From: Celeribacter neptunius
GTDB taxonomy: Bacteria; Pseudomonadota; Alphaproteobacteria; Rhodobacterales; Rhodobacteraceae
DNA length: 64,000 bases
Assembly (NCBI RefSeq): GCF_900113955.1
Contig: NZ_FORH01000002.1
Span: 1-64,000, forward strand
Direction of reading: 5' to 3'
Shown: positions 1 to 64,000 of the stretch, one piece after another
Layout: the number at the start of each line of letters is the position of its first letter
Position numbering within the stretch: position 1 is the first letter of the stretch
Program-made: the position numbers and the translations under genes
Notes under the pieces: model-generated
Databases searched by the model: none
What the model was told of the DNA's origin: nothing
Seen by the model: only the letters and a program-made list of their open reading frames with translations

Positions 1-366
1 GCCGAGGTCGAGAGCGCCCTCGTGGCCCACGCCAAGGTCGCCGAAGCCGCCGTGGTCGGCATGCCGCATGAGCTCAAGGGTCAGGGCATCTACGCTTACG
101 TGACCCTGATGAACGACGTGGAACCGACCGACGAGCTGCGTGTGGAACTCGAGAAATGGGTGCGCACCGAGATCGGCCCGATCGCCAAACCGGACTTCAT
201 CCAGTGGGCCCCCGGCCTGCCGAAGACCCGCTCCGGCAAGATCATGCGCCGCATCCTGCGCAAAATCGCCGAAAACGACACCGGGTCCTTGGGCGACACC
301 TCAACCCTCGCAGAGCCGCAGGTCGTCGACGAACTCATCAGCAATTCGCTCTATAACAAGGGCTGA
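1..366 (+). CDS. acs: Acetyl-CoA synthetase, C-terminal end (5' truncated by window)
   Basis: Only the last 121 residues are present; the reading frame is open from base 1. This is the mobile C-terminal domain of the acyl-adenylate (ANL) family. The motif [11 protein letters not shown] carries the lysine that forms the adenylate and is acetylated in Acs enzymes. The enzyme activates acetate with ATP and CoA in the cytoplasm. The spacing of the motif from the C-terminus and the LISN-type tail fit acetyl-CoA synthetase better than a propionyl or long-chain ligase, but the catalytic N-terminal domain cannot be seen. A strong terminator follows 30 bases downstream, so this is the end of its transcription unit. 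Confidence 0.88.
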
Positions 367-816
367 TCCCCGGTGACGGGCGCGCAGATCTGAAATGCAA
401 ACAGGCCACCCGCTCGGGTGGCCTGTTTGTTTTGCTGGCGGTGCATCCGAATGTGTCTCAACCCGTGACACACCGCCCAAGGTCAGCCCCCAGCGGACCC
501 TTGTTCTGACGTGAGCAACCTGCTGAACCCATCGCGCCGCGTGAGGGGTGGGGTATGGCGCGCCGGATCATTTTGAGCACCAACACATCGGTGAGATGCG
601 TGGGAAATGGTGCCGTTGCCTCCTGAGAAACCTCATTGGTTAATAAGCTCACTCTGCGGCATTAACCCTGACAAAACCTTAACGAGGCGAAGATTTTTCG
701 AAAATTTTCGTCAACTCCCGAAGACCCGGGAAACTGCGAGGAAAAATGCCGGAGAAAGCCGCGCCGCGCATGAAAAAGGAAGGCTTTGTTAACCAAGACG
801 CGCGACATCTGGAGCC
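367..816. other. Intergenic region between acs and the acyltransferase gene
   Basis: 450 bases without a supported gene. Beyond the acs terminator there is an imperfect hairpin at 437-477 (GGCGGTG pairs with CACCGCC outside, TGTGTC with GACACA inside). The stretch 640-800 is relatively AT-rich and presumably holds the promoter of the 817 gene. I see no convincing -35/-10 pair and no RNA gene. Confidence 0.5.
397..434 (+). terminator. Rho-independent terminator after acs
   Basis: A 13-bp perfect stem (399-411 pairs with 416-428) with a GCTC loop is followed by GTTTTG. It lies 30 bases after the acs stop codon. Confidence 0.9.
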
Positions 817-1674
817 ATGGAGATACGTGAGATCGATCGGCAAAAAGATTGGGAGGTTCTGGCGGACCGCGTCATGGCGCCCCTGCCGCAACGCTGGATC
901 TATGGCGAAGCTGCAAAGCGCATCGGGCGCGAGGTGCAAAGGCTTTGTGTCTTTGATCGCGAGACCCGGCCCCTCGCCATGGCGCAGGTCATCTTGCGCC
1001 CCATGTTCGGAATGCGCACCAGCCTGATCACCCGCGGACCGCTCTTTCTCGAGACCTGCGAGCGCAAGGCGGCGGTGAAGGCGCTGCGCCGCGCCCTGCC
1101 CTTTGGGATCAAGCTGATGAGCCCGGAAGAACCGCTTGCCGGGCTGAAGCTCTCCGCCCCGCCCGAACTGGCCGAGCTGGACCTCCTGCCCGATCTCGAC
1201 ACCCTGCGCGCCGGTCTCGACGGCAAATGGCGCAATGCGTTGAAAAAGGCCGAAAGCTCCCGGCTGCGCGTGACGCAGATCCAGGCCTCGGCCCAGACCC
1301 TGATGCCGCTTCTGAAGGCGGAAAAAGACCGTCAGGCCGAGGGCAAATATCGCGGCCTGCCGCCGGAATTCGCGCTGGCGCTTCAGGATGTTGCACCACG
1401 TTCCTTACGGTTGTTCGCGGCCTCTGACGCGCAGATGCTCTTTGTGCTGCATGGCAACAGCGCCACCTATCAGATTGGCCATACCGGCCCCGAGGGACGC
1501 AAGGCCAATGCCCACAATCTCATTCTGTGGGACGCGATGAAGCGGCTGAAAGCCGAAGGGGTCATGCGGCTCGATCTCGGCACGCTCGACCGGGAAAAGG
1601 CCCCCGATCTGGCGCGTTTCAAGCTCCGCACCGGGGCGAAAGCGCGCAAGCTCGCGCCGGCGACGCTGATGTAA
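817..1674 (+). CDS. FemAB-like / GNAT-fold acyltransferase family protein
   Basis: 285 residues, soluble, no signal peptide. The C-terminal half resembles the BioF2/FemAB-like acetyltransferase fold: a Lys/Arg-rich segment (KWRNALKKAESSRL, about residues 136-149), then YQIGHTGPEGR, then a helix with NLILWDAMKRLKAEG and RLDLGTLD. Related proteins transfer amino acids or acyl groups to peptidoglycan precursors or other amines; the substrate here is unknown. The start ATG follows CTGGAGCC, so the ribosome site is very close to it. It is a single-gene unit convergent with the DUF1992 gene, 15 bases away. Assignment to the superfamily is likely; a specific reaction is not supported. Confidence 0.7.
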   Translation: MEIREIDRQKDWEVLADRVMAPLPQRWIYGEAAKRIGREVQRLCVFDRETRPLAMAQVILRPMFGMRTSLITRGPLFLETCERKAAVKALRRALPFGIKLMSPEEPLAGLKLSAPPELAELDLLPDLDTLRAGLDGKWRNALKKAESSRLRVTQIQASAQTLMPLLKAEKDRQAEGKYRGLPPEFALALQDVAPRSLRLFAASDAQMLFVLHGNSATYQIGHTGPEGRKANAHNLILWDAMKRLKAEGVMRLDLGTLDREKAPDLARFKLRTGAKARKLAPATLM

Positions 1675-1689
1675 GGTGATGCGCCAAGC

Positions 1690-2010
1690 TCATGAAGTGC
1701 GGTAATATTTCCGCCTGGCTTCGATCTCGATGTCGAGCCGGAGCTGCACCCCGGTGATCTTCTTGATCAGCGCCTTGCGGGCCTCGGGCTCGGTGAGCTG
1801 TTTCAGCTCTGCATTCATCGCCTCGACCTCTTTGCGCAGCTCAAACTCGCGCGGCACCACGCCCGCCTCCGCCATGATGCGAAACCCGGCGGCGTCGCTG
1901 TCATTGCCGGTTCGCGCGTTCAGGGGCTTGCCCGCCCCCTTGAGATCATCGAGCTGGCCTTCGGCCTGCGCCTTGAGAATTTGCCGCTCGCTGAGGGATG
2001 ACCATTTCAT
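1690..2010 (-). CDS. DUF1992 domain protein
   Basis: 106 residues starting MKWSSLSERQ. This is the small DUF1992 family (the domain also found next to DnaJ domains in DNAJC28-like proteins). Family-typical features are the ERQI..A..EGQ.D.L.GAGKPL segment near the N-terminus and a charged helical C-terminus ending in RRKYYRTS. Function is unknown. I chose the ATG at 2010 because GAGGTG lies six bases upstream; an upstream in-frame start at 2049 would run through the palindrome at 2033-2047. The gene is divergent from a marR gene and may share its operator. Confidence 0.82.
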   Translation of the reverse strand: MKWSSLSERQILKAQAEGQLDDLKGAGKPLNARTGNDSDAAGFRIMAEAGVVPREFELRKEVEAMNAELKQLTEPEARKALIKKITGVQLRLDIEIEARRKYYRTS

Positions 2011-2032
2011 CGCACGCACCTCACACAGATTC

Positions 2033-2047
2033 GTCAACTTGGTTGAC
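2033..2047. promoter_or_regulatory. Palindrome in the DUF1992/marR divergent promoter (probable MarR operator)
   Basis: GTCAAC-TTG-GTTGAC is a perfect 6-3-6 inverted repeat, 44 bases before the marR start and 23 bases before the DUF1992 start. TTGACA at 2043-2048 overlaps it and could be a -35 element for marR, although no good -10 follows. Position and symmetry fit an autoregulatory MarR site. Confidence 0.6.
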
Positions 2048-2090
2048 AATATAGCTCATCCCCGCCTAAGAGACAAGAAAGGAGTGACGC

Positions 2091-2576
2091 ATGACCGAGA
2101 TCGACAGATCAGAAATGAGCCTGCCGGAGCAGCTTTATGCCGGCATCACCCTCACCCGACCGCTGGTGCGCAATATCACCGCGCGGGTGGAGCAGGATTT
2201 GCAGGACACCGGCATCACGGTCGGCCAGCGCGCCATTCTCGAAGCGCTTCTGGCCTTGGGGCAAGCCACGGCGCCGGAGATCACCGACGCGCTCGATGTC
2301 ACCCGCCAGTTTGTCGGGCGGGAACTCAAGAGCTTGCTCGAAGACGGCAAGCTGGAGACGGTCGAGAACCCGCGTCACAAGGCGTCGAAATACTATCGGC
2401 TGAGCCCAGAGGCGCGGCGGGCGATCGAGGCGATCCGGGCGCGGGAAATGGCGGAGATTGCGGAATTTTCCAAAGGGTTCACGGCAGAAGAAATTGGCGG
2501 TTTTTACAAGATCCTCACGGTGCTGAACCGCGAATTCGCCAAGACCCGCACGGAGCGCCCCGCCGCCCCGGAATAG
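2091..2576 (+). CDS. MarR family transcriptional regulator
   Basis: 161 residues, one winged-helix domain. The recognition region is ATAPEITDALDVTRQFVGRELKSL (about residues 62-85), followed by the wing (VENPRHKASKYYRLS). Length and architecture are normal for MarR proteins, which bind DNA as dimers and are usually released by small aromatic or toxic ligands. AAGGAG lies six bases before the ATG. The palindrome at 2033-2047 in the divergent promoter suggests it controls itself and perhaps the DUF1992 gene. The ligand is unknown. Confidence 0.9.
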   Translation: MTEIDRSEMSLPEQLYAGITLTRPLVRNITARVEQDLQDTGITVGQRAILEALLALGQATAPEITDALDVTRQFVGRELKSLLEDGKLETVENPRHKASKYYRLSPEARRAIEAIRAREMAEIAEFSKGFTAEEIGGFYKILTVLNREFAKTRTERPAAPE

Positions 2577-2866
2577 ACCTGCGCGGAGACGCCAAAACCC
2601 GCGTTCGCGCCCTTGGGGGAATTCGATTGGAGAGCGCCTGCGCTGGCCCGTAGGGGAGCGCTCTACCAAGTGTGGTCGCCGCTTTATGCCAATCAACTCC
2701 GCAGGAATTCAACCCTTTGCGCGTGGCAGAAAATGCGCTCGCCCGCAGGGACGGGCCAGCGCAGGCGCGGCGGCTTCGCCTTGTTCCGCGCCGATAGCTC
2801 TTCGTTCAAATGACAGCAAAGTCCCGCAAAACCGTCATTGGCAGGACCATGAAATTCGCTTGGCCT
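2577..2866. other. Intergenic region with dispersed repeat copy A
   Basis: No supported gene. Most of the stretch is occupied by a palindromic intergenic repeat (2680-2792) that recurs at three other places in the window. Downstream at 2811-2842 there is a second motif (AGTCCCGCAAAACCGTCATT) resembling sequence at about 42052-42075. Confidence 0.6.
2680..2792 (+). repeat. Dispersed intergenic palindromic repeat, copy A
   Basis: Shares an ordered series of blocks with copies at 11392-11502 (same strand) and 29318-29430 (opposite strand): TTTGCGCGTGG, AATGCGC, GCCCGC-GGGACGGGC, then GCAGGCGCGGCGGCTTCGCC and CCGCGCC. The last part can fold as GGCGCGG/CCGCGCC around a GGC-TTC-GCC hairpin. It is non-coding and lies between convergent genes. 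Confidence 0.75.
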
Positions 2867-2906
2867 GACTGAAAAGCGCCCGATCCATACGGACCGGGCG
2901 CTCAAG
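2867..2906 (-). terminator. Terminator of the pyrimidine transport operon
   Basis: AGCGCCCG (2875-2882) pairs with CGGGCGCT (2895-2902), with an extra inner TCC/GGA pairing. Read on the minus strand the stem is followed by TTTTCAG. It lies 30 bases after the stop codon of the substrate-binding protein. Confidence 0.8.
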
Positions 2907-2931
2907 GTTGATGCAACCAAGGGTGCCGTGC

Positions 2932-3915
2932 TTAGTTCAGCGCCGCGTCGGTGATTTCCAGCGTATAGGCACCTTCCGGCTCTTTGGTGATCACCGGATC
3001 GGAGCCACCGGACAGCAGAGAAGACACGGTACGCTCGTAGTCGGCCACGTCGAGCGCACCGTTGGAGCCGGCGGTGAGCTTGGCCACTTCGGTCATCATG
3101 CGTTCCTGATGCTTCATGGTCTGGGCACCGGTTTCATCGTATTCGAGCACGATCTCGGCGGCCTCGGTCGGGTTCGCTTCGGCGTATTTCCAGCCCTCCA
3201 TGGAGGCTTTCACGAAACGCACCATCTTGTCCTTGAAGGCGGCATCGCCGAGGTTGTCCTCGAGCACATAGAGACCGTCCTCGAGCGTGGCCACGCCCTG
3301 ATCCTCGTATTTGAAGGTGATGAGATCGTCGGCGGAAATGCCGGCATCGATCACCTGCCAATATTCGTTATAGGTCATGGTGGAGATACAGGCGGCCTGT
3401 TTCTGCAACAGCGGATCGACGTTGAAGCCTTGCTTGAGCACGGTCACGCCACCGTCGGAGCCATCGGTCGCGATGCCGAGCTTGCCCATCCACGAGAGGA
3501 ACGGATATTCGTTGCCGTAGAACCAGACGCCCAGCGTCTTGCCCGGGAAATCCTCGGGACCGGTAATGCCGGATTCCTTGAGACAGGTCAGCATCATGCC
3601 GGAGCTCTTGTAAGGCTGGGCGATGTTGACCACCGGGGCGCCATTTTCACGAGCGGCGAGCGCAGACGGCATCCAGTCGACCATGACATCGGCACCGCCG
3701 CCCAGGAGCACCTGCACAGGTGCCACATCAGGGCCGCCCGGCTTGATCGTCACATTGAGATCTTCGGCTTCGTAAAAGCCCTTTTCCAGAGCGACATAGT
3801 AGCCCGCGAACTGGGCCTGGGTCACCCATTTGAGCTGCAGCGTCACATCGTCAGCGGCAAACGCACCGGTTGCCATAGCGGCGAGAGCAGCAGCGCTCGT
3901 CAGTAGCTTCTTCAT
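2932..3915 (-). CDS. ABC transporter substrate-binding protein, NMT1/THI5-like (probable pyrimidine importer)
   Basis: 327 residues with a Sec signal peptide (cleavage after ATGAFA, about residue 21), so periplasmic. The mature protein is an NMT1/THI5-like (ThiY/SsuA fold) binding protein: LQLKWVTQAQFAGYYVALEKGFY near the start and the IKPGGPDV segment typical of the family. It is the last gene of an operon that begins with pydC and dihydropyrimidinase, so the ligand is probably uracil, thymine or a related base; this is inferred from context only. GGAGG lies upstream of the ATG. Homologues are often annotated as hydroxymethylpyrimidine-binding proteins, and that ligand cannot be excluded. 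Confidence 0.87.
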   Translation of the reverse strand: MKKLLTSAAALAAMATGAFAADDVTLQLKWVTQAQFAGYYVALEKGFYEAEDLNVTIKPGGPDVAPVQVLLGGGADVMVDWMPSALAARENGAPVVNIAQPYKSSGMMLTCLKESGITGPEDFPGKTLGVWFYGNEYPFLSWMGKLGIATDGSDGGVTVLKQGFNVDPLLQKQAACISTMTYNEYWQVIDAGISADDLITFKYEDQGVATLEDGLYVLEDNLGDAAFKDKMVRFVKASMEGWKYAEANPTEAAEIVLEYDETGAQTMKHQERMMTEVAKLTAGSNGALDVADYERTVSSLLSGGSDPVITKEPEGAYTLEITDAALN

Positions 3916-3982
3916 AGTCTTACAACCTCCAAGTTGTGTCTTCGGCCGGGGTATTCCCCCCCGTGCCTTCGTCTTGCGGGAC

Positions 3983-4759
3983 TTACCCGCGTTGGGATGG
4001 GTGCCAGAAGGTCACCCGTTTTTCGATGCCCGCCACGAGGCCGTAAAGCGCCGTGCCGGTCACTGCGGACACCACGATTTCAGCCCAAACCATGTCCGTT
4101 GCCAAGCGTCCCATCTCTGTTGTGATGCGAAACCCCATGCCGCGGATCGGAGAGCCAAAATATTCAGCAACAATGGCGCCGATCAGGGCCAAAGATGTCG
4201 CGATTTTCAAACCGTTAAACAGAAAAGGCAGCGCCGCCGGACCGCGCAGTTTTTGCAGGGTCTGGGCATGTGAGGCGGCATAGGTGCGCATCAGGTCCCG
4301 CTGCATAGGATCGACGGCGGCGAGACCGCCCAGGATGTTCACCAGCATCGGGAAAAACACCATCACCGCGACCACGGCCGCTTTCGAATGCCAATCGAAC
4401 CCGAACCACATCACCATGATCGGTGCGAGGCCGACGATGGGGAGGGCTGCAAAGAAATTCGCCACCGGCAAAAGCCCGCGTTTCAAAAAATCGAACCGGT
4501 CGATGATCAACGCCACCACAAGCGCGGCGAGCGTGCCCATCCAGAGCCCGTTGACGGCGCCCTTGAGCACGGTCTGCACCCAGTCCTCCCAGAGCGTGCC
4601 GGGATTTTCCCGGATCGCGGCGGCAATCGCGGTCGGCGCCGGCAGGATCGCCGGTGAGACGCCAAAGCCCCGCACCACGATTTCCCAGAGCACCAGCACC
4701 GCGAGCCCAAAGCCGATGGGCCAGGCGATCTTCTCAAATGTCGTATCGGGACGGTTCAT
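3983..4759 (-). CDS. ABC transporter permease (pyrimidine importer)
   Basis: 258 residues, about six transmembrane helices, binding-protein-dependent permease family (SsuC/ThiX type). The cytoplasmic EAA-like loop is around residues 150-185 (LMRTYAASHAQTLQKL, then P..LPFLFNGLK), which docks with the ATPase. The start overlaps the stop of the preceding permease by four bases (ATGA), showing translational coupling. With the 4756-5625 permease it would form a heterodimeric inner-membrane channel. Confidence 0.88.
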   Translation of the reverse strand: MNRPDTTFEKIAWPIGFGLAVLVLWEIVVRGFGVSPAILPAPTAIAAAIRENPGTLWEDWVQTVLKGAVNGLWMGTLAALVVALIIDRFDFLKRGLLPVANFFAALPIVGLAPIMVMWFGFDWHSKAAVVAVMVFFPMLVNILGGLAAVDPMQRDLMRTYAASHAQTLQKLRGPAALPFLFNGLKIATSLALIGAIVAEYFGSPIRGMGFRITTEMGRLATDMVWAEIVVSAVTGTALYGLVAGIEKRVTFWHPSQRG

Positions 4760-5625
4760 GCCGTACGCCCTCCCATCAGTTGCCGGGCGATGCGTTCAAA
4801 CGTGCCGACCAGGAAAATCAGAATGGCGGCGAGGATCGCGGCGGCAAACAGCGCCGCCCACATGATCATCGGTTCGCCGAATTGCGAGCCGATCAGCATC
4901 CGCGCGCCGAGACCCGCGATGGCCGAGGTCGAAAGCTCCGCCACCACCGCACCAACAAAGGCCGCCGCCACCGAAACCTTCAGCGAGGCGAAGAAATAGG
5001 GCATCGAGGACGGCAGGCGCAGTTTCCAGAACACATTGCTCTGGCTGGCGCCATAGGTTCTGAGCAGATCCAATTGCATGGCATCCGGGCTTGAGAGGCC
5101 TTTCACCATCGACACCAACACAGGATAGAAGCTCAGATAGGCGGCGATGATCGCCTTGGGCACCATCAGCGTGCCGGTGCCTGCGGCGTTCGACAGCACC
5201 ACGATGATCGGCGCCAGGGCCACGATCGGAATGGTCTGGGAAATGATCGCCCAGGGCATGAGCGTCAGCCGCCCGATGCGGCTCAGCACGATGATCGTGG
5301 CCGAGGCAACACCGAGCACGATGCCCAGAGCAAAGCCCAGAAGCGTGGTTTTCAGCGTAATGGACCCCTGATAGATCATCGAGCGTTTCGAGGTGATCTT
5401 CTTCTCCACCGTGGTCTTCCACAGCTCCGTCACGATCTGATGCGGCGCCGGCAGAAGCGGCCGCGATTGCGACATGGTGTCGGAGATCAGCTCGGAAAAT
5501 GTCACTTGGGTGCCGGCGCGTTCGGCCTGATCATAGGTCCATGTGCTGTTCATCTTGATGGCGGCCCCATACCAGAGGACGACGAGCGCCGCGACGACGG
5601 TGAGAATGGCCGTGAGATTCTTCAT
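4756..5625 (-). CDS. ABC transporter permease (pyrimidine importer)
   Basis: 289 residues with an N-terminal transmembrane segment, a periplasmic stretch of about 70 residues, then five or so helices. The EAA loop is LLRTYGASQSNVFWKLRLP followed by S.MPYFFASLK (about residues 190-220). It is longer at the N-terminus than its partner permease. Its start overlaps the stop of the upstream small membrane protein by four bases. Role: second transmembrane subunit of the NMT1-type importer. Confidence 0.88.
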   Translation of the reverse strand: MKNLTAILTVVAALVVLWYGAAIKMNSTWTYDQAERAGTQVTFSELISDTMSQSRPLLPAPHQIVTELWKTTVEKKITSKRSMIYQGSITLKTTLLGFALGIVLGVASATIIVLSRIGRLTLMPWAIISQTIPIVALAPIIVVLSNAAGTGTLMVPKAIIAAYLSFYPVLVSMVKGLSSPDAMQLDLLRTYGASQSNVFWKLRLPSSMPYFFASLKVSVAAAFVGAVVAELSTSAIAGLGARMLIGSQFGEPMIMWAALFAAAILAAILIFLVGTFERIARQLMGGRTA

Positions 5626-5837
5626 TCCCCGCCCTCCTGTTTGTTCAGCCAGCGCCAGTCGAGCCAGGCAATGACAGGCGCGGCGATGGGGATGCCATAG
5701 CTCAACACGATCAACAGTGCGCCGAACATCCCGTCGGGGCTTGCACCGCGCGCGACAAAGAGCACCACGAGCCAGACCGCGAGCAACAGCGCCATGCGGG
5801 CCATGAGGCGGCGTTTCACAGATGCAGCGCCGCTCAT
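5622..5837 (-). CDS. Small two-helix membrane protein in the importer operon
   Basis: 71 residues starting MSGAASVKRR. Two hydrophobic helices (about residues 14-31 and 40-60) end in a charged tail WRWLNKQEGGE. The ATG at 5837 overlaps the TGA of the acetyltransferase gene (ATGA), which favours it over a GTG three codons upstream. I do not recognise the family. Its place between ABC subunits, with overlaps on both sides, suggests an accessory subunit of the importer. Confidence 0.75.
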   Translation of the reverse strand: MSGAASVKRRLMARMALLLAVWLVVLFVARGASPDGMFGALLIVLSYGIPIAAPVIAWLDWRWLNKQEGGE

Positions 5838-6268
5838 GCCGCCCACTCCATTTTCAACTCATCGGGCATGCCGTCCAGGGTGGCCGCCTGCTCTTCGAGG
5901 GCGGTGAAACCTTCGCGGGCATAGAAGCGCTGCGCGTCAGCGTTGGGCAGATGGGTGTTGAGCGTGAGATGGGTTCGGCCTTCCTTGACCTTGTCCATCA
6001 ATCGCTTGCCATAGCCCTGCCGCTTCGGCCCGACATAGAAACCACCGATATGTTCACGGCTCGGATCAACCGAAATATAGGCTTCGACGGGGTCGCCGAT
6101 CACCCAGATCTCGCGGAGATCAAAAGCCTCATCGAGGGCGTTTTCGATCACCTCGAGTGAAGCATGGGCCGGGTTCCAGTCGGTCTCCGCCTCCCAACGC
6201 GCGACAATCGCGGCCATGGCCGGAATATCCCCCCGCGTGGCGGATCGTATTTCTGCCGTCACGCTCAT
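5834..6268 (-). CDS. GNAT family N-acetyltransferase
   Basis: 144 residues, single GNAT domain. The acetyl-CoA binding motif A is FYVGPKRQGYGKRLMDKV (about residues 79-96, Q/RxxGxG/A core), followed by the C-terminal NADAQRFYAREGF segment common to the family. It overlaps the ATPase gene upstream and the small membrane protein downstream by four bases each. The acceptor is unknown; an amine intermediate of pyrimidine breakdown or a ribosomal/amino-acid target are both possible. Confidence 0.85.
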   Translation of the reverse strand: MSVTAEIRSATRGDIPAMAAIVARWEAETDWNPAHASLEVIENALDEAFDLREIWVIGDPVEAYISVDPSREHIGGFYVGPKRQGYGKRLMDKVKEGRTHLTLNTHLPNADAQRFYAREGFTALEEQAATLDGMPDELKMEWAA

Positions 6269-7041
6269 GCGTCATGCCCCGCGCGCAGGCCTTCGCGGAC
6301 GCGATGGGCGATCTCGATGAACTCCGGCGTGTCGCGAATCTCGAGCGGGCGTTCCTTTGGCAAGGGGCTCTCGATCACATCGGTGATCCGGCCGGGACGC
6401 GGGCTCATCACCACGATCTTGGTCGAGAGATACACCGCCTCGGGGATCGAATGGGTGACGAAACCGATGGTCTTCTCGGTCCGGGCCCAGAGCTGCAACA
6501 ATTGCTCGTTGAGGTGATCGCGGACGATCTCGTCCAGGGCGCCGAAAGGCTCGTCCATCAACAGGATCTCGGCGTCAAAGGCCAGCGCCCGGGCAATCGA
6601 AGCACGTTGCTGCATGCCGCCGGAGAGCTGCCATGGGAATTTCTTCTCAAATCCCGAAAGATCGACGAGTTCCAAGACCTTGCGCACATGTTCGTCATGC
6701 TCGGATTTCGGGTAGCCCATGATCTCCAGGGGCAATTTGATATTGCCCGCGATCGTCCGCCACGGGTAAAGCCCCGCCGCCTGGAACACATAGCCGTAAG
6801 CCCGCGCCTTGCGCGCCTCTTCCGGGCTGATGCCGTTCACCGTGAGCTTGCCGCCGGTCGGCGTCTCGAGCCCGGCGATACAGCGCAGAAACGTCGTCTT
6901 GCCACAGCCCGACGGGCCGATGAAAGAGACGAAATCGCCCTTGTTGATCTCGAGATTCACATCCTTGAGCGCATGCACCGGACCATCGTTGGTCTGAAAG
7001 GTCAGATCCACCCCCTGCGCGTCAATCACTGGCTTTTTCAT
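6265..7041 (-). CDS. ABC transporter ATP-binding protein (pyrimidine importer)
   Basis: 258 residues. Walker A GPSGCGKTT (about residues 42-50), Q-loop YVFQAAGLYPW, signature LSGGMQQRASIARAL, Walker B EILLMDEPFGALD and the switch His in FVTHSIPEA are all present. It belongs to the SsuB/TauB-like nitrate/taurine family that works with NMT1-type binding proteins. Cytoplasmic energising subunit of the importer encoded just downstream. Its first 20 bases overlap the end of the Nudix gene. Confidence 0.93.
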   Translation of the reverse strand: MKKPVIDAQGVDLTFQTNDGPVHALKDVNLEINKGDFVSFIGPSGCGKTTFLRCIAGLETPTGGKLTVNGISPEEARKARAYGYVFQAAGLYPWRTIAGNIKLPLEIMGYPKSEHDEHVRKVLELVDLSGFEKKFPWQLSGGMQQRASIARALAFDAEILLMDEPFGALDEIVRDHLNEQLLQLWARTEKTIGFVTHSIPEAVYLSTKIVVMSPRPGRITDVIESPLPKERPLEIRDTPEFIEIAHRVREGLRAGHDA

Positions 7042-7450
7042 TGGCTCGTTCGTCTCCCGTCCGCCAGATCAGCGGCATGATTTTATTCTTCGTCAGGGGC
7101 GCGAGGCAAAGCTCATCACCCGCCCCCACCCATCGTGTTTCCTCGATCTCGGCGGTCAGTTCGAAATCCGGCCAATGCCGGGGCGCGAGCTGAAACACAT
7201 CCGCGACCACCTCTGTGTCCGGTTCATTGGCGGCGATTTCGCCAGCCTGACCGAGGTGGTGCAGCGCCTCCTGTGCAATGTCCAGCCCCAACTCTTCACG
7301 CAACTCCCGGACCAGAGCCGCTTGCGGGCTCTCGCCCGCATCGATCTTGCCGCCCGGCTGCATGAAGGCCTCGGTGCCGCGTTTGCGGACGACCAGCATC
7401 CGGTCCTCCGCATCGCAGATCACAGCAACGGCCAAATTGAGACGCTGCAT
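7022..7450 (-). CDS. Nudix hydrolase
   Basis: 142 residues. A perfect Nudix box (G-x5-E-x7-RE-x2-EE-x-GL) is present at about residues 34-56, reading GKIDAGESPQAALV then RELREELGL. Such enzymes hydrolyse nucleoside diphosphates linked to another group. The gene is seven bases after dihydropyrimidinase and overlaps the ABC ATPase gene by 20 bases, so it belongs to the pyrimidine operon; a role in removing a damaged or modified pyrimidine nucleotide is only a guess. Confidence 0.9.
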   Translation of the reverse strand: MQRLNLAVAVICDAEDRMLVVRKRGTEAFMQPGGKIDAGESPQAALVRELREELGLDIAQEALHHLGQAGEIAANEPDTEVVADVFQLAPRHWPDFELTAEIEETRWVGAGDELCLAPLTKNKIMPLIWRTGDERANEKASD

Positions 7451-7457
7451 CAGAGGC

Positions 7458-8912
7458 TTACACCCCGGTCGCCGGAATGCCAGAACGCTCGACCGGCTGC
7501 GGCGAGGTGAGGGCTTTCCATTTGCTGAGCGCCTTGTTCACCGTGGCATTCGGGTCGCGGGCGACGAATTCACCGTGGCCTTCCTTGGCCTTCAATTCGC
7601 CCTTGTCCACCGCGACATAGCCGCGGGTCAGCACGTAGCGCGGCAGGGCCGTCACCTCGATGCCTTCAAAGACATTATAGTCGATGGAGGAGGCTTGCGT
7701 GTCTGCCGAGATGGTCTTCGACATGGTCGGGTCCATGACGATGAGATCGGCGTCGGAGCCCACGAGAACCGCGCCCTTTTTCGGGTAGCAGTTGAGGATC
7801 TTGGCGATATTCGTCGAGGTCACGGCGACGAATTCGTTCATCGTGATGCGGCCGGTATCGACCCCCTTGGACCACAGGACCGGCAGGCGGTCTTCGAGCC
7901 CGCCGGTGCCATTGGGGATTTTCGAGAAATCGCCGACGCCGTAGCGTTTCTGCTCGGTGGTGAAGGCACAGTGATCGGTGGCGACACAGGAGAGCGTGCC
8001 CGAGGCCAGACCGGCCCAGAGGCTGTCCTGATGCTTCTTGTTGCGGAACGGCGGCGACATGACGCGACGGGCGGCATGATCCCAATCCTCGTTGAAATAC
8101 TCGGACTCGTCCAACACGAGATGCTGGATCAGCGGCTCGCCCCAAACGCGTTTGCCGTTCATCTTGGCCCGGCGGATCGCTTCATGGGCTTCCTCGCAGG
8201 AGGTGTGCACCACATAGAGCGGTGCGCCGGCCATATCCGCGATCATGATCGCACGGTTGGTGGCCTCGCCTTCAACCTGGGTCGGGCGGGAATAGGCGTG
8301 GCCTTCTGGACCATTGTTGCCCTCGGCCAGAAGCTGCGCGGTCAGCTCGGCGACGACATCGCCATTCTCGGCATGCACCAGCGGCGTGGCACCCAGCTCG
8401 GCACAGCGTTTGAACGAGGAATAAAGCTCGTCATCATTGACCATCAGCGCGCCCTTGTAGGCGAGGAAGTGCTTGAAGGTGTTGATGCCTTTTTCTTCGG
8501 TGATGATCTTCATCTCGTCGAAGACCTGCTCGCCCCACCAGGTGATCGCCATGTGATAGGAATAGTCGCACGACGCCTGGGCCGACTTGTTGTCCCATTT
8601 CTTCAACGCGTCGAGCAAGCTCTCGCCCGGATCGGGCAGCGCGAAATCGACCACCATCGTGGTGCCGCCGGCCAGAGCCGCGCGGGTGCCGGAGGCGAAA
8701 TCGTCCGAAGAATGCGTGCCCATGAAGGGCATTTCCAAATGGGTGTGCGGGTCAATGCCGCCGGGCATGACATAGCAGCCCTCCGCGTCGAGGATCTCGT
8801 CCCCGGTGAGATCCGGCCCGATCTCGACGATCACCCCGTCCTCGATCTTGACGTCTGCCTTGTAGGTCAGGTCCGCGGTCACCACCGTGCCGCCTTTGAT
8901 CACCTTGCTCAT
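7458..8912 (-). CDS. hydA: Dihydropyrimidinase (D-hydantoinase family)
   Basis: 484 residues, the usual size. It hydrolyses 5,6-dihydrouracil/dihydrothymine to N-carbamoyl-beta-alanine or its methyl derivative, step 2 of reductive pyrimidine catabolism. Metal-site motifs are visible: GGIDPHTHLE (HxH), the carboxylated-lysine segment FLAYKGALM, LVHAENGD, VVHTSCEEA and CVATDHCAF with the metal-binding Asp. The gene follows the carbamoyl-amide hydrolase by 85 bases and precedes the Nudix gene. Also called pydB or dhpA. Substrate assignment rests on family plus the preA/preT and pydC neighbours. Confidence 0.94.
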   Translation of the reverse strand: MSKVIKGGTVVTADLTYKADVKIEDGVIVEIGPDLTGDEILDAEGCYVMPGGIDPHTHLEMPFMGTHSSDDFASGTRAALAGGTTMVVDFALPDPGESLLDALKKWDNKSAQASCDYSYHMAITWWGEQVFDEMKIITEEKGINTFKHFLAYKGALMVNDDELYSSFKRCAELGATPLVHAENGDVVAELTAQLLAEGNNGPEGHAYSRPTQVEGEATNRAIMIADMAGAPLYVVHTSCEEAHEAIRRAKMNGKRVWGEPLIQHLVLDESEYFNEDWDHAARRVMSPPFRNKKHQDSLWAGLASGTLSCVATDHCAFTTEQKRYGVGDFSKIPNGTGGLEDRLPVLWSKGVDTGRITMNEFVAVTSTNIAKILNCYPKKGAVLVGSDADLIVMDPTMSKTISADTQASSIDYNVFEGIEVTALPRYVLTRGYVAVDKGELKAKEGHGEFVARDPNATVNKALSKWKALTSPQPVERSGIPATGV

Positions 8913-8997
8913 ATTGTCACTCCTTGTTGGTCGAAGCGGCGCGCCGATACCGGCGCGCTCTGGCTTATGTCTTGTGTCTTGGCCCTTCAGCGGGCGC

Positions 8998-10251
8998 TCA
9001 CTCCACGATCTCCGCCGTCTCCAGAACCGCGTGCATCAGCACGTCGGTGCCGGCGGCGGCCCAGTCCTGGCTGATATCCTCGGCCTCATTGTGTGACAGA
9101 CCGTCGACACAGGGGCACATGACCATGGTGGTTGGCGCCATGGCGGCGGCCCAGCAGGCGTCGTGACCGGCGCCGGAGACGATATCCATATGCGAGTAGC
9201 CGAGTTTCTCGGCCGCGTTGCGGACATTCGAGACGAGGTCCGGGGTGAAGGTCACCGGGTCGAAATGGCCCACGGCCTCAACCGCATAGCCGACACCAAG
9301 CTCATCACAGATCTTCTCGGCGCGTTCCTCTATCTGGCTGCGCATCGAGGTGAGTTTCTCGATGCTGGGCGTGCGGATATCGACGGTAAAGACCACACTG
9401 CCGGGCAGCACGTTGCGCGAATTCGGGGTGAATTGCATCTGGCCGACGCCACCCACCGCGTTGGGCTGATGATCCATCGCCACGTCCTGCACCATCTCGA
9501 GGATACGTGCCATGGCAAGACCGGCGTTGGTGCGCATCGCCATCGGGGTCGAGCCGGTGTGCGCCTCTTTGCCGGTAAGCGTGAATTCGAGCCACCACAG
9601 ACCCTGACAATGGGTCACGACCCCGATGTCTTTGCCCTCGGCCTCCAAAATCGGCCCCTGTTCGATATGCAGCTCATAGTACGCATGCATCTTGCGGGCG
9701 CCGACCTCTTCCTCGCCTTTCCAGCCGATGCGGGCGAGCTCTTCACCATAGCTCTTGCCCTCGAGATCGGTGCGGGCGTAAGCATAGTCGAGCGTGTGCT
9801 TGCCGGCGAACACGCCAGAGGCCAGCATCGCGGGGGCAAACCGCGCGCCCTCTTCATTGGCCCAGTTGGTCACCACGATCGGATGTTTCGTCTTGATGCC
9901 GAGATCGTTCATCGTGCGCACGGCTTCGAGCGCGCCCAGCACGCCCAGAACCCCATCGTATTTGCCGCCCGTGGGCTGGGTGTCGAGATGCGAGCCGACG
10001 TAAACCGGCAGGGCCTCCGGATCGGTGCCTTCGCGGGTCATGAACATCGTGCCCATGGCATCGACACCCATGGTCATCCCCGCCTCTTCGCACCATTTCT
10101 GGAACAGTTTGCGGCCCTCGGCATCCTCATCGGTCAGCGTCTGTCGGTTACAGCCACCGGCGATCCCCGGCCCGATCTTTGCCATTTCCATCAGGCTGTC
10201 CCAAAGACGATCGGAATTGATTTTGAGGTTTTCACCAGCAGCGGCGGACAT
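8998..10251 (-). CDS. pydC: N-carbamoyl-beta-alanine amidohydrolase (M20 family, Zn-dependent)
   Basis: 417 residues. M20/ArgE-DapE family hydrolase with YVGSHLDTQPTGGKYDG (metal ligand His/Asp), NEEGARF, the HIEQGP motif typical of the allantoate/ureidopropionase group, and SGAGHDA near the C-terminus. In this context it removes the carbamoyl group of N-carbamoyl-beta-alanine, giving beta-alanine, ammonia and CO2. Allantoate amidohydrolases and L-carbamoylases look alike, so activity is assigned from its linkage to dihydropyrimidinase and a RutR-type regulator. It is the first gene of the minus-strand operon. Confidence 0.88.
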   Translation of the reverse strand: MSAAAGENLKINSDRLWDSLMEMAKIGPGIAGGCNRQTLTDEDAEGRKLFQKWCEEAGMTMGVDAMGTMFMTREGTDPEALPVYVGSHLDTQPTGGKYDGVLGVLGALEAVRTMNDLGIKTKHPIVVTNWANEEGARFAPAMLASGVFAGKHTLDYAYARTDLEGKSYGEELARIGWKGEEEVGARKMHAYYELHIEQGPILEAEGKDIGVVTHCQGLWWLEFTLTGKEAHTGSTPMAMRTNAGLAMARILEMVQDVAMDHQPNAVGGVGQMQFTPNSRNVLPGSVVFTVDIRTPSIEKLTSMRSQIEERAEKICDELGVGYAVEAVGHFDPVTFTPDLVSNVRNAAEKLGYSHMDIVSGAGHDACWAAAMAPTTMVMCPCVDGLSHNEAEDISQDWAAAGTDVLMHAVLETAEIVE

Positions 10252-10391
10252 GGGCTATCCTTTCAAGTTTCATCATTGTGCCAAACGGTACCATAGAGGC
10301 ATATTTCCCGGGACAGACATTCACGTCACATGAGCGGTGCCTTGCACCCGATCTCATGCCACTGCCTGCTGACCCGCTCCCTTTCACGGAG

Positions 10392-10443
10392 TTTTCATGA
10401 CGCCTTTTCATGGCGCTTTCTCATGAAGCTTTCTCATGGTCAG
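10392..10443. repeat. Four 13-bp direct repeats upstream of pydC
   Basis: Units start at 10392, 10405, 10418 and 10431 and share TTTTCATG or TTCTCATG; units 1-3 continue with a GC-containing tail. The array is contiguous and lies between the pydC start and the RutR operator. Confidence 0.75.
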
Positions 10444-10478
10444 TCAGACGATCCTCCCGGTCACACCCTCTCGCAGGT

Positions 10479-10494
10479 TTGACCATTTGGTCAA
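10479..10494. promoter_or_regulatory. RutR operator
   Basis: TTGACCA-TT-TGGTCAA is a perfect 7-2-7 palindrome identical to the known RutR consensus TTGACCAnnTGGTCAA. It is 157 bases before the rutR-like start and 228 bases before pydC. RutR is released by uracil or thymine, so this site should control the divergent promoters. Confidence 0.92.
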
Positions 10495-10651
10495 GAGAAC
10501 ACTAGCAGCAGCGTCGCGAGACACAAAACCATGCAAGTGCCGAAAAACCATGCAATCTTGCTACAAGTGCGGTTTTAAGGCGATTCCCTCTTCGGTTTGG
10601 CGTTTTTTTTGGCAATTATAGAGCAACCAACGACAAGAACGAGGGGACCCC

Positions 10652-11284
10652 ATGGGAATCGAGCGACATATGCCGGGCCGTCAACCACGCACAAGAATCC
10701 AGAAAAAGAACACCGAAACCATTCTGGAGGCGGCTCTGGACGTGTTTTCCCAGCATGGGTTCCGCGGTGCGACGCTCGATCAGATCGCCAAGGCGGCGGG
10801 GCTCTCGAAACCCAATCTGCTCTATTATTTCCCCTCGAAAGTCGCCATTCACCGCGCCCTGATCGATGGTTTGATGCAAACCTGGCTCGATCCTTTGCGT
10901 AAAATGCGGGCGGATGGCGACCCGATCGAAGAGCTGCTTGCCTATGTCTTGCGCAAATTGGACATGGCCCGGGAGTACCCGCGCGAGAGCCGGTTGTTCG
11001 CCAATGAGATCGTCCAGGGCGCGCCCAATATCATGGACAAGATCGAGGGCGAGCTGAAAGATCTGGTCGAGGAAAAGGCCAAGGTGATCGAAGCCTGGAT
11101 CGCCACTGGCAAGATCGCCCCGGTGAACCCCTATCACCTGTTGTTCTCGATCTGGTCGACGACTCAGCACTATGCCGATTTCGATGCCCAGGTGCGGGCG
11201 ATCCTGCACCCCGAGGGCGACAGCCATTTCACCGATGCGGCCGAGTATCTCGAGACCCTGTTCCGGCGGATGCTGACGCCCTGA
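10652..11284 (+). CDS. rutR: RutR-type TetR regulator of pyrimidine catabolism
   Basis: 210 residues. N-terminal TetR helix-turn-helix (ATLDQIAKAAGLSKPNLLYYF, about residues 40-60) followed by a RutR-type C-terminal ligand domain with SIWSTTQHYADFDAQVRAIL (about residues 166-185). RutR binds uracil or thymine. GAGGGG lies before the ATG. The perfect RutR palindrome at 10479-10494 in the shared upstream region supports the assignment. It probably represses the divergent pydC operon; whether it also represses preT-preA is unproven. Confidence 0.9.
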   Translation: MGIERHMPGRQPRTRIQKKNTETILEAALDVFSQHGFRGATLDQIAKAAGLSKPNLLYYFPSKVAIHRALIDGLMQTWLDPLRKMRADGDPIEELLAYVLRKLDMAREYPRESRLFANEIVQGAPNIMDKIEGELKDLVEEKAKVIEAWIATGKIAPVNPYHLLFSIWSTTQHYADFDAQVRAILHPEGDSHFTDAAEYLETLFRRMLTP

Positions 11285-11700
11285 GGACGGGCGCTAATGG
11301 CCGCCTTGCGGACGAAGAAGACTTTGCGCTTACCGACGTGAGCCGTGACAAGCCTGCCCGTGGGATGGCGCCATGACAGTGGTGGTCTGTACTTAATCCC
11401 GACCAAGTCCGCGAGAGTTCAATCTCTTGCGCGTGGATGACAATGCGCCAGCCCGCCGGGACGGGCAGGCGCAGGCGCGGCGGCTTCGCCTTGTCCCGCG
11501 CCGGAAGACAAATGTCCCCAATGCCCCCCATCCCCCCTCTTGGAAACCATATCCCGCGCGCCCGCGGCCTGGCAGCGCCGGGGGCGTTAAGCTGGGGGCG
11601 TTAACCAAGATTAAAAATATCTGAAAACGTTAACCTTTAGGACACCAAGAACATATATAAAGGAAGCTGGTGGGGGCTCCTGAGAAGAAGGAGCAAGTGC
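11285..11700. other. Intergenic region with repeat copy B
   Basis: 416 bases without a gene after rutR. The middle is dispersed repeat copy B (11392-11502). Near 11581-11604 GGGGCGTTAA occurs twice with a 14-base period. The AT-rich segment 11600-11665 probably contains the promoter of the next gene. Confidence 0.6.
11392..11502 (+). repeat. Dispersed intergenic palindromic repeat, copy B
   Basis: Closest to copy C (29318-29430, inverted). It contains GACCAAGTCCGCGAGAG, TTGCGCGTGGATGACAATGC, the GCCCG/CGGGC hairpin and the terminal GGCGCGG (11474-11480) / CCGCGCC (11496-11502) stem enclosing GGC-TTC-GCC. Confidence 0.8.
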
Positions 11701-12336
11701 ATGACCAATATCGCTGGTGTGCCGGCTTTTGGAGGGGGTGGATTTGCATTCAGACAACCGCCCGATCCGCCAGAGCCCGCTGTTCCCCAGATCGCGGAAA
11801 CCGCACTGAATGGAACAGCAACTTATACAAAGGGGAATGAACTCCCCGGACAAAACGGAGAACCTCTCTCCTATCGCCTGCCCGAAGTTTCGGAAGAGTC
11901 CGAAGCCAATGTCACGGCAAGCGAAAAGGCCATGACCGAGAGCTACGACATCTCCGAAAGACTGCCCGAAGATGTGTTGACCGGACCGACCCCGGCCTTC
12001 CAGGCCTCCGTACTGGAAGTCGAGCTCGACCTGCGCAACACGATCGCGGAACTGGCCGCGCGCCGCAGCCAAGCCGCGGATGAAAGAGCCATTGCCGCGG
12101 CGGCTTCGGAGCAACGCTCCGACGCGCCGACATCGGTACAGGCCCAGCGGCAGACCGCTGAGGAAACCACCGAAGCGCCGGATACCACTGCGGAAGACAG
12201 TGCCACGGATTACGCCGAGGACAGTGCGAAAGCACAAACGACCGCCCTGTCGGCCACGCCGTCAGAGGCTCAGGACCCGGAGGCCCAATATGCGGGACCT
12301 GCTGCGGTTCTCCGGACACCCTACGACAAGGGTTGA
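11701..12336 (+). CDS. Hypothetical low-complexity protein
   Basis: 211 residues, not recognised. There is no signal peptide or membrane segment. The first 20 residues are Gly/Phe-rich (FGGGGFAF), then a Pro-rich stretch, an acidic middle, a short Ala/Arg helix-prone segment (about residues 100-130, LRNTIAELAARRSQAADERA) and a long Ala/Thr/Glu/Ser tail likely to be disordered. AAGGAG lies about eight bases before the ATG, and codon choice is GC-rich as in its neighbours, so it is probably expressed. It is monocistronic. No function is proposed. Confidence 0.65.
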   Translation: MTNIAGVPAFGGGGFAFRQPPDPPEPAVPQIAETALNGTATYTKGNELPGQNGEPLSYRLPEVSEESEANVTASEKAMTESYDISERLPEDVLTGPTPAFQASVLEVELDLRNTIAELAARRSQAADERAIAAAASEQRSDAPTSVQAQRQTAEETTEAPDTTAEDSATDYAEDSAKAQTTALSATPSEAQDPEAQYAGPAAVLRTPYDKG

Positions 12337-12490
12337 TCCGATCTCCCGTGCCAGGATGGCGCGGTCTACAGATATTTTGACGACAGCTCCTCATCGCGCA
12401 CCCCTGCACGTGTCGCTATGAGCGGCGAGCTGGTTCAATCGGGCAGAAGTCCGCCACCCCCTCCGCGTCCGTGGTGACGTTCGGAGCCAA

Positions 12491-12514
12491 GGACTTTGTC
12501 TTGGACTTTGTCTT
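12491..12514. repeat. Tandem duplication, 12-bp unit
   Basis: GGACTTTGTCTT occurs twice in succession without a mismatch. Confidence 0.85.
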
Positions 12515-12547
12515 GCCCCGGCCCCCAAAGGGGAGCCCGGCCCCTTT

Positions 12548-12576
12548 GTCATGCGCAAATGTCGTCATGCGCAAAT
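12548..12576. repeat. Direct repeat, 13-bp unit with 16-bp period
   Basis: GTCATGCGCAAAT at 12548-12560 and again at 12564-12576, separated by GTC. Confidence 0.85.
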
Positions 12577-12832
12577 GAGACGCCCAAATACTTTGTGCCA
12601 AATATTCTGTGCAACGCTCAGCGCAAAACAGCAGGCAGACGACCACGCGGATCGGGCAACCGGGCGCCCGGCCGCTCTTCGATCCACCCTATCGCTTGAA
12701 GTTTCAGAAAACGTAAACGCGGGTCGCCGATCCGCCCACCCGTTTTGAAAAGACGATCTCTGTCAGAGGATTGCGTCACGGGATGACCCTGGGAATGGAA
12801 TTGGGACCGGGATAGAAACCGGAAAGACCCAG

Positions 12833-12883
12833 AAAGCCGCCGCGCGCGAAGGACAGGGACAACAGCCCCCGCGCGCGGCTTTG
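12833..12883 (-). terminator. Possible terminator after preA
   Basis: AAAGCCGC and GCGCG blocks (12833-12848) pair with CGCGCGGCTTT (12873-12883) across a loop. The stem is strong but the T-run on the minus strand is weak (TCTGGGTCTTT). Confidence 0.5.
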
Positions 12884-12886
12884 ACG

Positions 12887-14188
12887 TCACTCCGCCGAAA
12901 CGGCGGCAACGTTGTTCGGGTGCGTGGTCCAGTTGGCATAATCGCCGACCGGCTTGCCCGTGCGCTCATCCACCGCGCCTTTATCAAGCGTTTTCATGGT
13001 GATACAGCCCTCGATCGGGCAAACGTTGACGCAAAGGTTACAGGCGACGCATTCGTCATCCTTGACCGTGAACACGCGATCCTCGGACATTTCGATGGCC
13101 TGGTGCGAGGTATCTTCGCAAGCCGCATAGCAACGCCCGCAATTGATGCACTCGTCCTGATCGATCACCGCCTTGGTGACGTGGTTCAGGTTGAGATATT
13201 GCCAATCGGTGACATTGGGCACGGCCCGGCGCGAGATCTCGGAGACCGAGGTAAAGCCCTTCTCATCCATATATTGGCTGAGACCGGAAATCATCTCCTG
13301 CACCACTTTGAACCCATAGGTCATCGCCGCGGTACAGACCTGCACATTGCCGGCGCCAAGCGCGAGGAACTCTGCCGCATCGCGCCATGTGGTCACGCCG
13401 CCGATGCCCGAAATCGGGATCTGCGAGGTTTCCGGGTGACGGGCGATCTCGGCCACCATGTTCAGCGCGATCGGTTTCACCGCCGGGCCGCAATAGCCGC
13501 CATGGGTGCCCTTGCCGTCGATCATCGGCTCCGGGGAGAACGTGTCGAGATTGACCGAGGTGATCGAGTTGATCGTGTTGATCAGACTGACCGCATCGGC
13601 GCCGCCGCGCACCGCGGCCTCGGCCGGGTAGAGGATATTGGTGATGTTCGGCGTGAGTTTCACGATTACCGGCAGGTCGGTCGCCTCCTTGCACCAACGC
13701 GTCACCATCTCGATATATTCGGGCACCTGCCCCACGGCAGAGCCCATGCCGCGTTCGGCCATGCCATGCGGACAGCCGAAGTTCAGCTCGAACCCGTCAC
13801 AGCCGGTCTCGGCAATGCGCGGAATGATCGTTTTCCAGCTGTCGGCATCGCAGGGCACCATGACCGAGGCAATCAGCGCGCGATCCGGATAGTCCTTTTT
13901 CACCCGGGTCATCTCTTCGAGATTCACCTCGAGCGGACGATCGGTGATCAGCTCGATATTGTTGAGCCCCAGAAGCCGCCGGTCGGCGCCATGGATCGCG
14001 CCATAGCGCGGGCCGTTGACGTTGACCACCGGCGGGCCTTCCTCGCCGAGGGTCTTCCAGACCACACCACCCCAACCGGCCTCGAAGGCGCGGCGGACGT
14101 TATATTCCTTGTCGGTCGGCGGCGCAGAGGCCAGCCAGAACGGGTTCGGGGATTTGATGCCACAGAATTCAGTTGTCAAATCGGCCAT
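12887..14188 (-). CDS. preA: NAD-dependent dihydropyrimidine dehydrogenase subunit PreA
   Basis: 433 residues. N-terminal FMN-binding TIM barrel of the dihydroorotate/dihydropyrimidine dehydrogenase family, with the catalytic-loop Cys in NFGCPHGMAERGMG. The C-terminal ferredoxin domain has two 4Fe-4S motifs, CINCGRCYAAC and CVACNLCVNVCP (about residues 345-400). With PreT it reduces uracil and thymine to the dihydro compounds, step 1 of the pathway completed by hydA and pydC. It starts four bases after the preT stop, so the two are co-transcribed and co-translated. Also called pydA. Confidence 0.95.
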   Translation of the reverse strand: MADLTTEFCGIKSPNPFWLASAPPTDKEYNVRRAFEAGWGGVVWKTLGEEGPPVVNVNGPRYGAIHGADRRLLGLNNIELITDRPLEVNLEEMTRVKKDYPDRALIASVMVPCDADSWKTIIPRIAETGCDGFELNFGCPHGMAERGMGSAVGQVPEYIEMVTRWCKEATDLPVIVKLTPNITNILYPAEAAVRGGADAVSLINTINSITSVNLDTFSPEPMIDGKGTHGGYCGPAVKPIALNMVAEIARHPETSQIPISGIGGVTTWRDAAEFLALGAGNVQVCTAAMTYGFKVVQEMISGLSQYMDEKGFTSVSEISRRAVPNVTDWQYLNLNHVTKAVIDQDECINCGRCYAACEDTSHQAIEMSEDRVFTVKDDECVACNLCVNVCPIEGCITMKTLDKGAVDERTGKPVGDYANWTTHPNNVAAVSAE

Positions 14189-14192
14189 TGGC

Positions 14193-15530
14193 TTACCCTT
14201 TCATCAGGCTGGCGTGAATGTCTTCGGCGGCGTCGCGGCCCTCGGCCACCGCCGTCACGGTCAGGTCTTCGCCGCCCGAGGCACAGTCGCCCCCGGCCCA
14301 GACGCCCGCAACAGAGGTTCGGCCCGTGGCCGACACGGCGATCTTGCCGCCGGTGATCTCGATCCCTTCCGGAGCGCCGACAAGGGTCTGACCGATGGCT
14401 TTGAACAGCTGATCAGCGGGCAGACGGAACATTTCGCCCGTGCCGGTGAGTTTACCGTTCTCATCCTTGGTGTATTCGAATTCGACCTCGGCACAGGCGC
14501 CGTTGCCATGCACCGCCACGGGCGCAGCCCCGTAGATGATCTGCACGCCTTTCGAGGTGGCGAGTTCCTGTTCATACTCGGAGGCGCTCATCCGTTCCTT
14601 ACCGCGGCGGTAAACCATGGTGACGCTCTGGGCGCCCAGAAGCTTCGATTGCACCGCGGCATCGACGGCGGTCATGCCGCCACCGATCACCACGACATTG
14701 CGGCCCACCGGCAAGGTCGACAGGTCCTCGCTCTGGCGCAGGTCAGAAATGAAATCCACCGCATCCATGACGCCTTGCTTGTCTTCGCCCTCGGCGCGCA
14801 GCGCGTTGACGCCGGCAAGCCCGATGGCGAGGAAGACCGCGTCAAAATCGGCTTTCAGAGCCTCAAGCGAGAGCCCTTCCCCGAGTTTCTTGCCGGTCTC
14901 GACGGTGATCCCGCCGATCTGCATCAGCCAGTCGACTTCCTTCTGGGCGAAATCATCCGGCGCCTTGTAAGAGGCGATGCCATATTCGTTCAGACCGCCC
15001 ACCTTGGCGCGCGGATCGTACATCACCACGTCATGACCATGCATCGCCAGACGGTGCGCCGCAGACAGGCCCGCCGGGCCGGCGCCGGCCACGGCGATTT
15101 TCTTGCCGGTGCTCGCGGCGCGGGTGAACGGATGGGAATTCTTCGCCATCAGCCGATCGGTGGCGTAGCGCTGCAGGCGTCCGATCTCGACCGGCTGGCC
15201 CTCTGCCGCCTCGCGCACACAGACCTCTTCGCAGAGCGTCTCGGTCGGGCAGACCCGGGCGCACATGCCGCCGAGGATATTCTGTTCGAGAATGGTCTTG
15301 GCCGCGGCCTCCGGCGTGCCGGTCATGATCTGACGGATGAACAGCGGGATGTCGATTGAGGTCGGACAGGCCGTCATGCACGGCGCATCATGGCAGAAAT
15401 AACAACGGTCGGCGGCCACCAGCGCCTCATGGTCATCGAGGGCCGGGTGCAGATCGGAAAACTGCGCCGCGTAGCTCTCTTGAGGCAGGCGTCCGGCGGT
15501 GATTCCGGGCGTCAGCGGGGTGTTGGACAT
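14193..15530 (-). CDS. preT: NAD-dependent dihydropyrimidine dehydrogenase subunit PreT
   Basis: 445 residues. N-terminal Fer4_20 (GltD-like) domain with two Cys groups (CYFCHDAPCMTACP and MCARVCPTETLCEEVC), then FAD-binding AGAGPAGLSAAHRLA (about residue 115) and NAD-binding VIGGGMTAVDAAV (about residue 265). It passes electrons from NADH through FAD and Fe-S clusters to PreA. First gene of the preT-preA operon; an imperfect palindrome lies 57 bases upstream at 15587-15605. Confidence 0.94.
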   Translation of the reverse strand: MSNTPLTPGITAGRLPQESYAAQFSDLHPALDDHEALVAADRCYFCHDAPCMTACPTSIDIPLFIRQIMTGTPEAAAKTILEQNILGGMCARVCPTETLCEEVCVREAAEGQPVEIGRLQRYATDRLMAKNSHPFTRAASTGKKIAVAGAGPAGLSAAHRLAMHGHDVVMYDPRAKVGGLNEYGIASYKAPDDFAQKEVDWLMQIGGITVETGKKLGEGLSLEALKADFDAVFLAIGLAGVNALRAEGEDKQGVMDAVDFISDLRQSEDLSTLPVGRNVVVIGGGMTAVDAAVQSKLLGAQSVTMVYRRGKERMSASEYEQELATSKGVQIIYGAAPVAVHGNGACAEVEFEYTKDENGKLTGTGEMFRLPADQLFKAIGQTLVGAPEGIEITGGKIAVSATGRTSVAGVWAGGDCASGGEDLTVTAVAEGRDAAEDIHASLMKG

Positions 15531-15586
15531 CGGGCTTGCTCCCTGTAGGCTTGCTTTTATCTCGCTTCAGCGTGGCATGTCGTATT

Positions 15587-15605
15587 TTTTTATCAAGCGG
15601 TAAAA
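15587..15605. promoter_or_regulatory. Imperfect palindrome upstream of preT
   Basis: TTTTTATC-AAGC-GGTAAAA forms an inverted repeat with one mismatch, 57 bases before the preT start. It does not match the RutR consensus. It is a candidate operator only. Confidence 0.35.
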
Positions 15606-15818
15606 TTTATACTTCGGACATTTTCGATCCGAAACCCGGCCCGACGCCACAGAATGATGCGCGGACGCCTAAATTCTGGGCAAATTTTACCGCCGCCGCC
15701 CGGCAGAGAGATCGGATATCGGGTTTTCACGCAACGTCACAGGGCCTATATACGGTGATCAGAACACCAATCAGCCTGGGGCAAAGCGATCCCGGGCGGC
15801 CCCAACTCGAGTGAACAT

Positions 15819-16313
15819 ATGACCAAGCAAAACGACGCCGATGTGGCTTTCATTCAGGCACTGGCCGAGCTTCTTGCCGCCAACGATCTGACCGAGCTCG
15901 AAGTGAAACGCGAATATGGCGAGAATGACCGCCTGAACGTCCGCGTCTCGAAAGCGCAGGAAATCGTTCAGACCGTGGCCTCCGTCGCTGCGCCGGCCCC
16001 TGTCGCCACCGCCGCGCCCGCCGCCGCACCGGTTGCGGCGGCCCCTGCCGCCGTCGAGGCCGGCGACCCGGCCAATGACCCGAATGCCGTGCCCTCGCCG
16101 ATGGTCGGCACCGCCTATCTGTCGCCGGAACCGGGTGCCGCAACCTTCGTCAAGATCGGCGATCAGGTCTCCGAGGGCCAGACGCTCCTCATCGTCGAAG
16201 CGATGAAGACCATGAACCACATCCCCGCTCCGAAATCCGGCACCGTGAAACGCGTGCTCGTCGAGGACGGCACCCCGGTCGAGTTCGGCGCCCCCTTGAT
16301 GATCATCGAATAA
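15819..16313 (+). CDS. accB: Acetyl-CoA carboxylase biotin carboxyl carrier protein
   Basis: 164 residues. An Ala/Pro-rich flexible linker (about residues 52-82) separates the short N-terminal domain from the biotinyl domain. The biotin attachment site is the VEAMKTMN motif, Lys130. BCCP carries carboxybiotin between AccC and the AccAD carboxyltransferase for malonyl-CoA synthesis. It is followed 11 bases later by accC, the classical operon. Confidence 0.97.
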
Positions 16314-16324
16314 GGGGTTTTTCG

Positions 16325-17671
16325 ATGTTCGATAAAATCCTCATTGCCAACCGCGGCGAGATCGCGCTCCGGGTGATCCGGGCCTGCCGCGAAATGGGCA
16401 TCCAGTCCGTGGCGGTGCACTCCACCGCCGATGCTGACGCGATGCATGTGCGCATGGCCGACGAGGCCGTCTGCATCGGCCCGAACAGCTCGGCGCAGTC
16501 CTACCTGTCGTTTCCGGCGATCATCGCCGCCTGTGAAATCACCGGCGCCCAGGCGATCCACCCGGGCTATGGCTTTCTCTCCGAGAACGCCGCCTTCGTG
16601 CAGATCGTCGAGGATCACGGCCTGACCTTCATCGGACCCTCGGCGGAGCATATCCGCCAGATGGGCGACAAGATCACCGCCAAGGAAACCGCCGAACGCT
16701 TGGGCATCCCGGTGGTGCCCGGCTCCAAGGGGGGCGTGCCCGATGTCGAGGCCGCCAAGATTGCCGCCGCCGAGATGGGCTATCCGGTGATCATCAAGGC
16801 GACCGCCGGCGGCGGTGGCCGCGGCATGAAAGTGGCGAAAGACGAGGCCGATCTCGAGGTCGCCTTCCGCACCGCACGCTCCGAGGCCAAGGCCGCCTTC
16901 GGCAATGACGAGGTCTATATGGAGAAATATCTCCAGAAGCCGCGTCACATCGAGGTACAGGTCTTTGGCGACGGTCAGGGCGGTGGGGTTCACCTGGGTG
17001 AACGTGACTGTTCCTTGCAGCGCCGTCACCAGAAGGTCTTCGAAGAGGCCCCCGGCCCCTCGATCAGCCCAGAAGAGCGCGCGCATATCGGTGGCATCTG
17101 TGCCAAGGCCATCGCCGAGATGGGCTATCGCGGCGCCGGTACGATCGAATTCCTCTACGAGGATGGCGAATTCTATTTCATCGAGATGAACACCCGTCTT
17201 CAGGTGGAACACCCGGTGACCGAGGCGGTGTTCGGCCAGGATCTCGTGCGCGAACAGATCCTCGTCGCGTCCGGCGAGAAACTGTCGTTCAAACAGGAAG
17301 ATCTCACGGTCAACGGTCACGCCATCGAGGTGCGGATCAACGCCGAGCGCCTGCCGAACTTCACCCCCTGCCCCGGCAAGATCACCCAGTATCACGCCCC
17401 GGGCGGTCTCGGCGTGCGGATGGATTCCTCGCTCTACGACGGCTATTCGATCCCGCCCTATTACGACAGCCTGATCGGCAAGCTGATCGTGCACGGGCGC
17501 GACCGGCCCGAAGCGCTGGCGCGTCTCAATCGCGCCCTTGGCGAGCTGATCGTCGACGGCGTCGACACCACCGTGCCGCTGTTCCATGCGCTGTTGCAGG
17601 AAGAGGATGTGCTCACCGGCAATTACAACATTCACTGGCTGGAAAAATGGCTCGAGGAAAACCTCGGCTAA
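16325..17671 (+). CDS. accC: Acetyl-CoA carboxylase biotin carboxylase subunit
   Basis: 448 residues, full length. ATP-grasp enzyme that carboxylates biotin on AccB with bicarbonate. Visible motifs: [12 protein letters not shown] at the start, the Gly-rich ATP lid GGGGRGMK (about residues 163-170), [21 protein letters not shown], and the catalytic [14 protein letters not shown] (about residues 288-301). It has the single biotin-carboxylase architecture without fused domains. Second gene of the accBC operon, ended by the terminator at 17691-17730. Confidence 0.97.
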
Positions 17672-17690
17672 CAGGCTGGAAATGATGATG

Positions 17691-17730
17691 AAAGGCCGCG
17701 CCCCTTCGCCCGGGACGCGGCCTTTTCTTT
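17691..17730 (+). terminator. Rho-independent terminator of accBC
   Basis: AAAGGCCGCG (17691-17700) pairs perfectly with CGCGGCCTTT (17716-17725), followed by TCTTTT. Confidence 0.9.
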
Positions 17731-17758
17731 TGCCGCAATTCACGTCAAAGTCTGCGCC

Positions 17759-18403
17759 ATGAACCATGTCACCCTGACCCCGGACCTGATCCTGCAAGCC
17801 TATGCCAATGGGGTGTTTCCCATGGCCGAAAGCCGCGAGGATCAAAGCCTGTTCTGGGTCGATCCGAAGGAGCGCGGCATCATTCCGCTCGAAGGGTTTC
17901 ACATCTCGCGATCTCTGGCCCGCCTCATTCGGCAAGAGCGCTATCAGGTGACGCTGAACCGCGATTTCACCGGCGTCATGGAAGGCTGCGCCGATCGGCC
18001 CGAGACCTGGATCAACGACACGATCTTCGAGCTTTACGGCACGCTGCACGAAATGGGCTTTGGCCATTCGGTCGAAGTCTGGGAGGGCGACCGGCTGGTC
18101 GGCGGCACATACGGCCTGGCGCTCGGCACGGCGTTTTTCGGCGAGAGCATGTTTTCACGGGTGCCCAATGCGTCGAAACTGGCGCTGGCCTATCTGGTGG
18201 CGCGACTCCGGCGGACCGGCTTTACGCTGTTCGACACGCAGTTTCTCACCGATCACCTGGCCAGCCTCGGCGGCATCGAGATCCCACGGGTCGAATACCG
18301 GGCGCGCCTGCGCGATGCTTTGGAAAAGCGGGCGGATATCACGGCGCTCGACGCGCCGCCCTCGCCTCAGGAGGTCTTGCAGCTCAGCGGCCAGATGTCA
18401 TAG
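17759..18403 (+). CDS. aat: Leucyl/phenylalanyl-tRNA--protein transferase
   Basis: 214 residues. Adds Leu or Phe to proteins with N-terminal Arg or Lys, marking them for ClpAP under the N-end rule. Family motifs: AYANGVFPMAE near the start, FWVDPKERGIIPL, CADRPETWIN, GHSVEVWEGDRLVGGTYG, FFGESMFSR and FDTQFLTDHL. Normal length. Its 3' end overlaps the convergent DUF2155 gene by 37 bases. This position next to accBC is common in Rhodobacterales. Confidence 0.96.
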   Translation: MNHVTLTPDLILQAYANGVFPMAESREDQSLFWVDPKERGIIPLEGFHISRSLARLIRQERYQVTLNRDFTGVMEGCADRPETWINDTIFELYGTLHEMGFGHSVEVWEGDRLVGGTYGLALGTAFFGESMFSRVPNASKLALAYLVARLRRTGFTLFDTQFLTDHLASLGGIEIPRVEYRARLRDALEKRADITALDAPPSPQEVLQLSGQMS

Positions 18404-18915
18404 CGCTGATTGTCCATGGCGTTCAAAGCCGGCGATGAGGCGACCATCCAACCGGAAAACACCGGCGCCTCGACGCCCTCTTGCCGCACCACGAGATAGG
18501 CATAGGCATTGCCGGACGGGTTCTCGACCGGGTAGCGGCAATCGCCGAGAAAGACGTTGATCCGGCCGAATGTCTGATTGCCACCGGTCTCGAGCGCCAG
18601 ATCCTTGACCTCGCCCGTGAGTTTGTCGAGCGCACGCACCGTGGCGCCGGGGGCCGAGGCGACCTTTTCCTGCAGCTCGGTGGTGATGTCTTTCAACTCT
18701 TCCTGAAACCCGCCATTGGGCAGGTTCTGCAGATCTTCGAGCGACAGGCCGCCAGTGCCGAAACCGCCGACATTGTCCCCCTCATCCAGCGGCTGGATGG
18801 TGATCTCGTCGAGCCCGGTTTGCAGATCGTCGGTGAACCCGCCCTCCTGTGCATATGCAGATGCGGACACCAGACAGGCGGCGCAGAACGCCGGGACGAC
18901 AAAAGAAAGGCGCAT
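18367..18915 (-). CDS. DUF2155 domain secreted protein
   Basis: 182 residues with a Sec signal peptide (cleavage after ASAYA, about residue 22). The C-terminal half is the DUF2155 domain typical of Alphaproteobacteria (RINVFLGDCRYPVENP, AYAYLVVRQ, VFSGWMVASSPALNA, YDIWPLSC), with two Cys that may form a disulfide in the periplasm. The ATG at 18915 shares its first base with the last base of the mlaD stop (TGATG), which I prefer to a GTG one codon earlier. Often encoded beside mlaD and NDUFA12; function unknown. Confidence 0.88.
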   Translation of the reverse strand: MRLSFVVPAFCAACLVSASAYAQEGGFTDDLQTGLDEITIQPLDEGDNVGGFGTGGLSLEDLQNLPNGGFQEELKDITTELQEKVASAPGATVRALDKLTGEVKDLALETGGNQTFGRINVFLGDCRYPVENPSGNAYAYLVVRQEGVEAPVFSGWMVASSPALNAMDNQRYDIWPLSCKTS

Positions 18916-19385
18916 CACTGGCTGCTCCCGTCGCCGCTGTCGCCACTGCCGGTGACGAATTTCAGCAAGAGGTTGATCAGGCTGACCGACCCCTGGGTAT
19001 CGGCGATCACCTGACCGTCTTCAAAATTGAACATCGAGCCGCCGGGGATCAATTCGACGAAATTGCCGCCCAGCAACCCCTCGGACGAGATCATCGCCGC
19101 CGTGTCATCGGGCAGTTCGACATCGCCGTCGAGCGTCAGCCCGGCCTCGGCGCGGAAGGTGTCACGGTTGAGATCCAAAGAGGTCACGGTGCCGACTTTC
19201 ACCCCGGCCAGACGCACATCGGTGCCCGTGGCGATGCCTTCGGCAGAGCGGAAGGAGGCGGTGAGACGATAGGTCTCGCTCGCGCCCGCGCCAAAGCCCG
19301 TCACCTGGCCCGCATAGACCAGAAAGCCAAGAGCGAGCGCAATCACGCCCGCTCCAACGGCGACTTCTGTCGGATTCTCGGCCAT
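18915..19385 (-). CDS. mlaD: MlaD-type phospholipid transport protein (MCE domain)
   Basis: 156 residues. One N-terminal transmembrane helix (about residues 5-24) anchors a single MCE/MlaD domain: YRLTASFRSAEGIATGTDVRLAGVKVG and the SEGLLGGNFVELIPGG motif. MlaD forms the periplasmic hexameric ring of the Mla system that keeps outer-membrane lipid asymmetry. The ATG at 19385 overlaps the TAA of the upstream gene (TAATG). The other mla genes are not in this window, so it is an isolated copy in a conserved neighbourhood. Confidence 0.92.
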   Translation of the reverse strand: MAENPTEVAVGAGVIALALGFLVYAGQVTGFGAGASETYRLTASFRSAEGIATGTDVRLAGVKVGTVTSLDLNRDTFRAEAGLTLDGDVELPDDTAAMISSEGLLGGNFVELIPGGSMFNFEDGQVIADTQGSVSLINLLLKFVTGSGDSGDGSSQ

Positions 19386-19768
19386 TATTCGGGCTGCCAC
19401 GCCTCGTAATCACGGCGTTCGACCGGCTGGGCCTGACGCAACGAGCCGGCCGGCGCATAGGCGGCCATGGTGCCGGTGAGGTTTTCCACATGCTCTTTCT
19501 CCCAGAGCTTGTGATCCAGCGCTTCGTGACCCGGGTGGTTGGCAAACGTGTGGTGCAGCCAGCCATGCCAGTCGGGGGAAATCCGCGAGGCTTCGATATC
19601 GCCGTTATAGACCACCCAGCGGCGGCTATCATTCTCGTTGCGATAGAAGATATTGCCCTGCGCGTCTTCGCCGACCTTGATGCCATGGCGCCAGGTGAAA
19701 AGCTGCGTGCCGATGGTCCCGTCTTTCCACCAGATCAATGCCCGCAAGGCCGTGTTCAAAATCCCCAT
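19385..19768 (-). CDS. NADH:ubiquinone oxidoreductase NDUFA12-family subunit
   Basis: 127 residues starting [19 protein letters not shown]12 (B17.2) is an accessory complex I subunit shared by Alphaproteobacteria and mitochondria. Family motifs: [53 protein letters not shown]. It sits on the matrix-side arm of complex I. AGGTGA precedes the ATG. The C-terminal YEAWQPE tail is typical of alphaproteobacterial members. It heads a coupled trio with mlaD and the DUF2155 gene. Confidence 0.94.
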
Positions 19769-19990
19769 GGAAGTGTCACCTTTCGAATTTCGCTTGGTCT
19801 TTCTATGAACCATCCTGTGGCCGAGGTCCAGAGGCAGGAATGCATTCCGGTGATTTGAACGCGAGAGATCGCCCATCGCGCGCGATAAGGAAAGGATGGA
19901 GGGAAAGATCAAGGGCAGCTTTGCGGGACGAAGCAGACATTGCATTCTTGCAGGTTTCTGCGAAAACCAACTGATCCAAGAGTACAGACG

Positions 19991-20470
19991 ATGAAACTGT
20001 TCGGCACATTCTATTTGGTAAATGCGTTTTACCTGCTTGTAGCTTCTATCGCCCATGCCTCCGATCCAGCGGACCTCGGGGGCTTCATATTGGGCAGCTC
20101 ATTGGAAGAAGCGCAGAGCCATGCGAGGACACAGGAATGGACGCTTGCGCCGATTTCAGAGAATCTGCCTGGAAGCTGGACTGTCGAAGGCACGAACCTT
20201 TCCCTGTTTATTTGCAACGGGACGGTCAAGTCGATCAAAGAGAAACTGGAAGGCGACTTCGAAGAATTTACGGCCCTCGTTTTCTCGATGCAGCTCGAAC
20301 TTGGCCAGCCGGAAATCAAGATCCTTAGCCTTCCCTCTGGTGTCGGCGTTATATCGACGATTGATGTCCGTTTCGAAATGGCTGGCGGAGGTGCCTCCGT
20401 TCAACTTCAGAGCATCGGCGGTAACCGGACCTTTTCCACAAATCGTTGGATCGAGTCTGAGTGCCCGTGA
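19991..20470 (+). CDS. Hypothetical exported protein
   Basis: 159 residues. [23 protein letters not shown] is a clear signal peptide (about 23 residues), so the product is probably periplasmic. The mature part has [13 protein letters not shown], which resembles the start of small periplasmic proteins of unknown function, and two Cys (FICNG and near the C-terminus, SECP). Codon choice is less GC-biased than in the flanking genes. I chose the ATG at 19991 because the longer form would bury the signal peptide. No family recognised. Confidence 0.65.
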
Positions 20471-20544
20471 GGGCTGCTGATAATCGCACGGGGTGAGCGG
20501 CGACAAAGGGCTCAAAGCTCCCCTCCCCTAAAGGCCGGCCAGAC

Positions 20545-20580
20545 AAGAAAAACCCCGCCAACGTCTCCGTGGCGGGGTTC
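20545..20580 (-). terminator. Rho-independent terminator of clpX
   Basis: CCCCGCCA (20553-20560) pairs with TGGCGGGG (20570-20577), extended by AA/TT. On the minus strand it is followed by TTTTTCTTGT. Confidence 0.92.
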
Positions 20581-20614
20581 AAAAGATCGCGATCTATGGT
20601 GATCGGAGAGCGGC

Positions 20615-21880
<1,266 letters not shown>

Positions 21881-22188
21881 CACATTCCCCTGGGCCCCGG
21901 ATCGGACCCGTTTGTGTTACGCCCTGACCGACAGATGCCAGCCAGTCTTGCCCGAAGCGGCGCCGATCAGCGCCTTGGCCCCGAGGGCTGCAGCCCTTAA
22001 CTTGCAGCCGTCGGAAAGTCTCATCCCGAGAAGTGTAGGACAGGCATTTTTCAGGCACAATGGCAAAATCCCATTCGCCTTAACGTCTGCCCGCCCTGCC
22101 CCTGCGAGATGGGCCGTCCTTCTCGGTTGCCCTGCACCGGTTCAAACCGGAACAGGTCTTCACTCTAGGCCCGTCTGGGCCCCGGGGA
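21881..22188 (-). other. clpP-clpX intergenic region
   Basis: 308 bases without a gene. A hairpin lies at 22131-22156: CCTG/CAGG outside, CCGGT/ACCGG around a TCAA loop inside, with no T-run. It could be a partial terminator or mRNA-stabilising structure between the two protease genes. A promoter for clpX is presumably here but is not recognisable by eye. Confidence 0.55.
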
Positions 22189-22812
22189 TTACTCCTCGGG
22201 GGCTGCGCGGTTCTCGACGATCTCGTCGATCAGGCCGAATTCCTTGGCATCCTCGGGCGACATGAAATTGTCGCGCTCGAGCGCATCGACCACCGTCTGA
22301 AGCTCCTGACCCGTGTGTTTCACGTAGATCTCGTTCAAGCGGTTCTTGAGCTTCTGGGTCTCCTGGGCGTGGATCATGATATCCGTCGCCTGGCCCTGAT
22401 AGCCGCCGGAGGGCTGGTGCACCATGACGCGGGAATTCGGCAGCGAGAAACGCATGCCCTTCTCGCCGGCGGTCAGCAGCAACGAGCCCATGGAGGCCGC
22501 CTGCCCCATCACCAGTGTCGAGACTTTCGGGCGGATGTATTGCATCGTGTCATAGATCGACAGGCCGGAGGTGACGACACCGCCCGGGCTGTTGATATAC
22601 ATGGCAATCTCTTTTTTCGGATTCTCGGCCTCGAGGAACAGAAGCTGGGCACAGATCAGCGAGGACATGCCGTCATGCACCGGGCCATTGAGGAAAATGA
22701 TGCGCTCTTTCAGCAGGCGCGAGAAAATATCATAGGCGCGTTCACCGCGGCTCGTCTGCTCGACGACCATGGGAACCAGCGTATTCATATAGGTATCAAT
22801 CGGATCTTTCAT
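22189..22812 (-). CDS. clpP: ClpP, ATP-dependent Clp protease proteolytic subunit
   Basis: 207 residues. Catalytic triad Ser107 (GQAASMGS), His132 (VMVHQPSGG) and Asp181 (ERDNFMS) are all present, as is INSPGG. It assembles as a tetradecamer and partners ClpX encoded downstream. AGGG lies just before the ATG. Length is normal. No tig gene is visible upstream within the window. Confidence 0.97.
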
Positions 22813-23164
22813 CGGGCCCTGCCTGTTGTGTCAACTGATGTGTTAGCGCGGAAGTGTTACCCGAATCTTAGTGTTGGACCGGGGGGGCTGCAAGAGCACC
22901 TGAGCCTTCGTGGCCCCCTCTTGCGGCACTGCACAGGTCGGCCTGACACGGGCAAGCGCATAACGACTAACAGTTTCGATTGAAAACAAAGCCTTAGATA
23001 GAAATTCCCTCAGGTAAACCATGACTTCAAAACGGCGCGCCCGGGGGGTGTTGCCAGTTTGCCTCAAATTTGGACAAAATTTTCTTAAAATTTTATCAGA
23101 CACCTTGGATCGCTCCGGCACAGGGCCCTTCTCGCGATCCGGAACCTCCGCCCGACCCGCAGGA
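22813..23164. other. Intergenic region upstream of clpP
   Basis: 352 bases without a gene between clpP and the 3' end of the DUF1513 gene. It contains the AT-rich stretch 23060-23105, which may include the clpP promoter. No repeat copy or RNA gene was seen. Confidence 0.5.
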
Positions 23165-24271
23165 TCAGGCGGCCAGCACCGGCAGGTTCACCAGATGATT
23201 GTCCCAGGCCAACCCCGGCACCGCGTTCAGAGGTGTCATCCCCTCTTTCAGCAAAGACAGCGCCCCGAACCCGTCCGAGCCGAGATAGCCCGCGCGCATG
23301 GGCGCCAAGCCGCAGATATCGCTGCGGATCACCGCGCCCAGGAAACGCCCGTCCGGTGCAAACCGATGGATGCGCCCGCCGCGCGGCGACGAGATCGCCA
23401 CTTCGGAGCCATCACCGGCATGCGAGACCGAGCCCGCGTAGCCCTTCATCGTCATTTGCTCGGCCAGATCCGCTTCGCAGAGCACCGGTGCCTCGCCGCG
23501 GCGATGCAGGCCCAGAAGCGGCACGGTGTCGAGCGGATCGCCCTCCCATTGCATGGCAAAGGCGACCTGATCCGCCGAACCGATCGACAGGTGACGGATC
23601 GAATTCTGATGCAGCTCGGGCGCCAGTTCGACTTTCTCGAGCAGGGTATAGTCCGGTGACAGGTAGACGAGCGATCCGACCATCTCGGGGATGTTCAGCT
23701 TCTGCCGCCCCTCGCCGATCTCCGGATGGGTGAAAATCCCGCCATTGGCAATAACGAGCGTGCCATCAGAGAGCTGTTTCACATCATGCGGCCCGATGCC
23801 ATGGCTCGCCACCTCGCCAATCCGCTTGTAGCCCAGCGAGCGCCGCCAGATGCCCAGCACGCCCTTTTTCTCGGCATAGTTGTTCTCCGGCGTCAGAAGG
23901 ATCTCGCCATCTTCGACGAAGAGACCATGCCCCATGAAATGCCGCCCCTCGGGCGCCGCCAGCCGATGGGTGATCCGCCCGGTGGCGCAATTGACCACCA
24001 CGGCGAATGTGCCCGGGCGGCGGGCAAAAGCCACGGCCTCGGGCTTTGCCGGATGGGCGGCGGCGGCATGGCCCCGGCCCGGCAAAGGCGCGCGGAACAG
24101 GATCTGCGCCTCGGCGTCCAACCCGTAGAGCGCGTAATCGCCCGAGGCATCCCTGGCGGCACCGAGATAGGCCGGCGATCCGGCATCGGCCCAGCTCAGA
24201 CGCGGCACCACCGTGGCGGCGGTGGTGGCCAGGGCGGCTTTCAGAAAGCTGCGGCGGGAGGAGGTGCTCAT
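23165..24271 (-). CDS. DUF1513 domain protein, Tat-exported
   Basis: 368 residues. N-terminal twin-arginine signal (SSRRSFLKA, then a hydrophobic stretch ending about residue 28). The rest reads as a beta-propeller-like DUF1513 protein with repeated WD/YVTN-like blades (FMGHGLFVEDGEILLTPENN, GIGPHDVKQLSDGTLVIANGGI). It is the last gene of an imelysin / DUF1111 / imelysin / DUF1513 series conserved in Proteobacteria and linked to iron uptake. The exact role is unknown; a periplasmic partner of the imelysin proteins is likely. Confidence 0.88.
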   Translation of the reverse strand: MSTSSRRSFLKAALATTAATVVPRLSWADAGSPAYLGAARDASGDYALYGLDAEAQILFRAPLPGRGHAAAAHPAKPEAVAFARRPGTFAVVVNCATGRITHRLAAPEGRHFMGHGLFVEDGEILLTPENNYAEKKGVLGIWRRSLGYKRIGEVASHGIGPHDVKQLSDGTLVIANGGIFTHPEIGEGRQKLNIPEMVGSLVYLSPDYTLLEKVELAPELHQNSIRHLSIGSADQVAFAMQWEGDPLDTVPLLGLHRRGEAPVLCEADLAEQMTMKGYAGSVSHAGDGSEVAISSPRGGRIHRFAPDGRFLGAVIRSDICGLAPMRAGYLGSDGFGALSLLKEGMTPLNAVPGLAWDNHLVNLPVLAA

Positions 24272-24329
24272 GAGATTGATCCTGATGTCTGGTGGTCAGC
24301 GACGGGCAAGGCGGCGGTCGGGGCGCGGC

Positions 24330-25391
24330 TCAATCCCCGTCCCCGGCATTGAAGCCCACGGAAACGCCCAGAGGCGCGCCGAGCTCATTGGCGAGATGGC
24401 CGATGATGGCTTCGATATTCTGGCCGATGATCTCGATCTTGAGCCGCCCCATCGGATCGCCCGCCCCCTCGAACGACGGGTCATCGAGCGCCTCGGCCAG
24501 CGCGATGGTCTTGGCAAAGGCCTCTTCGGTGTTCGGCATCGCGACCGCGTCGCTTTGCGGCGCCATTTTACGGGCGAGATCGCGGGCGGCTTCGAGCTGC
24601 AGGATCACATTGCGCTCGGACCGGCCGGAGCGGCGCGCCTCGGCACGCGCCGGACGCGGCTTCTCAAAAGAACCGATCGGGCGGCCGATGCGCTGATCCT
24701 TGGTGTTTTCCAGGGACGAGGTCAGCATGGTGTAGAGCGCCTGCAGGCTTTCCATCCGGCTCAGATAGACCGGTGTCTCGGCCTCGGCCGCTTGCAAAAG
24801 CGTATCCTTGAAGCCGCCGTCCGAGGCCCATTCGACATCGATCGCATGGGCCATACGCCCGAGATCATTGGCGATCGCCTGCACCAGATGGCAGGAATAG
24901 CTGTCGCGCCCATAGCCATCATATTGGTCGTCATAGAGCATGTATTCGAGCGCGAAGAGCCCGCGCACCGCGATCGAGGCCTGGGCGAATTGCTCGGCAT
25001 CGTCGATGATCGGGTCCTGATCGGCGATGAGCCGGCTCAGGGCGCGCGGCCCGAGACCCTTCTTGTCCGGCCAAAAGGCAATGGCGAGGATACGCCCGTC
25101 CTTTTCCACCGGCCCCATATGCAGGTGCTGCAGCCCCATCCAGGCGTCGAAGGCGGCATTGTAAGCAGGCTGCATCGCCTCTGGCCGGCAATCCTTTGCC
25201 GACGCCATGACCAGATCCCGCGCCGCATCGTCGAACGCGCGAACCGCCGGCACGGTGTGCTCGGTAACGGCGCGGTCCAGCGACTGCGCCTGAATCTCCT
25301 CGAGCGATTGGGCCGCGAGCGGCTGGACGAGCGGCTGGGCCGCCATCGGGGCCAGCAGAAACGTGGCAGCGGTGAGAAAGGATAGGCGCAT
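24330..25391 (-). CDS. Imelysin family (M75-like) periplasmic protein
   Basis: 353 residues with a Sec signal peptide (MRLSFLTAATFLLAPMAAQ). All-helical imelysin-like protein. The position where imelysins carry GxHxxE reads GLFALEYMLYD, so the His is replaced while the Glu is kept. Start chosen at 25391 because GGAG lies upstream and the longer form overlaps the preceding gene. It follows the di-haem protein by 11 bases. Imelysins of this cluster are thought to act in periplasmic iron handling; no peptidase activity is expected. Confidence 0.85.
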   Translation of the reverse strand: MRLSFLTAATFLLAPMAAQPLVQPLAAQSLEEIQAQSLDRAVTEHTVPAVRAFDDAARDLVMASAKDCRPEAMQPAYNAAFDAWMGLQHLHMGPVEKDGRILAIAFWPDKKGLGPRALSRLIADQDPIIDDAEQFAQASIAVRGLFALEYMLYDDQYDGYGRDSYSCHLVQAIANDLGRMAHAIDVEWASDGGFKDTLLQAAEAETPVYLSRMESLQALYTMLTSSLENTKDQRIGRPIGSFEKPRPARAEARRSGRSERNVILQLEAARDLARKMAPQSDAVAMPNTEEAFAKTIALAEALDDPSFEGAGDPMGRLKIEIIGQNIEAIIGHLANELGAPLGVSVGFNAGDGD

Positions 25392-25402
25392 GGGATCTCC
25401 AG

Positions 25403-26962
25403 TCACAGGCTTTCAAGAAAACGGATCAGCGCGGCGCGGTCATCCGGTGGCATCTGCACCACGGCATCGCGTGCGGCCTGCGCCTCGCCACCATGCCAGA
25501 GAATGGCCTCGAGGAGCGAACGCGCCCGCCCGTCATGCAGCAAGGTGGTATGCCCTGAGACCTGCGCCGTCAAACCGATCCCCCACAAAGGCGCTGTGCG
25601 CCATTCGCGCCCGGTGGCGCGGGCTTCGGGGCGCTTGTCGGCAAGCCCCGCGCCCATGTCATGCAGCAAAAGATCGCTATAGGGCCAGATCAGCTGAAAG
25701 GAGCGCGTCGTATTTTCCGCGCCTTCGAGCCGGGCGGTGACATGTTTCGGCGTGTGACAGGCCGCGCACCCGGCCGCGGCAAACAGCGCCTTGCCGCGCA
25801 AGACCTCCGGCTCCGCGACATCGCGCCGGGCCGGAACCGCCAGATTTTGCGCATAAAAAGTCACGAGATCGAGCCCGGCCTGATCGATCTCATCGCCCCG
25901 CGCATCGCCGGCACCATTGGGGGCATTGCGGCAGGCCGCCTGCTCCGGCGTGCAGTCGCCCGAGGGGGTCGGAAACAGCGGCGAGGAAATGCCGATATCG
26001 CCGTGAAAGGCGGCGGCGGATTGTTCCTCGACGGTTGGTTCCCCGGCTTTCCAGCCGAAACGCCCGAGCATCACCTGTTCGAACCGTCGCGACCAGACCA
26101 GATTGGCGCGGCCGGAAATCCCGTCGCCATCGCGATCCTCGGGATCGGCGGCGGCGAGGATCTCGGCGGCGGGAATCGCTTCGAGCAATCCGAGCCCGAT
26201 CATCGGGTTGGCGACGCGCGGCGAGAGCTGAAGATCCTCGGGAAGCGCGCCATAGGCAGGATCGGCAATGGCATAGCTTGGCTGGCGCAGGGTGATCACC
26301 TCGCCGCCAGCGAGGCTCACGGGGATCTCCTCATAGAGGATCTGCATCCGCCCTTCCGGTGCGAGCCCGGGCAAAGAAAGATCCTGCAACTGCCCGCCAT
26401 AGCCCGGAACCGGGCGGGTCCGCGCGGTGGCCGCCTCCCCGTCCAGCGCCGCAAGATAGTGCTCCAGCTCGCTCGCTGGCGCATCATCGGCGGCGGGGAC
26501 GGAGAGACGCAGGAACATCGACGGGCTGCGATCCGCATCCTCCATCGGAGGGCGACCGCGCCCGTCGTTGACATGGCAGCTCTGACAGGAGCGCGCATTG
26601 TAAAGCGGGCCGAGCCCGTCGGAGGCCTTGGTCGAAGACGGCGACGAGACCCAGAGCTTCATGAAAAGCGCATTGCCCAGTTCGAAATCGAGTTTCCGAT
26701 CAAACGGCAATGTCGCGGGCGGCAGGGAAAACGCCCTGTCATCCCCGGTATCCGCCACGGTGCCGGCGCCCCCCGAATTGGCTTCGAAAGCTTCCGGGGT
26801 CGTGACATCCGAGGCCAGCTTCGTCACCTGCGCAATACGTGCCGTCTCGGCCTCCGTGCGCGGCACGGTCTTCAGATGCGGATCAGATACCGGAAGCGTG
26901 GTCTGTGCCAAAGCGCCCTGCCCCGCGAGGGACAGGGTCAATCCCCAGACGACCTTATTCAG
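25403..26962 (-). CDS. Di-haem oxidoreductase (DUF1111, thiol oxidoreductase-like cytochrome c)
   Basis: About 519 residues. Two haem c motifs, CQSCH and CAACH, place it in the DUF1111 (CxxCH-type, cytochrome c peroxidase-like) family; it also has an imelysin-cluster context. The signal peptide [19 protein letters not shown] follows directly on the bacterioferritin gene, but no ATG is suitably placed. I set the start at the CTG at 26962, which overlaps the bfr stop region; TTG at 26941 is an alternative. The only in-frame ATGs upstream (27052, 27064) would add an unlikely tail inside bfr. Probably periplasmic, perhaps a ferric/ferrous redox partner of imelysin. Confidence 0.82.
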
Positions 26963-27440
26963 CTTCGTCCATGGGGACCGCGTTGAGGAGCGCGTAGCCT
27001 TGCTCGCCAAGACGGGCGTACAAATCGAGCTGGGTTTCGAGAAAATCAACATGGCCTTCCTCATCGGCGATCAGCTCTTCGAACAGAGATTTCGACACAT
27101 GGTCGCCGACAGATTCACAATAGCTGCGCGCCTCGTTGTAGAGCGTCAGCGCATCCTGCTCGCCGGCGAGATCCGCCTCAAGCGTTTCTTTCGGGGTTTC
27201 GCCAATCCTGAGCGGATCGAGTTTTTGCAGGTTCGGGTGGCCTTCGAGAAAGATGATCCGGTCGATCAACTTGTCGGCGTGGTTCATCTCTTCGATGCTT
27301 TCCTCGCGCGATTTCTTGGCCATTTTCGCCAGGCCCCAATCGGCCTGAAGCCGGAAATGCAGCCAATACTGGGACACTGCAGTGAGTTCCGAGCGGAGTG
27401 CTGCGTTCAGGTATTCGATGACCTTTGCGTCGCCTTTCAT
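26955..27440 (-). CDS. bfr: Bacterioferritin
   Basis: 161 residues. Haem-binding iron-storage ferritin (24-mer). Ferroxidase ligands Glu18 (RSELTA), Glu51 and His54 (EEMNHA), a Glu in AGEQDA, and Glu/His in [11 protein letters not shown] are present; Met52 is the inter-subunit haem ligand. It is four bases downstream of bfd, whose product releases the stored iron. It lies inside an imelysin/DUF1111 cluster, which links storage to uptake. Confidence 0.96.
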
Positions 27441-27444
27441 GGGT

Positions 27445-27696
27445 TTATCCTCTCTGTCTGCGGGTGTTTTTGCGAAGTTCTTTCAGCCCGCGCAATTCGG
27501 CGGGAACTTCAAGGTTAGCATTTTGCCGCATCGTGGAAAGGAAGAGGGCCATACAGCCGCCGCAGTCCGGTTTTTTGCCCAAGGCGTGGTAGACCTTGCC
27601 GGGCGTGATGATCGTCTGCGGATCAGAGGCCCGCATCCAGTCGATCGCGGCATGGATGTCGCGATCCGTGATTGCATTGCAGGAACATACGATCAT
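27445..27696 (-). CDS. bfd: Bacterioferritin-associated ferredoxin-like (2Fe-2S) protein
   Basis: 83 residues. Four Cys in the BFD arrangement: CSC near the N-terminus ([14 protein letters not shown]) and CGGC (about residues 45-48). Bfd gives electrons to bacterioferritin haem to mobilise Fe(II). Immediate co-directional linkage to bfr supports this. The last 20 residues are Arg/Lys-rich. Length is slightly above the usual 60-75. Confidence 0.93.
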
Positions 27697-27734
27697 CCGA
27701 GCCCCCTTTCGACGGTCGCTTTGACGAAGCTATG

Positions 27735-27758
27735 GCAGGCCGGAAACCTCCGGCCCGC
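27735..27758 (-). other. Intercistronic hairpin between imelysin gene and bfd
   Basis: GGCCGG (27738-27743) and CCGGCC (27750-27755) form a perfect stem with a six-base loop, extended by flanking pairs. There is no T-run, so it may attenuate or process the transcript rather than end it. Confidence 0.55.
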
Positions 27759-27767
27759 CGAATGGGT

Positions 27768-29033
27768 TTATTCGAAGACCGCCTCCGGGTTGTCGAGGCT
27801 GTCGGAGCCTTCGACCGCGATCTCGCTCGTGCTGAGCACGGCGACGGCACGTTCGATCTCGCGGGTCTGGGCGACGAGCGCATCGACGGCGGACATGATC
27901 AGCTCTTCGCCGGCGGCATTGCCGGTGGCGAGCATCTGGTCATAGGAGAAACCGCTCTCGGCCGCGGCCTTGATCTCGCCCAGCTCGGCCATGGTATGGT
28001 CGAGCGCACCACCCAGCTCTTTCGCCAGACCGGCATCCTGCGCCGTCAGAAGATCGGCCAGGCTTTCGCCCGTCACCTGCGTGCCATCGACACGGGTATA
28101 TTTACCGAAATAGACGTTGTGAATGCCAAGACCGTCGTAGAAATGCGAGTTGTGGGTGTTGTCGGAGAAACAGTCATGCTCTTCCTCCGGGTCGTTCAGC
28201 ATAACGCCGAGCTTCATCCGCTCGCCGGCCTGTTCGCCATAGGAGAGCGAGCCCATGCCGGTCAGCATGGCGGTGATCCCGGCAGAGGGATCGGCCAACA
28301 CGGTCGCGCGCGCCTCGCCGCCCTCGGCCCATTGCCCGGCCATGAACTCGAGATCGGAGACCAGAAGATCGGTGGCGGCCTTCAGATATTGCGCGCGACG
28401 GTCGCAATTGCCATTGGTACAGGCCTCGCCCGCCGCGTAATCGGTGTAAGGCCGCTCGCCCGCGCCATGATCGGTGCCGTTGAGATCCTGCCCCCAGAGC
28501 AGGAATTCGATGGCGTGGTAGCCGGAGGCGACATTGGCCTCGACCTCATCGGCCTCGTGCAGCGTCTCGGCGATCAGATCCGGCGTGATGGTCGAGGCAT
28601 CGACGGCCTCACCGGAGATCTCGAAAGCGGCATTGGCGATGACATTGAGCCCGCCCAGCGGGTTCTCATCGGTGGCGCCGGTGGTGGCGGGATCGACGTA
28701 ATCGATCAGTCCCTCGTCCAGGGGCCAGGCGTTCACCTTGCCCTCCCAATCATCGACGATCGGGTTGCCGAAGCGGAAGACTTCCGATTGCTGATAGGGC
28801 ACACGGGCCTCGATCCAGGCGGCTTTGGCGGCGGCGAGCGTCGCTTCGGAAGGGCTGGCGATCAGCGCGTCGATCGCGGCGCTCAGCTCCTGCCCCTTGA
28901 TCAGCGCATCGCCATAGACGGCGGCACCGATGTTGGCGTAATTCTCGACCACCTCGGCCTCGCCCGCAATGGCGCCCGCGCCGGTGATGGTGGGAAGGCT
29001 CGCGGCGATCACGGCCGTCATCATGCGTTTCAT
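27768..29033 (-). CDS. Imelysin family periplasmic iron-uptake protein
   Basis: 421 residues starting MKRMMTAVIAASLP with a signal peptide ending near AIAGEA. Complete imelysin domain with the GxHxxE motif (GYHAIEFLLWG) and the family segments FRFGNPIVDDWEG and NAWPLDEGLIDYVD. Related to EfeO/IrpA/ICMP proteins. The start at 29033 is preferred to an ATG 99 bases upstream because the signal peptide begins here. It is the first gene of the iron operon. The palindrome at 29162-29174 in the upstream region may place it under iron control. Confidence 0.9.
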   Translation of the reverse strand: MKRMMTAVIAASLPTITGAGAIAGEAEVVENYANIGAAVYGDALIKGQELSAAIDALIASPSEATLAAAKAAWIEARVPYQQSEVFRFGNPIVDDWEGKVNAWPLDEGLIDYVDPATTGATDENPLGGLNVIANAAFEISGEAVDASTITPDLIAETLHEADEVEANVASGYHAIEFLLWGQDLNGTDHGAGERPYTDYAAGEACTNGNCDRRAQYLKAATDLLVSDLEFMAGQWAEGGEARATVLADPSAGITAMLTGMGSLSYGEQAGERMKLGVMLNDPEEEHDCFSDNTHNSHFYDGLGIHNVYFGKYTRVDGTQVTGESLADLLTAQDAGLAKELGGALDHTMAELGEIKAAAESGFSYDQMLATGNAAGEELIMSAVDALVAQTREIERAVAVLSTSEIAVEGSDSLDNPEAVFE

Positions 29034-29161
29034 TCTCTCAGTCCCTTCGCTTGCCCCTCTCGCACCTCTGATGGGCGCCCGGGGCCTTCCGATCTCTCGA
29101 TTGTCATCTGTCATCTCGGGTGGCGCCGCCAAACGGGGCGACGCGTGCCTGAGGCTTAACT

Positions 29162-29174
29162 GACTTCTTTAGTC
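29162..29174. promoter_or_regulatory. Palindrome in the iron operon promoter (IscR/Rrf2-like?)
   Basis: GACT-TCTTT-AGTC lies 129 bases before the imelysin start. On the minus strand it falls just downstream of TTGACA (29185-29180), where a repressor would block RNA polymerase. The sequence around it (CTGACTTCTTTAGTCGGAT) recalls IscR-type iron/Fe-S boxes reported for Rhodobacterales, from memory only. Confidence 0.45.
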
Positions 29175-29317
29175 GGATATGTCAATCCCGATTATTTTAA
29201 TAAGGATATTTGATTGCCGATGCCGCGATGGATTTCCGGATATGCGGCGCGCTTGCGAACGGCCTGAAAACCCGTCGAAACCGGTGAAAAGAGGCCTTTG
29301 GGGGCATTCACGCATCC

Positions 29318-29499
29318 GGCGCGGAACAAGGCGAAGCCGCCGCGCCTGCGCCTGCCCGTCCCGGCGGGGAGGCGCATTGCCATCCTCGCGCAACGATCTG
29401 ATCTTTCCCGGACTTGGCAGGCATAAAGCGCAACGTTCAGTCGTTGCAGCGCCTGCCCACGCCCTCACGTCAGACCGATGACCAATGTCCGCTCCGTCC
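29318..29499 (-). repeat. Dispersed intergenic palindromic repeat, copy C (with extension)
   Basis: 29318-29430 is the inverted equivalent of copies A and B. 29430-29499 carries a further block (CACGCCCTCA...CAATGTCCGCTCCGTCC) shared with copy D at 42016-42057. Confidence 0.78.
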
Positions 29500-29510
29500 C
29501 GCACTCGCGT

Positions 29511-30656
29511 TCAATCGAGCGTCTGGCGATAGCGTTTCAGGGCCACGGCCACCACCACCAGCAGGATCACGGCAATCGCTGCCATATCCTGCGTCACCTC
29601 GGCCAGACCGCCGCCCTTGAGCATCACCTTGCGCACCAGCCGCAGGAAATGCGTGGCGGGAATGGCGGTGCCAATCGCCTGCGCCCAGCCGGGCATGGCG
29701 GCAAAGGGAAACATGAAGCCTGACAGGAGGATGGTCGGCAGAATGGTGAAAAACGACAGTTGCATCGCCTGCATCTGGGTCCGCGCCACGGTAGAAACCA
29801 GAAATCCGATCGCCAGATTGACGATGATATAGAGGTTGAACCCCAGAAAAAACGCTAGGAAAGACCCGGAAAACGGCACGCTGAACAGCGCGCGGGCCGC
29901 CAGCAGAAATACCGCTGTCTGCACATAGCCCACGAAAACATAGGGCAGGATCTTGCCCAGCATGACCTCCGACGGCGTCACCGGCGTGGCAATCAGGCTC
30001 TCCATCGTCCCTTTCTCGCTTTCGCGCACGATGGCCACCGCCGTGATCAACACCATGGTCATCGACAGGATCACCGCCAGCAACCCCGGCACGATGTTGA
30101 GCGAGGTTTCCCCCGACGGGTTGAAGGCCCGGTGGATCACCAGATCGAAAGGCGCCGGGCTTTTGGCGGCAAAGGACAGCGGGCCATTGAGGCTCTGCCC
30201 GATCGCGGTCTCCACCACGCCACTCATCGCACCGATGGCACCGCCGGCCGCCACCGGGTCGGAGGCATCGACGGTCAGCAGAAGCTCCGGCGTCACGCCC
30301 CGGATCAGGTCGGCTTCGAACCCGGGCGGGATGGTCAGGATGACCGAGGCCGTGCCATCTTTCAGCGCCTCGTCGCTCGCCGCTTCCGAGGTCACGATGC
30401 CGATGAAATCGAAATAGTCCGAGGTGTCCATCGCCGCCGTCAGGCTGCGCACCACCGGGCTTTCGTCGGCCACTTCGATCAGCGTCGGCAGGTTGTGCGG
30501 ATCGGTGTCGATGGCATAGCCAAAGAGCAGGAGCTGCATCAAAGGCACGCCGATCATCATGCCGAAGGTCACCCGATCCCGGCGCATCTGGATGAATTCC
30601 TTGACCAGAACCGCATAAAACCGCGACCAGGCAAAAATATTGGCGAGACGGCTCAT
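29511..30656 (-). CDS. ABC-2 type exporter permease
   Basis: 381 residues starting MSRLANIFAW. One N-terminal helix, a large extracytoplasmic domain (about residues 50-180) and five C-terminal helices, the YhhJ/YbhS/YbhR architecture. The ATG at 30656 overlaps the TGA of the ATPase gene. Together with the ATPase and the HlyD protein upstream it forms a tripartite exporter. Only one permease gene is present, so it should act as a homodimer. The substrate is unknown. Confidence 0.9.
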   Translation of the reverse strand: MSRLANIFAWSRFYAVLVKEFIQMRRDRVTFGMMIGVPLMQLLLFGYAIDTDPHNLPTLIEVADESPVVRSLTAAMDTSDYFDFIGIVTSEAASDEALKDGTASVILTIPPGFEADLIRGVTPELLLTVDASDPVAAGGAIGAMSGVVETAIGQSLNGPLSFAAKSPAPFDLVIHRAFNPSGETSLNIVPGLLAVILSMTMVLITAVAIVRESEKGTMESLIATPVTPSEVMLGKILPYVFVGYVQTAVFLLAARALFSVPFSGSFLAFFLGFNLYIIVNLAIGFLVSTVARTQMQAMQLSFFTILPTILLSGFMFPFAAMPGWAQAIGTAIPATHFLRLVRKVMLKGGGLAEVTQDMAAIAVILLVVVAVALKRYRQTLD

Positions 30657-31618
30657 GACACGGGCTCCAGCATGAAATTGTCCTTGGCCCCGGCCATCAG
30701 GTAGATGAAGGCCTCTTCGAGCCCGGCCCTCTTCGCCACCCATTCATGGGTGCCCCGGGCGCGTTCGACCTCGGCCAGCGCATCGAGCGCCGCCTTGTCG
30801 GTGCCCGAGACATGCAGCTCGGCGCCGAAGCGGATCACCTGACCGGTGCCATCCTCCGCCTCGAGCCGCGCTTCCAGTTCCGAGAGATCCGGCCCGGTGA
30901 CCACATAGGTCGAGAGCCCGATCTGGCCGGGAATATCGCGCGCCGCGCCGTCGATGAGCTTCTTGCCATAGGCGATATAGGCGATGTGATCGCATTGCAC
31001 CGCCTCGTCCATGTAATGGGTCGAGACCAGCACCGTGACGCCCCGGGCCGCGAGCTTGCGGATCTCGTCCCAGAAATCCCGCCGGGCCTTCGGGTCGACC
31101 CCGGCGGTCGGTTCGTCCAACAGCAACAGATCCGGGGAATGGATCATGCAGGCGGCCAGAGCGAGGCGTTGCTTCCAACCGCCCGAAAGCGTCCCCGCGA
31201 GCTGACCGGCGCGGCCTTCGAGCCCGAGATCGCGCACCGCCTCGGCGACCAAGGCCTTGCGGTTCTTCATCCCGAACATGCGGGCGGTGAAATCGAGGTT
31301 TTCGGCGATGGTCAGGTCTTCGTAGAGCGAAAACTTCTGGGTCATGTAACCGACGCGTTTCTTGATCTCGCGACTGTCGCGCACGATGTCGAGGCCGAGA
31401 CATTGGCCCGCGCCGCCATCGGGGGTCAGAAGCCCACACATCATCCGGATCGTCGTGGTCTTGCCGGAGCCGTTGGGGCCGAGAAAGCCATAAATGGCCC
31501 CTTTGCCGACCTGCATATCGAAACCGTCGACCACCTTGCGCGTGCCGAAGATCTTGGTCAGCCCCGTGACCGAAATCGCCACTTCCCCAGCCACTTTCTC
31601 AGGCACTTGCTCAGCCAT
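30653..31618 (-). CDS. ABC exporter ATP-binding protein
   Basis: 321 residues. Walker A GPNGSGKTT (about residues 46-54), Q-loop MTQKFSLYEDL, signature LSGGWKQRLALA, Walker B DLLLLDEPTAGVD and switch His VSTHYMDEA. The C-terminal 80 residues are the extra domain of YbhF/CcmA-like exporters. It lies three bases after the HlyD gene. Cytoplasmic motor of the 29.5-32.6 kb exporter. Confidence 0.93.
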   Translation of the reverse strand: MAEQVPEKVAGEVAISVTGLTKIFGTRKVVDGFDMQVGKGAIYGFLGPNGSGKTTTIRMMCGLLTPDGGAGQCLGLDIVRDSREIKKRVGYMTQKFSLYEDLTIAENLDFTARMFGMKNRKALVAEAVRDLGLEGRAGQLAGTLSGGWKQRLALAACMIHSPDLLLLDEPTAGVDPKARRDFWDEIRKLAARGVTVLVSTHYMDEAVQCDHIAYIAYGKKLIDGAARDIPGQIGLSTYVVTGPDLSELEARLEAEDGTGQVIRFGAELHVSGTDKAALDALAEVERARGTHEWVAKRAGLEEAFIYLMAGAKDNFMLEPVS

Positions 31619-31621
31619 GGC

Positions 31622-32584
31622 TCACTCCCCCGCCGCCCCGGATGCGTCAACCGAGATCGGCTGACCCGGCAGCACCCCATGCGGGTCGATCACTTTGGCC
31701 TCGACCCGGTACACAAGCCGCCCGCGTTCCTCACGGGTGTAGAGAATGGGCGGGGTATATTGCGGGTCTGAGGCCAGCCGCGAGATCTGCGCCGTCAGAT
31801 CCACCGGGCAACCGTCACAAGACAGCGCCACATGATCGCCCGGGGACAGATCGGCCCGTTCGGATTGCGGCACGAAAAACAGCGCGGTCATCTGTCCGGG
31901 CGGCAGGATCGAGACCACCGGCGTGCCGGAGGACGCCACCTCACCCGCCTCGAAGAACACTTTCTCGACCTGACCGGACACCGGCGCAAAGATCTGACGG
32001 TCTTCGAGATCGGACCGCGCAATATCCACCTGCGCGGCGGCGGCATCGACGGCGGCCTCGGCGGCCAGGCGTTCGGCATCGCGGGCCGGCAGCTCAGCCA
32101 CTTTCAGCTGTGCTTCCAATTGCTTGACCTGGGCGGCGGCCTCATCGACCGCCGCCTGTTGATCGTCCACGGTGGCCCGCGTGGTCGCTCCGCGGGTCAG
32201 AAGCGCCTCGGAGCGCTCGAGCCGGGTCCTGGCGATATCCAGCGCCACCCGCGCCTGATCGAGAGATGCCCGCACCACTTCGGTCTCCGCCGCGCGCGAG
32301 CCGGTGGAAAGGTTTTCGAGCTGGGCTTTCGCCTGCGCCAATTGCGCCTCTGCACTGCGCAGCGCGGCGCGGTATTGATCATCCTCGAGCGCGAACAGCA
32401 GCGTGCCTTTTTGCACCGCATCCCCCTCGGTCACATCGATCGTCTCGATCCGCCCGGCAGAAGCCGGGGCGGCATAGGTGAACTCCCCCTCGATATAGCC
32501 GTCATAATGATAGGGCGGCGGCGGGGTGATGCCGGGATAGATCGCGGCGATGACGCTCACAAGCCAGCTTGGAAGATCAGCCAT
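31622..32584 (-). CDS. HlyD family periplasmic adaptor
   Basis: 320 residues starting MADLPSW. One N-terminal hydrophobic segment, then the biotinyl-lipoyl-like half motif (GRIETIDVTEGDAVQKGTLLF), a long coiled-coil hairpin rich in Ala/Gln/Glu (about residues 75-190, including RSAEAQLAQAKAQLENL), and a second lipoyl half (VSGQVEKVFFEAGEV). It would join the ABC-2 pump to an outer-membrane channel. Eight bases overlap with the tetR gene upstream. Confidence 0.92.
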   Translation of the reverse strand: MADLPSWLVSVIAAIYPGITPPPPYHYDGYIEGEFTYAAPASAGRIETIDVTEGDAVQKGTLLFALEDDQYRAALRSAEAQLAQAKAQLENLSTGSRAAETEVVRASLDQARVALDIARTRLERSEALLTRGATTRATVDDQQAAVDEAAAQVKQLEAQLKVAELPARDAERLAAEAAVDAAAAQVDIARSDLEDRQIFAPVSGQVEKVFFEAGEVASSGTPVVSILPPGQMTALFFVPQSERADLSPGDHVALSCDGCPVDLTAQISRLASDPQYTPPILYTREERGRLVYRVEAKVIDPHGVLPGQPISVDASGAAGE

Positions 32585-33311
32585 GGGTCGGCTCCTTTCG
32601 CGGATCGGGGTCGGGCTCCAGCCCGGCAAACAACAGGGTCAGATGGGTCTCGAACAGCTCCGGGATGCGCAGATCGCCCGGCCTGTCGCTTTCCGGGTAG
32701 ATGCCGAAGACATCGGCCAGAAGCACATGCATGAGAAACGGCCCGAGCAGCACCCGCACCGCCATCTGCGGATCAATCGCGCGGATATAGCCGCCCTCGA
32801 CGCCTTGCCGAAACAGCGCGGTGAGCGCCGGTTCCACCCGGCCGATCACCCGGTCACGATAGATCTGCGCCAATTTCGGATGCGAGGGCGCTTCGCGGAT
32901 CACCAGTTTCGGGATGGCCAGAATGCGTGGATCCGAGACCCGGGCCAGAAACAGCGGCATCAACTGCCGCAACAACACCCGTGGATCGCCGCGATAGTGT
33001 CGGATCCGCTCGGTCACCTCACCGACAAGCGTGCCCACGGCGCGGTCGACCAGCGCTTCGATCACGGCGTCTTTCGACGGAAAATACAGATAGACCGCGC
33101 CTTTCGAGACCCCGGCCCGACGGGCGATCTCCTCGACCTTGGTGCGGTCAAATCCCTTCTCGACAAAGAGATCGAGCGCGGCATCGAGCAGCTCATCGGG
33201 GCGCGCTTCCTTGCGGCGGCGGAACTTCGGCGCGGCCTCACCACCCTCGTCTGCGGCCTCGTTCCCAGTCCTGTTCCCGACCCCATCCTCGGCGGGTTTT
33301 TCCTCTGACAT
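32577..33311 (-). CDS. TetR family regulator of the ABC/HlyD exporter
   Basis: 244 residues starting MSEEKPAEDG. A disordered acidic N-terminus of about 30 residues precedes the TetR HTH (VEEIARRAGVSKGAVYLYFPSKDAVI). The C-terminal domain is typical of efflux repressors (CecR/YbiH-like systems also sit before hlyD-ABC-2 genes). AGGAGG lies six bases before the ATG at 33311, which rules out the longer form. First gene of the exporter operon; a palindrome at 33343-33360 is the probable operator. Confidence 0.9.
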   Translation of the reverse strand: MSEEKPAEDGVGNRTGNEAADEGGEAAPKFRRRKEARPDELLDAALDLFVEKGFDRTKVEEIARRAGVSKGAVYLYFPSKDAVIEALVDRAVGTLVGEVTERIRHYRGDPRVLLRQLMPLFLARVSDPRILAIPKLVIREAPSHPKLAQIYRDRVIGRVEPALTALFRQGVEGGYIRAIDPQMAVRVLLGPFLMHVLLADVFGIYPESDRPGDLRIPELFETHLTLLFAGLEPDPDPRKEPTHG

Positions 33312-33342
33312 CTGCGCCTCCTGTGTGAGTCGCGGCAATAAC

Positions 33343-33360
33343 TAACTGACCAGTCATTTA
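33343..33360. promoter_or_regulatory. Probable TetR operator of the exporter operon
   Basis: TAACTGAC-CA-GTCATTTA is an 18-bp inverted repeat with one mismatched pair, 31 bases upstream of the tetR start and close to the expected promoter position. Confidence 0.6.
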
Positions 33361-33481
33361 TTTAAATTCCCGGCAAAAGTAAAGCCCCGCCCCGGAAAAC
33401 CGCGCCAGAAGAGACATAAAGTTTCGCAAAATCACATGGATAGAACCGAGAGTTGCGCGGCACCCTCCTCACATGCGACGG

Positions 33482-33495
33482 TTGATATACATCAA
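33482..33495. promoter_or_regulatory. FNR/FnrL box upstream of the nifJ operon
   Basis: TTGAT-ATAC-ATCAA matches the FNR consensus TTGATnnnnATCAA exactly. It is 87 bases before the ATG of the first gene (33582), so activation under low oxygen is expected. Confidence 0.88.
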
Positions 33496-33581
33496 CGCCC
33501 GGCCCGAGTTTCCCCGCGATGGTGTGCCCAGCTCAGATCCGTTCAGCGACCGTTCACAAGACCTGCAAAGGGCTTACGCCA

Positions 33582-35252
33582 ATGACCTCCGACACAAAAT
33601 CCGGCAGCAAACGCGCCGACTTCACCCCTCTGGTAGATCAGACCAAGAGCTCCGGCACCGGCCCGATCCGCAGCCAGATCCCGTCTTATGTCACATTGAC
33701 CCCGCCCTGTGCCGCGGCCTGCCCGGCGGGCGAGAATATCCGCGAATGGCTGGCGGCGGCCACCGCCGGCAACTATCGCGAAGCCTGGGAGATCCTGACG
33801 GCGCAGAACCCGATGCCGGCGGTGCATGGGCGTGTGTGCTATCATCCCTGCGAGGGCGGCTGTAACCGTGGTGAGGTCGACGCCCCGGTGTCGATCCACG
33901 CGGTCGAGCGGTTTTTGGGCGATATGGCCAATGAACAGGGCTGGCAATTCAAAGCGGTCCATCCGCCCACAGGCAAAAAAGTGCTGATCGTCGGCGCCGG
34001 TCCTTCGGGGCTCTCGGCCGCCTATCACCTCGCCCGTCTGGGTCATGAGGTGGAAATTCGTGAGGCCGGGCCGGTGGCGGGCGGCATGATGCATTTCGGC
34101 ATTCCCGCCTACCGCATGCCGCGCGAGGAGCTGGCACAGGATGTGGCGCGGATCGAGGCCTTGGGCGTCAAGATCACGCTGAACCACAAGGTCACCGATC
34201 TGATGGCCGAGAAACAGGACGGCGGTTTCGACGCGGTCTATCTCGCCATTGGTGCGGGCGCCGGCAAACATGTCGACATCCCGGCTAAGGAAGCGCCGAA
34301 AATCCTCGACGCGGTCAATCTCCTGTCTGACACGTCGAAAGGCGATGCGCCGCTTCTCGGCCGTCGCGTCGTGGTCTACGGCGGCGGCAACACCGCAATG
34401 GACGCGGCGCGCACAGCCAAACGGCTCGGCGCCACCGAGACGCTGATTGTTTACCGCCGCGACCGCGAGCACATGCCGGCGCATGAGTTCGAGGCCGACG
34501 AGGCCATGGCCGAGGGCGTCAAGATCAAATGGCTCACCACGATCAAGGAGATCGATGGCGATGAGCTCAAGGTCGAGCGGATGGAGATCGGCGCCGATGG
34601 CCGCGCCAAGCCGACCGGCGAGTTTGAGACGCTGACGGCGGATGCCGTGGTGCTGGCGCTGGGACAGGAAACCGATTCCACATTCCTCAAAGGTGTGCCC
34701 GGTCTCGAGTTCTCGTGGAATGGCACGGTCGAGGTCGGTGAGAACCGCATGACCGGTTGCGCGGGCGTGTTTGCCGGCGGCGACATGGTGCCCGATCAGC
34801 AGTCTGTGACCATCGCCACCGGCCACGGCAAACTGGCGGCGCGCCATATCGATGCCTGGCTCTCCGGCACGACCTATGCGGAGAACGAGCCCCCTGCCCT
34901 TGTCACCGCCGACATGCTGCACCTGCCGGTCTACTCCGATGTCGATCCGAAAGAACAAGCGGCGCTGGCGACGCATCAGCGCGAGAGCTTCGACGAGGTA
35001 CTGAGCGGGTTGACCGAGAAGGAAGCCCGCTACGAGGCGGCGCGCTGCTATTCCTGCGGCTCCTGTTACGAATGCGACAATTGCTATGCCGCCTGCCCCG
35101 AGGAGGCGATCGTCAAACTCGGCACCGGCAAGGGCTACGAGATCGACGCATCAAAATGCACCGGCTGTCAGTCCTGTTTCGATCAATGTCCCTGCCATGC
35201 GCTTGAAATGATCCCGGACGGAACCGTTTCGGAGGAGGCCTCCCATGCTTGA
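33582..35252 (+). CDS. GltD/NfnB-like NAD(P)-dependent flavoprotein with C-terminal ferredoxin domain
   Basis: 556 residues from ATG 33582. N-terminal Fer4_20 domain (PPCAAACP and CYHPCEGGC), FAD site VGAGPSGLSAAYHLA (about residue 135), NAD(P) site VVYGGGNTAMDAARTAK (about residue 263), then a C-terminal 2x[4Fe-4S] domain. The first cluster region is unusually Cys-rich (CYSCGSCYECDNCYAACP); the second is CTGCQSCFDQCPC. It overlaps nifJ by eight bases. It most likely carries electrons between the pyruvate oxidoreductase and NAD(P)H or acts as its ferredoxin-like subunit. Glutamate synthase activity is unlikely since no gltB is nearby. Confidence 0.87.
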   Translation: MTSDTKSGSKRADFTPLVDQTKSSGTGPIRSQIPSYVTLTPPCAAACPAGENIREWLAAATAGNYREAWEILTAQNPMPAVHGRVCYHPCEGGCNRGEVDAPVSIHAVERFLGDMANEQGWQFKAVHPPTGKKVLIVGAGPSGLSAAYHLARLGHEVEIREAGPVAGGMMHFGIPAYRMPREELAQDVARIEALGVKITLNHKVTDLMAEKQDGGFDAVYLAIGAGAGKHVDIPAKEAPKILDAVNLLSDTSKGDAPLLGRRVVVYGGGNTAMDAARTAKRLGATETLIVYRRDREHMPAHEFEADEAMAEGVKIKWLTTIKEIDGDELKVERMEIGADGRAKPTGEFETLTADAVVLALGQETDSTFLKGVPGLEFSWNGTVEVGENRMTGCAGVFAGGDMVPDQQSVTIATGHGKLAARHIDAWLSGTTYAENEPPALVTADMLHLPVYSDVDPKEQAALATHQRESFDEVLSGLTEKEARYEAARCYSCGSCYECDNCYAACPEEAIVKLGTGKGYEIDASKCTGCQSCFDQCPCHALEMIPDGTVSEEASHA

Positions 35253-38200
35253 TACCGCCAAACATCACAACACCGGGGATCGCAACACAGCGGTGCAAGC
35301 GACGATGGACGGCAATGCCGCCGTGGCCCATGTCGCCTACCGGGTCAATGAGGTCTGCTCGATCTACCCGATCACGCCGTCGTCGCCGATGGCGGAACTG
35401 GCCGATGACTGGACCGCGCAAGGGGTGAAAAACATCTGGGGCGACATGCCGGTCATTCAGGAGATGCAATCCGAAGGCGGCGCCGCGGGCACGGTGCACG
35501 GCGCCTTGCAGGCGGGCGCGCTGACCACGACCTTTACCGCCTCGCAGGGCCTGATGCTGATGCTGCCCAATATGTTCAAGATCGCGGGCGAGCTGACACC
35601 CACGGTGTTTCATGTTGCGGCGCGCTCTCTGGCGACCCACGCTCTGTCGATCTTTGGCGATCATGCCGATGTGATGGCGGCGCGCACCACCGGCTTTGCC
35701 ATGCTCGCCTCGGCCTCGGTGCAGGAAGCCCATGACATGGCGCTGATCGCTCAGGCCGCGACGCTCAAATCCCGCATTCCCTTCCTGCATTTCTTCGACG
35801 GCTTCCGCACCTCCCACGAGGTCAACACGCTCTCTCTGATCCCGGACAGCCAGATCCGGGCGATGATCGATGACGATCTGGTCCGCGCGCATCGCAAACG
35901 CGCGCTCTCACCCGAGAACCCGTTCATCCGGGGCACGGCGCAGAACCCGGATGTGTTCTTCCAAGGCCGCGAGGCGGCGAACCCGTTCTATGCCGCCGTG
36001 CCCGAGATTGTCGCGGAAGAGATGGTCAAGCTTGGCGCCATGACCGGGCGGTTCTATCAGCCCTTCGACTACATCGGTGCGCCCGATGCCACCCGTGTGG
36101 TGATCGCCATGGGCTCCGGCACCGATGTCATCGCCGCGACGGTCAAGGATCTGGTCGCAAAGGGACAGAAAATCGGCCTCATCTCCGTGCGGCTCTACCG
36201 GCCGTTCTCCGCCAGGCACCTGTTCGCGGTTTTGCCCGAAACGGTCGAGAAGATAGCCGTGCTGGATCGGTCCAAGGAACCCGGCACAACGGGTGAGCCC
36301 TTGTATCTCGATGTCGTTTCGGCGCTGGCCGAGGCGGTGGCCACCGGCACGCGGGCGACGATGCCGCGCGTCATCGGCGGGCGTTACGGGCTCAGTTCCA
36401 AGGATTTCACCCCGGCGCAGGCCAAGGCGGTGTTCGACAATCTGACCAAGGACAAGCCAAAGGTGAATTTCACCGTCGGTATCCATGACGATGTGTCTTT
36501 CACCTCGCTCGAGGTAGACACGCGCTATGACATCGAGAGCGACAAGGTGGTACGCGCCCTGTTCTACGGGCTCGGCGCCGATGGCACGGTGGGGGCGAAC
36601 AAGAACTCGGTGAAAATCATCGCCGCCGAACCGGATCACTATGCCCAGGGCTATTTCGTCTATGACAGCCATAAATCCGGCGCTGTGACCGAAAGTCATC
36701 TGCGCTTTGGTCCCGAACCGATCGCCGCGCCTTACCTGATCAGCTCCGCCAATTTCGTCGCCTGTCACCAGTTCCATTTCCTGATGAAAATGGATGTGCT
36801 GAAACTGGCCGCCCATGGCGCAACCTTCCTGCTCAATTCCCCCTATGGCCATGAGGCAACATGGGATCGGCTGCCACAGACGGTGCAACAGGCGATCATC
36901 GACAAGGGGCTCAGGTTCTTTGTCATCGACGCCTCGCAGGCCGCCCGCGAGGTCGGTCTCGGGGCCCGCACCAACACGATCCTGCAGACCTGTTTCTTTG
37001 CGCTGTCGGGCGTGCTTCCACGCGACGAGGCGATTGCAAAGATCAAACATGCGATCGAGAAGACCTACACGAAGAAAGGCCGCGACGTCGTTGAAAAGAA
37101 CTTCGCCGCGGTCGATGGCGCTCTGGCCGGTCTGCATGAGATTGCCGTGCCCTCTGAGGCGACGAGCGGCATTCTGCGCCCGAGCCTCGTCCCCGACGAC
37201 GCGCCGACATTCGTGCGCGACGTGACCGCCAAGATGATGGAGGGCATCGGCGACGATATCCCGGTCTCGGCCCTGCCGGTCGACGGCACCTTCCCCTCCG
37301 GCACCGCCGCCTGGGAAAAGCGCAACGTCGCCGAAGATGTGCCGGTGTGGATCGCCGAGGACTGTATCCAATGCGGTCAATGTTCCTTCGTCTGTCCGCA
37401 TTCGGTCATTCGCGCCAAGTATTTCGACGAAGCGCTTCTCGAGGGCGCGCCCGAGGGCTTCAAATCCGCGCCGGTCAACGCGCGGGGCTATCCGGATGCG
37501 GAGTTTGCGCTCGAATTCTATCTCGAGGATTGCACCGGCTGCGGATTGTGCGTCGAGGCCTGCCCCGCAGTGTCCGAGGACGACCCGACCCGCAAGGCCA
37601 TCAACCTGCATCAAAAGCTCGACCTGCCGCAGCGGGAACGCGAGAATATCGCGTTTTTCGAGAGCCTGCCGGTCAATGACCGCTCGCGCGTCGATTTCGC
37701 CAATGTGCGCGGCGTGCAATTTTTGGAACCGCTGTTCGAATTCCCCGGCGCCTGTGCCGGCTGTGGCGAGACACCCTATGTCAAACTGTTGTCGCAGCTG
37801 TTCGGTGACCGGCTGATGGTCGCCAATGCCACCGGATGTTCGTCGATCTATGGCGGCAACCTGCCGGTGACGCCCTGGACCAAGAATGCCGAGGGCCGCG
37901 GCCCGGCCTGGGCCAATTCGCTCTTTGAGGACAATGCCGAGTTTGGGCTTGGCTTCCGCCTCGCCGCCGACAAACAGACGGCTCTGGCACAGTCCCTGGT
38001 GAAGAAACTCGCGCCCGAGCTGGGCGAAGATCTGGTCGAGGCCATCCTCACCGCGCCGCAGATCCGCGAAAGCGAGATCCGCACCCAGCGCGAGCGGGTC
38101 GGTGCGCTCAAGACCAAGCTTTTGGCCCTGCCCCGATCCGAGGATGTCGAACACCTGCTCTCACTTTCGGATCACCTCGTCAAACGGGCGATCTGGCTGT

Positions 38201-38877
38201 TGGGCGGCGATGGCTGGGCCTATGACATCGGTTATGGCGGCTTGGACCACGTGCTGGCCTCTGGCCGCAATGTCAACGTGCTGGTGATGGACACGGAGGT
38301 CTATTCCAACACCGGTGGTCAGGCCTCGAAAGCCACGCCTTTGGGCGCGATCGCCAAATTCGCCGCCGCCGGCAAGCGCACCAACCGCAAGGACATGGCG
38401 CTTCAGGCCATCGCCTATGGCAATGTCTATGTGGCGCAGGTGGCGCTTGGCGCCAATCCGCAACAGACCCTGCAGGCCTTCCGCGAGGCCGAGGCCTGGG
38501 ACGGCCCGTCGATCATTCTGGCGTATTCGCATTGTATCGCCCATGGCATCGACATGTCCAAGGGTCTGAACCAACAGCAGAAAGCGGTGAAATCCGGCTA
38601 TTGGCCGCTGTTGCGCTTCGATCCGGCGCGCCATGGCACGGGGCGCGCGCCCTTCATGCTCGACAGCCCGCGGCCGACAATCCCGTTCAAGGATTACGCC
38701 TATGGCGAGCTGCGCTATCGCCAGCTCACCCAGACCCGGCCCGAAGAGGCCGCCGAGCTTCTGGAACTGGCGCAATCGGGCATTCTCGACAAATACCGCA
38801 CCTATGAGGAATTTGCCGAGATGGAGAAAGGCCCGGACCCGAGCCGGGTGATGGGCACGGGGTCGTTTGCGACCTGA
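35245..38877 (+). CDS. nifJ: Pyruvate:ferredoxin (flavodoxin) oxidoreductase
   Basis: 1210 residues, single-chain PFOR. Order of domains: pyruvate-binding domain (IYPITPSSPMAE), domain II, gamma domain, EKR linker, a 2x[4Fe-4S] domain (CIQCGQCSFVCP from about residue 707, then CTGCGLCVEACP), and the thiamine-diphosphate domain (GACAGCGETPY, ATGCSSIYGG, GDGWAYDIGYGG, TEVYSNTGGQASK). It splits pyruvate and CoA to acetyl-CoA, CO2 and low-potential electrons and is oxygen-sensitive. GGAGGAGG precedes the ATG. It is translationally coupled to the flavoprotein gene and lies under the FNR box at 33482. Confidence 0.96.
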   Translation: MLDTAKHHNTGDRNTAVQATMDGNAAVAHVAYRVNEVCSIYPITPSSPMAELADDWTAQGVKNIWGDMPVIQEMQSEGGAAGTVHGALQAGALTTTFTASQGLMLMLPNMFKIAGELTPTVFHVAARSLATHALSIFGDHADVMAARTTGFAMLASASVQEAHDMALIAQAATLKSRIPFLHFFDGFRTSHEVNTLSLIPDSQIRAMIDDDLVRAHRKRALSPENPFIRGTAQNPDVFFQGREAANPFYAAVPEIVAEEMVKLGAMTGRFYQPFDYIGAPDATRVVIAMGSGTDVIAATVKDLVAKGQKIGLISVRLYRPFSARHLFAVLPETVEKIAVLDRSKEPGTTGEPLYLDVVSALAEAVATGTRATMPRVIGGRYGLSSKDFTPAQAKAVFDNLTKDKPKVNFTVGIHDDVSFTSLEVDTRYDIESDKVVRALFYGLGADGTVGANKNSVKIIAAEPDHYAQGYFVYDSHKSGAVTESHLRFGPEPIAAPYLISSANFVACHQFHFLMKMDVLKLAAHGATFLLNSPYGHEATWDRLPQTVQQAIIDKGLRFFVIDASQAAREVGLGARTNTILQTCFFALSGVLPRDEAIAKIKHAIEKTYTKKGRDVVEKNFAAVDGALAGLHEIAVPSEATSGILRPSLVPDDAPTFVRDVTAKMMEGIGDDIPVSALPVDGTFPSGTAAWEKRNVAEDVPVWIAEDCIQCGQCSFVCPHSVIRAKYFDEALLEGAPEGFKSAPVNARGYPDAEFALEFYLEDCTGCGLCVEACPAVSEDDPTRKAINLHQKLDLPQRERENIAFFESLPVNDRSRVDFANVRGVQFLEPLFEFPGACAGCGETPYVKLLSQLFGDRLMVANATGCSSIYGGNLPVTPWTKNAEGRGPAWANSLFEDNAEFGLGFRLAADKQTALAQSLVKKLAPELGEDLVEAILTAPQIRESEIRTQRERVGALKTKLLALPRSEDVEHLLSLSDHLVKRAIWLLGGDGWAYDIGYGGLDHVLASGRNVNVLVMDTEVYSNTGGQASKATPLGAIAKFAAAGKRTNRKDMALQAIAYGNVYVAQVALGANPQQTLQAFREAEAWDGPSIILAYSHCIAHGIDMSKGLNQQQKAVKSGYWPLLRFDPARHGTGRAPFMLDSPRPTIPFKDYAYGELRYRQLTQTRPEEAAELLELAQSGILDKYRTYEEFAEMEKGPDPSRVMGTGSFAT

Positions 38878-38910
38878 TCCCCGGTACGCTCTCCCACCCC
38901 AAAAAGACAT

Positions 38911-38947
38911 GAAAACGCGCGAGGCTTTCCCCCCGCGCGTTTCTTTG
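38911..38947 (+). terminator. Bidirectional terminator between nifJ and fdhA
   Basis: AAACGCGCG (38913-38921) pairs with CGCGCGTTT (38934-38942), followed by CTTT on the plus strand and by TTTTC on the minus strand. Confidence 0.82.
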
Positions 38948-38978
38948 CACCTTCCCTGATGCGGTATCTTTCAGCGGA

Positions 38979-40166
38979 TCAGCTGGCTTTCAGCATGCCA
39001 TGCGGGTCGAGCACGAATTTCTTCGCGGCGCCGTGATCGAACTCCTCATAGCCGCGCACCGCGTCCTCGAGCGAGATCACCTGGGCGTTGACGATTTTCG
39101 CGATCGGCAGCCGGTCGTGCAGGATCGCCTGCATCAGCTGACGGTTGTATTTCAGCACCGGGGTCTGACCGGTGTGGAAGCTCTGGGCCTTGGCCCAGCC
39201 CTGACCGAAACGCAGCGACAGCGAGCCAACCTTGGCGGCCTCGTCGACCGCGCCCGGATCTTCGGTCACGTAGAGACCCGGAATGCCGATATTGCCGGCG
39301 ACGCGGGTGATGTCCATCATCTGGTTGAGCACGATGGCCGGCTGTTCGCCGCCCGAGTGACCGCGCGCTTCAAAGCCCACGGCGTCGATCGCAGCATCCA
39401 CCTCGGGGCTGCCGGTGATCTCGGCGATCATCTCGCCCAGACGGTCGCTTTTCGACAGATCGATCGGCACGAAGCCCATATTGGCCGCGTGCTGCAGGCG
39501 TTCCTTGTTGAAATCGCCGATCATCACCACGGCGGCACCGAGGATCTGGGCGGAGGCGGCGGCAGCGAGCCCCACCGGACCCGCGCCCGCGACATAGACC
39601 GTGGAGCCGACGCCGACACCGGCTTTCACCGCGCCGTGGAACCCCGTCGGCAGAATGTCGGAGAGCATGGTCAGATCGGTGATCTTGTCGAGCGCCTGAT
39701 CGCGATCCGGGAACTTCAGCAGGTTGAAATCGGCATAGGGCACCATCACGTAGCGCGCCTGACCGCCGACCCAGCCGCCCATATCGACATAGCCATAGGC
39801 CCCGCCGGCGCGATCCGGGTTCACGGTGAGACAGACACCGGTGTCCTGTTCCTTGCAGCAACGGCAACGGCCGCAGGCGACATTGAACGGCACGGAGACG
39901 ATATCGCCAACGTTGAGCATTTCGACATCGCTGCCGACCTCGATCACCTCACCGGTGATCTCATGGCCGAGCACCAGACCCGCAGGCGCGGTGGTGCGAC
40001 CGCGCACCATGTGCTGGTCCGAGCCACAGATATTGGTCGAGACAACCTTCAGGATCACACCGTGTTCGAGCTTGCGCCCGTCCGGCGCGGCCATGGTTGG
40101 GTCCGCGATCTCCTGAACCTCGACCTTGCCGGGTTCGATATAGACGACACCTCTGTTGGAACTCAT
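38979..40166 (-). CDS. fdhA: Glutathione-independent formaldehyde dehydrogenase
   Basis: 395 residues. Zinc alcohol dehydrogenase family. Catalytic Zn ligand in TNICGSDQHM (about Cys47) and GHEITGEV; structural Zn ligands in ACGRCRCCKEQDTGVC; NAD-binding VAGAGPVGLAAAA. The long insert GGAYGYVDMGGWVGGQARYV is specific to the Pseudomonas putida-type FdhA, which oxidises formaldehyde with tightly bound NAD and can act as a dismutase. Separate unit facing a cupin gene across a 298-bp promoter region. Confidence 0.93.
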   Translation of the reverse strand: MSSNRGVVYIEPGKVEVQEIADPTMAAPDGRKLEHGVILKVVSTNICGSDQHMVRGRTTAPAGLVLGHEITGEVIEVGSDVEMLNVGDIVSVPFNVACGRCRCCKEQDTGVCLTVNPDRAGGAYGYVDMGGWVGGQARYVMVPYADFNLLKFPDRDQALDKITDLTMLSDILPTGFHGAVKAGVGVGSTVYVAGAGPVGLAAAASAQILGAAVVMIGDFNKERLQHAANMGFVPIDLSKSDRLGEMIAEITGSPEVDAAIDAVGFEARGHSGGEQPAIVLNQMMDITRVAGNIGIPGLYVTEDPGAVDEAAKVGSLSLRFGQGWAKAQSFHTGQTPVLKYNRQLMQAILHDRLPIAKIVNAQVISLEDAVRGYEEFDHGAAKKFVLDPHGMLKAS

Positions 40167-40464
40167 TTGTCTTCCTCCCTGATGTTTGCGCCCCAGTCAC
40201 GGGCCGCTCTTATGCGCAACGCATTGGACAAGGATGGGTCGTGAAACGACCGGGCGGCGAGGAGGCCTGCGTCAAATGACCGGAAGGACTGCGTCACCCT
40301 GTCGCAGTCGGCAAGATGCCGCCACCCCCCTGGTGAGAGGGCTTTTTCCATATCCGCGGCAAAAATATTGACCGATGCCCCTCGATCGGGCCGAATGGAG
40401 CAACGCACGACCTAAACCCAGGAAAGATCCAACGCACAAAACAAACAAGACAGGGAGACATCAC
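40167..40464. other. Divergent promoter region fdhA / cupin
   Basis: 298 bases without a gene, containing a perfect 7-9-7 inverted repeat at 40287-40309. Confidence 0.6.
40287..40309. promoter_or_regulatory. Inverted repeat in the fdhA/cupin divergent region
   Basis: GACTGCG (40287-40293) and CGCAGTC (40303-40309) are perfect complements separated by nine bases, lying centrally between the divergent genes. Candidate operator of an unknown regulator. Confidence 0.45.
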
Positions 40465-40899
40465 ATGACTGCTTCTACGGAAACGCACCATTGGCTCGGA
40501 GTGAGCTACAAAACCATTTTGAGCCCGGAGACCTCCGGCGGCGCCATGTCCATCGTCGACAGCACGTCGCCGCCGGACAGCGGCCCACCCCGCCATGTCC
40601 ACCATAGCGAAGACGAGGTCTTCGTGATCCTGTCCGGGGCCTGCAAATTCTGGATCGAAGGCACAGAGACGATCCTCGAACCCGAAGGTACGATTTTCAT
40701 CCCGCGCGGCAAGGAACACACGTTCAAAGCGATTGGCACAGCCCCCTGTCGCCATTTGATCATCCTCACCCCCGGCGGGTTCGAAGGCTTCTTTGCCGCC
40801 ATGGCAAAAGGCCAGTACCGCATTCCCGAGGACATGCCGGCCATTCTCGAGGAAGCTCAGAAGTTCAACATGACCTTCACCGGTCCTCCTCTGGACTGA
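40465..40899 (+). CDS. Cupin domain protein
   Basis: 144 residues starting MTASTETHHW. A single cupin fold: motif 1 SGPPRHVHHSEDEVFVILSG (His pair and Glu as metal ligands, about residues 36-55) and motif 2 PRGKEHTFKAIG (about residues 84-95). GGGAGA precedes the ATG. Small stand-alone cupins may be isomerases, dioxygenases or sensors; nothing here decides which. It is divergent from fdhA. A long imperfect hairpin (40909-40951) follows but lacks a T-run. Confidence 0.85.
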   Translation: MTASTETHHWLGVSYKTILSPETSGGAMSIVDSTSPPDSGPPRHVHHSEDEVFVILSGACKFWIEGTETILEPEGTIFIPRGKEHTFKAIGTAPCRHLIILTPGGFEGFFAAMAKGQYRIPEDMPAILEEAQKFNMTFTGPPLD

Positions 40900-41097
40900 C
40901 AGCCCTGCCCTTGTGCGAGACGGCCCTCTCGGGCGGCCGCATCGCGCAAGGGGCCTTCGCCCCACCACATGCAAACGCAGTCACCACACGGATTCGTGAC
41001 TCCCCTCTCGGAAAGACTTCCGTTTTGATGACAATCGCTTAGGGTGGGACCCAGGCCGCGCTGCGCCCCGTCCAGATTGTCTTAAAAGGAACCCGCC

Positions 41098-41790
41098 ATG
41101 TTGACCCGTCGTCATTTCATTCAAAGCTCTACCGCGCTCGTTGCGACGACGGCGCTCGGTCTCTCGGGCGCGCGCCCGGCATTGGCGGCGACACAGGCCG
41201 ACTGGGCCGCCTGGGATGCCCAGGTGACGCCATCGGGCTTCGACATAGGCACCACCAATCCCTGGGGGCTGCATGCACGCTTCCTGCCGCGCCGGGTCAA
41301 GACCACCAAGCCGGGGCTCATTCCCGGCGACATCCATGTCGATGCCGTGGCGCGCTATCTCTATCTCGTCGAAGAGGGCGGTACGGCGATGCGCTACGGC
41401 GTGGCGATCGGGCGCGACGGGCTCTACACGCCCGGCACCTACACGATCAAGCGCAAGGCGAAATGGCCGACCTGGACCCCAACACCGGCAATGATCAAAC
41501 GCGAGCCCGAGACCTATGCGCAATATGCCGATGGCATGGAGCCGGGACCGCGCAACGCCCTCGGCTCGCGGGCGCTCTATCTCTATGTCGGCAATCGCGA
41601 CACCTATCTGCGCATCCATGGCACGCCCTACCCGCGTTCGATCGGCACGCGGGCGAGCTCCGGCTGCGTGCGCATGGTGATGGCGCATGTGATCGATCTC
41701 TATGAGCGGGTCAGCCTGGGCGCGACGGCACATCTCTACCCGGCCACGGATGTCTATCGCCCCTATGATCCCTATTTGGCACAGAGCTGA
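41098..41790 (+). CDS. L,D-transpeptidase (YkuD family), Tat-exported
   Basis: 230 residues. N-terminal twin-arginine-like signal (LTRRHFIQSS, hydrophobic to about residue 30, ALAA cleavage). The YkuD catalytic signature is complete: HGTPYPRSIGTRASSGCVRM (about residues 179-198), with the nucleophilic Cys in SSGCVRM. Makes 3-3 peptidoglycan cross-links or anchors proteins in the periplasm. A typical Rhodobacterales YkuD protein with the YGVAIGRDG segment. Single-gene unit. Confidence 0.93.
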   Translation: MLTRRHFIQSSTALVATTALGLSGARPALAATQADWAAWDAQVTPSGFDIGTTNPWGLHARFLPRRVKTTKPGLIPGDIHVDAVARYLYLVEEGGTAMRYGVAIGRDGLYTPGTYTIKRKAKWPTWTPTPAMIKREPETYAQYADGMEPGPRNALGSRALYLYVGNRDTYLRIHGTPYPRSIGTRASSGCVRMVMAHVIDLYERVSLGATAHLYPATDVYRPYDPYLAQS

Positions 41791-42121
41791 GTCAACGATC
41801 AAGGCAGGCCGAGAGGGGCAGAAAGAGCCCATGGCGGACGTTGGGAACATCGCGCAACCGCCCGGAACAGCAACGCAGTTGCCCGGGCGTGCGCCGGACC
41901 GTTCCGGCGGTCAGGCGCATTTGTCATCCCCGTGCAACGGATTGATCTTTATCGGATTTGGCTGAGATAAAGCGCGGACCACCGAGAGCAGATGCGCCAG
42001 CCCACGGTCCGGCGCACGCCCTCATGTCGGTCAAATCGCCAATGTCCGCTCCGTCCGCAAAGCCGTCATTAAGGCCGCAACGCCGCCGCCCTGTCACACC
42101 ACCGATCTTACATTGCCGGTC
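41791..42121. other. Intergenic region with repeat copy D
   Basis: 331 bases without a gene between convergent genes, largely filled by a diverged copy of the dispersed repeat (41913-42057). Confidence 0.55.
41913..42057 (-). repeat. Dispersed intergenic repeat, copy D (diverged)
   Basis: Same orientation as copy C. Shared blocks are AGGCGCATT..CATCC, CGCAACGG-TTGATCTTT-like, GGATTTGGC-GATAAAGCG and, further on, CACGCCCTCA and CAATGTCCGCTCCGTCC. The GGCGCGG-type hairpin of copies A-C is replaced by other sequence. Confidence 0.6.
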
Positions 42122-42412
42122 TTACATCGCCGTGGTCAGCTCCTGCGCCACGGTACAGATCGGCCGCCCGTCGAGCGCGCGCAGCGGCAGCAGGGTCGTC
42201 TCGACCGGGCCGTCGTGCTCGTACCAGTAGCAACCGTCATCCGGGTTCACCATGACTGCCGTGAGGTCCTGATGTGGTGCGACGATCTCGGCCAGCCCCT
42301 CGGGCAGCTTGGTCAGAAACCCGTCTTCCGTGGTCCGCCCCATCGGCTCCGCACAGCCCGCCAGCATCGTCAGAGCGACCATGGCCGAGACCGGCCCCCA
42401 AACATGTTTCAT
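42122..42412 (-). CDS. Small lipoprotein of unknown function
   Basis: 96 residues starting MKHVWGPVSA. Signal peptide with lipobox LAGC (Cys20), so the mature protein is lipid-anchored. The mature part has two further Cys (DDGCYW and PICTV) that could form a disulfide. Start at 42412 chosen because the signal peptide begins there and GAGAGG lies upstream; the longer frame has no signal. Similar small DDGCYWY-type lipoproteins seem to occur in roseobacters, but I cannot name a family. Confidence 0.72.
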   Translation of the reverse strand: MKHVWGPVSAMVALTMLAGCAEPMGRTTEDGFLTKLPEGLAEIVAPHQDLTAVMVNPDDGCYWYEHDGPVETTLLPLRALDGRPICTVAQELTTAM

Positions 42413-42586
42413 TCGAACATCCTCTCGCACGCTACAGAAGCTTTCTGCTCCCTTATGATTTTTCAGGAAAAATTCCCGGGGTAAAGCCCTGGCCGTATAT
42501 TCCCGCGAATGTGAAGTCACGAAACCACAGCTCGAAACCGGAGACCCTGGCACAACGGCCCGCTTCAGCCGATGACCAGCGCGCGC

Positions 42587-43540
42587 TCAGTTCACCGGGG
42601 TCGGCAGCGGCTTGCCCTCGAAATAGGCGGTGAGATTGTCGCATTGCGCGATCGACATGTCGCGGCGGGTCTCCACCGTCGAAGAGGCCTGATGCGGCTG
42701 CAACAGCACATTCGGCAGCGCGATGAGCCGCGCATCCACATGCGGTTCGTTGTAGAAGACATCGAGCCCGGCGCCGGCGATATCGCCCGCCTCCAGCGCC
42801 TCGATCAGCGCCTCTTCGTCGATACAGCTGCCGCGGGCGATATTGATCACCACACCGCGCTTGCCCAGCGCCTGAATGGCCGCACGGGACAGGTAGCCCT
42901 TGGTGTGATCCCCGCCGACCACGGCCACGACCATCCAGTCGACCGCTTTCGCCAGAGAGACGACATCCTCGCCATGGTAAGTCCAGCCCTCGGGCGTGTC
43001 CTTCGCCGAGCGCGAGGTGTAATGCACCTCCATGCCAAAAGCCGCGCAGCGATCCGCGATGGCCCGGCCGATCCGGCCCATACCGGCAATGCCCACCGGC
43101 GCGCCGGACATTTTACGGTTGAGCGGCAGCTCCCTGCCCGACGCCCATGTTCCCTCACGCACCCAGGCGTCGCCCTTGACGATCTCGCGCGACCAGCCGA
43201 GCATCAGCGCCAGCGCCAGATCCGCGACATCCTCATTGAGGACATCGGGGGTATTGGTCACCCTGATGCCGCGCGCGGTGGCGGCGGCGACGTCGATCTT
43301 GTCATAGCCGACGCCGAATTGCGAAATCACCTCGAGATTCGGGAAAAGATCCATTTGATCCCCGTCAAACGGCTTGTGCCCCTTGTTGGCCACCGCCCGG
43401 ATCCCGGCGCGGACATCTTCCGGCAAAGCAGACCGCTCTTCGGGCGTGCCGGCCAGCACTGCGGGCGCCACCGCCTCGATCCGGGCACGCTCCTCGGCGT
43501 CGAAATAGGGCGCAGAGATCAGGATCACGGGGTCGGTCAT
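42587..43540 (-). CDS. D-2-hydroxyacid dehydrogenase (hydroxypyruvate/glyoxylate reductase-like)
   Basis: 317 residues. NAD(P)-binding GIAGMGRIGRAIA (about residues 150-162) with the catalytic Arg in NIARGSCIDE, Glu in DVFYNEPHV and His in LQPHQASS. FGVGYDKIDV is the substrate-loop region. Reduces glyoxylate, hydroxypyruvate or related acids. The residue after the second beta strand (HYTSRS) suggests NADP preference. Single gene; substrate not fixed by context. Confidence 0.9.
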   Translation of the reverse strand: MTDPVILISAPYFDAEERARIEAVAPAVLAGTPEERSALPEDVRAGIRAVANKGHKPFDGDQMDLFPNLEVISQFGVGYDKIDVAAATARGIRVTNTPDVLNEDVADLALALMLGWSREIVKGDAWVREGTWASGRELPLNRKMSGAPVGIAGMGRIGRAIADRCAAFGMEVHYTSRSAKDTPEGWTYHGEDVVSLAKAVDWMVVAVVGGDHTKGYLSRAAIQALGKRGVVINIARGSCIDEEALIEALEAGDIAGAGLDVFYNEPHVDARLIALPNVLLQPHQASSTVETRRDMSIAQCDNLTAYFEGKPLPTPVN

Positions 43541-43966
43541 GTCAGAGCCTTTCTTGTCAATACCATAGCCGGTCTGAAGCGGCGAAAACCATGGTTCAGT
43601 CCTAGGCGATCGAGCTCGGTTTGAAAAGGCTTCAGCCGCCGGGTTTTACCGCTAACCCTCTGGTGTTTTCCGATCATCCAAGCCCCAGCCATCGTCCTGG
43701 TTCATGGCCGTTATGCACCCGCTAACCATCCCCGAAAAATGCACAGTCATTTGTCCGACATCAAATCGAGAGGGCTGAATATGTGCTCTAAGCGGGGCGG
43801 GACAGCGCGAGTATCCCTTCATTCCAGAGCCTGCTTTCGAACACAGGCGGAGCTTTACCTGCCGCAAAGGCAGCCCGGGCCAAGTCACCTTGCGCCCGAC
43901 CGGAGGAGGCTTGCTCGCAAAAGTCCAGATCTCGACGACGTTCTCTACGACGGAGGCCTGACGACC
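43541..43966. other. Leader region of the MBX-like operon
   Basis: 426 bases without a supported gene upstream of mrpE. It includes a TTG-N8-CAA element at 43751-43764. An open frame runs into mrpE from 43739, but the family start is at 43967, so this part is probably untranslated leader. Confidence 0.55.
43751..43764. promoter_or_regulatory. Crp/Fnr-family-like site upstream of the MBX-like operon
   Basis: TTGTC-CGAC-ATCAA keeps the TTG-N8-CAA core of FNR/DNR sites, with one perfect FNR half (ATCAA) and one degenerate half. It lies 203 bases before mrpE. Confidence 0.4.
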
Positions 43967-44509
43967 ATGAGTGATACGGGTGTGCCCATCCCCGCCAAAG
44001 GCACCACAGCGCCGCCCCTGGGTCGCTTTGCGACGCGGCTGTTTGCGACGCTGTTTCTGTTCTGGCTTCTGCTGAACGGCTCGCTGAGCCCGGCAACGCT
44101 TTTGAGCGGTGTCGTGGTCGCCGGCGTGATCGCCTTTTTCTTTTCCCGCAACCTGTCCTTCCTCTCAGGCTTCAATCTGACGCCCAAGGGTATCGGCGCG
44201 GGGCTCATGTTCATCGGCTACTTCCTCAAGGAGCTGGTGAAAGCCAACCTGGCGCTCGCCAAGCTGGTCGTGACACCGTCGCTGCCGCTCTCGCCCGCCA
44301 TCGTCAAGGTCCGCACCCGCCTGACCCATCCGGTCGGGCGGCTTTTGCTTGCCAATGCGATCACCCTGACGCCCGGCACGCTGACCACCGAGATCCAGGG
44401 CGAATATCTCTACATCCACTGGGTCGTCGCCAAGGACACCGAGATCGACGCCGCGACGCAGGAAATCGTTGCCGGGTTCGAGCAATATCTGGAGGTGATG
44501 TATGGCTGA
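43967..44509 (+). CDS. mrpE: Mrp-type antiporter subunit E (MbhA-like)
   Basis: 180 residues starting MSDTGVPIPA. Two or three N-terminal helices, then the soluble MrpE domain with VKVRTRLTHPVGRLLLANAITLTPGT and the YIHWVV segment. First gene of the 13-gene membrane complex operon. In archaeal MBH/MBX complexes the equivalent subunit is A. It overlaps mrpF by eight bases. An N-terminal extension reaching to 43739 is open but lacks MrpE character. Confidence 0.9.
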   Translation: MSDTGVPIPAKGTTAPPLGRFATRLFATLFLFWLLLNGSLSPATLLSGVVVAGVIAFFFSRNLSFLSGFNLTPKGIGAGLMFIGYFLKELVKANLALAKLVVTPSLPLSPAIVKVRTRLTHPVGRLLLANAITLTPGTLTTEIQGEYLYIHWVVAKDTEIDAATQEIVAGFEQYLEVMYG

Positions 44510-44765
44510 CCTGCTCCTCATCCTCGCCGCTCTGGCCACGCTCGCCGCCTTTGTCATGGCCGCATGGCGTTTCATCAAGGGACCGCGCGCCACCGACCGG
44601 GTGGTGGGGTTCGACGTGCTGACCATCGTCTCGATCACCGGCATCGTCCTGGCCGCATTGATCACCGGCCGCGAAATCTATCTCGATGTCGCACTGGTCT
44701 ATGCGCTCCTGTCATTTTTGGGCGTCATCGTCGCCGCCCGTTATCTGGAAGGAGGCGAGAAATGA
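44502..44765 (+). CDS. mrpF: Mrp-type antiporter subunit F (MbhB-like)
   Basis: 87 residues, three transmembrane helices. Family core: GPRATDRVVGFDVLT followed by ALVYALLSFLGVIVAARYLEGG. GGAGGTGA is the ribosome site inside mrpE. It overlaps mrpG by four bases. Part of the ion-translocating small-subunit module of the complex. Confidence 0.92.
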   Translation: MADLLLILAALATLAAFVMAAWRFIKGPRATDRVVGFDVLTIVSITGIVLAALITGREIYLDVALVYALLSFLGVIVAARYLEGGEK

Positions 44766-45106
44766 GCTTTTCCGGACCTCTCGACACGCTGGGCGCTCTG
44801 GTCCTTCTGACGGGTGCGCTGTTTCTGGCGCTTGGCGGGCTTGGCCTTGTGCGCATGCCCGATGTGTTCAACCGCATTCAGGCCGGCACCAAGGCGACGA
44901 CGCTGGGGACGCTTCTCGTTCTGATCGGCGCCGCTCTGATCATGCCCGGCTGGGCGATCAAGCTTTTGCTGATCATGCTGTTTCTGATGTTCACCAACCC
45001 GCTGAGTTCGCAGGTTCTGGCCCGCGCCGCGCATCGTTCCGGTGCGCCCATGGCGCCGCAGACCCAGGTCGACCGGCTGGATGAAGATGCGGAGGAGCTG
45101 GCATGA
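44762..45106 (+). CDS. mrpG: Mrp-type antiporter subunit G (MbhC-like)
   Basis: 114 residues starting MSFSGPLDTLG. Three helices; family motif GLVRMPDVFNRIQAGTKATTLGT (about residues 28-50) and FTNPLSSQVLARAAHRSG. Four-base overlaps on both sides (ATGA). Membrane subunit next to MrpF. Confidence 0.93.
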   Translation: MSFSGPLDTLGALVLLTGALFLALGGLGLVRMPDVFNRIQAGTKATTLGTLLVLIGAALIMPGWAIKLLLIMLFLMFTNPLSSQVLARAAHRSGAPMAPQTQVDRLDEDAEELA

Positions 45107-45384
45107 CTTTCTTGACCCTCATGGCTGCGGTTCTGGCATTGGCCACGCTCGGTGCCGCCCTCATCGCGCTTCTGACCCGCTCCACCGTGGTGGCCGTATT
45201 GGCGGCCGGGCTGGTGTCGCTCTTTGCCTCAGTCCTGTTCCTCATTCTGGCCGCGCCCGATGTGGCGATGACCGAGGCGGCGATCGGCTCCGGGCTGACC
45301 ACCTTCCTGTTCTTCTTCGTCCTCGGCCGTCTGCGCCGCGAAGGCGCGAAACCGCAAGGCACGAAAATGGAGGGTTCGAAATGA
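45103..45384 (+). CDS. DUF4040 subunit (MbhD-like, equivalent to part of MrpA)
   Basis: 93 residues, three helices with AAPDVAMTEAAIGSGLTTFLFFF, the motif of the DUF4040 domain that in standard Mrp antiporters is fused to the C-terminal part of MrpA. A stand-alone version is characteristic of MBH/MBX-type operons (subunit D). The Lys/Gly-rich tail is extramembranous. Overlaps of four bases on both sides. Confidence 0.88.
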   Translation: MTFLTLMAAVLALATLGAALIALLTRSTVVAVLAAGLVSLFASVLFLILAAPDVAMTEAAIGSGLTTFLFFFVLGRLRREGAKPQGTKMEGSK

Positions 45385-46088
45385 CCACCCGCACCGCCAT
45401 TCCCCTCGTGCTTCTGGCGCTCTTGGGTACAGCGTTCTTCACGCTGTTCGCCGGCTATGTGCCGGATGCCGAGCTCAATCGCACCGCCGCCTATTATGCC
45501 AATCAGACCGTGGCCGAGACCGGCGCCCAGAACGTGGTGACGGCGATCATCGTCACCTATCGCGGGCTCGACACGCTGGGCGAGGTCACCGTGCTGTTCC
45601 TCACCGCCGCCATCGTCGGGCTGGTTCTGGCGCATTCGAAAGCGCCGAAGGGCCGTTCCGGCTCCGGCTTTCTGCCCTCGGGCGAGCTTTTGACCACGGG
45701 CACACGCATGCTGGTGCCGGTGATCCTCCTGTTCGGGGCCTATGTCTTCGTCAACGGCCACCTGACCCCGGGCGGCGGTTTCCAGGGCGGCGCCATCGTT
45801 GCCTCCGGCCTGTTGCTGATGCTGCTGGCCGATCCGGCAGAACGGTTCTCGCACGGGCTGATTTCCCGCATCGAGAGCTCTGCCGGGCTCACCTATGTGA
45901 TCCTTGGCCTTCTGGGCATGATCCTCGCCGGCGGCTTTCTCGACAACCGTATCCTGCCCTTGGGCACGTTCGGCTCGATCCTCTCGGCTGGAGCGATCCC
46001 GCTCATCTACATCCTCATCGGTTTGAAAGTCGGGGCGGAATTCTCCTCGATCCTGACCTCTCTCGAAGAAACGGAGGACGCGGAATGA
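45381..46088 (+). CDS. mrpB: Mrp-type antiporter subunit B (MbhE/F-like fusion)
   Basis: 235 residues. The first 90 residues contain YRGLDTLGEVTVLFLTAAIVGLVL, the MbhE-like segment normally at the end of MrpA. Residues 100-235 are MrpB/MnhB (GTRMLVPVILLFGAYVFVNGHLTPGGGFQGGAI). So subunits E and F of archaeal complexes are one polypeptide here. Four-base overlap with the neighbouring genes. Confidence 0.9.
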   Translation: MTTRTAIPLVLLALLGTAFFTLFAGYVPDAELNRTAAYYANQTVAETGAQNVVTAIIVTYRGLDTLGEVTVLFLTAAIVGLVLAHSKAPKGRSGSGFLPSGELLTTGTRMLVPVILLFGAYVFVNGHLTPGGGFQGGAIVASGLLLMLLADPAERFSHGLISRIESSAGLTYVILGLLGMILAGGFLDNRILPLGTFGSILSAGAIPLIYILIGLKVGAEFSSILTSLEETEDAE

Positions 46089-46444
46089 TCCTCATCCAAA
46101 TCGCCATGCTCCTGGGCTTTGCGTTGATCCTTCTGGGGCTCTACGGCGCGCTGACCAATCGCGACATCATCCGCATGATCGTGAGTTTCACCATCGCCGA
46201 CACCGGTGTGAACGTGGTTCTGGTCTCGGTCGGCTATCTCACAGGCCGTGAGGCGCCGATCCTCGACACCATCCCGGTCGCAGATGCCGCCGCCCGTATC
46301 ACCGATCCGGTGCCGCAGGCGCTGGTGCTCACCGCCATCGTCATCGGGCTGGGCGTCACCGCCCTCATGCTCGCCTATGCCTATCGGTTGTTCCGCGCCC
46401 GCGGCAGCCTCGACATCTCTGACTATACGGAGCTGAAATGGTAA
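46085..46444 (+). CDS. mrpC: Mrp-type antiporter subunit C (NuoK/MbhG-like)
   Basis: 119 residues, three helices. Family features: LLGLYGALTNRDIIRMIVSFTIADTGVNVVLV and DPVPQALVLTAIVIGLGVTALMLAYAYRLFR. Homologous to NuoK of complex I. Overlaps the large antiporter gene by seven bases. Confidence 0.92.
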   Translation: MILIQIAMLLGFALILLGLYGALTNRDIIRMIVSFTIADTGVNVVLVSVGYLTGREAPILDTIPVADAAARITDPVPQALVLTAIVIGLGVTALMLAYAYRLFRARGSLDISDYTELKW

Positions 46445-49400
46445 GCCCTCTTCTCATCCTCGCCGCCGGGCTGGGTGCGGCATTCCTCCTCGGGCTTTTG
46501 CGCCAGACCTCTGAGCGCGCAGCCTTCTATGTCACCATCGCGGCTCTGGGCTTCATGGGCTTTATCGCCCTGTCCTGGACCGTCGGGCTGGCGCTTGGCG
46601 ACGCCCTGCCGGTGATGATCACCACGGCGGGAACCGCGCCGCCCTTTGCCATCAACCTCTTCATGGGGGGGATGGAAGCGGCACTGATCTCCGTCGTTAC
46701 CCTGACCGGGCTCCTGTCCGCCTTCTACATGCGCAAGGATCTCCTGCGTCTCGGGCGCCGCGTCATGGCGGTACTTCTGGTGCTGATCATGGCGCTCTCG
46801 GGGCTGATCATGACCCGCGACCTGTTCAACCTCTTCGTCTTCATCGAACTGATCGTGATCGCCTCGGCCGGTCTGATCCTTTTGTCGAGAGACACACGCG
46901 CGCTTGGCGCCGGGTTCAAATATCTCGTGGTCTCGCAGGTGATCTCGATCCTTCTGCTCGTGGGGGTGATTTTCACCTATCACGCCAATGGTTCGCTCAA
47001 TATCGACGACATCCCGGCCCGCCCGATGGTCTTCACCGGCGCTTCGCTGGCGATTTTCCTCGTGCTGATCGCGCTGGTTCTCGAATTGAAACCTTTCCCT
47101 GCCAATGGCTGGGCGCTCGACATCTATGAGAGCGCGCATCCCGGCTTCTCGGCGATCTTCTCCGCCGCCTCCGGCACCGCCGCCGCCTTTGCCGCGTTCA
47201 AGCTCTTTGACGTGGCCGGCCCCGCCTGGTTGCCGCTCGCGACCGGCATCGGCATCGTCACCTTTGTCGGCGCCAATCTTCTGGCGCTGGCGCAAAGCCA
47301 CGACCGCCGCCTGCTGGGCTATTCCTCGGTGGGCCAGATCGGCCTCGTGTTGATGGTGATCGGTCAGGCCGACATTCTGGGCGCGACGCTCCCCTATGTC
47401 GCCGGCGGTATCCTGATCTCGCATGCGGTGGCGAAATCCGGTCTGTTCTGGCTCTCCGGTCTGGTGAAAGGCCGCGAGCTTTCCGACTGGGCCGCGCTGC
47501 GCGACAATCCGGTGCTGATCGTCGCCTTCGCCACCTTCATCGCCATGCTCACCGGCCTGCCGCCCTTCCCGGCGTTTTATGCCAAATGGGCGCTGGTGCA
47601 TGCGCTGATGGCCAATGGCGCCTTTGCGCTCACCGCCGCCTTCCTGATCGCGGCGCTGATCGAAGCCGCCGTACTATTCCGCTGGTTCGGCATGGCGATC
47701 AAACGCGAATCCCGTCGCGCGGTCGTGGTCAATCTCACCTATGAGGCCGTGGTGCTCCTCGCCATGGGCACAAGCTTCGTGCTGAGCTGGATCTGGGGTG
47801 CGGCAAGCGGTCAGGAGAACCTGATCACGCTGGTGCCGCTGCTCTTCGCGCTTTTGTTCCTGCCTTTGGACATTTTCCCGGCCAAGGCCAAGAACCTGCT
47901 GGCGATCGCCGGGCTGGTGGTCTGGTTCGCGCTGTCGTTTCACGGGCTCGACCCGATCCGCCTGGTGTTCCTGATCATCATGGTGCTGGGCGGCGCGCTG
48001 CTGCTGCTGGCTTCGTTCCATGCCGAGGGCCGTCGCATGGGCTTCTACACCCCCGCGATGCTGATGTTCGCCGGCATGGCGCTCCTGATCACTTCGGAGA
48101 CGAGTTTTCAGTTCTTCGCCGCCTGGGAATTCCTCACCGTGGGCAGCTATTTCCTGATCCTGCGGGGCCATGACAGCGAACCGCATGCGCTCTCCTACAT
48201 CGTCTTCTCGCTGGGTGGCGCCTTTGCCCTACTGGCGGGGTTTGCGCTCGCTTCCGGCGGCAAGTTCACCTTCTTCGTCAGTGAACTGTCGGAGATCGCA
48301 CCGCAGGTGGCGCCCTATGTCTTTGTCCTGCTGGCGATCGGTTTTCTCACCAAGACCGCCGTCATGGGGTTGCATATCTGGCTGCCCGGGGCCCATGCCG
48401 AGGCCGAGACCGATGTCTCGCCGATGGTGTCTGGCATCCTCTTGAAGGCCGGTCTCTTCGGCCTGTTCATCCTGCTCCTCGAAATGGGTCACCAGACGCT
48501 CTACGGCATCGATCTGACCGTTGTACTCGTGTGGCTCGGGGCACTCTCCGCCTTTGTCGGCGCGGTGCTCGCCGCCTTTCAGGAAGATGCGAAACGGCTT
48601 CTGGCCTATAGCTCGATCTCGCAGATGGGCTACGCCGTCTTCGGTCTGGCGCTGATGAACCATTTGGGCTGGCTCCTCGCGCTGATGTTCGCGATCAACC
48701 ACTTCGTCTACAAGTCCATGCTGTTTCTGGCCGTGGGCGGCGTCAAGGAGCGCACCCATACCAAGCTCATGTACAAGATGGGCGGGCTGATCACGCTGAT
48801 GCCCTACACTTTCGTCTCGGTTCTGGTCGGCATCATCGCCATGTCGGGCGTGCCGCCGCTCTCGGGCTTTGGCGGGCGCTGGATCTTCTACAACGCGATC
48901 ATGTCCACCGATCTTCGCCTGCCGATGATCCTCGTGTTCATGTCCGGCCCGGTCGGGTTCCTGTATCTGTTCCGCCTGATCCACTCGATCTTTTTGGGCC
49001 AGCCGAAAGACGAGCTGCGCATGGTGAAAGAGGCGCCGTTCTGGATCGTCGCGCCGCAGATGCTCTTCGTGGCCTTCCTGATCGCCTTTGCCGCCCTTCC
49101 GGGCATGATCCTGAGACGCGTCGATGGCTATATCGGCCAGATCTTTGGCGACCAGCCACTGACATGGTCGGGCCGGATCGTCGACAGCCAGTTCGGCACA
49201 TGGAATCCGGTGGCAATCTGGGGCGTGATCGCGGTGGTGTTCATCACCATCCTGCTCCTGCTGATCTGGATGAACCACAACGCCCAGCGCGTAAAACAGT
49301 TCAACATCGTCTTCTCCGCCGAACGTCCGTTCAAACCGCAGACCACGCATTTCGCCTGGAACTTCTTTGCGCCCTACCGCAAGGCGATGGGGTTCCTGGA

Positions 49401-49572
49401 AGCGCCCATCGCCACCGGTTTCTGGACGGGCGTGAGCAATGCGCTCCACGGCACGGCGGAATTCACCCGTAAATTCTACACCGGCAATGGCCAGACCTAT
49501 GCGGTGCAGCTCCTGCTGTTCGTTGTTGCGGTCTATCTGATCGTCCTTGGCTCCATGGGAGGCGCGTCATGA
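46438..49572 (+). CDS. Tandem antiporter-like subunit (MrpD/MbhH fused to a second NuoL/M/N-type domain)
   Basis: 1044 residues, about 28 transmembrane helices. It consists of two Proton_antipo_M units. Unit 1 (about 1-485) has the key Glu137 (NLFVFIELIVIAS), Lys218 (LELKPFPANGW) and Lys333 (VAKSGLFWLSG). Unit 2 (about 490-1044) has Glu564 (AAWEFLTVGSYF), Lys639 (LTKTAVMGLHIWLPGAHAEA), then a long C-terminal helical extension. Each unit is the size of a normal MrpD or NuoM. Archaeal MBX has two separate subunits H and H' at this place; here they are one chain. It should translocate H+ or Na+. No internal start with a ribosome site is seen. Confidence 0.9.
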   Translation: MVSPLLILAAGLGAAFLLGLLRQTSERAAFYVTIAALGFMGFIALSWTVGLALGDALPVMITTAGTAPPFAINLFMGGMEAALISVVTLTGLLSAFYMRKDLLRLGRRVMAVLLVLIMALSGLIMTRDLFNLFVFIELIVIASAGLILLSRDTRALGAGFKYLVVSQVISILLLVGVIFTYHANGSLNIDDIPARPMVFTGASLAIFLVLIALVLELKPFPANGWALDIYESAHPGFSAIFSAASGTAAAFAAFKLFDVAGPAWLPLATGIGIVTFVGANLLALAQSHDRRLLGYSSVGQIGLVLMVIGQADILGATLPYVAGGILISHAVAKSGLFWLSGLVKGRELSDWAALRDNPVLIVAFATFIAMLTGLPPFPAFYAKWALVHALMANGAFALTAAFLIAALIEAAVLFRWFGMAIKRESRRAVVVNLTYEAVVLLAMGTSFVLSWIWGAASGQENLITLVPLLFALLFLPLDIFPAKAKNLLAIAGLVVWFALSFHGLDPIRLVFLIIMVLGGALLLLASFHAEGRRMGFYTPAMLMFAGMALLITSETSFQFFAAWEFLTVGSYFLILRGHDSEPHALSYIVFSLGGAFALLAGFALASGGKFTFFVSELSEIAPQVAPYVFVLLAIGFLTKTAVMGLHIWLPGAHAEAETDVSPMVSGILLKAGLFGLFILLLEMGHQTLYGIDLTVVLVWLGALSAFVGAVLAAFQEDAKRLLAYSSISQMGYAVFGLALMNHLGWLLALMFAINHFVYKSMLFLAVGGVKERTHTKLMYKMGGLITLMPYTFVSVLVGIIAMSGVPPLSGFGGRWIFYNAIMSTDLRLPMILVFMSGPVGFLYLFRLIHSIFLGQPKDELRMVKEAPFWIVAPQMLFVAFLIAFAALPGMILRRVDGYIGQIFGDQPLTWSGRIVDSQFGTWNPVAIWGVIAVVFITILLLLIWMNHNAQRVKQFNIVFSAERPFKPQTTHFAWNFFAPYRKAMGFLEAPIATGFWTGVSNALHGTAEFTRKFYTGNGQTYAVQLLLFVVAVYLIVLGSMGGAS

Positions 49573-50486
49573 GTTCTTTTCCCAACTTCGCATGGGGACA
49601 GGTGCCCCTCGCCCTGCTGACGCTGTTCATCGTCATCAACTACGGCATGATCATGACCGCGCTGGTGCGCAAGATCGGGGCACGGGTCGGCGGGCGTTAC
49701 GGCATTCCGATCTGGCAGAACTATATCGATCTGCTGAAGAATATCGCGCTCAGATCGAAGATCTCGCACGGGGTGATGTATTACCTCGCCCCGGTGTTTC
49801 GCCTCACCGGCGGCGTGGGCCTTCTGCTCTTCGTGCCGACGATCTACGGCTCGGACTGGCATCAGAATTTCTCTTATGCCGGCGATCTCATTCTGGCGCT
49901 CTATTTCGTCTTCTTCGGCACGCTGGGCATGGCCTTGGGCGCCGGCGAGAGCGGCCATCCGCATTCGGCCATCGGCGTCTCGCGCGGTCTTTCCCAGGTG
50001 ACCATGGCGGAACTGCCGCTGGCGCTTGGTGTCTATGCCATTTCGCTTCAGTACCAGACCCTCGACATCACCCAGATCGTCGCGGCACAGCAAGGCTCGA
50101 TCTTCAACTGGACGCTCTTCACCAACCCCTTGGCCACCATCGCCGCCATGTTCGCCTTTGTCGGCACGATGATGCGCTCGCCCTTCGACGTGGTGATCGC
50201 ACCGCAGGAAATCCCGATCGGCCCGCCGACCGAATATCATTCCTCCTATCTGGCGCTGATGCAGACCAACCGCGTGCTCTTCCCGGTCGCCAAGACGGTG
50301 ATCTACATGAACCTGTTCTTCGGCGGCGCAACGAACTGGGCCGAATTCGCGATCAAGGTGTTCGTGCTCTACATGCTCACCGCCGTGATCGGTGTCGTGC
50401 ACCCGCGTTTCCGGGTCGAACAGAGCATCCGCTTCTTCCTCAAATGGGGGCTGCCCGTGGGCGTCCTCGCCATCCTGACCGTGTAA
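49569..50486 (+). CDS. NuoH-like membrane subunit (MbhM-like)
   Basis: 305 residues, about eight helices. Complex I subunit 1 family: RVGGRYGIPIWQNYIDLLKNI in the N-terminal amphipathic region, AELPLALG, and MRSPFDVVIAPQEIPIGPPTEYHSSYLAL. This subunit joins the hydrophilic redox module to the ion pump and in complex I lines the quinone cavity. Four-base overlap with the antiporter gene. Confidence 0.9.
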   Translation: MSSFPNFAWGQVPLALLTLFIVINYGMIMTALVRKIGARVGGRYGIPIWQNYIDLLKNIALRSKISHGVMYYLAPVFRLTGGVGLLLFVPTIYGSDWHQNFSYAGDLILALYFVFFGTLGMALGAGESGHPHSAIGVSRGLSQVTMAELPLALGVYAISLQYQTLDITQIVAAQQGSIFNWTLFTNPLATIAAMFAFVGTMMRSPFDVVIAPQEIPIGPPTEYHSSYLALMQTNRVLFPVAKTVIYMNLFFGGATNWAEFAIKVFVLYMLTAVIGVVHPRFRVEQSIRFFLKWGLPVGVLAILTV

Positions 50487-50499
50487 CGGGGGTGACATC

Positions 50500-51192
50500 A
50501 TGAAAGACGTTGACGACAAGTTCCGCAAGGACACCGAAAAGCAGGTTCCGCTCCGTGAAGAGCTGAAACCGCGCAAGGTGACGACGCCCGACGGGCAGGA
50601 AATCGACATCGATCCGCTGCGCGATTATTTCTGCGACGCCAAGCCGAAGGTGCATCCCAAGGCCTACTCAAAGATTGTCGAGGATTTCTACAACTGGGCG
50701 CGCTCGAACTCGCTCTGGATTCTCGGCTTCGGCACCGGCTGTGGCGCAATCGAGATGCGGCCTCTGATGACGCCGCGCTTCGATGCCTATCGCTATGGCA
50801 TCCAGTGGCGCCCCACCCCGCGTCAGGCCAACCTGCTGGTGATCTCCGGCTATCTCTCGGTCAAGACGCTCAAACGCGCGATCCGCGCCTATGAGCAGAT
50901 GCCCTCACCGAAATACGTCATGGGCTTAGGTTCCTGCACCATCAATGGCGGCATGTATTGGGACAGCTACAACACGATCAAACGGCTCGACGATTACCTG
51001 CCCGTCGACATGTATGTCGCCGGCTGCATGCCGCGCCCCGAAGCGCTGCTTCATGGCTTCATGGAACTCAAGCGGGTGATCCGCGAGGGCAAGGGTGAAG
51101 GCGCCAACACCTATGCCGAGAATTTTGACCAATACAAGGTCAACCAGAAGGCCGTGATCAAGGACTGGGACATGCCGGATTACAATTGGTGA
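50500..51192 (+). CDS. NuoB-like small subunit (MbhJ-like) with incomplete Cys set
   Basis: 230 residues, soluble. NuoB/small-hydrogenase fold: GTGCGAIEMRPLMTPRFD, GLGSCTINGGMYWDSYN, AGCMPRPEALLHGFM. The cluster ligands visible are Cys81, Cys146 and Cys176; the second Cys of the usual pair is Gly82. Another Cys (45) lies in the N-terminal extension, which is about 40 residues longer than NuoB. It would hold the terminal Fe-S cluster of the complex. GGGGGTG lies before the ATG. Confidence 0.9.
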   Translation: MKDVDDKFRKDTEKQVPLREELKPRKVTTPDGQEIDIDPLRDYFCDAKPKVHPKAYSKIVEDFYNWARSNSLWILGFGTGCGAIEMRPLMTPRFDAYRYGIQWRPTPRQANLLVISGYLSVKTLKRAIRAYEQMPSPKYVMGLGSCTINGGMYWDSYNTIKRLDDYLPVDMYVAGCMPRPEALLHGFMELKRVIREGKGEGANTYAENFDQYKVNQKAVIKDWDMPDYNW

Positions 51193-51785
51193 TCGAGATG
51201 ATGAGAGAACTTCTATACCGCCTCAAAGACCGCTATCACCTCGGCACGCCGACGTTTCAGCGCGACGATCTGACCTTTGTCACCGTCAAACGCGACGAGC
51301 TGCGCGCCATTCTGACCGAACTCAGGGATGTCGAGGGGTTTACCCATCTGACCTTCCTCACCGCGGTCGACTGGATCGAAGAAGGCCTGTTCCAGCTCAC
51401 CTATATGATCAACAACCGTGAGGCCAACCAGTCGCTCGGTCTGCGCGTCATGCTCACCCGCGAGGATGAGCCGGGCGCCACCACGGGCGACACGATCCAC
51501 GATCTCTGGCCTACCGCGGCGACCTATCAGCGTGAGTTGAACGAGATGTTCGGCATCAACTTCCCCGGCTCTCCCCGCGTCGATGAGGAATTCATCCTCG
51601 AGGGCTGGACCGACCTGCCGCCCTATCGTCGCGATTTCGACACGCTCGCTTATTCGCAACAGACCTATCGCGAGCGTCCGGGCCGTGGCCGGTCTGATCC
51701 GAAGGCCCATATGCAAGAGACGCTTTACCCGGATTATCCGAAACCCCGTGAGGCCGCTCACGCCCACAAAGAGGAGGCGAAATGA
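51189..51785 (+). CDS. NuoC-like subunit (MbhK-like)
   Basis: 198 residues from GTG 51189, which overlaps the nuoB-like stop (GTGA); ATG 51198 is an alternative. It has the 30-kDa subunit domain with the signature TYQRELNEMFGINFPGSPR and an acidic/His-rich C-terminal tail. Supports the NuoD-like subunit. Four-base overlap with the next gene. Confidence 0.88.
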   Translation: MIEMMRELLYRLKDRYHLGTPTFQRDDLTFVTVKRDELRAILTELRDVEGFTHLTFLTAVDWIEEGLFQLTYMINNREANQSLGLRVMLTREDEPGATTGDTIHDLWPTAATYQRELNEMFGINFPGSPRVDEEFILEGWTDLPPYRRDFDTLAYSQQTYRERPGRGRSDPKAHMQETLYPDYPKPREAAHAHKEEAK

Positions 51786-52963
51786 TGTTCTCCTTCAAAC
51801 CCGACCGGTCGCAATACCCAGAGCCCGGCCCCGACGGCAAGCTCGAGATCGATCTCGAGACCGGCAAGTACCTCAAGCTCTGGCACGGGCCGAACCATCC
51901 CGGCATCACCGGCAATATGTCGGTGGAGCTCACCGTCTGCGGCGATGAGGTCGTGGATGGCAAGACCCATGTCGGCTATCTGCACCGTGGCTTCGAGAAG
52001 CTGATGGAGCGGCGGACCTTCATTCAGGTCTTTCCCATCGTCTGCCGGGTCTGCGTGCCGGAGCCGGATTTCAACGAATATTGCTATGCCGCCGCGGTCG
52101 AGGAACTCGCCGATATCGACGTGCCGGAAATGGCCAACTGGATCCGGACGCTCATTCTCGAAATGGGCCGGTTCAACAGCTACATGATGGCCATGGGCGG
52201 CATCTCCGGCGCCTTGGGCCTCGGCGTTGTCGGTCAGTGGATGACCTATACCCGCGATCTGATGCTCGACCGGTTCGAGGAACTCACCGGGGCGCGGATC
52301 TATCACATGTTCATCCTGCCCGGCGGCGTGCGCGCGCATCTGCCCGAAGGGTTCGAGGCGCGGATGGAAGAGGTGCTGCAAACGGCGGAGAAATACCTCG
52401 CCGATGCCGAGAAGCTGATGTTCCACAGCTCCGTTTTCAAAACCCGCACCAAGGGTGTCGGCTATATCGATCCCGCGCTCTTTGAACGCTACGGCGTGAC
52501 CGGGCCGAATGCCCGCGCCGGCGGTGTGGCCAAGGATGTGCGCAAGGACAGCCCGTATCTGGTCTATGATCAGCTCGAGTTTACCGTGCACACGGAAACG
52601 GAGTCGGACATCTATGCCCGCACGCTGGTGCGCTACAAGGACCTGCAGGAGACCATTCAGCTTATCCGTCAGATCCTCCGCAAGATGCCGAAAACCGGCG
52701 AGGTGATGAGCAACCTGCCCAATGTGCTGCATTGGAAAATCCCGCGCGGCGAGACCTATATCAAGGGCGAATCCTCGCGCGGCGAATATGGCTATTACCT
52801 GGTGACCGACGGCACTGGCTATCCGCGCCGGATCAACGTCCGCGGGCCGAGTTACACCCATGCCATGGCTTTGCTCGAACATCTGATCCCCGGCACCAAT
52901 ATTTCCGACGTCGCGGCGCTGATGGTGTCGCTGCACACCTACCCGCCCGAGATCGAGAGGTAA
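51782..52963 (+). CDS. NuoD-like large subunit (MbhL/MbxL-like, non-[NiFe])
   Basis: 393 residues. 49-kDa/hydrogenase large-subunit fold: KLWHGPNHPGITGNM, VGYLHRGFEKLMERR, then IVCRVCVPEPDFNEY with Cys88 and Cys91. In [NiFe] hydrogenases a second CxxC lies at the C-terminus; here the end reads DVAALMVSLHTYPPEIER, as in NuoD, with no Cys. Thus one half of the nickel site is kept and one half lost, the arrangement I recall for archaeal MbxL/MbsL. It is not expected to make hydrogen. Probably forms the quinone- or sulfur-facing catalytic interface. Confidence 0.9.
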   Translation: MMFSFKPDRSQYPEPGPDGKLEIDLETGKYLKLWHGPNHPGITGNMSVELTVCGDEVVDGKTHVGYLHRGFEKLMERRTFIQVFPIVCRVCVPEPDFNEYCYAAAVEELADIDVPEMANWIRTLILEMGRFNSYMMAMGGISGALGLGVVGQWMTYTRDLMLDRFEELTGARIYHMFILPGGVRAHLPEGFEARMEEVLQTAEKYLADAEKLMFHSSVFKTRTKGVGYIDPALFERYGVTGPNARAGGVAKDVRKDSPYLVYDQLEFTVHTETESDIYARTLVRYKDLQETIQLIRQILRKMPKTGEVMSNLPNVLHWKIPRGETYIKGESSRGEYGYYLVTDGTGYPRRINVRGPSYTHAMALLEHLIPGTNISDVAALMVSLHTYPPEIER

Positions 52964-52967
52964 TCCC

Positions 52968-54764
52968 ATGTCCCTGCGCGACGTACTCTCCCCCTTCACC
53001 GCCTGGAAACATGTGATCGACACCCCGGTCACCATCCAGGACCCGTTCAACCGCGAGGCCGCCGATCGTTACCGGGGCTTTCACCAGAACGACATGGACA
53101 AATGCATCGGCTGCGGCTCTTGCGAAGAGATCTGTCAGAACGACGCCATCGACATGGTGCCGGTCGAGGGCCAGAACGCCGGTCCCGGCGACTCCGGTCT
53201 CCGCCCGATGATCGATTATGGCCGCTGCTGCTGGTGCGCGCTCTGCGTCGATGTCTGCATGACCGGTTCTCTGACCATGTCCAACGAATACACCTGGGTC
53301 GACAGCGACCCCGATGCGTTCAGGTTCATCCCCGGCGTCGATGGCAAGTCCTGGGATCTTGAACCCAAGGGCTATCAGCGCGAGGACACGCGCCGTCTCA
53401 CCGGCACCACCCGCGCGCCGATGGGCGAGATGGAGCCCGAGGCACGGATCGGCAATTTCGACGAGATCGTCGACGGGTTCACCCGCGAACAGGCGGTGAT
53501 CGAGGCCGATCGTTGCGTCGAATGCGGGCTCTGTGTCGCCACCTGCCCGGCGCATATGGACATCCCCGACTATATTTCGAAAGTCCGCGATGGGGATTAT
53601 GAGGGCGGTTTGCAGATCTTGTACGAGACCAACCCGTTCTCGCAGGCCTGTGGCCGGATCTGTACCCACAAATGCGAAACCACCTGCGCCGCGATGCATG
53701 AGGGCGACGCGATTGCCATCCGCTGGCTGAAACGCGACATCACCGACAATGTACCGCGCGAGCGCTATTTCGACCTGATCCAGAAACCGGATGTGCCCGA
53801 AACAGGCCAGAAGATCGCCGTGATCGGTGCCGGTCCCGCCGGCCTCACCACCGCCTATGATCTGGCACGCAAGGGCCACAAGGTCGTGGTCTTCGAAGCC
53901 TTGGACAAGCCCGGCGGCATGATGCGCTACGGCATCCCGGAATACCGCCTGCCCTATGATGTGTTGGACCACGAAATATCGGTGATCGAAAGCATGGGAG
54001 TCGAGATCCGTTGCAACATGCGCGTGGGGCATGAGATCTCCATGCAGCAGCTCGAGAAAGCCTATGACGCCGTGGTGCTCTCCATCGGCTTGCATCAGGG
54101 CCGCTCCACCCGCGTGCCCGGCTCCGAGAAAGCCGAGGCCGCCATCGATCTGTTGCGCCGGATCACCGCCGGCGAAGAGGTTCCGGTGCCCGAACAGGTG
54201 GCGGTGATCGGCGGCGGCAACGTGGCGATGGACATCGCGCGCTCGATGGCGCGTCTGCAGAAGGTGAAATACGACAAGGTCGGCGTCACCATCACGGCGC
54301 TCGAAGAGCTCGACCGCTTCCTCGCCGATGCCGAAGAGATCAAGGAAGCCCAGGAAGAGGGCTGCGTGATCTACCCGGCGCGCGGGCCGCAGGAAATCAC
54401 CCTGGAGGGCGAAAACGTCACCGGTCTGCGCACCTGGAAGGTCAAGGCGATCTTTGACGACGAGGGCCGCTTTGCCCCAAAATATGACGAGGCGGATGAG
54501 ATGGTTCACCCGGCGCAGATGGTCGTCGAGGCCATCGGCCAGATGTCCGATATCTCGCTTCTGGGCGCGGAACTGACCGAGAAGCTCGAATGGAACCGTG
54601 GCCGGATCATGATCGACGCCGATGGTCAGACCTCGGAAGCCTGGCTCTGGGCGGCGGGCGATGTGACCTCCGGTCCGGACGTCATCCATGCGGTTGCCGA
54701 TGGTCACCGCGTGGCGCGTTCGGTGGGCAAAATGCTCGCGACAAAACGGGAGAAACTGCAATGA
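52968..54764 (+). CDS. NuoI-type ferredoxin domain fused to a GltD/NfnB-like FAD oxidoreductase
   Basis: 598 residues. N-terminal NuoI/MbhN-like segment with two [4Fe-4S] motifs: Cys46/49/52/56 and Cys87/90/93/97. Then a GltD-type Fer4_20 region (CVECGLCVATCP from Cys183 and CGRICTHKCETTC), FAD site VIGAGPAGLTTAYDLA (about residue 285) and NAD(P) site VIGGGNVAMDIARSMA (about residue 413). NuoI and MbhN normally lack the flavoprotein part. The fusion would link the membrane complex directly to NAD(P)H, ferredoxin or both. It starts four bases after the nuoD-like stop. Confidence 0.92.
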   Translation: MSLRDVLSPFTAWKHVIDTPVTIQDPFNREAADRYRGFHQNDMDKCIGCGSCEEICQNDAIDMVPVEGQNAGPGDSGLRPMIDYGRCCWCALCVDVCMTGSLTMSNEYTWVDSDPDAFRFIPGVDGKSWDLEPKGYQREDTRRLTGTTRAPMGEMEPEARIGNFDEIVDGFTREQAVIEADRCVECGLCVATCPAHMDIPDYISKVRDGDYEGGLQILYETNPFSQACGRICTHKCETTCAAMHEGDAIAIRWLKRDITDNVPRERYFDLIQKPDVPETGQKIAVIGAGPAGLTTAYDLARKGHKVVVFEALDKPGGMMRYGIPEYRLPYDVLDHEISVIESMGVEIRCNMRVGHEISMQQLEKAYDAVVLSIGLHQGRSTRVPGSEKAEAAIDLLRRITAGEEVPVPEQVAVIGGGNVAMDIARSMARLQKVKYDKVGVTITALEELDRFLADAEEIKEAQEEGCVIYPARGPQEITLEGENVTGLRTWKVKAIFDDEGRFAPKYDEADEMVHPAQMVVEAIGQMSDISLLGAELTEKLEWNRGRIMIDADGQTSEAWLWAAGDVTSGPDVIHAVADGHRVARSVGKMLATKREKLQ

Positions 54765-55255
54765 GCGAAGCGAACAAGGAAAAACTGTCCGGTCTCACCA
54801 GCGTGAAAGAGATCATGGACACGGCGACATCGTTTGAGGTGGTGGCGCGGGATTTCTATCAGGCCCTCGCCCCGAAAGTGTCGAAGAACATCCGCTGGCT
54901 GGTCGATGAACTCGCCGAAGAGGAACAGGGCCATGTCGATCTCTTCACAAAGCTCGCAAATGATCCGAAAGTCTCCGAAGTGATGGCCGAAAAGATCCAG
55001 CGTCCGGTGGCCGACGGCAAATTCTCCGACTGTGTGCAGGTACCGGATCTGGGCGAGAACCCGGACGATCAGACTGTGCTGCAATATGCGCTTCTGCGCG
55101 AAACCGCGGCGATGGAGCAATATACCGAACTGGCCGAAACCGCCCCCGAGGGACCGTTGAAAGAGGCCTTTGTCTTCCTCGCCAATGAGGAGGCCGAGCA
55201 CAAGGAAGAGCTCGAGAAGATCTATTACGAGGTGGTGCATTCCGGTGGCGTGTAA
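54761..55255 (+). CDS. Ferritin-like/rubrerythrin-type protein
   Basis: 164 residues starting MSEANKEKLSG. Four-helix ferritin-like domain with EVVARDFYQAL, ELAEEEQGHVDLF, LRETAAMEQYTELAE and LANEEAEHKEELEKIYYE supplying paired Glu/His ligands for a di-iron site. No rubredoxin domain. It overlaps the flavoprotein gene by four bases, so it belongs to the complex operon. Such proteins often remove peroxide or protect oxygen-sensitive Fe-S enzymes; the electron donor could be the fused flavoprotein. Confidence 0.88.
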   Translation: MSEANKEKLSGLTSVKEIMDTATSFEVVARDFYQALAPKVSKNIRWLVDELAEEEQGHVDLFTKLANDPKVSEVMAEKIQRPVADGKFSDCVQVPDLGENPDDQTVLQYALLRETAAMEQYTELAETAPEGPLKEAFVFLANEEAEHKEELEKIYYEVVHSGGV

Positions 55256-55411
55256 ACGCCATCCTGCCCGCCACCGCAGCTCCGGTTTTGCCAATCGCCC
55301 CAAAGATATGCCACGATGGGGGAGCAACCGGCGGGGGCCGGACGCAGGCATAACGGAGCGCGGCGGCCTTGCCATGTCGCTTCGCGGGCCATGCGCTTGA
55401 CCCCGCCGCAG

Positions 55412-55430
55412 ATACGTATATACATCGTAT
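55412..55430. promoter_or_regulatory. Palindrome upstream of the RHH-ParA pair
   Basis: ATACG-N9-CGTAT is a perfect inverted repeat in an AT-rich island 31 bases before the small gene. The centre (TATATACAT) also resembles a -10 element. Probable autoregulatory operator. Confidence 0.55.
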
Positions 55431-55460
55431 AGGCAATTCAGGGGTGAAACAGGGCGAGAC

Positions 55461-55631
55461 ATGGGCCAGAAAAACAAGAAAGACAGCTCGCTGATCATTC
55501 GGCTGCCCAAGGCGGACCGGGATGATTTTGTTGCGCTCTGCGAAGAGATGGATACCTCTGCCTCGCGCGAGTTGCGCGACCATATCCGCAAATTCCTCAA
55601 GAAGAATGCCAAGAAAGGGTCGTCATCGTGA
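55461..55631 (+). CDS. Small ribbon-helix-helix-like protein
   Basis: 56 residues. A Lys-rich start (MGQKNKKDSS) is followed by LIIRLPKADRDDFVALCEEM and SASRELRDHIRKFLKK, matching the beta-strand plus two helices of ribbon-helix-helix (CopG/ParG/Arc) DNA-binding proteins. Its stop overlaps the GTG start of the ParA-like gene (GTGA), so the two are coupled. The pair resembles a plasmid-type partition module (ATPase plus small DNA-binding partner), and the palindrome at 55412-55430 is a likely binding site. A ribosome site is not strong (AGGGCGAG, six bases upstream). Confidence 0.78.
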   Translation: MGQKNKKDSSLIIRLPKADRDDFVALCEEMDTSASRELRDHIRKFLKKNAKKGSSS

Positions 55632-56257
55632 AAACGCTTCTCGTCGCCAATTCCAAGGGTGGCTCCGGCAAGACGATGACAGCAATCACCCTGGCCGCCG
55701 CATTGAAGGCCGCCGGGTACAAGGTCATGCTGGCCGATGCCGATCCGCAGCAATCTGCGCGCCGCTGGGGCAAGCGCCGCTCAGCCTATGCGCCGCATAT
55801 CCCGACCGCAAACTGGACCAAGACCCCGCGCCCGTCTGTGCCGAGAAAGACCGACTGGCTGGTGATCGACAGCGGCGCTGGCATCGAGGCCGAGGAGGTC
55901 AAGCCCTTTGTCAAAGAGGCGGATTTCCTGATCACCCCGGTGATGGCCTCGATGTTCGACGAGCTGGCGGTCAAGGGCTTCTTCAAGTCACTGCAAGAGC
56001 TCAAACGCATCCGCAAGGACAAGATCGAGATCATGACCATCGGCTCGCGTGTCGATCTCCGGCGCAAGGACGCCAAGCTTCTGGGCGAGTTTCTCGAGGC
56101 CAATGGCCAGGAGCTGGTGACGCTGATCTCGGAACGCGCCGCCTATATCGATCTGGCCCGCGAGGGCCTGTCGATCTTCGATCAAAAACAGGCCAAATAC
56201 AAAGCCATGAAAGAGCAATGGCAGCCGGTGCTGAAACGGCTGGGTGTCAAGCTCTGA
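55628..56257 (+). CDS. ParA/MinD-like ATPase
   Basis: 209 residues from a GTG start. Deviant Walker A KGGSGKTMTA (about residues 10-19), ADADPQQSARRW as Walker A', and DWLVIDSGAG as Walker B. It lacks an N-terminal HTH, so it is of the small ParA/ParF class. These ATPases bind DNA in the ATP state and position plasmids, chromosomes or protein complexes. Here it lies in the chromosome 370 bases after the MBX-like operon, with only a small RHH partner and no ParB. Confidence 0.9.
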   Translation: MKTLLVANSKGGSGKTMTAITLAAALKAAGYKVMLADADPQQSARRWGKRRSAYAPHIPTANWTKTPRPSVPRKTDWLVIDSGAGIEAEEVKPFVKEADFLITPVMASMFDELAVKGFFKSLQELKRIRKDKIEIMTIGSRVDLRRKDAKLLGEFLEANGQELVTLISERAAYIDLAREGLSIFDQKQAKYKAMKEQWQPVLKRLGVKL

Positions 56258-56392
56258 GCGCAGGCACCGCCCTGCCCCCATGGTTTTCGCGCCTGGCCCC
56301 ATGTCAGGGGACTGACAGCCGAAAGGCGATCTGTCACGGATAGGTCATACCGGGCCGCTACAGGACCCGGGACCATCTTCGGAGCACAGATC

Positions 56393-57331
56393 ATGATCCC
56401 ATCCGCCTTCACCGCCCCCGGCCGTTTCTACCGCGGCAATCTGCACACCCATTCCAACCTCTCCGACGGTGGCCTCGAGCCTGCGGAAGTCTGTCGTCGC
56501 TACAAGGCGGAAGGCTATGATTTCATTGCGCTAACCGATCATTTCATCGGCATGTACAAATATCCCCTCGCCGACACCCTGCCGTTTCGCGATGACAGTT
56601 TTACCACAATTCTGGGCGCCGAGCTGCACTCGGGCGCGATGGAGAATGGCGAACTCTGGCATATTCTGGCAGTCGGCCTGCCCGCAGACTTCGCGCCGTC
56701 GCATTCTCCCGCCTTCACCCCGGTCGAGGGACAGGAGAGCGGCCCGGAGATCGCAGAGCGCGCCCGCCAGGCCGGTGCCTTTGTCGCCGTGGCGCATCCG
56801 CAATGGTCGGGCATGAGCCTCAATGACGCCCGCTCGATCGAGGCCGCCCATGCAGTGGAGATCTACAACCACGGCTGTGCCATGGGCTGTGACCGCGCCG
56901 ACGGGGCGTTCTACGCCGATCTGCTGCTCTCGGAGGGCCGCGACTTGACCCTGATTGCCACCGATGACGCACATTTTACCGAACCGGATCATTTCGGCGG
57001 CTGGGTCATGGTGAAATCCGAAGCCCTGACCCCGGAGGCGCTGCTCGAGGCGCTCAAGCGCGGCGATTTCTACAGTTCGCAGGGCCCGGAGTTGCGCCAT
57101 ATCGACGTGACGAAACAAACGGTCACGGTCGCGACCAGCGCGGCCTCCTCCGTCATCGTGCAGGGCCACGGTTCGGCCGCCGTCGCCGTACATGGCGAGA
57201 GCCTGAGCCGCGCCGAAGTGCCGCTCATGCGGTTTTACAACAGCCCATGGTTGCGGGTGACGGTGATCGACCGGGCCGGAAAGCGCGCCTGGTCGAACCC
57301 GATGCCGAACCCCGGCTACGCGGGCACTTAG
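56393..57331 (+). CDS. PHP domain phosphoesterase-like protein
   Basis: 312 residues. Polymerase-and-histidinol-phosphatase domain: YRGNLHTHSNLSDGGLEP (first metal motif), YDFIALTDHF, GAELHSG, VAVAHPQWSG and LIATDDAHF. Metal-dependent phosphoesterase of unknown substrate. The C-terminal 90 residues form an added beta domain seen in stand-alone PHP proteins. GGAG lies eight bases before the ATG. Monocistronic, convergent with the RidA gene. Confidence 0.88.
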   Translation: MIPSAFTAPGRFYRGNLHTHSNLSDGGLEPAEVCRRYKAEGYDFIALTDHFIGMYKYPLADTLPFRDDSFTTILGAELHSGAMENGELWHILAVGLPADFAPSHSPAFTPVEGQESGPEIAERARQAGAFVAVAHPQWSGMSLNDARSIEAAHAVEIYNHGCAMGCDRADGAFYADLLLSEGRDLTLIATDDAHFTEPDHFGGWVMVKSEALTPEALLEALKRGDFYSSQGPELRHIDVTKQTVTVATSAASSVIVQGHGSAAVAVHGESLSRAEVPLMRFYNSPWLRVTVIDRAGKRAWSNPMPNPGYAGT

Positions 57332-57381
57332 AGCCGACGAAAAAGGCCGCACCTCCTGTTCACTCGGGTCCTACCGCGCGC

Positions 57382-57777
57382 TCAGGCCGGCGCCACCGCC
57401 GTCACCTCGACCTCGACCTTGAACTCTTCGCGGGTAAACCCCGTGACGATCAGAAGCGTCGAGGCGGGTTTGACCGCCACCTCGGCGAGCCAGGCATCGC
57501 GCACCGCCATATAGATCGGGAAATCCTCGCGCCTCGTGACAAAGCCCGAGACGCGGATCACGCTGTCGCGGGTAACCCCGGCCTCGCGCAAAATCGCGTC
57601 GATATTGGCGAAACACTGTTCCGCCTGTTCCCTGACCCCCGGGGCGCAGCTGCCATCGGCGGCCAGCCCCAATTGCCCGGAGGTGACGATGACCCGCCCG
57701 GCCGGTGCGGAGGCAATCCCATGATTATAGGCGCCGAAAGGGGCGGCAATCGTGGTCGGGGTGAGAGGTTTGTGCAT
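57382..57777 (-). CDS. RidA/YjgF family protein
   Basis: 131 residues starting MHKPLTPTTI. RidA fold: VTSGQLGLAADG, IDAILREAGVTRDSVIRVSGFV and the C-terminal VEVEVTAVAPA. The RidA position that binds the carboxylate (an Arg before the final strand) is not obvious here, so it may belong to an Rid subgroup with another substrate. RidA proteins hydrolyse enamine/imine intermediates; RutC of the uracil Rut pathway is a relative. It is divergent from the importer/deaminase operon, which suggests a shared catabolic role. Confidence 0.86.
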   Translation of the reverse strand: MHKPLTPTTIAAPFGAYNHGIASAPAGRVIVTSGQLGLAADGSCAPGVREQAEQCFANIDAILREAGVTRDSVIRVSGFVTRREDFPIYMAVRDAWLAEVAVKPASTLLIVTGFTREEFKVEVEVTAVAPA

Positions 57778-57892
57778 GGGCAGCTCCGGTGCGAGATTCG
57801 TATTGCGTCGCACCGGTGATGCCATTTCCATGACCCGAGCGCCGCAATTGTGTACAATCTCGCATCCGATCCCGTCGCCCCCTGCATTAAAT

Positions 57893-57908
57893 TTGACCAT
57901 GCGGCCAG
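57893..57908. promoter_or_regulatory. RutR-like half-site upstream of the second importer
   Basis: TTGACCA-TG-CGGCCAG: the left half is a perfect RutR half-site, the right half has three mismatches. It lies between the divergent RidA and importer genes, 120 bases before the importer start. Chance occurrence is possible. Confidence 0.35.
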
Positions 57909-57910
57909 AA

Positions 57911-57933
57911 ATTTGCCTGCAATTACGGCAAAT
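57911..57933. promoter_or_regulatory. Inverted repeat upstream of the second importer
   Basis: ATTTGCC (57911-57917) and GGCAAAT (57927-57933), perfect 7-9-7 symmetry, directly beside the RutR-like half-site. Candidate operator of the operon. Confidence 0.5.
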
Positions 57934-58027
57934 GCGAATTACGCGCAAAATCACGCAACTCCGCCTGTGCCTGCCCCGATGACGCTCGCTAACGTGGGTT
58001 TCGGAATTTCACCCACGGAGAGTTTAC

Positions 58028-59023
58028 ATGACTTTGAAACGCGTTCTCGCGGGGCTTGCCCTTGCCGCGACCACATCCACCGCCGCGCTTGCGGCCGACC
58101 TCACGCCGGTCGCATTCGGCACCAACTGGCTGGCCCAGGCCGAGCACGGCGGCTATTACCAAGCCGTGGCCGATGGCACCTATGCCGCCTGTGGCCTCGA
58201 CGTGACGATCCAGCCGGGCGGCCCGCAGGTGAACAACCGCGCGCTGATGCTCGCCGACAAGATCCAGTTCCACATGGGGGGCGATCTGCTTCAGGCGTTC
58301 AACGCCGCCAAGGAAGGCATCCCGGTCGTCGCCGTCGCCGCCACCTTCCAGAAACACCCGCAGGTGATCATCGCCCATCCGGGCGTGGCCGAGACCTTCG
58401 AAGATCTGAAAAAGACCACGCTTCTGATCGGCGACAACGGTTTTGCCTCCTATTACCAGTGGATGATCGCCGCCTATGGCTTTACCGCCGAGCAGCGCGA
58501 ACCCTACACGTTCAACCCGGCGCCCTTCCTGGCCGATGAGATGAAGTCGATGCAGGGCTACCTGTCGTCCGAACCCTATGTGATCGAGAAAGAGGGCGGC
58601 TTCACCCCCGATATCTTCCTGATCGCGGACGCCGGTTACTCCACCTATGCGACCACGATCGAGACCATGCAGAAGACCATCGACGAGAACCCCGAAGCGG
58701 TGAAATGCTTTGTCGATGGCTCCGCGATCGGCTGGTACAATTATCTCTACAACGACAACTCTGCCGCCAATGAGATGATCATGTCCGACAACCCGGACAT
58801 GACCCAGGACAAGATCGATTTCGCCATCGAGAAAATGAAATCCGAAGGCATCGTCGACAGCGGCGACGCGCTCGAACTGGGCATCGGCGCGATGACCGAC
58901 GAGAAGATCAAGGATTTCTACGACAAGATGGTCGATGCCGGCGTGATCGAAGCGGGGCTGGATTATTCCGCCGCCTACACGCTCGACTTCACCAACGGCA
59001 AAGTCGGTATGGACCTGAAATAA
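58028..59023 (+). CDS. ABC transporter substrate-binding protein, NMT1/THI5-like
   Basis: 331 residues with a Sec signal peptide (cleavage after TAALA, about residue 21). NMT1-like: FGTNWLAQAEHGGYYQAVADGTY and IQPGGPQVNNRALML. Two Cys (TYAACG and AVKCF) are present in the mature protein. First gene of an importer operon followed by a cytosine-deaminase-like enzyme, so the ligand is probably a small N-heterocycle. It is clearly diverged from the 2932-3915 protein. Confidence 0.9.
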   Translation: MTLKRVLAGLALAATTSTAALAADLTPVAFGTNWLAQAEHGGYYQAVADGTYAACGLDVTIQPGGPQVNNRALMLADKIQFHMGGDLLQAFNAAKEGIPVVAVAATFQKHPQVIIAHPGVAETFEDLKKTTLLIGDNGFASYYQWMIAAYGFTAEQREPYTFNPAPFLADEMKSMQGYLSSEPYVIEKEGGFTPDIFLIADAGYSTYATTIETMQKTIDENPEAVKCFVDGSAIGWYNYLYNDNSAANEMIMSDNPDMTQDKIDFAIEKMKSEGIVDSGDALELGIGAMTDEKIKDFYDKMVDAGVIEAGLDYSAAYTLDFTNGKVGMDLK

Positions 59024-59044
59024 GCTCCTGATCCCAAAGACCTC

Positions 59045-59068
59045 GCGGGGGCGGTGCGCCGCCCCCGC
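59045..59068. other. Strong intercistronic hairpin after the binding-protein gene
   Basis: GCGGGGGCGG (59045-59054) and CCGCCCCCGC (59059-59068) are perfect complements around a TGCG loop, 22 bases after the stop codon. No T-run follows, so it probably protects the upstream mRNA or weakens read-through, giving excess binding protein over the ATPase and permease. Confidence 0.75.
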
Positions 59069-59092
59069 AGCTCTCGATTTCGAAAGACGCAC

Positions 59093-59899
59093 ATGACCCT
59101 CCCCCCTTCCATCCCCCCCATGGGCCAGCGCGAAAAGCTGTTGGAGATGTCCAATGTGGACAAGGTCTTCAACGGCAATGTCGTTGCGCTCAAGGATATG
59201 AACCTGACCGTCAACCAGGGCGATTTCATCTCGCTTCTGGGCCCCTCCGGCTGTGGCAAATCCACCGCTCTGCGGCTGATCTCCGGGCTGATGCGCCCGA
59301 CCTCTGGACAGATCGCCTGGGAAGGCGGGATGAAGACCGGGGATTTGGGCGTGGTGTTTCAGGAACCCACGCTGATGCCCTGGGCGACGGTGGAACAGAA
59401 TGTCTGGCTGCCCTTCCGGCTGCGCGGCAAATCGATCCGCGACGTGCAGGACGAAATCATGTGGGCCTTGAAGATGGTCGGACTCGAGAAGTTTCAGAAA
59501 AGCTACCCGCGCGAGCTTTCCGGCGGCATGAAGATGCGGGTCTCCATTGCTCGCTCGCTGGTGACCGAACCGCGGCTGATCCTGATGGACGAACCTTTCG
59601 CGGCCCTCGACGAGATCACCCGACACAAGCTGAACAACGATCTGCTGGAGCTGCGCGACAAGCTGAAATGCACGGTGATCTTCGTCACCCATTCGGTGTT
59701 CGAGAGCGTGTTCCTGTCGGACCGTATCGTGGTCATGGCGGCGCGCCCCGGACGGGTGTCGTCGGAAGTCACGGTGGATGCGCCCTACCCGCGCACCGAA
59801 GAGTTCCGCACCTCTGCGGACTATGCGGAACTGTGCCGCAAGGCCTCCGACGCGCTGCATGGCGCGATGAACGAACATGGCGCGAGGGCTTCCGCATGA
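59093..59899 (+). CDS. ABC transporter ATP-binding protein
   Basis: 268 residues. Walker [10 protein letters not shown] (about residues 54-62), Q-loop [14 protein letters not shown], signature [15 protein letters not shown], Walker [14 protein letters not shown], switch VTHSVFES. SsuB/TauB-type partner of NMT1 binding proteins. Start at ATG 59093; the ribosome site is weak, and ATG 59123 is an alternative. The stop overlaps the permease start. Confidence 0.92.
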
Positions 59900-60762
59900 G
59901 CACGACCGATATGAATGCCGCCTCTTCCACCGCCCCCGTGGTCGACGAAGAGGAACTCCGCTACGCCCGCGCCCAGAAGCGCGAGAAGATCGGCAAATGG
60001 CTGCTGCCCATTCTGGTGATCTCGCTGGCGATTTTCCTGTGGGACCGCGTCGTCGTGTGGAATGAGATCCCGCATTACATCCTGCCCGGCCCGGGTCTCG
60101 TGGTGAAAACCCTCATTCAGGACTGGGGCATGTTGTCCTCGGCGCTCTGGGTGACGGTGAAAATCACCCTGGCCGCGCTCTCGGTCGCGGTGATCGGCGG
60201 GGTGGGCCTCGCGATCCTGTTCACCCAGTCGCGCTATTTCGAGATGTCCTTCTACCCGTTCGCGGTGATCCTGCAGGTGACGCCTGTGGTCTCGATCGCG
60301 CCCTTGATCTTCATCTATGTCGACAGCCGTCTGGCGGGGCTTTTGCTCTGTGCCTGGATCGTGGCCTTCTTCCCGATCCTGTCGAACACCACCTTGGGCC
60401 TCAATTCGACCGATCATAACCTGCGCGATCTCTACAAGATCTACGGTGCCACCCGCTGGCAACGCCTGCGCTACCTGCAACTGCCGACGGCGCTGCCCTA
60501 TTTCCTCGGGGGCCTGCGCATCGCCGGCGGGTTGTCTCTGATCGGCGCCGTGGTGGCGGAATATGTCGCCGGCACCGGCGGTATCGGATCAGGTCTGGCG
60601 TTTCGCATTCTCGAGGCCGGATATCGCCTCAACATCCCGCGCATGTTCGCGGCCCTTCTCCTCATCGCCGCCACCGGGGTGGTGATCTTTACAGCAGCCT
60701 CGCTCTTGAGCCATGCGCTTTTGCACAAATGGCATGAGAGCGCCATTAAACGGGAAAATTAA
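59896..60762 (+). CDS. ABC transporter permease
   Basis: 288 residues. A charged N-terminus of about 30 residues precedes six helices. EAA loop: [20 protein letters not shown] then [13 protein letters not shown]. Only one permease gene is present, so a homodimer is expected, unlike the two-permease system at 4-5.6 kb. Four-base overlap with the ATPase gene. Confidence 0.9.
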
Positions 60763-60770
60763 GGACTTAC

Positions 60771-62075
60771 ATGAGCTTTTGCGTTCTGCCCAGCGGCGCG
60801 AAGACACTGAAAAATGTCACGGTCCCTGCCAGCCTCATTGGCCAAACCGGGGACCTCATCACCACCGATCTCACGATCAAGGACGGTAAAATTAAAGAGG
60901 GCGAGATTGTAAAAACGGACGCTGGGCAACCGGCCGAAACTACAATCGATATCCCCGTCATCGACATGCAAGGCGCGATGGTCTTTCCGACCTTCGTCGA
61001 TATGCACACGCATCTCGACAAGGGCCACATCTGGCCCCGCGCCTCGAACCCCGATGGCTCGTTCATGGGGGCCTTGGAAACCGTGCGCGCCGATCATGCC
61101 AACTGGTCGGCCCCGGACGTCGAGGCGCGGATGGATTTCGCCCTGCGCTGCGCCTATGCGCATGGCACCAAGGCGATCCGCACCCATATCGACAGTCTCG
61201 ACAATCTCGCGGCCTCGTCGTTCGGCGTGATCAAGAAGATGCAGGAGAAATGGGCCGGCAAGATCGATCTTCAGGCGTCTTGCCTGGTCGCCATCGACCG
61301 CATCTTCAAGGATGAGGGCGATTTCCCGGCGATTGCCAAGATCGTCGCCGAGGGCGGGCATACTCTGGGTTCGGTCACCTACCCGGTGCCGGATCTGAAA
61401 GAACGTCTGCTGGACTTCTTCCATTTCGCGATGATGTATGATCTCGAGGTGGATTTCCACGTCGACGAGACCGACGATCCGACCTCGGACACTTTGCGTA
61501 CCATCGCCGAAACCGTGTTGGAACTGGGTTTCAAAAACCGCGTCACGGTAGGCCATTGCTGTTCGATCTCGGTGATGCCCGAAGAGACCGCCGATGAGAT
61601 CATCGCGCTGGTGGCCAAGGCCGGGCTCAATGTCGTCTCGCTGCCGATGTGCAACATGTATCTGCAAGACCGCTACAAGGGCCGCACACCGCGTTGGCGG
61701 GGCGTCACCATGGCGCATGAGCTTCACGCCGCAGGCGTCAATGTCTCCTTCGCCTCGGACAACACCCGCGATCCGTTCTATGCCTATGGCGATCTCGACA
61801 TGATCGAGGTGATGCGCGAGGCCACCCGTATTTGTCATCTCGATCATACGGATGTGCCCTGGGTGAACGCCTTTCTGACCAACCCGGCCACGGCCTGCGG
61901 TTTCGACGCGCCCACACTCGCCGCCGGCGCCCCGGCCGATCTGGTCATCTGCAACGCACGCGGCTGGACCGAGCTTTTCGCCCGGCCGCAATCCGACAGG
62001 GTGGTGCTGAGGGACGGAGATCCCATCGACCGCACCCTGCCCTCTTACCGTGAACTCGATGCAATCGTGAGCTGA
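60771..62075 (+). CDS. Cytosine-deaminase-like amidohydrolase
   Basis: 434 residues. Amidohydrolase superfamily, CodA-like group. Metal and catalytic motifs: VDMHTHLDKGH (HxH), VDFHVDETDD, VGHCCS and ASDNTRDPFYAYGDLDMIEVM with the metal Asp. The RBS AAGGA is before the ATG. Real cytosine deaminases share these motifs, but so do isoguanine, creatinine-type and other N-heterocycle deaminases, so the substrate is open. It follows the importer by eight bases and precedes two redox enzymes, a combination not needed for cytosine itself. Confidence 0.85.
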   Translation: MSFCVLPSGAKTLKNVTVPASLIGQTGDLITTDLTIKDGKIKEGEIVKTDAGQPAETTIDIPVIDMQGAMVFPTFVDMHTHLDKGHIWPRASNPDGSFMGALETVRADHANWSAPDVEARMDFALRCAYAHGTKAIRTHIDSLDNLAASSFGVIKKMQEKWAGKIDLQASCLVAIDRIFKDEGDFPAIAKIVAEGGHTLGSVTYPVPDLKERLLDFFHFAMMYDLEVDFHVDETDDPTSDTLRTIAETVLELGFKNRVTVGHCCSISVMPEETADEIIALVAKAGLNVVSLPMCNMYLQDRYKGRTPRWRGVTMAHELHAAGVNVSFASDNTRDPFYAYGDLDMIEVMREATRICHLDHTDVPWVNAFLTNPATACGFDAPTLAAGAPADLVICNARGWTELFARPQSDRVVLRDGDPIDRTLPSYRELDAIVS

Positions 62076-62079
62076 TATC

Positions 62080-63492
62080 ATGAAACCCAATGTCGCTGCG
62101 GCCAAGGCCGCCCTGTCCCATCTCGAATTGGACGAAAACCCCGCCACCATCCGCAACAAGAGCCGCGATTTCTTCTGGTATTCGCCGGTCTTGAAGGCCG
62201 AGATGGACCATCTCGAGGCCGATTTCGTGGTCAATCCGAAATCCGAAGCCGAGGTGATCGAGGTCCTCAAGACCTGTTATGCCCATGACGTGCCGGTCAC
62301 CTGTCGCGGCGGTGGCACCGGCAACTATGGTCAGGCCATGCCGCTGGCCGGTGGCTGTGTCATGCACCTGACCGGCATGAACAAGATCAAGGAGATCGGC
62401 CAGGGCTATGTCGTCGCCGAACCCGGCATCATCATCAAGGAGATGGACGCCGAGCTGAAAGAGAAATCGGGTCAGGAGCTGCGCATGTTCCCCTCGACCT
62501 ATTCGCAGGCCTCTTTGGGCGGCTTCATCGCCGGCGGTTCCGGCGGGGTCGGATCGGCCAATTGGGGCGCGCTCAGGGATCTGGGCAATATCAACCGCTT
62601 GCGCGTGGTGACGATGGAAGCCGAACCGCAGGTGCACGACTTCACCGGCGAAGAACTGCACCGCGTTTCCCATGCCTATGGCACCAACGGCATCATCACC
62701 GAGATCGAGATGCCTCTGGCCCCCGCTTATGAGTGGGTCGAGATGTTCGTGCGCTTCGACACGTTCCGCGCCGCCACCGAGTTTGCCGGCGCCCTGACCA
62801 AGGAGCCGGGCATCCTGATCAAGCTCGCCTCGGTCTATGCCGCGCCGATCGCGCATAAGTATTTCCAGCGCGTCAAAGCCCATGTGACCGAAAACGATCA
62901 CCTCTGCGGCCTCATGGTGGCCCCGCAATCGATGGACGGGTTCAAGACCCTTCTCGACCGCTTCGACGAGGGCGAGGTGATCTATCGCTCCGACAAGGTC
63001 GAGTGGGATCGCCATCCCGGCCCGGTCTATGAATATGGCTGGAACCACACCACGCTGCGCGCCCTCAAATTCGAGAAAGACCTGACCTATCTTCAGGTCC
63101 GTTACGGCGGCGATGTCGAGAAGGTGATGAACGCCTATGAGGCCTTCAAGGACGATCTCTACATGCATCTCGAGGTGATGCGTGAAGGCTCCGGGATCTC
63201 CTATGCCGGTCTGCCCATCGTCTTTCCAAAGGACAAGGCCGAGCTCGACGATCTGGTGGCACGCCACGAGGCGATGGACTGCATGATCTTCAACCCGCAT
63301 CGCTATACGCTCGAGGAAGGCGGACGCCAGTCCACCGACCAACGCCAGCTCGATTTCAAACGCGAGGCCGACCCGAAGGGGCTATTGAACCCCGGCAAGA
63401 TGATCGCCTGGGACGATCCCGAATTCGATTACGCCGACATGTACAGCTACGCCAAGATCTTGCCGAAACCGCAAGAGGAGCCGGCGCAATGA
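62080..63492 (+). CDS. FAD-binding oxidoreductase (VAO/PCMH, glycolate-oxidase-like)
   Basis: 470 residues. FAD-binding PCMH domain: VTCRGGGTGNYGQAMPLAGG (about residues 71-90), VVAEPGIIIKEMD, SLGGFIAGGSGGVGSANWGALRD and YGTNGIITEIEMPL. The C-terminal part has the FAD-oxidase C domain with a final NPGKMI motif as in D-lactate/glycolate dehydrogenases. It follows the deaminase by four bases and overlaps the reductase gene by four, so it acts in the same pathway. The substrate is unknown. Confidence 0.88.
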   Translation: MKPNVAAAKAALSHLELDENPATIRNKSRDFFWYSPVLKAEMDHLEADFVVNPKSEAEVIEVLKTCYAHDVPVTCRGGGTGNYGQAMPLAGGCVMHLTGMNKIKEIGQGYVVAEPGIIIKEMDAELKEKSGQELRMFPSTYSQASLGGFIAGGSGGVGSANWGALRDLGNINRLRVVTMEAEPQVHDFTGEELHRVSHAYGTNGIITEIEMPLAPAYEWVEMFVRFDTFRAATEFAGALTKEPGILIKLASVYAAPIAHKYFQRVKAHVTENDHLCGLMVAPQSMDGFKTLLDRFDEGEVIYRSDKVEWDRHPGPVYEYGWNHTTLRALKFEKDLTYLQVRYGGDVEKVMNAYEAFKDDLYMHLEVMREGSGISYAGLPIVFPKDKAELDDLVARHEAMDCMIFNPHRYTLEEGGRQSTDQRQLDFKREADPKGLLNPGKMIAWDDPEFDYADMYSYAKILPKPQEEPAQ

Positions 63493-64000
63493 GCTCGCCC
63501 GCATCCAAGGGCCGGGTGTTGGTGCTCTACGCCCACCCCTGTCCCGAAAGCTTCAACGCGGCAGTACATGAGGTGGTCGTGGACACGCTCACCAAATCCG
63601 GTTGGGAGGTCGACGATTGCGATCTCAATGCCGAGGGCTTTCAGCCGGTACTGACCACCGAGGACCGTCGCGGCTATCACGACGAGCCCGACAATATCGA
63701 CCCGGTGCGCCCCTACGTGGAGCGACTTCAGGCCGCCGATGCGCTGGTCATGGTCTTCCCGGTGTGGAATTTCGGCTACCCGGCGATCCTCAAGGGCTTT
63801 CTCGACCGGATTTTCCTGCCGGGCGTGTCGTTCAAACTGAAGGACGGCAAGGTCCGCCCGGGCCTCACCAACATCAAGCGGCTCTATGCCTGCACCACCT
63901 ATGGCGGCACGCGGATGCGGGCGATGATGAATGGTGATCCGCCGCGCAAATGCGTCACACGGCCCGTCTGGTACGCCTGTGGCATGCCGAAAAAGAAATA
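63489..64000 (+). CDS. NAD(P)H-dependent quinone/flavin reductase, NQO1-like (3' truncated by window)
   Basis: The first 170 residues are present; the frame is open to the window end. Flavodoxin-like fold: RVLVLYAHPCPESFNAAVHE (FMN/FAD phosphate-binding start), VMVFPVWNFGYPAILKGFLDRIF and YACTTYGGTR. This is the NQO1/KefF/MdaB family that passes NAD(P)H electrons via flavin to quinones or nitro/azo compounds. Four-base overlap with the FAD oxidoreductase gene. It may serve as the reductase for that enzyme or process a quinoid intermediate. Confidence 0.88.
   Translation, partial: MSSPASKGRVLVLYAHPCPESFNAAVHEVVVDTLTKSGWEVDDCDLNAEGFQPVLTTEDRRGYHDEPDNIDPVRPYVERLQAADALVMVFPVWNFGYPAILKGFLDRIFLPGVSFKLKDGKVRPGLTNIKRLYACTTYGGTRMRAMMNGDPPRKCVTRPVWYACGMPKKK

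Follow-up and report, generated by a model that had tools for sequence, protein, structure and literature searches.

Gene content and layout of the operon

The window, a 64,000-nucleotide stretch of the Celeribacter neptunius contig NZ_FORH01000002.1, carries 13 open frames at 43967–55255, all on the same (+) strand. Neighbouring frames overlap at nine of the 12 junctions, by 4 bases in seven cases and by 8 and 7 in the other two, and the remaining three are gaps of 13, 8 and 4 bases, the NuoC start being taken as 51201, which agrees with the 13-gene operon with overlaps proposed in the initial annotation. Subunit identities, assigned from Pfam and NCBIfam profile matches, give the order MrpE, MrpF, MrpG, MbhD (DUF4040), MrpB, MrpC, MrpD-MrpD, NuoH, NuoB, NuoC, NuoD, NuoI-flavoprotein and rubrerythrin-like.

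The operon opens with frames resembling MrpE (43967..44509; PF01899, 129.8 bits; in-frame ATG upstream at 43739), MrpF (44502..44765; PF04066, 64.5 bits), MrpG (44762..45106; PF03334, 87.5 bits) and MbhD/DUF4040 (45103..45384; PF13244, 59.8 bits), which by order are MbsA-, MbsB-, MbsC- and MbsD-like. They are followed by a 235-aa MbhE-MrpB fusion (45381..46088; PF20501 and PF04039), an MrpC-like frame, MbsG-like by order (46085..46444; PF00420, 83.4 bits, and NCBIfam MrpC models), and a 1044-aa chain of fused antiporter-like subunits (46438..49572), in which PF00361 matches two stretches, an MbsH-like half and then an MbsH′-like half. The tandem MrpD described earlier is thus correct as to the two antiporter domains, but these lie in a single frame and not in two genes. 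Next come a NuoH/MbsM-like membrane anchor (49569..50486; PF00146, 153.7 bits), a NuoB/MbsJ-like small subunit (50500..51192), a NuoC/MbsK-like frame (51201..51785; PF00329, 81.3 bits; alternative starts at 51186, 51189 and 51198), a NuoD/MbsL-like large subunit (51782..52963), NuoI fused to a GltD/NfnB-type FAD-NAD(P)H domain (52968..54764) and a 164-aa rubrerythrin-like protein (54761..55255; PF02915, 54.3 bits), which is likely accessory. As first noted, no NuoE, F, G or A was found among the operon frames (Pfam/NCBIfam); the accompanying absence of NuoJ holds by name only, for Nqo10 and Nqo11 have features in common with MbhD, G and E according to the available text of PMC7684303. A consensus scan found no sigma-70-like site at 43500–43967, and FNR-type boxes in the whole window (7, against a mean of 4.65) are not above chance.

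Relatives and class of the complex

Related loci were taken as the best 80 of 565 confirmed stretches, the other 485 of which may include complex I, and these 80 are spread over many phyla. All 12 homologues from MrpE to NuoI-flavoprotein stand in the same order in 42 of the 44 loci with room for them (from the best 80 of 565), which together with the profile matches bears out the MBX/MBS-type module order; of the two exceptions, L056 has no match to any of the eight genes from MrpE through NuoH, and the MbhD and MrpG matches of L097 are swapped.

Five frames (NuoD, NuoB, MrpD-MrpD, NuoH and MrpB) and the NuoI part proved nearer to the archaeal MBS structure 6u8y in PDB comparisons. The large subunit scores 297.8 bits with 6u8y_L, at most 212.8 with complex I and 125.4 with MBH, and the small subunit 210.9 with 6u8y_J (top complex I-type match, 141.2). 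The fused antiporter reaches 188.8 bits with 6u8y_X over residues 440–1035 and 148.3 with 6u8y_H (best stretch, 6–309), against 127.7 with MBH. NuoH scores 121.6 with 6u8y_M (next, 50.7), the MbhE-MrpB fusion has 6u8y_E as its top PDB match (154.8; next, 63.2), and 6u8y is the best complex I-type match of the NuoI part (81.8 bits). A quick large-subunit tree with long branches points the same way, MBX rows and MbsL being split from two complex I rows with a value of 100; a second tree was built without L095 and these two rows. Because, in the subunits examined, 6u8y outscores complex I and MBH, the kinship to the Ehr/MBX group that had been recognized at the outset can be narrowed to MBX/MBS. 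An archaeal-type MBS would have a ferredoxin donor and no nucleotide module; here, NuoI carries a fused GltD-type FAD/NAD(P) domain, which places the complex with bacterial MBX. Judged by sequence, 43967–55255 encodes an MBX complex of the bacterial kind, related to MBS, the archaeal sulfane-sulfur reductase.

Within the genus Celeribacter, the operon has a single site, which is filled in 7 of 20 genomes and empty in another 7, and three of the seven empty sites hold operon remnants (tblastn). Since the site is fixed and these remnants persist, the patchy presence speaks for loss, and a recent transfer into the genus is not favoured; gain before the genus diverged is possible. No match was found in PLSDB (tblastn, 1e-70) that would indicate a plasmid home. 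When the flanks of the 80 loci (545,912 bases) were searched for TusA, DsrE2 and rhodanese with the L043 domains as queries, only L043 itself was recovered, a match in the L060 flank being to the flavoprotein part alone. Among 30 hand-picked neighbour proteins (Pfam), two have sulfur-transfer domains (the L105 rhodanese and L043), and no recurrent neighbour names a substrate. SoxB exceeds its cut-off in 7/7 carriers of the operon (with two frames in G018) and in 9/13 non-carriers, a phyletic link that is not significant (Fisher p 0.25).

Conserved residues of the electron-transfer and antiporter subunits

The large subunit lacks a C-terminal CxxC and has a tyrosine (Y387) at the place of MbsL C385, so that the nickel site is missing, as had been claimed. 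Of the four Ni-ligating cysteines of MBH and group 4 [NiFe] hydrogenases, MBS keeps two places and the window one, C91, which belongs to a CRVC at 88–91 and aligns with MbsL C85. The places of the complex I quinone-headgroup residues H38 and Y87 are Thr and Val in 81/81 rows (79 of the best 80 of 565 loci, the window and MbsL); these and the lack of NuoE, F and G genes in the operon set the complex apart from complex I.

In the small subunit, C81, C146 and C176 are the counterparts of MbsJ C28, C93 and C123, which are ligands of the proximal cluster in the available text of PMC7684303. The three places are cysteine in 70, 69 and 69 of 71 rows, respectively (69 of the best 80 of 565 loci, cut frames omitted, with the window and MbsJ), and the NuoB-like subunit is predicted to bind a three-cysteine proximal [4Fe-4S] cluster as in MBS. 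The place of MbsJ C25, a residue that takes no part in catalysis (PMC7684303, in excerpt), is Gly in 68 of these 71 rows.

That the flavoprotein is fused to NuoI in one frame was confirmed. The NuoI part has two [4Fe-4S] motifs and the FAD-NAD(P)H domain two more FeS sites; the assignment draws on PDB matches and on NF010590, for which the score of 859.6 bits lies below the cut-off of 946. The fusion is not a novelty, however, as NCBIfam already models it (NF010590/PRK13984), a T. maritima control scores over the cut-off and a single frame is found in 70 of the 71 loci not cut by the locus end (among the best 80 of 565), the exception being L090 with 435 aa. The FeS region of the flavoprotein has all eight of its cysteines in 72/72 rows (71 of the best 80 of 565 loci, cut frames omitted, and the window). 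At 444–446, where the NADP(H)-binding YRR would stand, the window flavoprotein has ALE. NfnB binds NADP(H) through YRR, and NAD(H) is preferred or required by DsrL-1 enzymes that lack the motif (PMC7596348, in excerpt); because YRR is missing, the flavoprotein likely uses NAD(H) rather than NADP(H). Across the same 72 fusions, E occurs at the motif in 44 and YRR in 28, and this apparent division between motifs of NAD(H) and NADP(H) type is what the comparison newly adds. No rule was drawn between nucleotide motif and large-subunit cysteines, several cysteine patterns being present in both motif types.

MbsH and MbsH′ form one chain in 56/56 uncut relatives among the best 80 of 565 loci, and columns were compared across these, the window and an MBS stretch (cut frames omitted). 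MbsH E138, E219 and K393 are kept in the N half, and K250 is lost in 57/57 rows (the 56 loci and the window). Over the same rows, the C half keeps E128 and K217 in all 57 and K248 in 55, has K or R at the K399 place and retains His at the MbsH′ H336 place in a single row. Because the K250 and H336 places are altered, ion coupling may differ from that of MBS.

Proposed reaction and comparison with known systems

We lean modestly towards an NADH-linked, ion-coupled polysulfide or persulfide oxidoreductase, of which we infer both substrate and nucleotide. Of the ion-coupled transfer initially proposed between ferredoxin or NAD(P)H and quinone or a sulfur compound, the coupling is kept as a hypothesis and the motif favours NAD(H), but the absence of both complex I headgroup residues makes quinone the less likely partner. 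The FAD domain of the NuoI fusion would take electrons from NAD(H), the nucleotide suggested by the motif, or hand them to it, and the flavoprotein and NuoI FeS sites would connect this domain to the proximal [4Fe-4S] of the NuoB-like subunit. Ligated, as in MBS, by just three cysteines, this cluster would have an open iron, the predicted site of S–S cleavage in polysulfide, trisulfide or persulfide, or of S–S formation in reverse. NuoH and the MbsH-H′ fusion would couple electron transfer to H+ movement, and the Mrp-like subunits would link it to Na+/H+ exchange. In T. maritima, mbxA is up 4.36-fold with sulfur (PMC9431562, in excerpt). No measured activity of a flavoprotein-fused MBX turned up in a literature search. 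The potential step from NADH to sulfane sulfur is small and therefore a poor fit to forward pumping; this, the rarity of sulfur neighbours, SoxB in non-carriers and the altered K250, H336 and C25 places count against the sulfur reading.

An ion-pumping NADH:quinone oxidoreductase, with the flavoprotein in place of NuoEFG and a NuoB/NuoD/NuoH chamber open to quinone, would have the NADH–quinone span to drive pumping; the entire module is homologous to complex I, and the chamber opening in MBS and complex I admits polysulfide or quinone (PMC7684303, in excerpt). It is nonetheless improbable, given the absence of H38/Y87 counterparts from all 81 rows and the presence in the genome of another NuoD, one of complex I type (387.9 bits). 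We also think it unlikely that the complex is a ferredoxin:NAD+ oxidoreductase with an Rnf-like job, or a bifurcating NADH/ferredoxin enzyme acting via the NuoI and GltD-type domains, although Mbx is described as a ferredoxin:NADP+ oxidoreductase in the available text of PMC6349859 and the FAD domain has kin among NfnB-type subunits: such a job would give the conserved proximal site with its three cysteines no use, a separate ferredoxin gene did not show up in the 13 frames (Pfam), and the eight cysteines kept in all 72 rows contrast with the Glu ligand of the NfnB proximal cluster (PMC7596348, in excerpt).

The rubrerythrin-like protein may shield an oxygen-labile site. A detoxifying or redox-balancing device, in which electrons from NADH would reach this protein to counter peroxide or oxygen and pumping would be secondary, is the least plausible reading, for even if a rubrerythrin-like match follows NuoI-flavoprotein in 17/17 loci L018–L034 (that of L027 only 26% identical) and a different ferritin-like gene follows the operon in a 7-locus cluster, matches above 35 bits occur in only 22 of the best 80 of 565 loci and the operon is kept regardless.

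A bolder and rather doubtful proposal is that NAD(H)-type MBX forms a distinct respiratory branch, reversed in oxygen-exposed bacteria, in which the ion gradient would lift electrons to NAD+ from sulfide or low-molecular persulfides, oxidized to sulfane sulfur at the three-cysteine cluster. If true, this would let reduced sulfur feed NADH formation directly, bypassing quinone, and would parallel the NAD(H)- and NADP(H)-type DsrL of sulfur oxidizers and reducers.

MBX is viewed as an intermediate step linking hydrogen-evolving complexes with complex I. The Celeribacter group comprises marine, aerobic heterotrophs. The kind of complex is already known from T. maritima MBX, the putative Riftia symbiont Mrp-Mbx and the 80 related loci (best 80 of 565); biochemical dissection was found in the literature search only for archaeal MBS. 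The Celeribacter copy, in a genome with a complex I-type NuoD as well, offers a new place for studying MBX, the putative Mrp-Mbx of the Riftia symbiont being grouped with complexes whose function or direction is unknown (PMC11636981, in excerpt). The motif split and the lost pump residues make MBX reaction and stoichiometry directly testable, and the empty sites within the genus are natural controls.

DsrL and NfnB, partners of sulfite reductase or NfnA, differ from the window flavoprotein in being neither fused to NuoI nor tied to an ion pump. They resemble it in the GltD/NfnB-type domain, in which YRR marks the NADP(H) enzymes and its lack those that use NAD(H) (PMC7596348, in excerpt). The initial view that such a system is not characterized in this group of bacteria stands in that the literature search found none, but a putative Mrp-Mbx had been noted in the Riftia symbiont; that symbiont is a sulfur-oxidizing gammaproteobacterium, whereas the window is alphaproteobacterial (PMC11636981, in excerpt). 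Thermotoga maritima has a bacterial MBX (PMC9431562 and PMC2246101, both in excerpt) and is like the window in matching the fusion model NF010590. Pyrococcus furiosus MBS (6u8y), the top PDB match of the core subunits compared, shares the module order, two antiporter modules and three-cysteine proximal site (PMC7684303, in excerpt), and likewise has neither a Ni site nor the quinone residues. Unlike MBS, the window joins NuoI to a flavoprotein and MbsH to MbsH′ in single chains, has an added rubrerythrin-like gene, and has lost MbsH K250, MbsH′ H336, MbsJ C25 and MbsL C385.

Operon anatomy and identity of the complex

The anatomy of the complex is directly observed in the window: 13 frames, all on the + strand and identified with Pfam and NCBIfam, lie within 43967-55255, and nine of the 12 gene junctions overlap (by four bases in seven cases), which confirms the 13-gene operon described in the initial annotation. 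The tandem MrpD reported there stands in that two antiporter halves are present, but they form one single frame of 1044 aa, as they do in 56/56 uncut loci of relatives. The genome comprises 4,395,428 bases in 18 contigs and holds the NuoD family at two places, one complex I-type on contig C5 (387.9 bits) and the other in the window operon (214.1 bits).

The earlier MBX/MBS reading proved right: phmmer searches of the PDB, which cover six of the 12 complex frames, with the other six placed by Pfam and order alone, return the membrane-bound sulfane sulfur reductase (MBS) of Pyrococcus furiosus, 6u8y, as the best match for the compared core subunits. This structure leads for the NuoD-like protein (297.8 bits, versus 212.8 for the best complex I and 125.4 for MBH), the NuoB-like (210.9 vs 141.2), NuoH-like (121.6; next MBH, 50.7) and MrpB-like (154.8 vs 63.2) proteins and both halves of the fused MrpD (188.8 and 148.3; next MBH, 127.7). 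Of the complex I-type chains, MbsN scores highest for the NuoI part (81.8 bits); the fused flavoprotein part finds its matches, at up to 275 bits, among GltD/NfnB-type domains such as those of transhydrogenases, and the rubrerythrin-like protein has a single weak match (28.3 bits). The window complex is of the MBX/MBS type.

Active site, pump subunit and flavoprotein

In the NuoB-like alignment of 71 rows (the window, MbsJ and 69 loci), the counterparts of MbsJ C28, C93 and C123, the three cysteines of the proximal [4Fe-4S] cluster, are kept in 70, 69 and 69 rows, respectively, and the place of C25 is Gly in 68. Among the 81 NuoD-like rows (the window, MbsL and 79 loci), the places of the complex I quinone-headgroup residues H38 and Y87, assigned to columns through the phmmer alignment of the NuoD-like protein to the PDB, are Thr and Val, each in 81/81; the MbsL C85 place is Cys in 62 (C91 in the window), and at that of C385 Cys occurs in 29 and Tyr in 52 (Y387 in the window). 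Since the three cysteines are kept, H38 and Y87 are replaced and the window has C91 and Y387, the site is, judging from these alignments, of the MBS kind, neither that of complex I nor that of hydrogenases.

The pump residues were read in 57 rows, the window and 56 loci. The N half, which is MbsH-like, has the counterparts of MbsH E138, E219 and K393 in all 57 and lacks that of K250 in all 57; the His read in its column labelled H330 carries the printed number 334, and the published H330 is left out of the count. The MbsH'-like C half retains E128 and K217 in every row and K248 in 55, and has Arg at the K399 place in 16 rows, window included, and Lys in 41. At the published H336 place, one row has His and 51 have F, Y or L; four places further on, a His is kept in all 57. 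K250 and H336 are named as charged-axis residues in PMC7684303; with the first absent and the second place rarely His, two charged-axis residues are, by alignment, altered across the bacterial MBX family.

In the fused flavoprotein, aligned in 72 rows (the window and 71 of 80 loci), 28 rows read Y-R-R at residues 444-446 and 44 have E at residue 446; no row has lost any of the eight Cys of the two flavoprotein FeS sites, and the NuoI cysteines are kept in 71, the remaining row being a gap. PMC7596348 associates YRR with NADP(H) for NfnB and DsrL-2, and describes DsrL-1, which is without it, as preferring NAD(H). The window has ALE rather than YRR, so its flavoprotein is predicted to use NAD(H).

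Distribution, neighbours and probable losses in the genus

A scan of genome contigs gave at least 581 pattern matches, 565 of which encode a NuoD-like relative by tblastn. The best 80 of the 565, all at 56% identity or more, were read; among them, the nearest named relatives are two Celeribacter loci (L018, L019; NuoD 94%), and the phyla, by title, are Pseudomonadota, Spirochaetota, Bacteroidota, Cloacimonadota, Neomarinimicrobiota and others. On the NuoD-like trees, which are quick trees with MbsL and complex I rows as long branches, the window falls inside a 19-row clade (SH-aLRT 100) in which every row assigned to a named phylum is Pseudomonadota, namely Thiothrix, Sedimenticola, Thiosymbion and Magnetococcales records, betaproteobacteria and other Roseobacteraceae; the nucleotide label takes two changes on these trees. 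The operon is patchy in nearer kin (8 of 101 relatives, the window's genome included); class-wide, two of 385 genomes have a match at 1e-70, and phylum-wide, the NuoI-flavoprotein fusion model NF010590 is matched at 1e-150 in six of 398. A divergent MBX (L011 / L112, genome G404; NuoD identity 48%) occurs in another alphaproteobacterial family; its NuoD has DACPP near the end with the Cys kept and one TAA counted inside the match, and its matches to NuoI and the flavoprotein are spread over two frames.

Several neighbours of MBX operons were recorded. V/A-type ATPase subunit genes lie nearby in two gammaproteobacterial loci (L032:14157-18857, L034:19183-21036), and in a Spirochaetales MAG the operon adjoins the gene of a large protein (L043:3-1904) that combines domains of the pyridine-nucleotide-disulfide reductase, rhodanese, TusA and DsrE2 types. 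In 12 loci, each titled as Bacteroidota or Chlorobiota, NuoI-flavoprotein is closely followed by a gene belonging to one cluster of related genes; its member in L053 (11806-12789) is dihydroorotate-dehydrogenase-like, which is reminiscent of PreA/PreT-type pairs. A gene of another such cluster is found near the operon in 15 loci, those listed being Bacteroidota or Chlorobiota by title; its member in L070 (1246-2085, - strand) is a Crp/FNR-type regulator. In the window, a perfect TTGAYNNNNRTCAA, which we take to be FNR-like, is found at 43355-43368, inside the upstream 2-hydroxyacid dehydrogenase gene; FNR-like matches across the window are not above chance.

Within the genus, seven of 20 genomes carry the operon, all at the same single site, between the 2-hydroxyacid dehydrogenase gene upstream (window 42587-43540, - strand) and a ParA-like gene on the other side (55628-56257, + strand). 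Seven further genomes (L098-L104) have an empty site, with the flank genes 403-611 bases apart, and in six of the 20 the search at 1e-60 gave no ParA homologue. By tblastn, three empty sites retain remnants, a rubrerythrin piece in L098 and NuoD pieces in L101 and L102; L099 resembles L098 by eye. Because different pieces remain, at least two losses are likely to have occurred in the genus, as for a dispensable function. In two genus mates, some 8-9 kb of extra DNA separates ParA from the rubrerythrin-like gene (L105:2332-11232, L106:11637-19581); it encodes a Reductase_C-type flavoprotein and an NMT1-type transport protein, together with rhodanese in L105 or cyanate lyase in L106.

Proposed function and known systems

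For substrate, nucleotide, direction and ion, the best reading we infer is that the window MBX would carry out NADH-linked, ion-coupled cleavage or formation of an S-S bond at the three-cysteine cluster. NADH and sulfane sulfur differ little in potential, and the complex may therefore operate close to equilibrium or run backwards. Against a sulfur role count the presence of sulfur genes beside the operon in just one of 80 loci (L043) and a non-significant link between SoxB presence and the operon.

In our searches of the open-licence literature, we recognised no work on an alphaproteobacterial MBX or on MBX enzymes dividing into NAD(H) and NADP(H) types. Published work describes the MBX of T. 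maritima as a 13-subunit homologue of MBS (PMC9431562), mentions a twelve-gene mbx operon transferred to Thermotoga (PMC2246101) and reports a putative Mrp-Mbx of unknown direction in the Riftia symbiont (PMC11636981). The window complex itself belongs to this known MBX type, for which the comparison gives a nucleotide split open to testing, together with altered pump residues.
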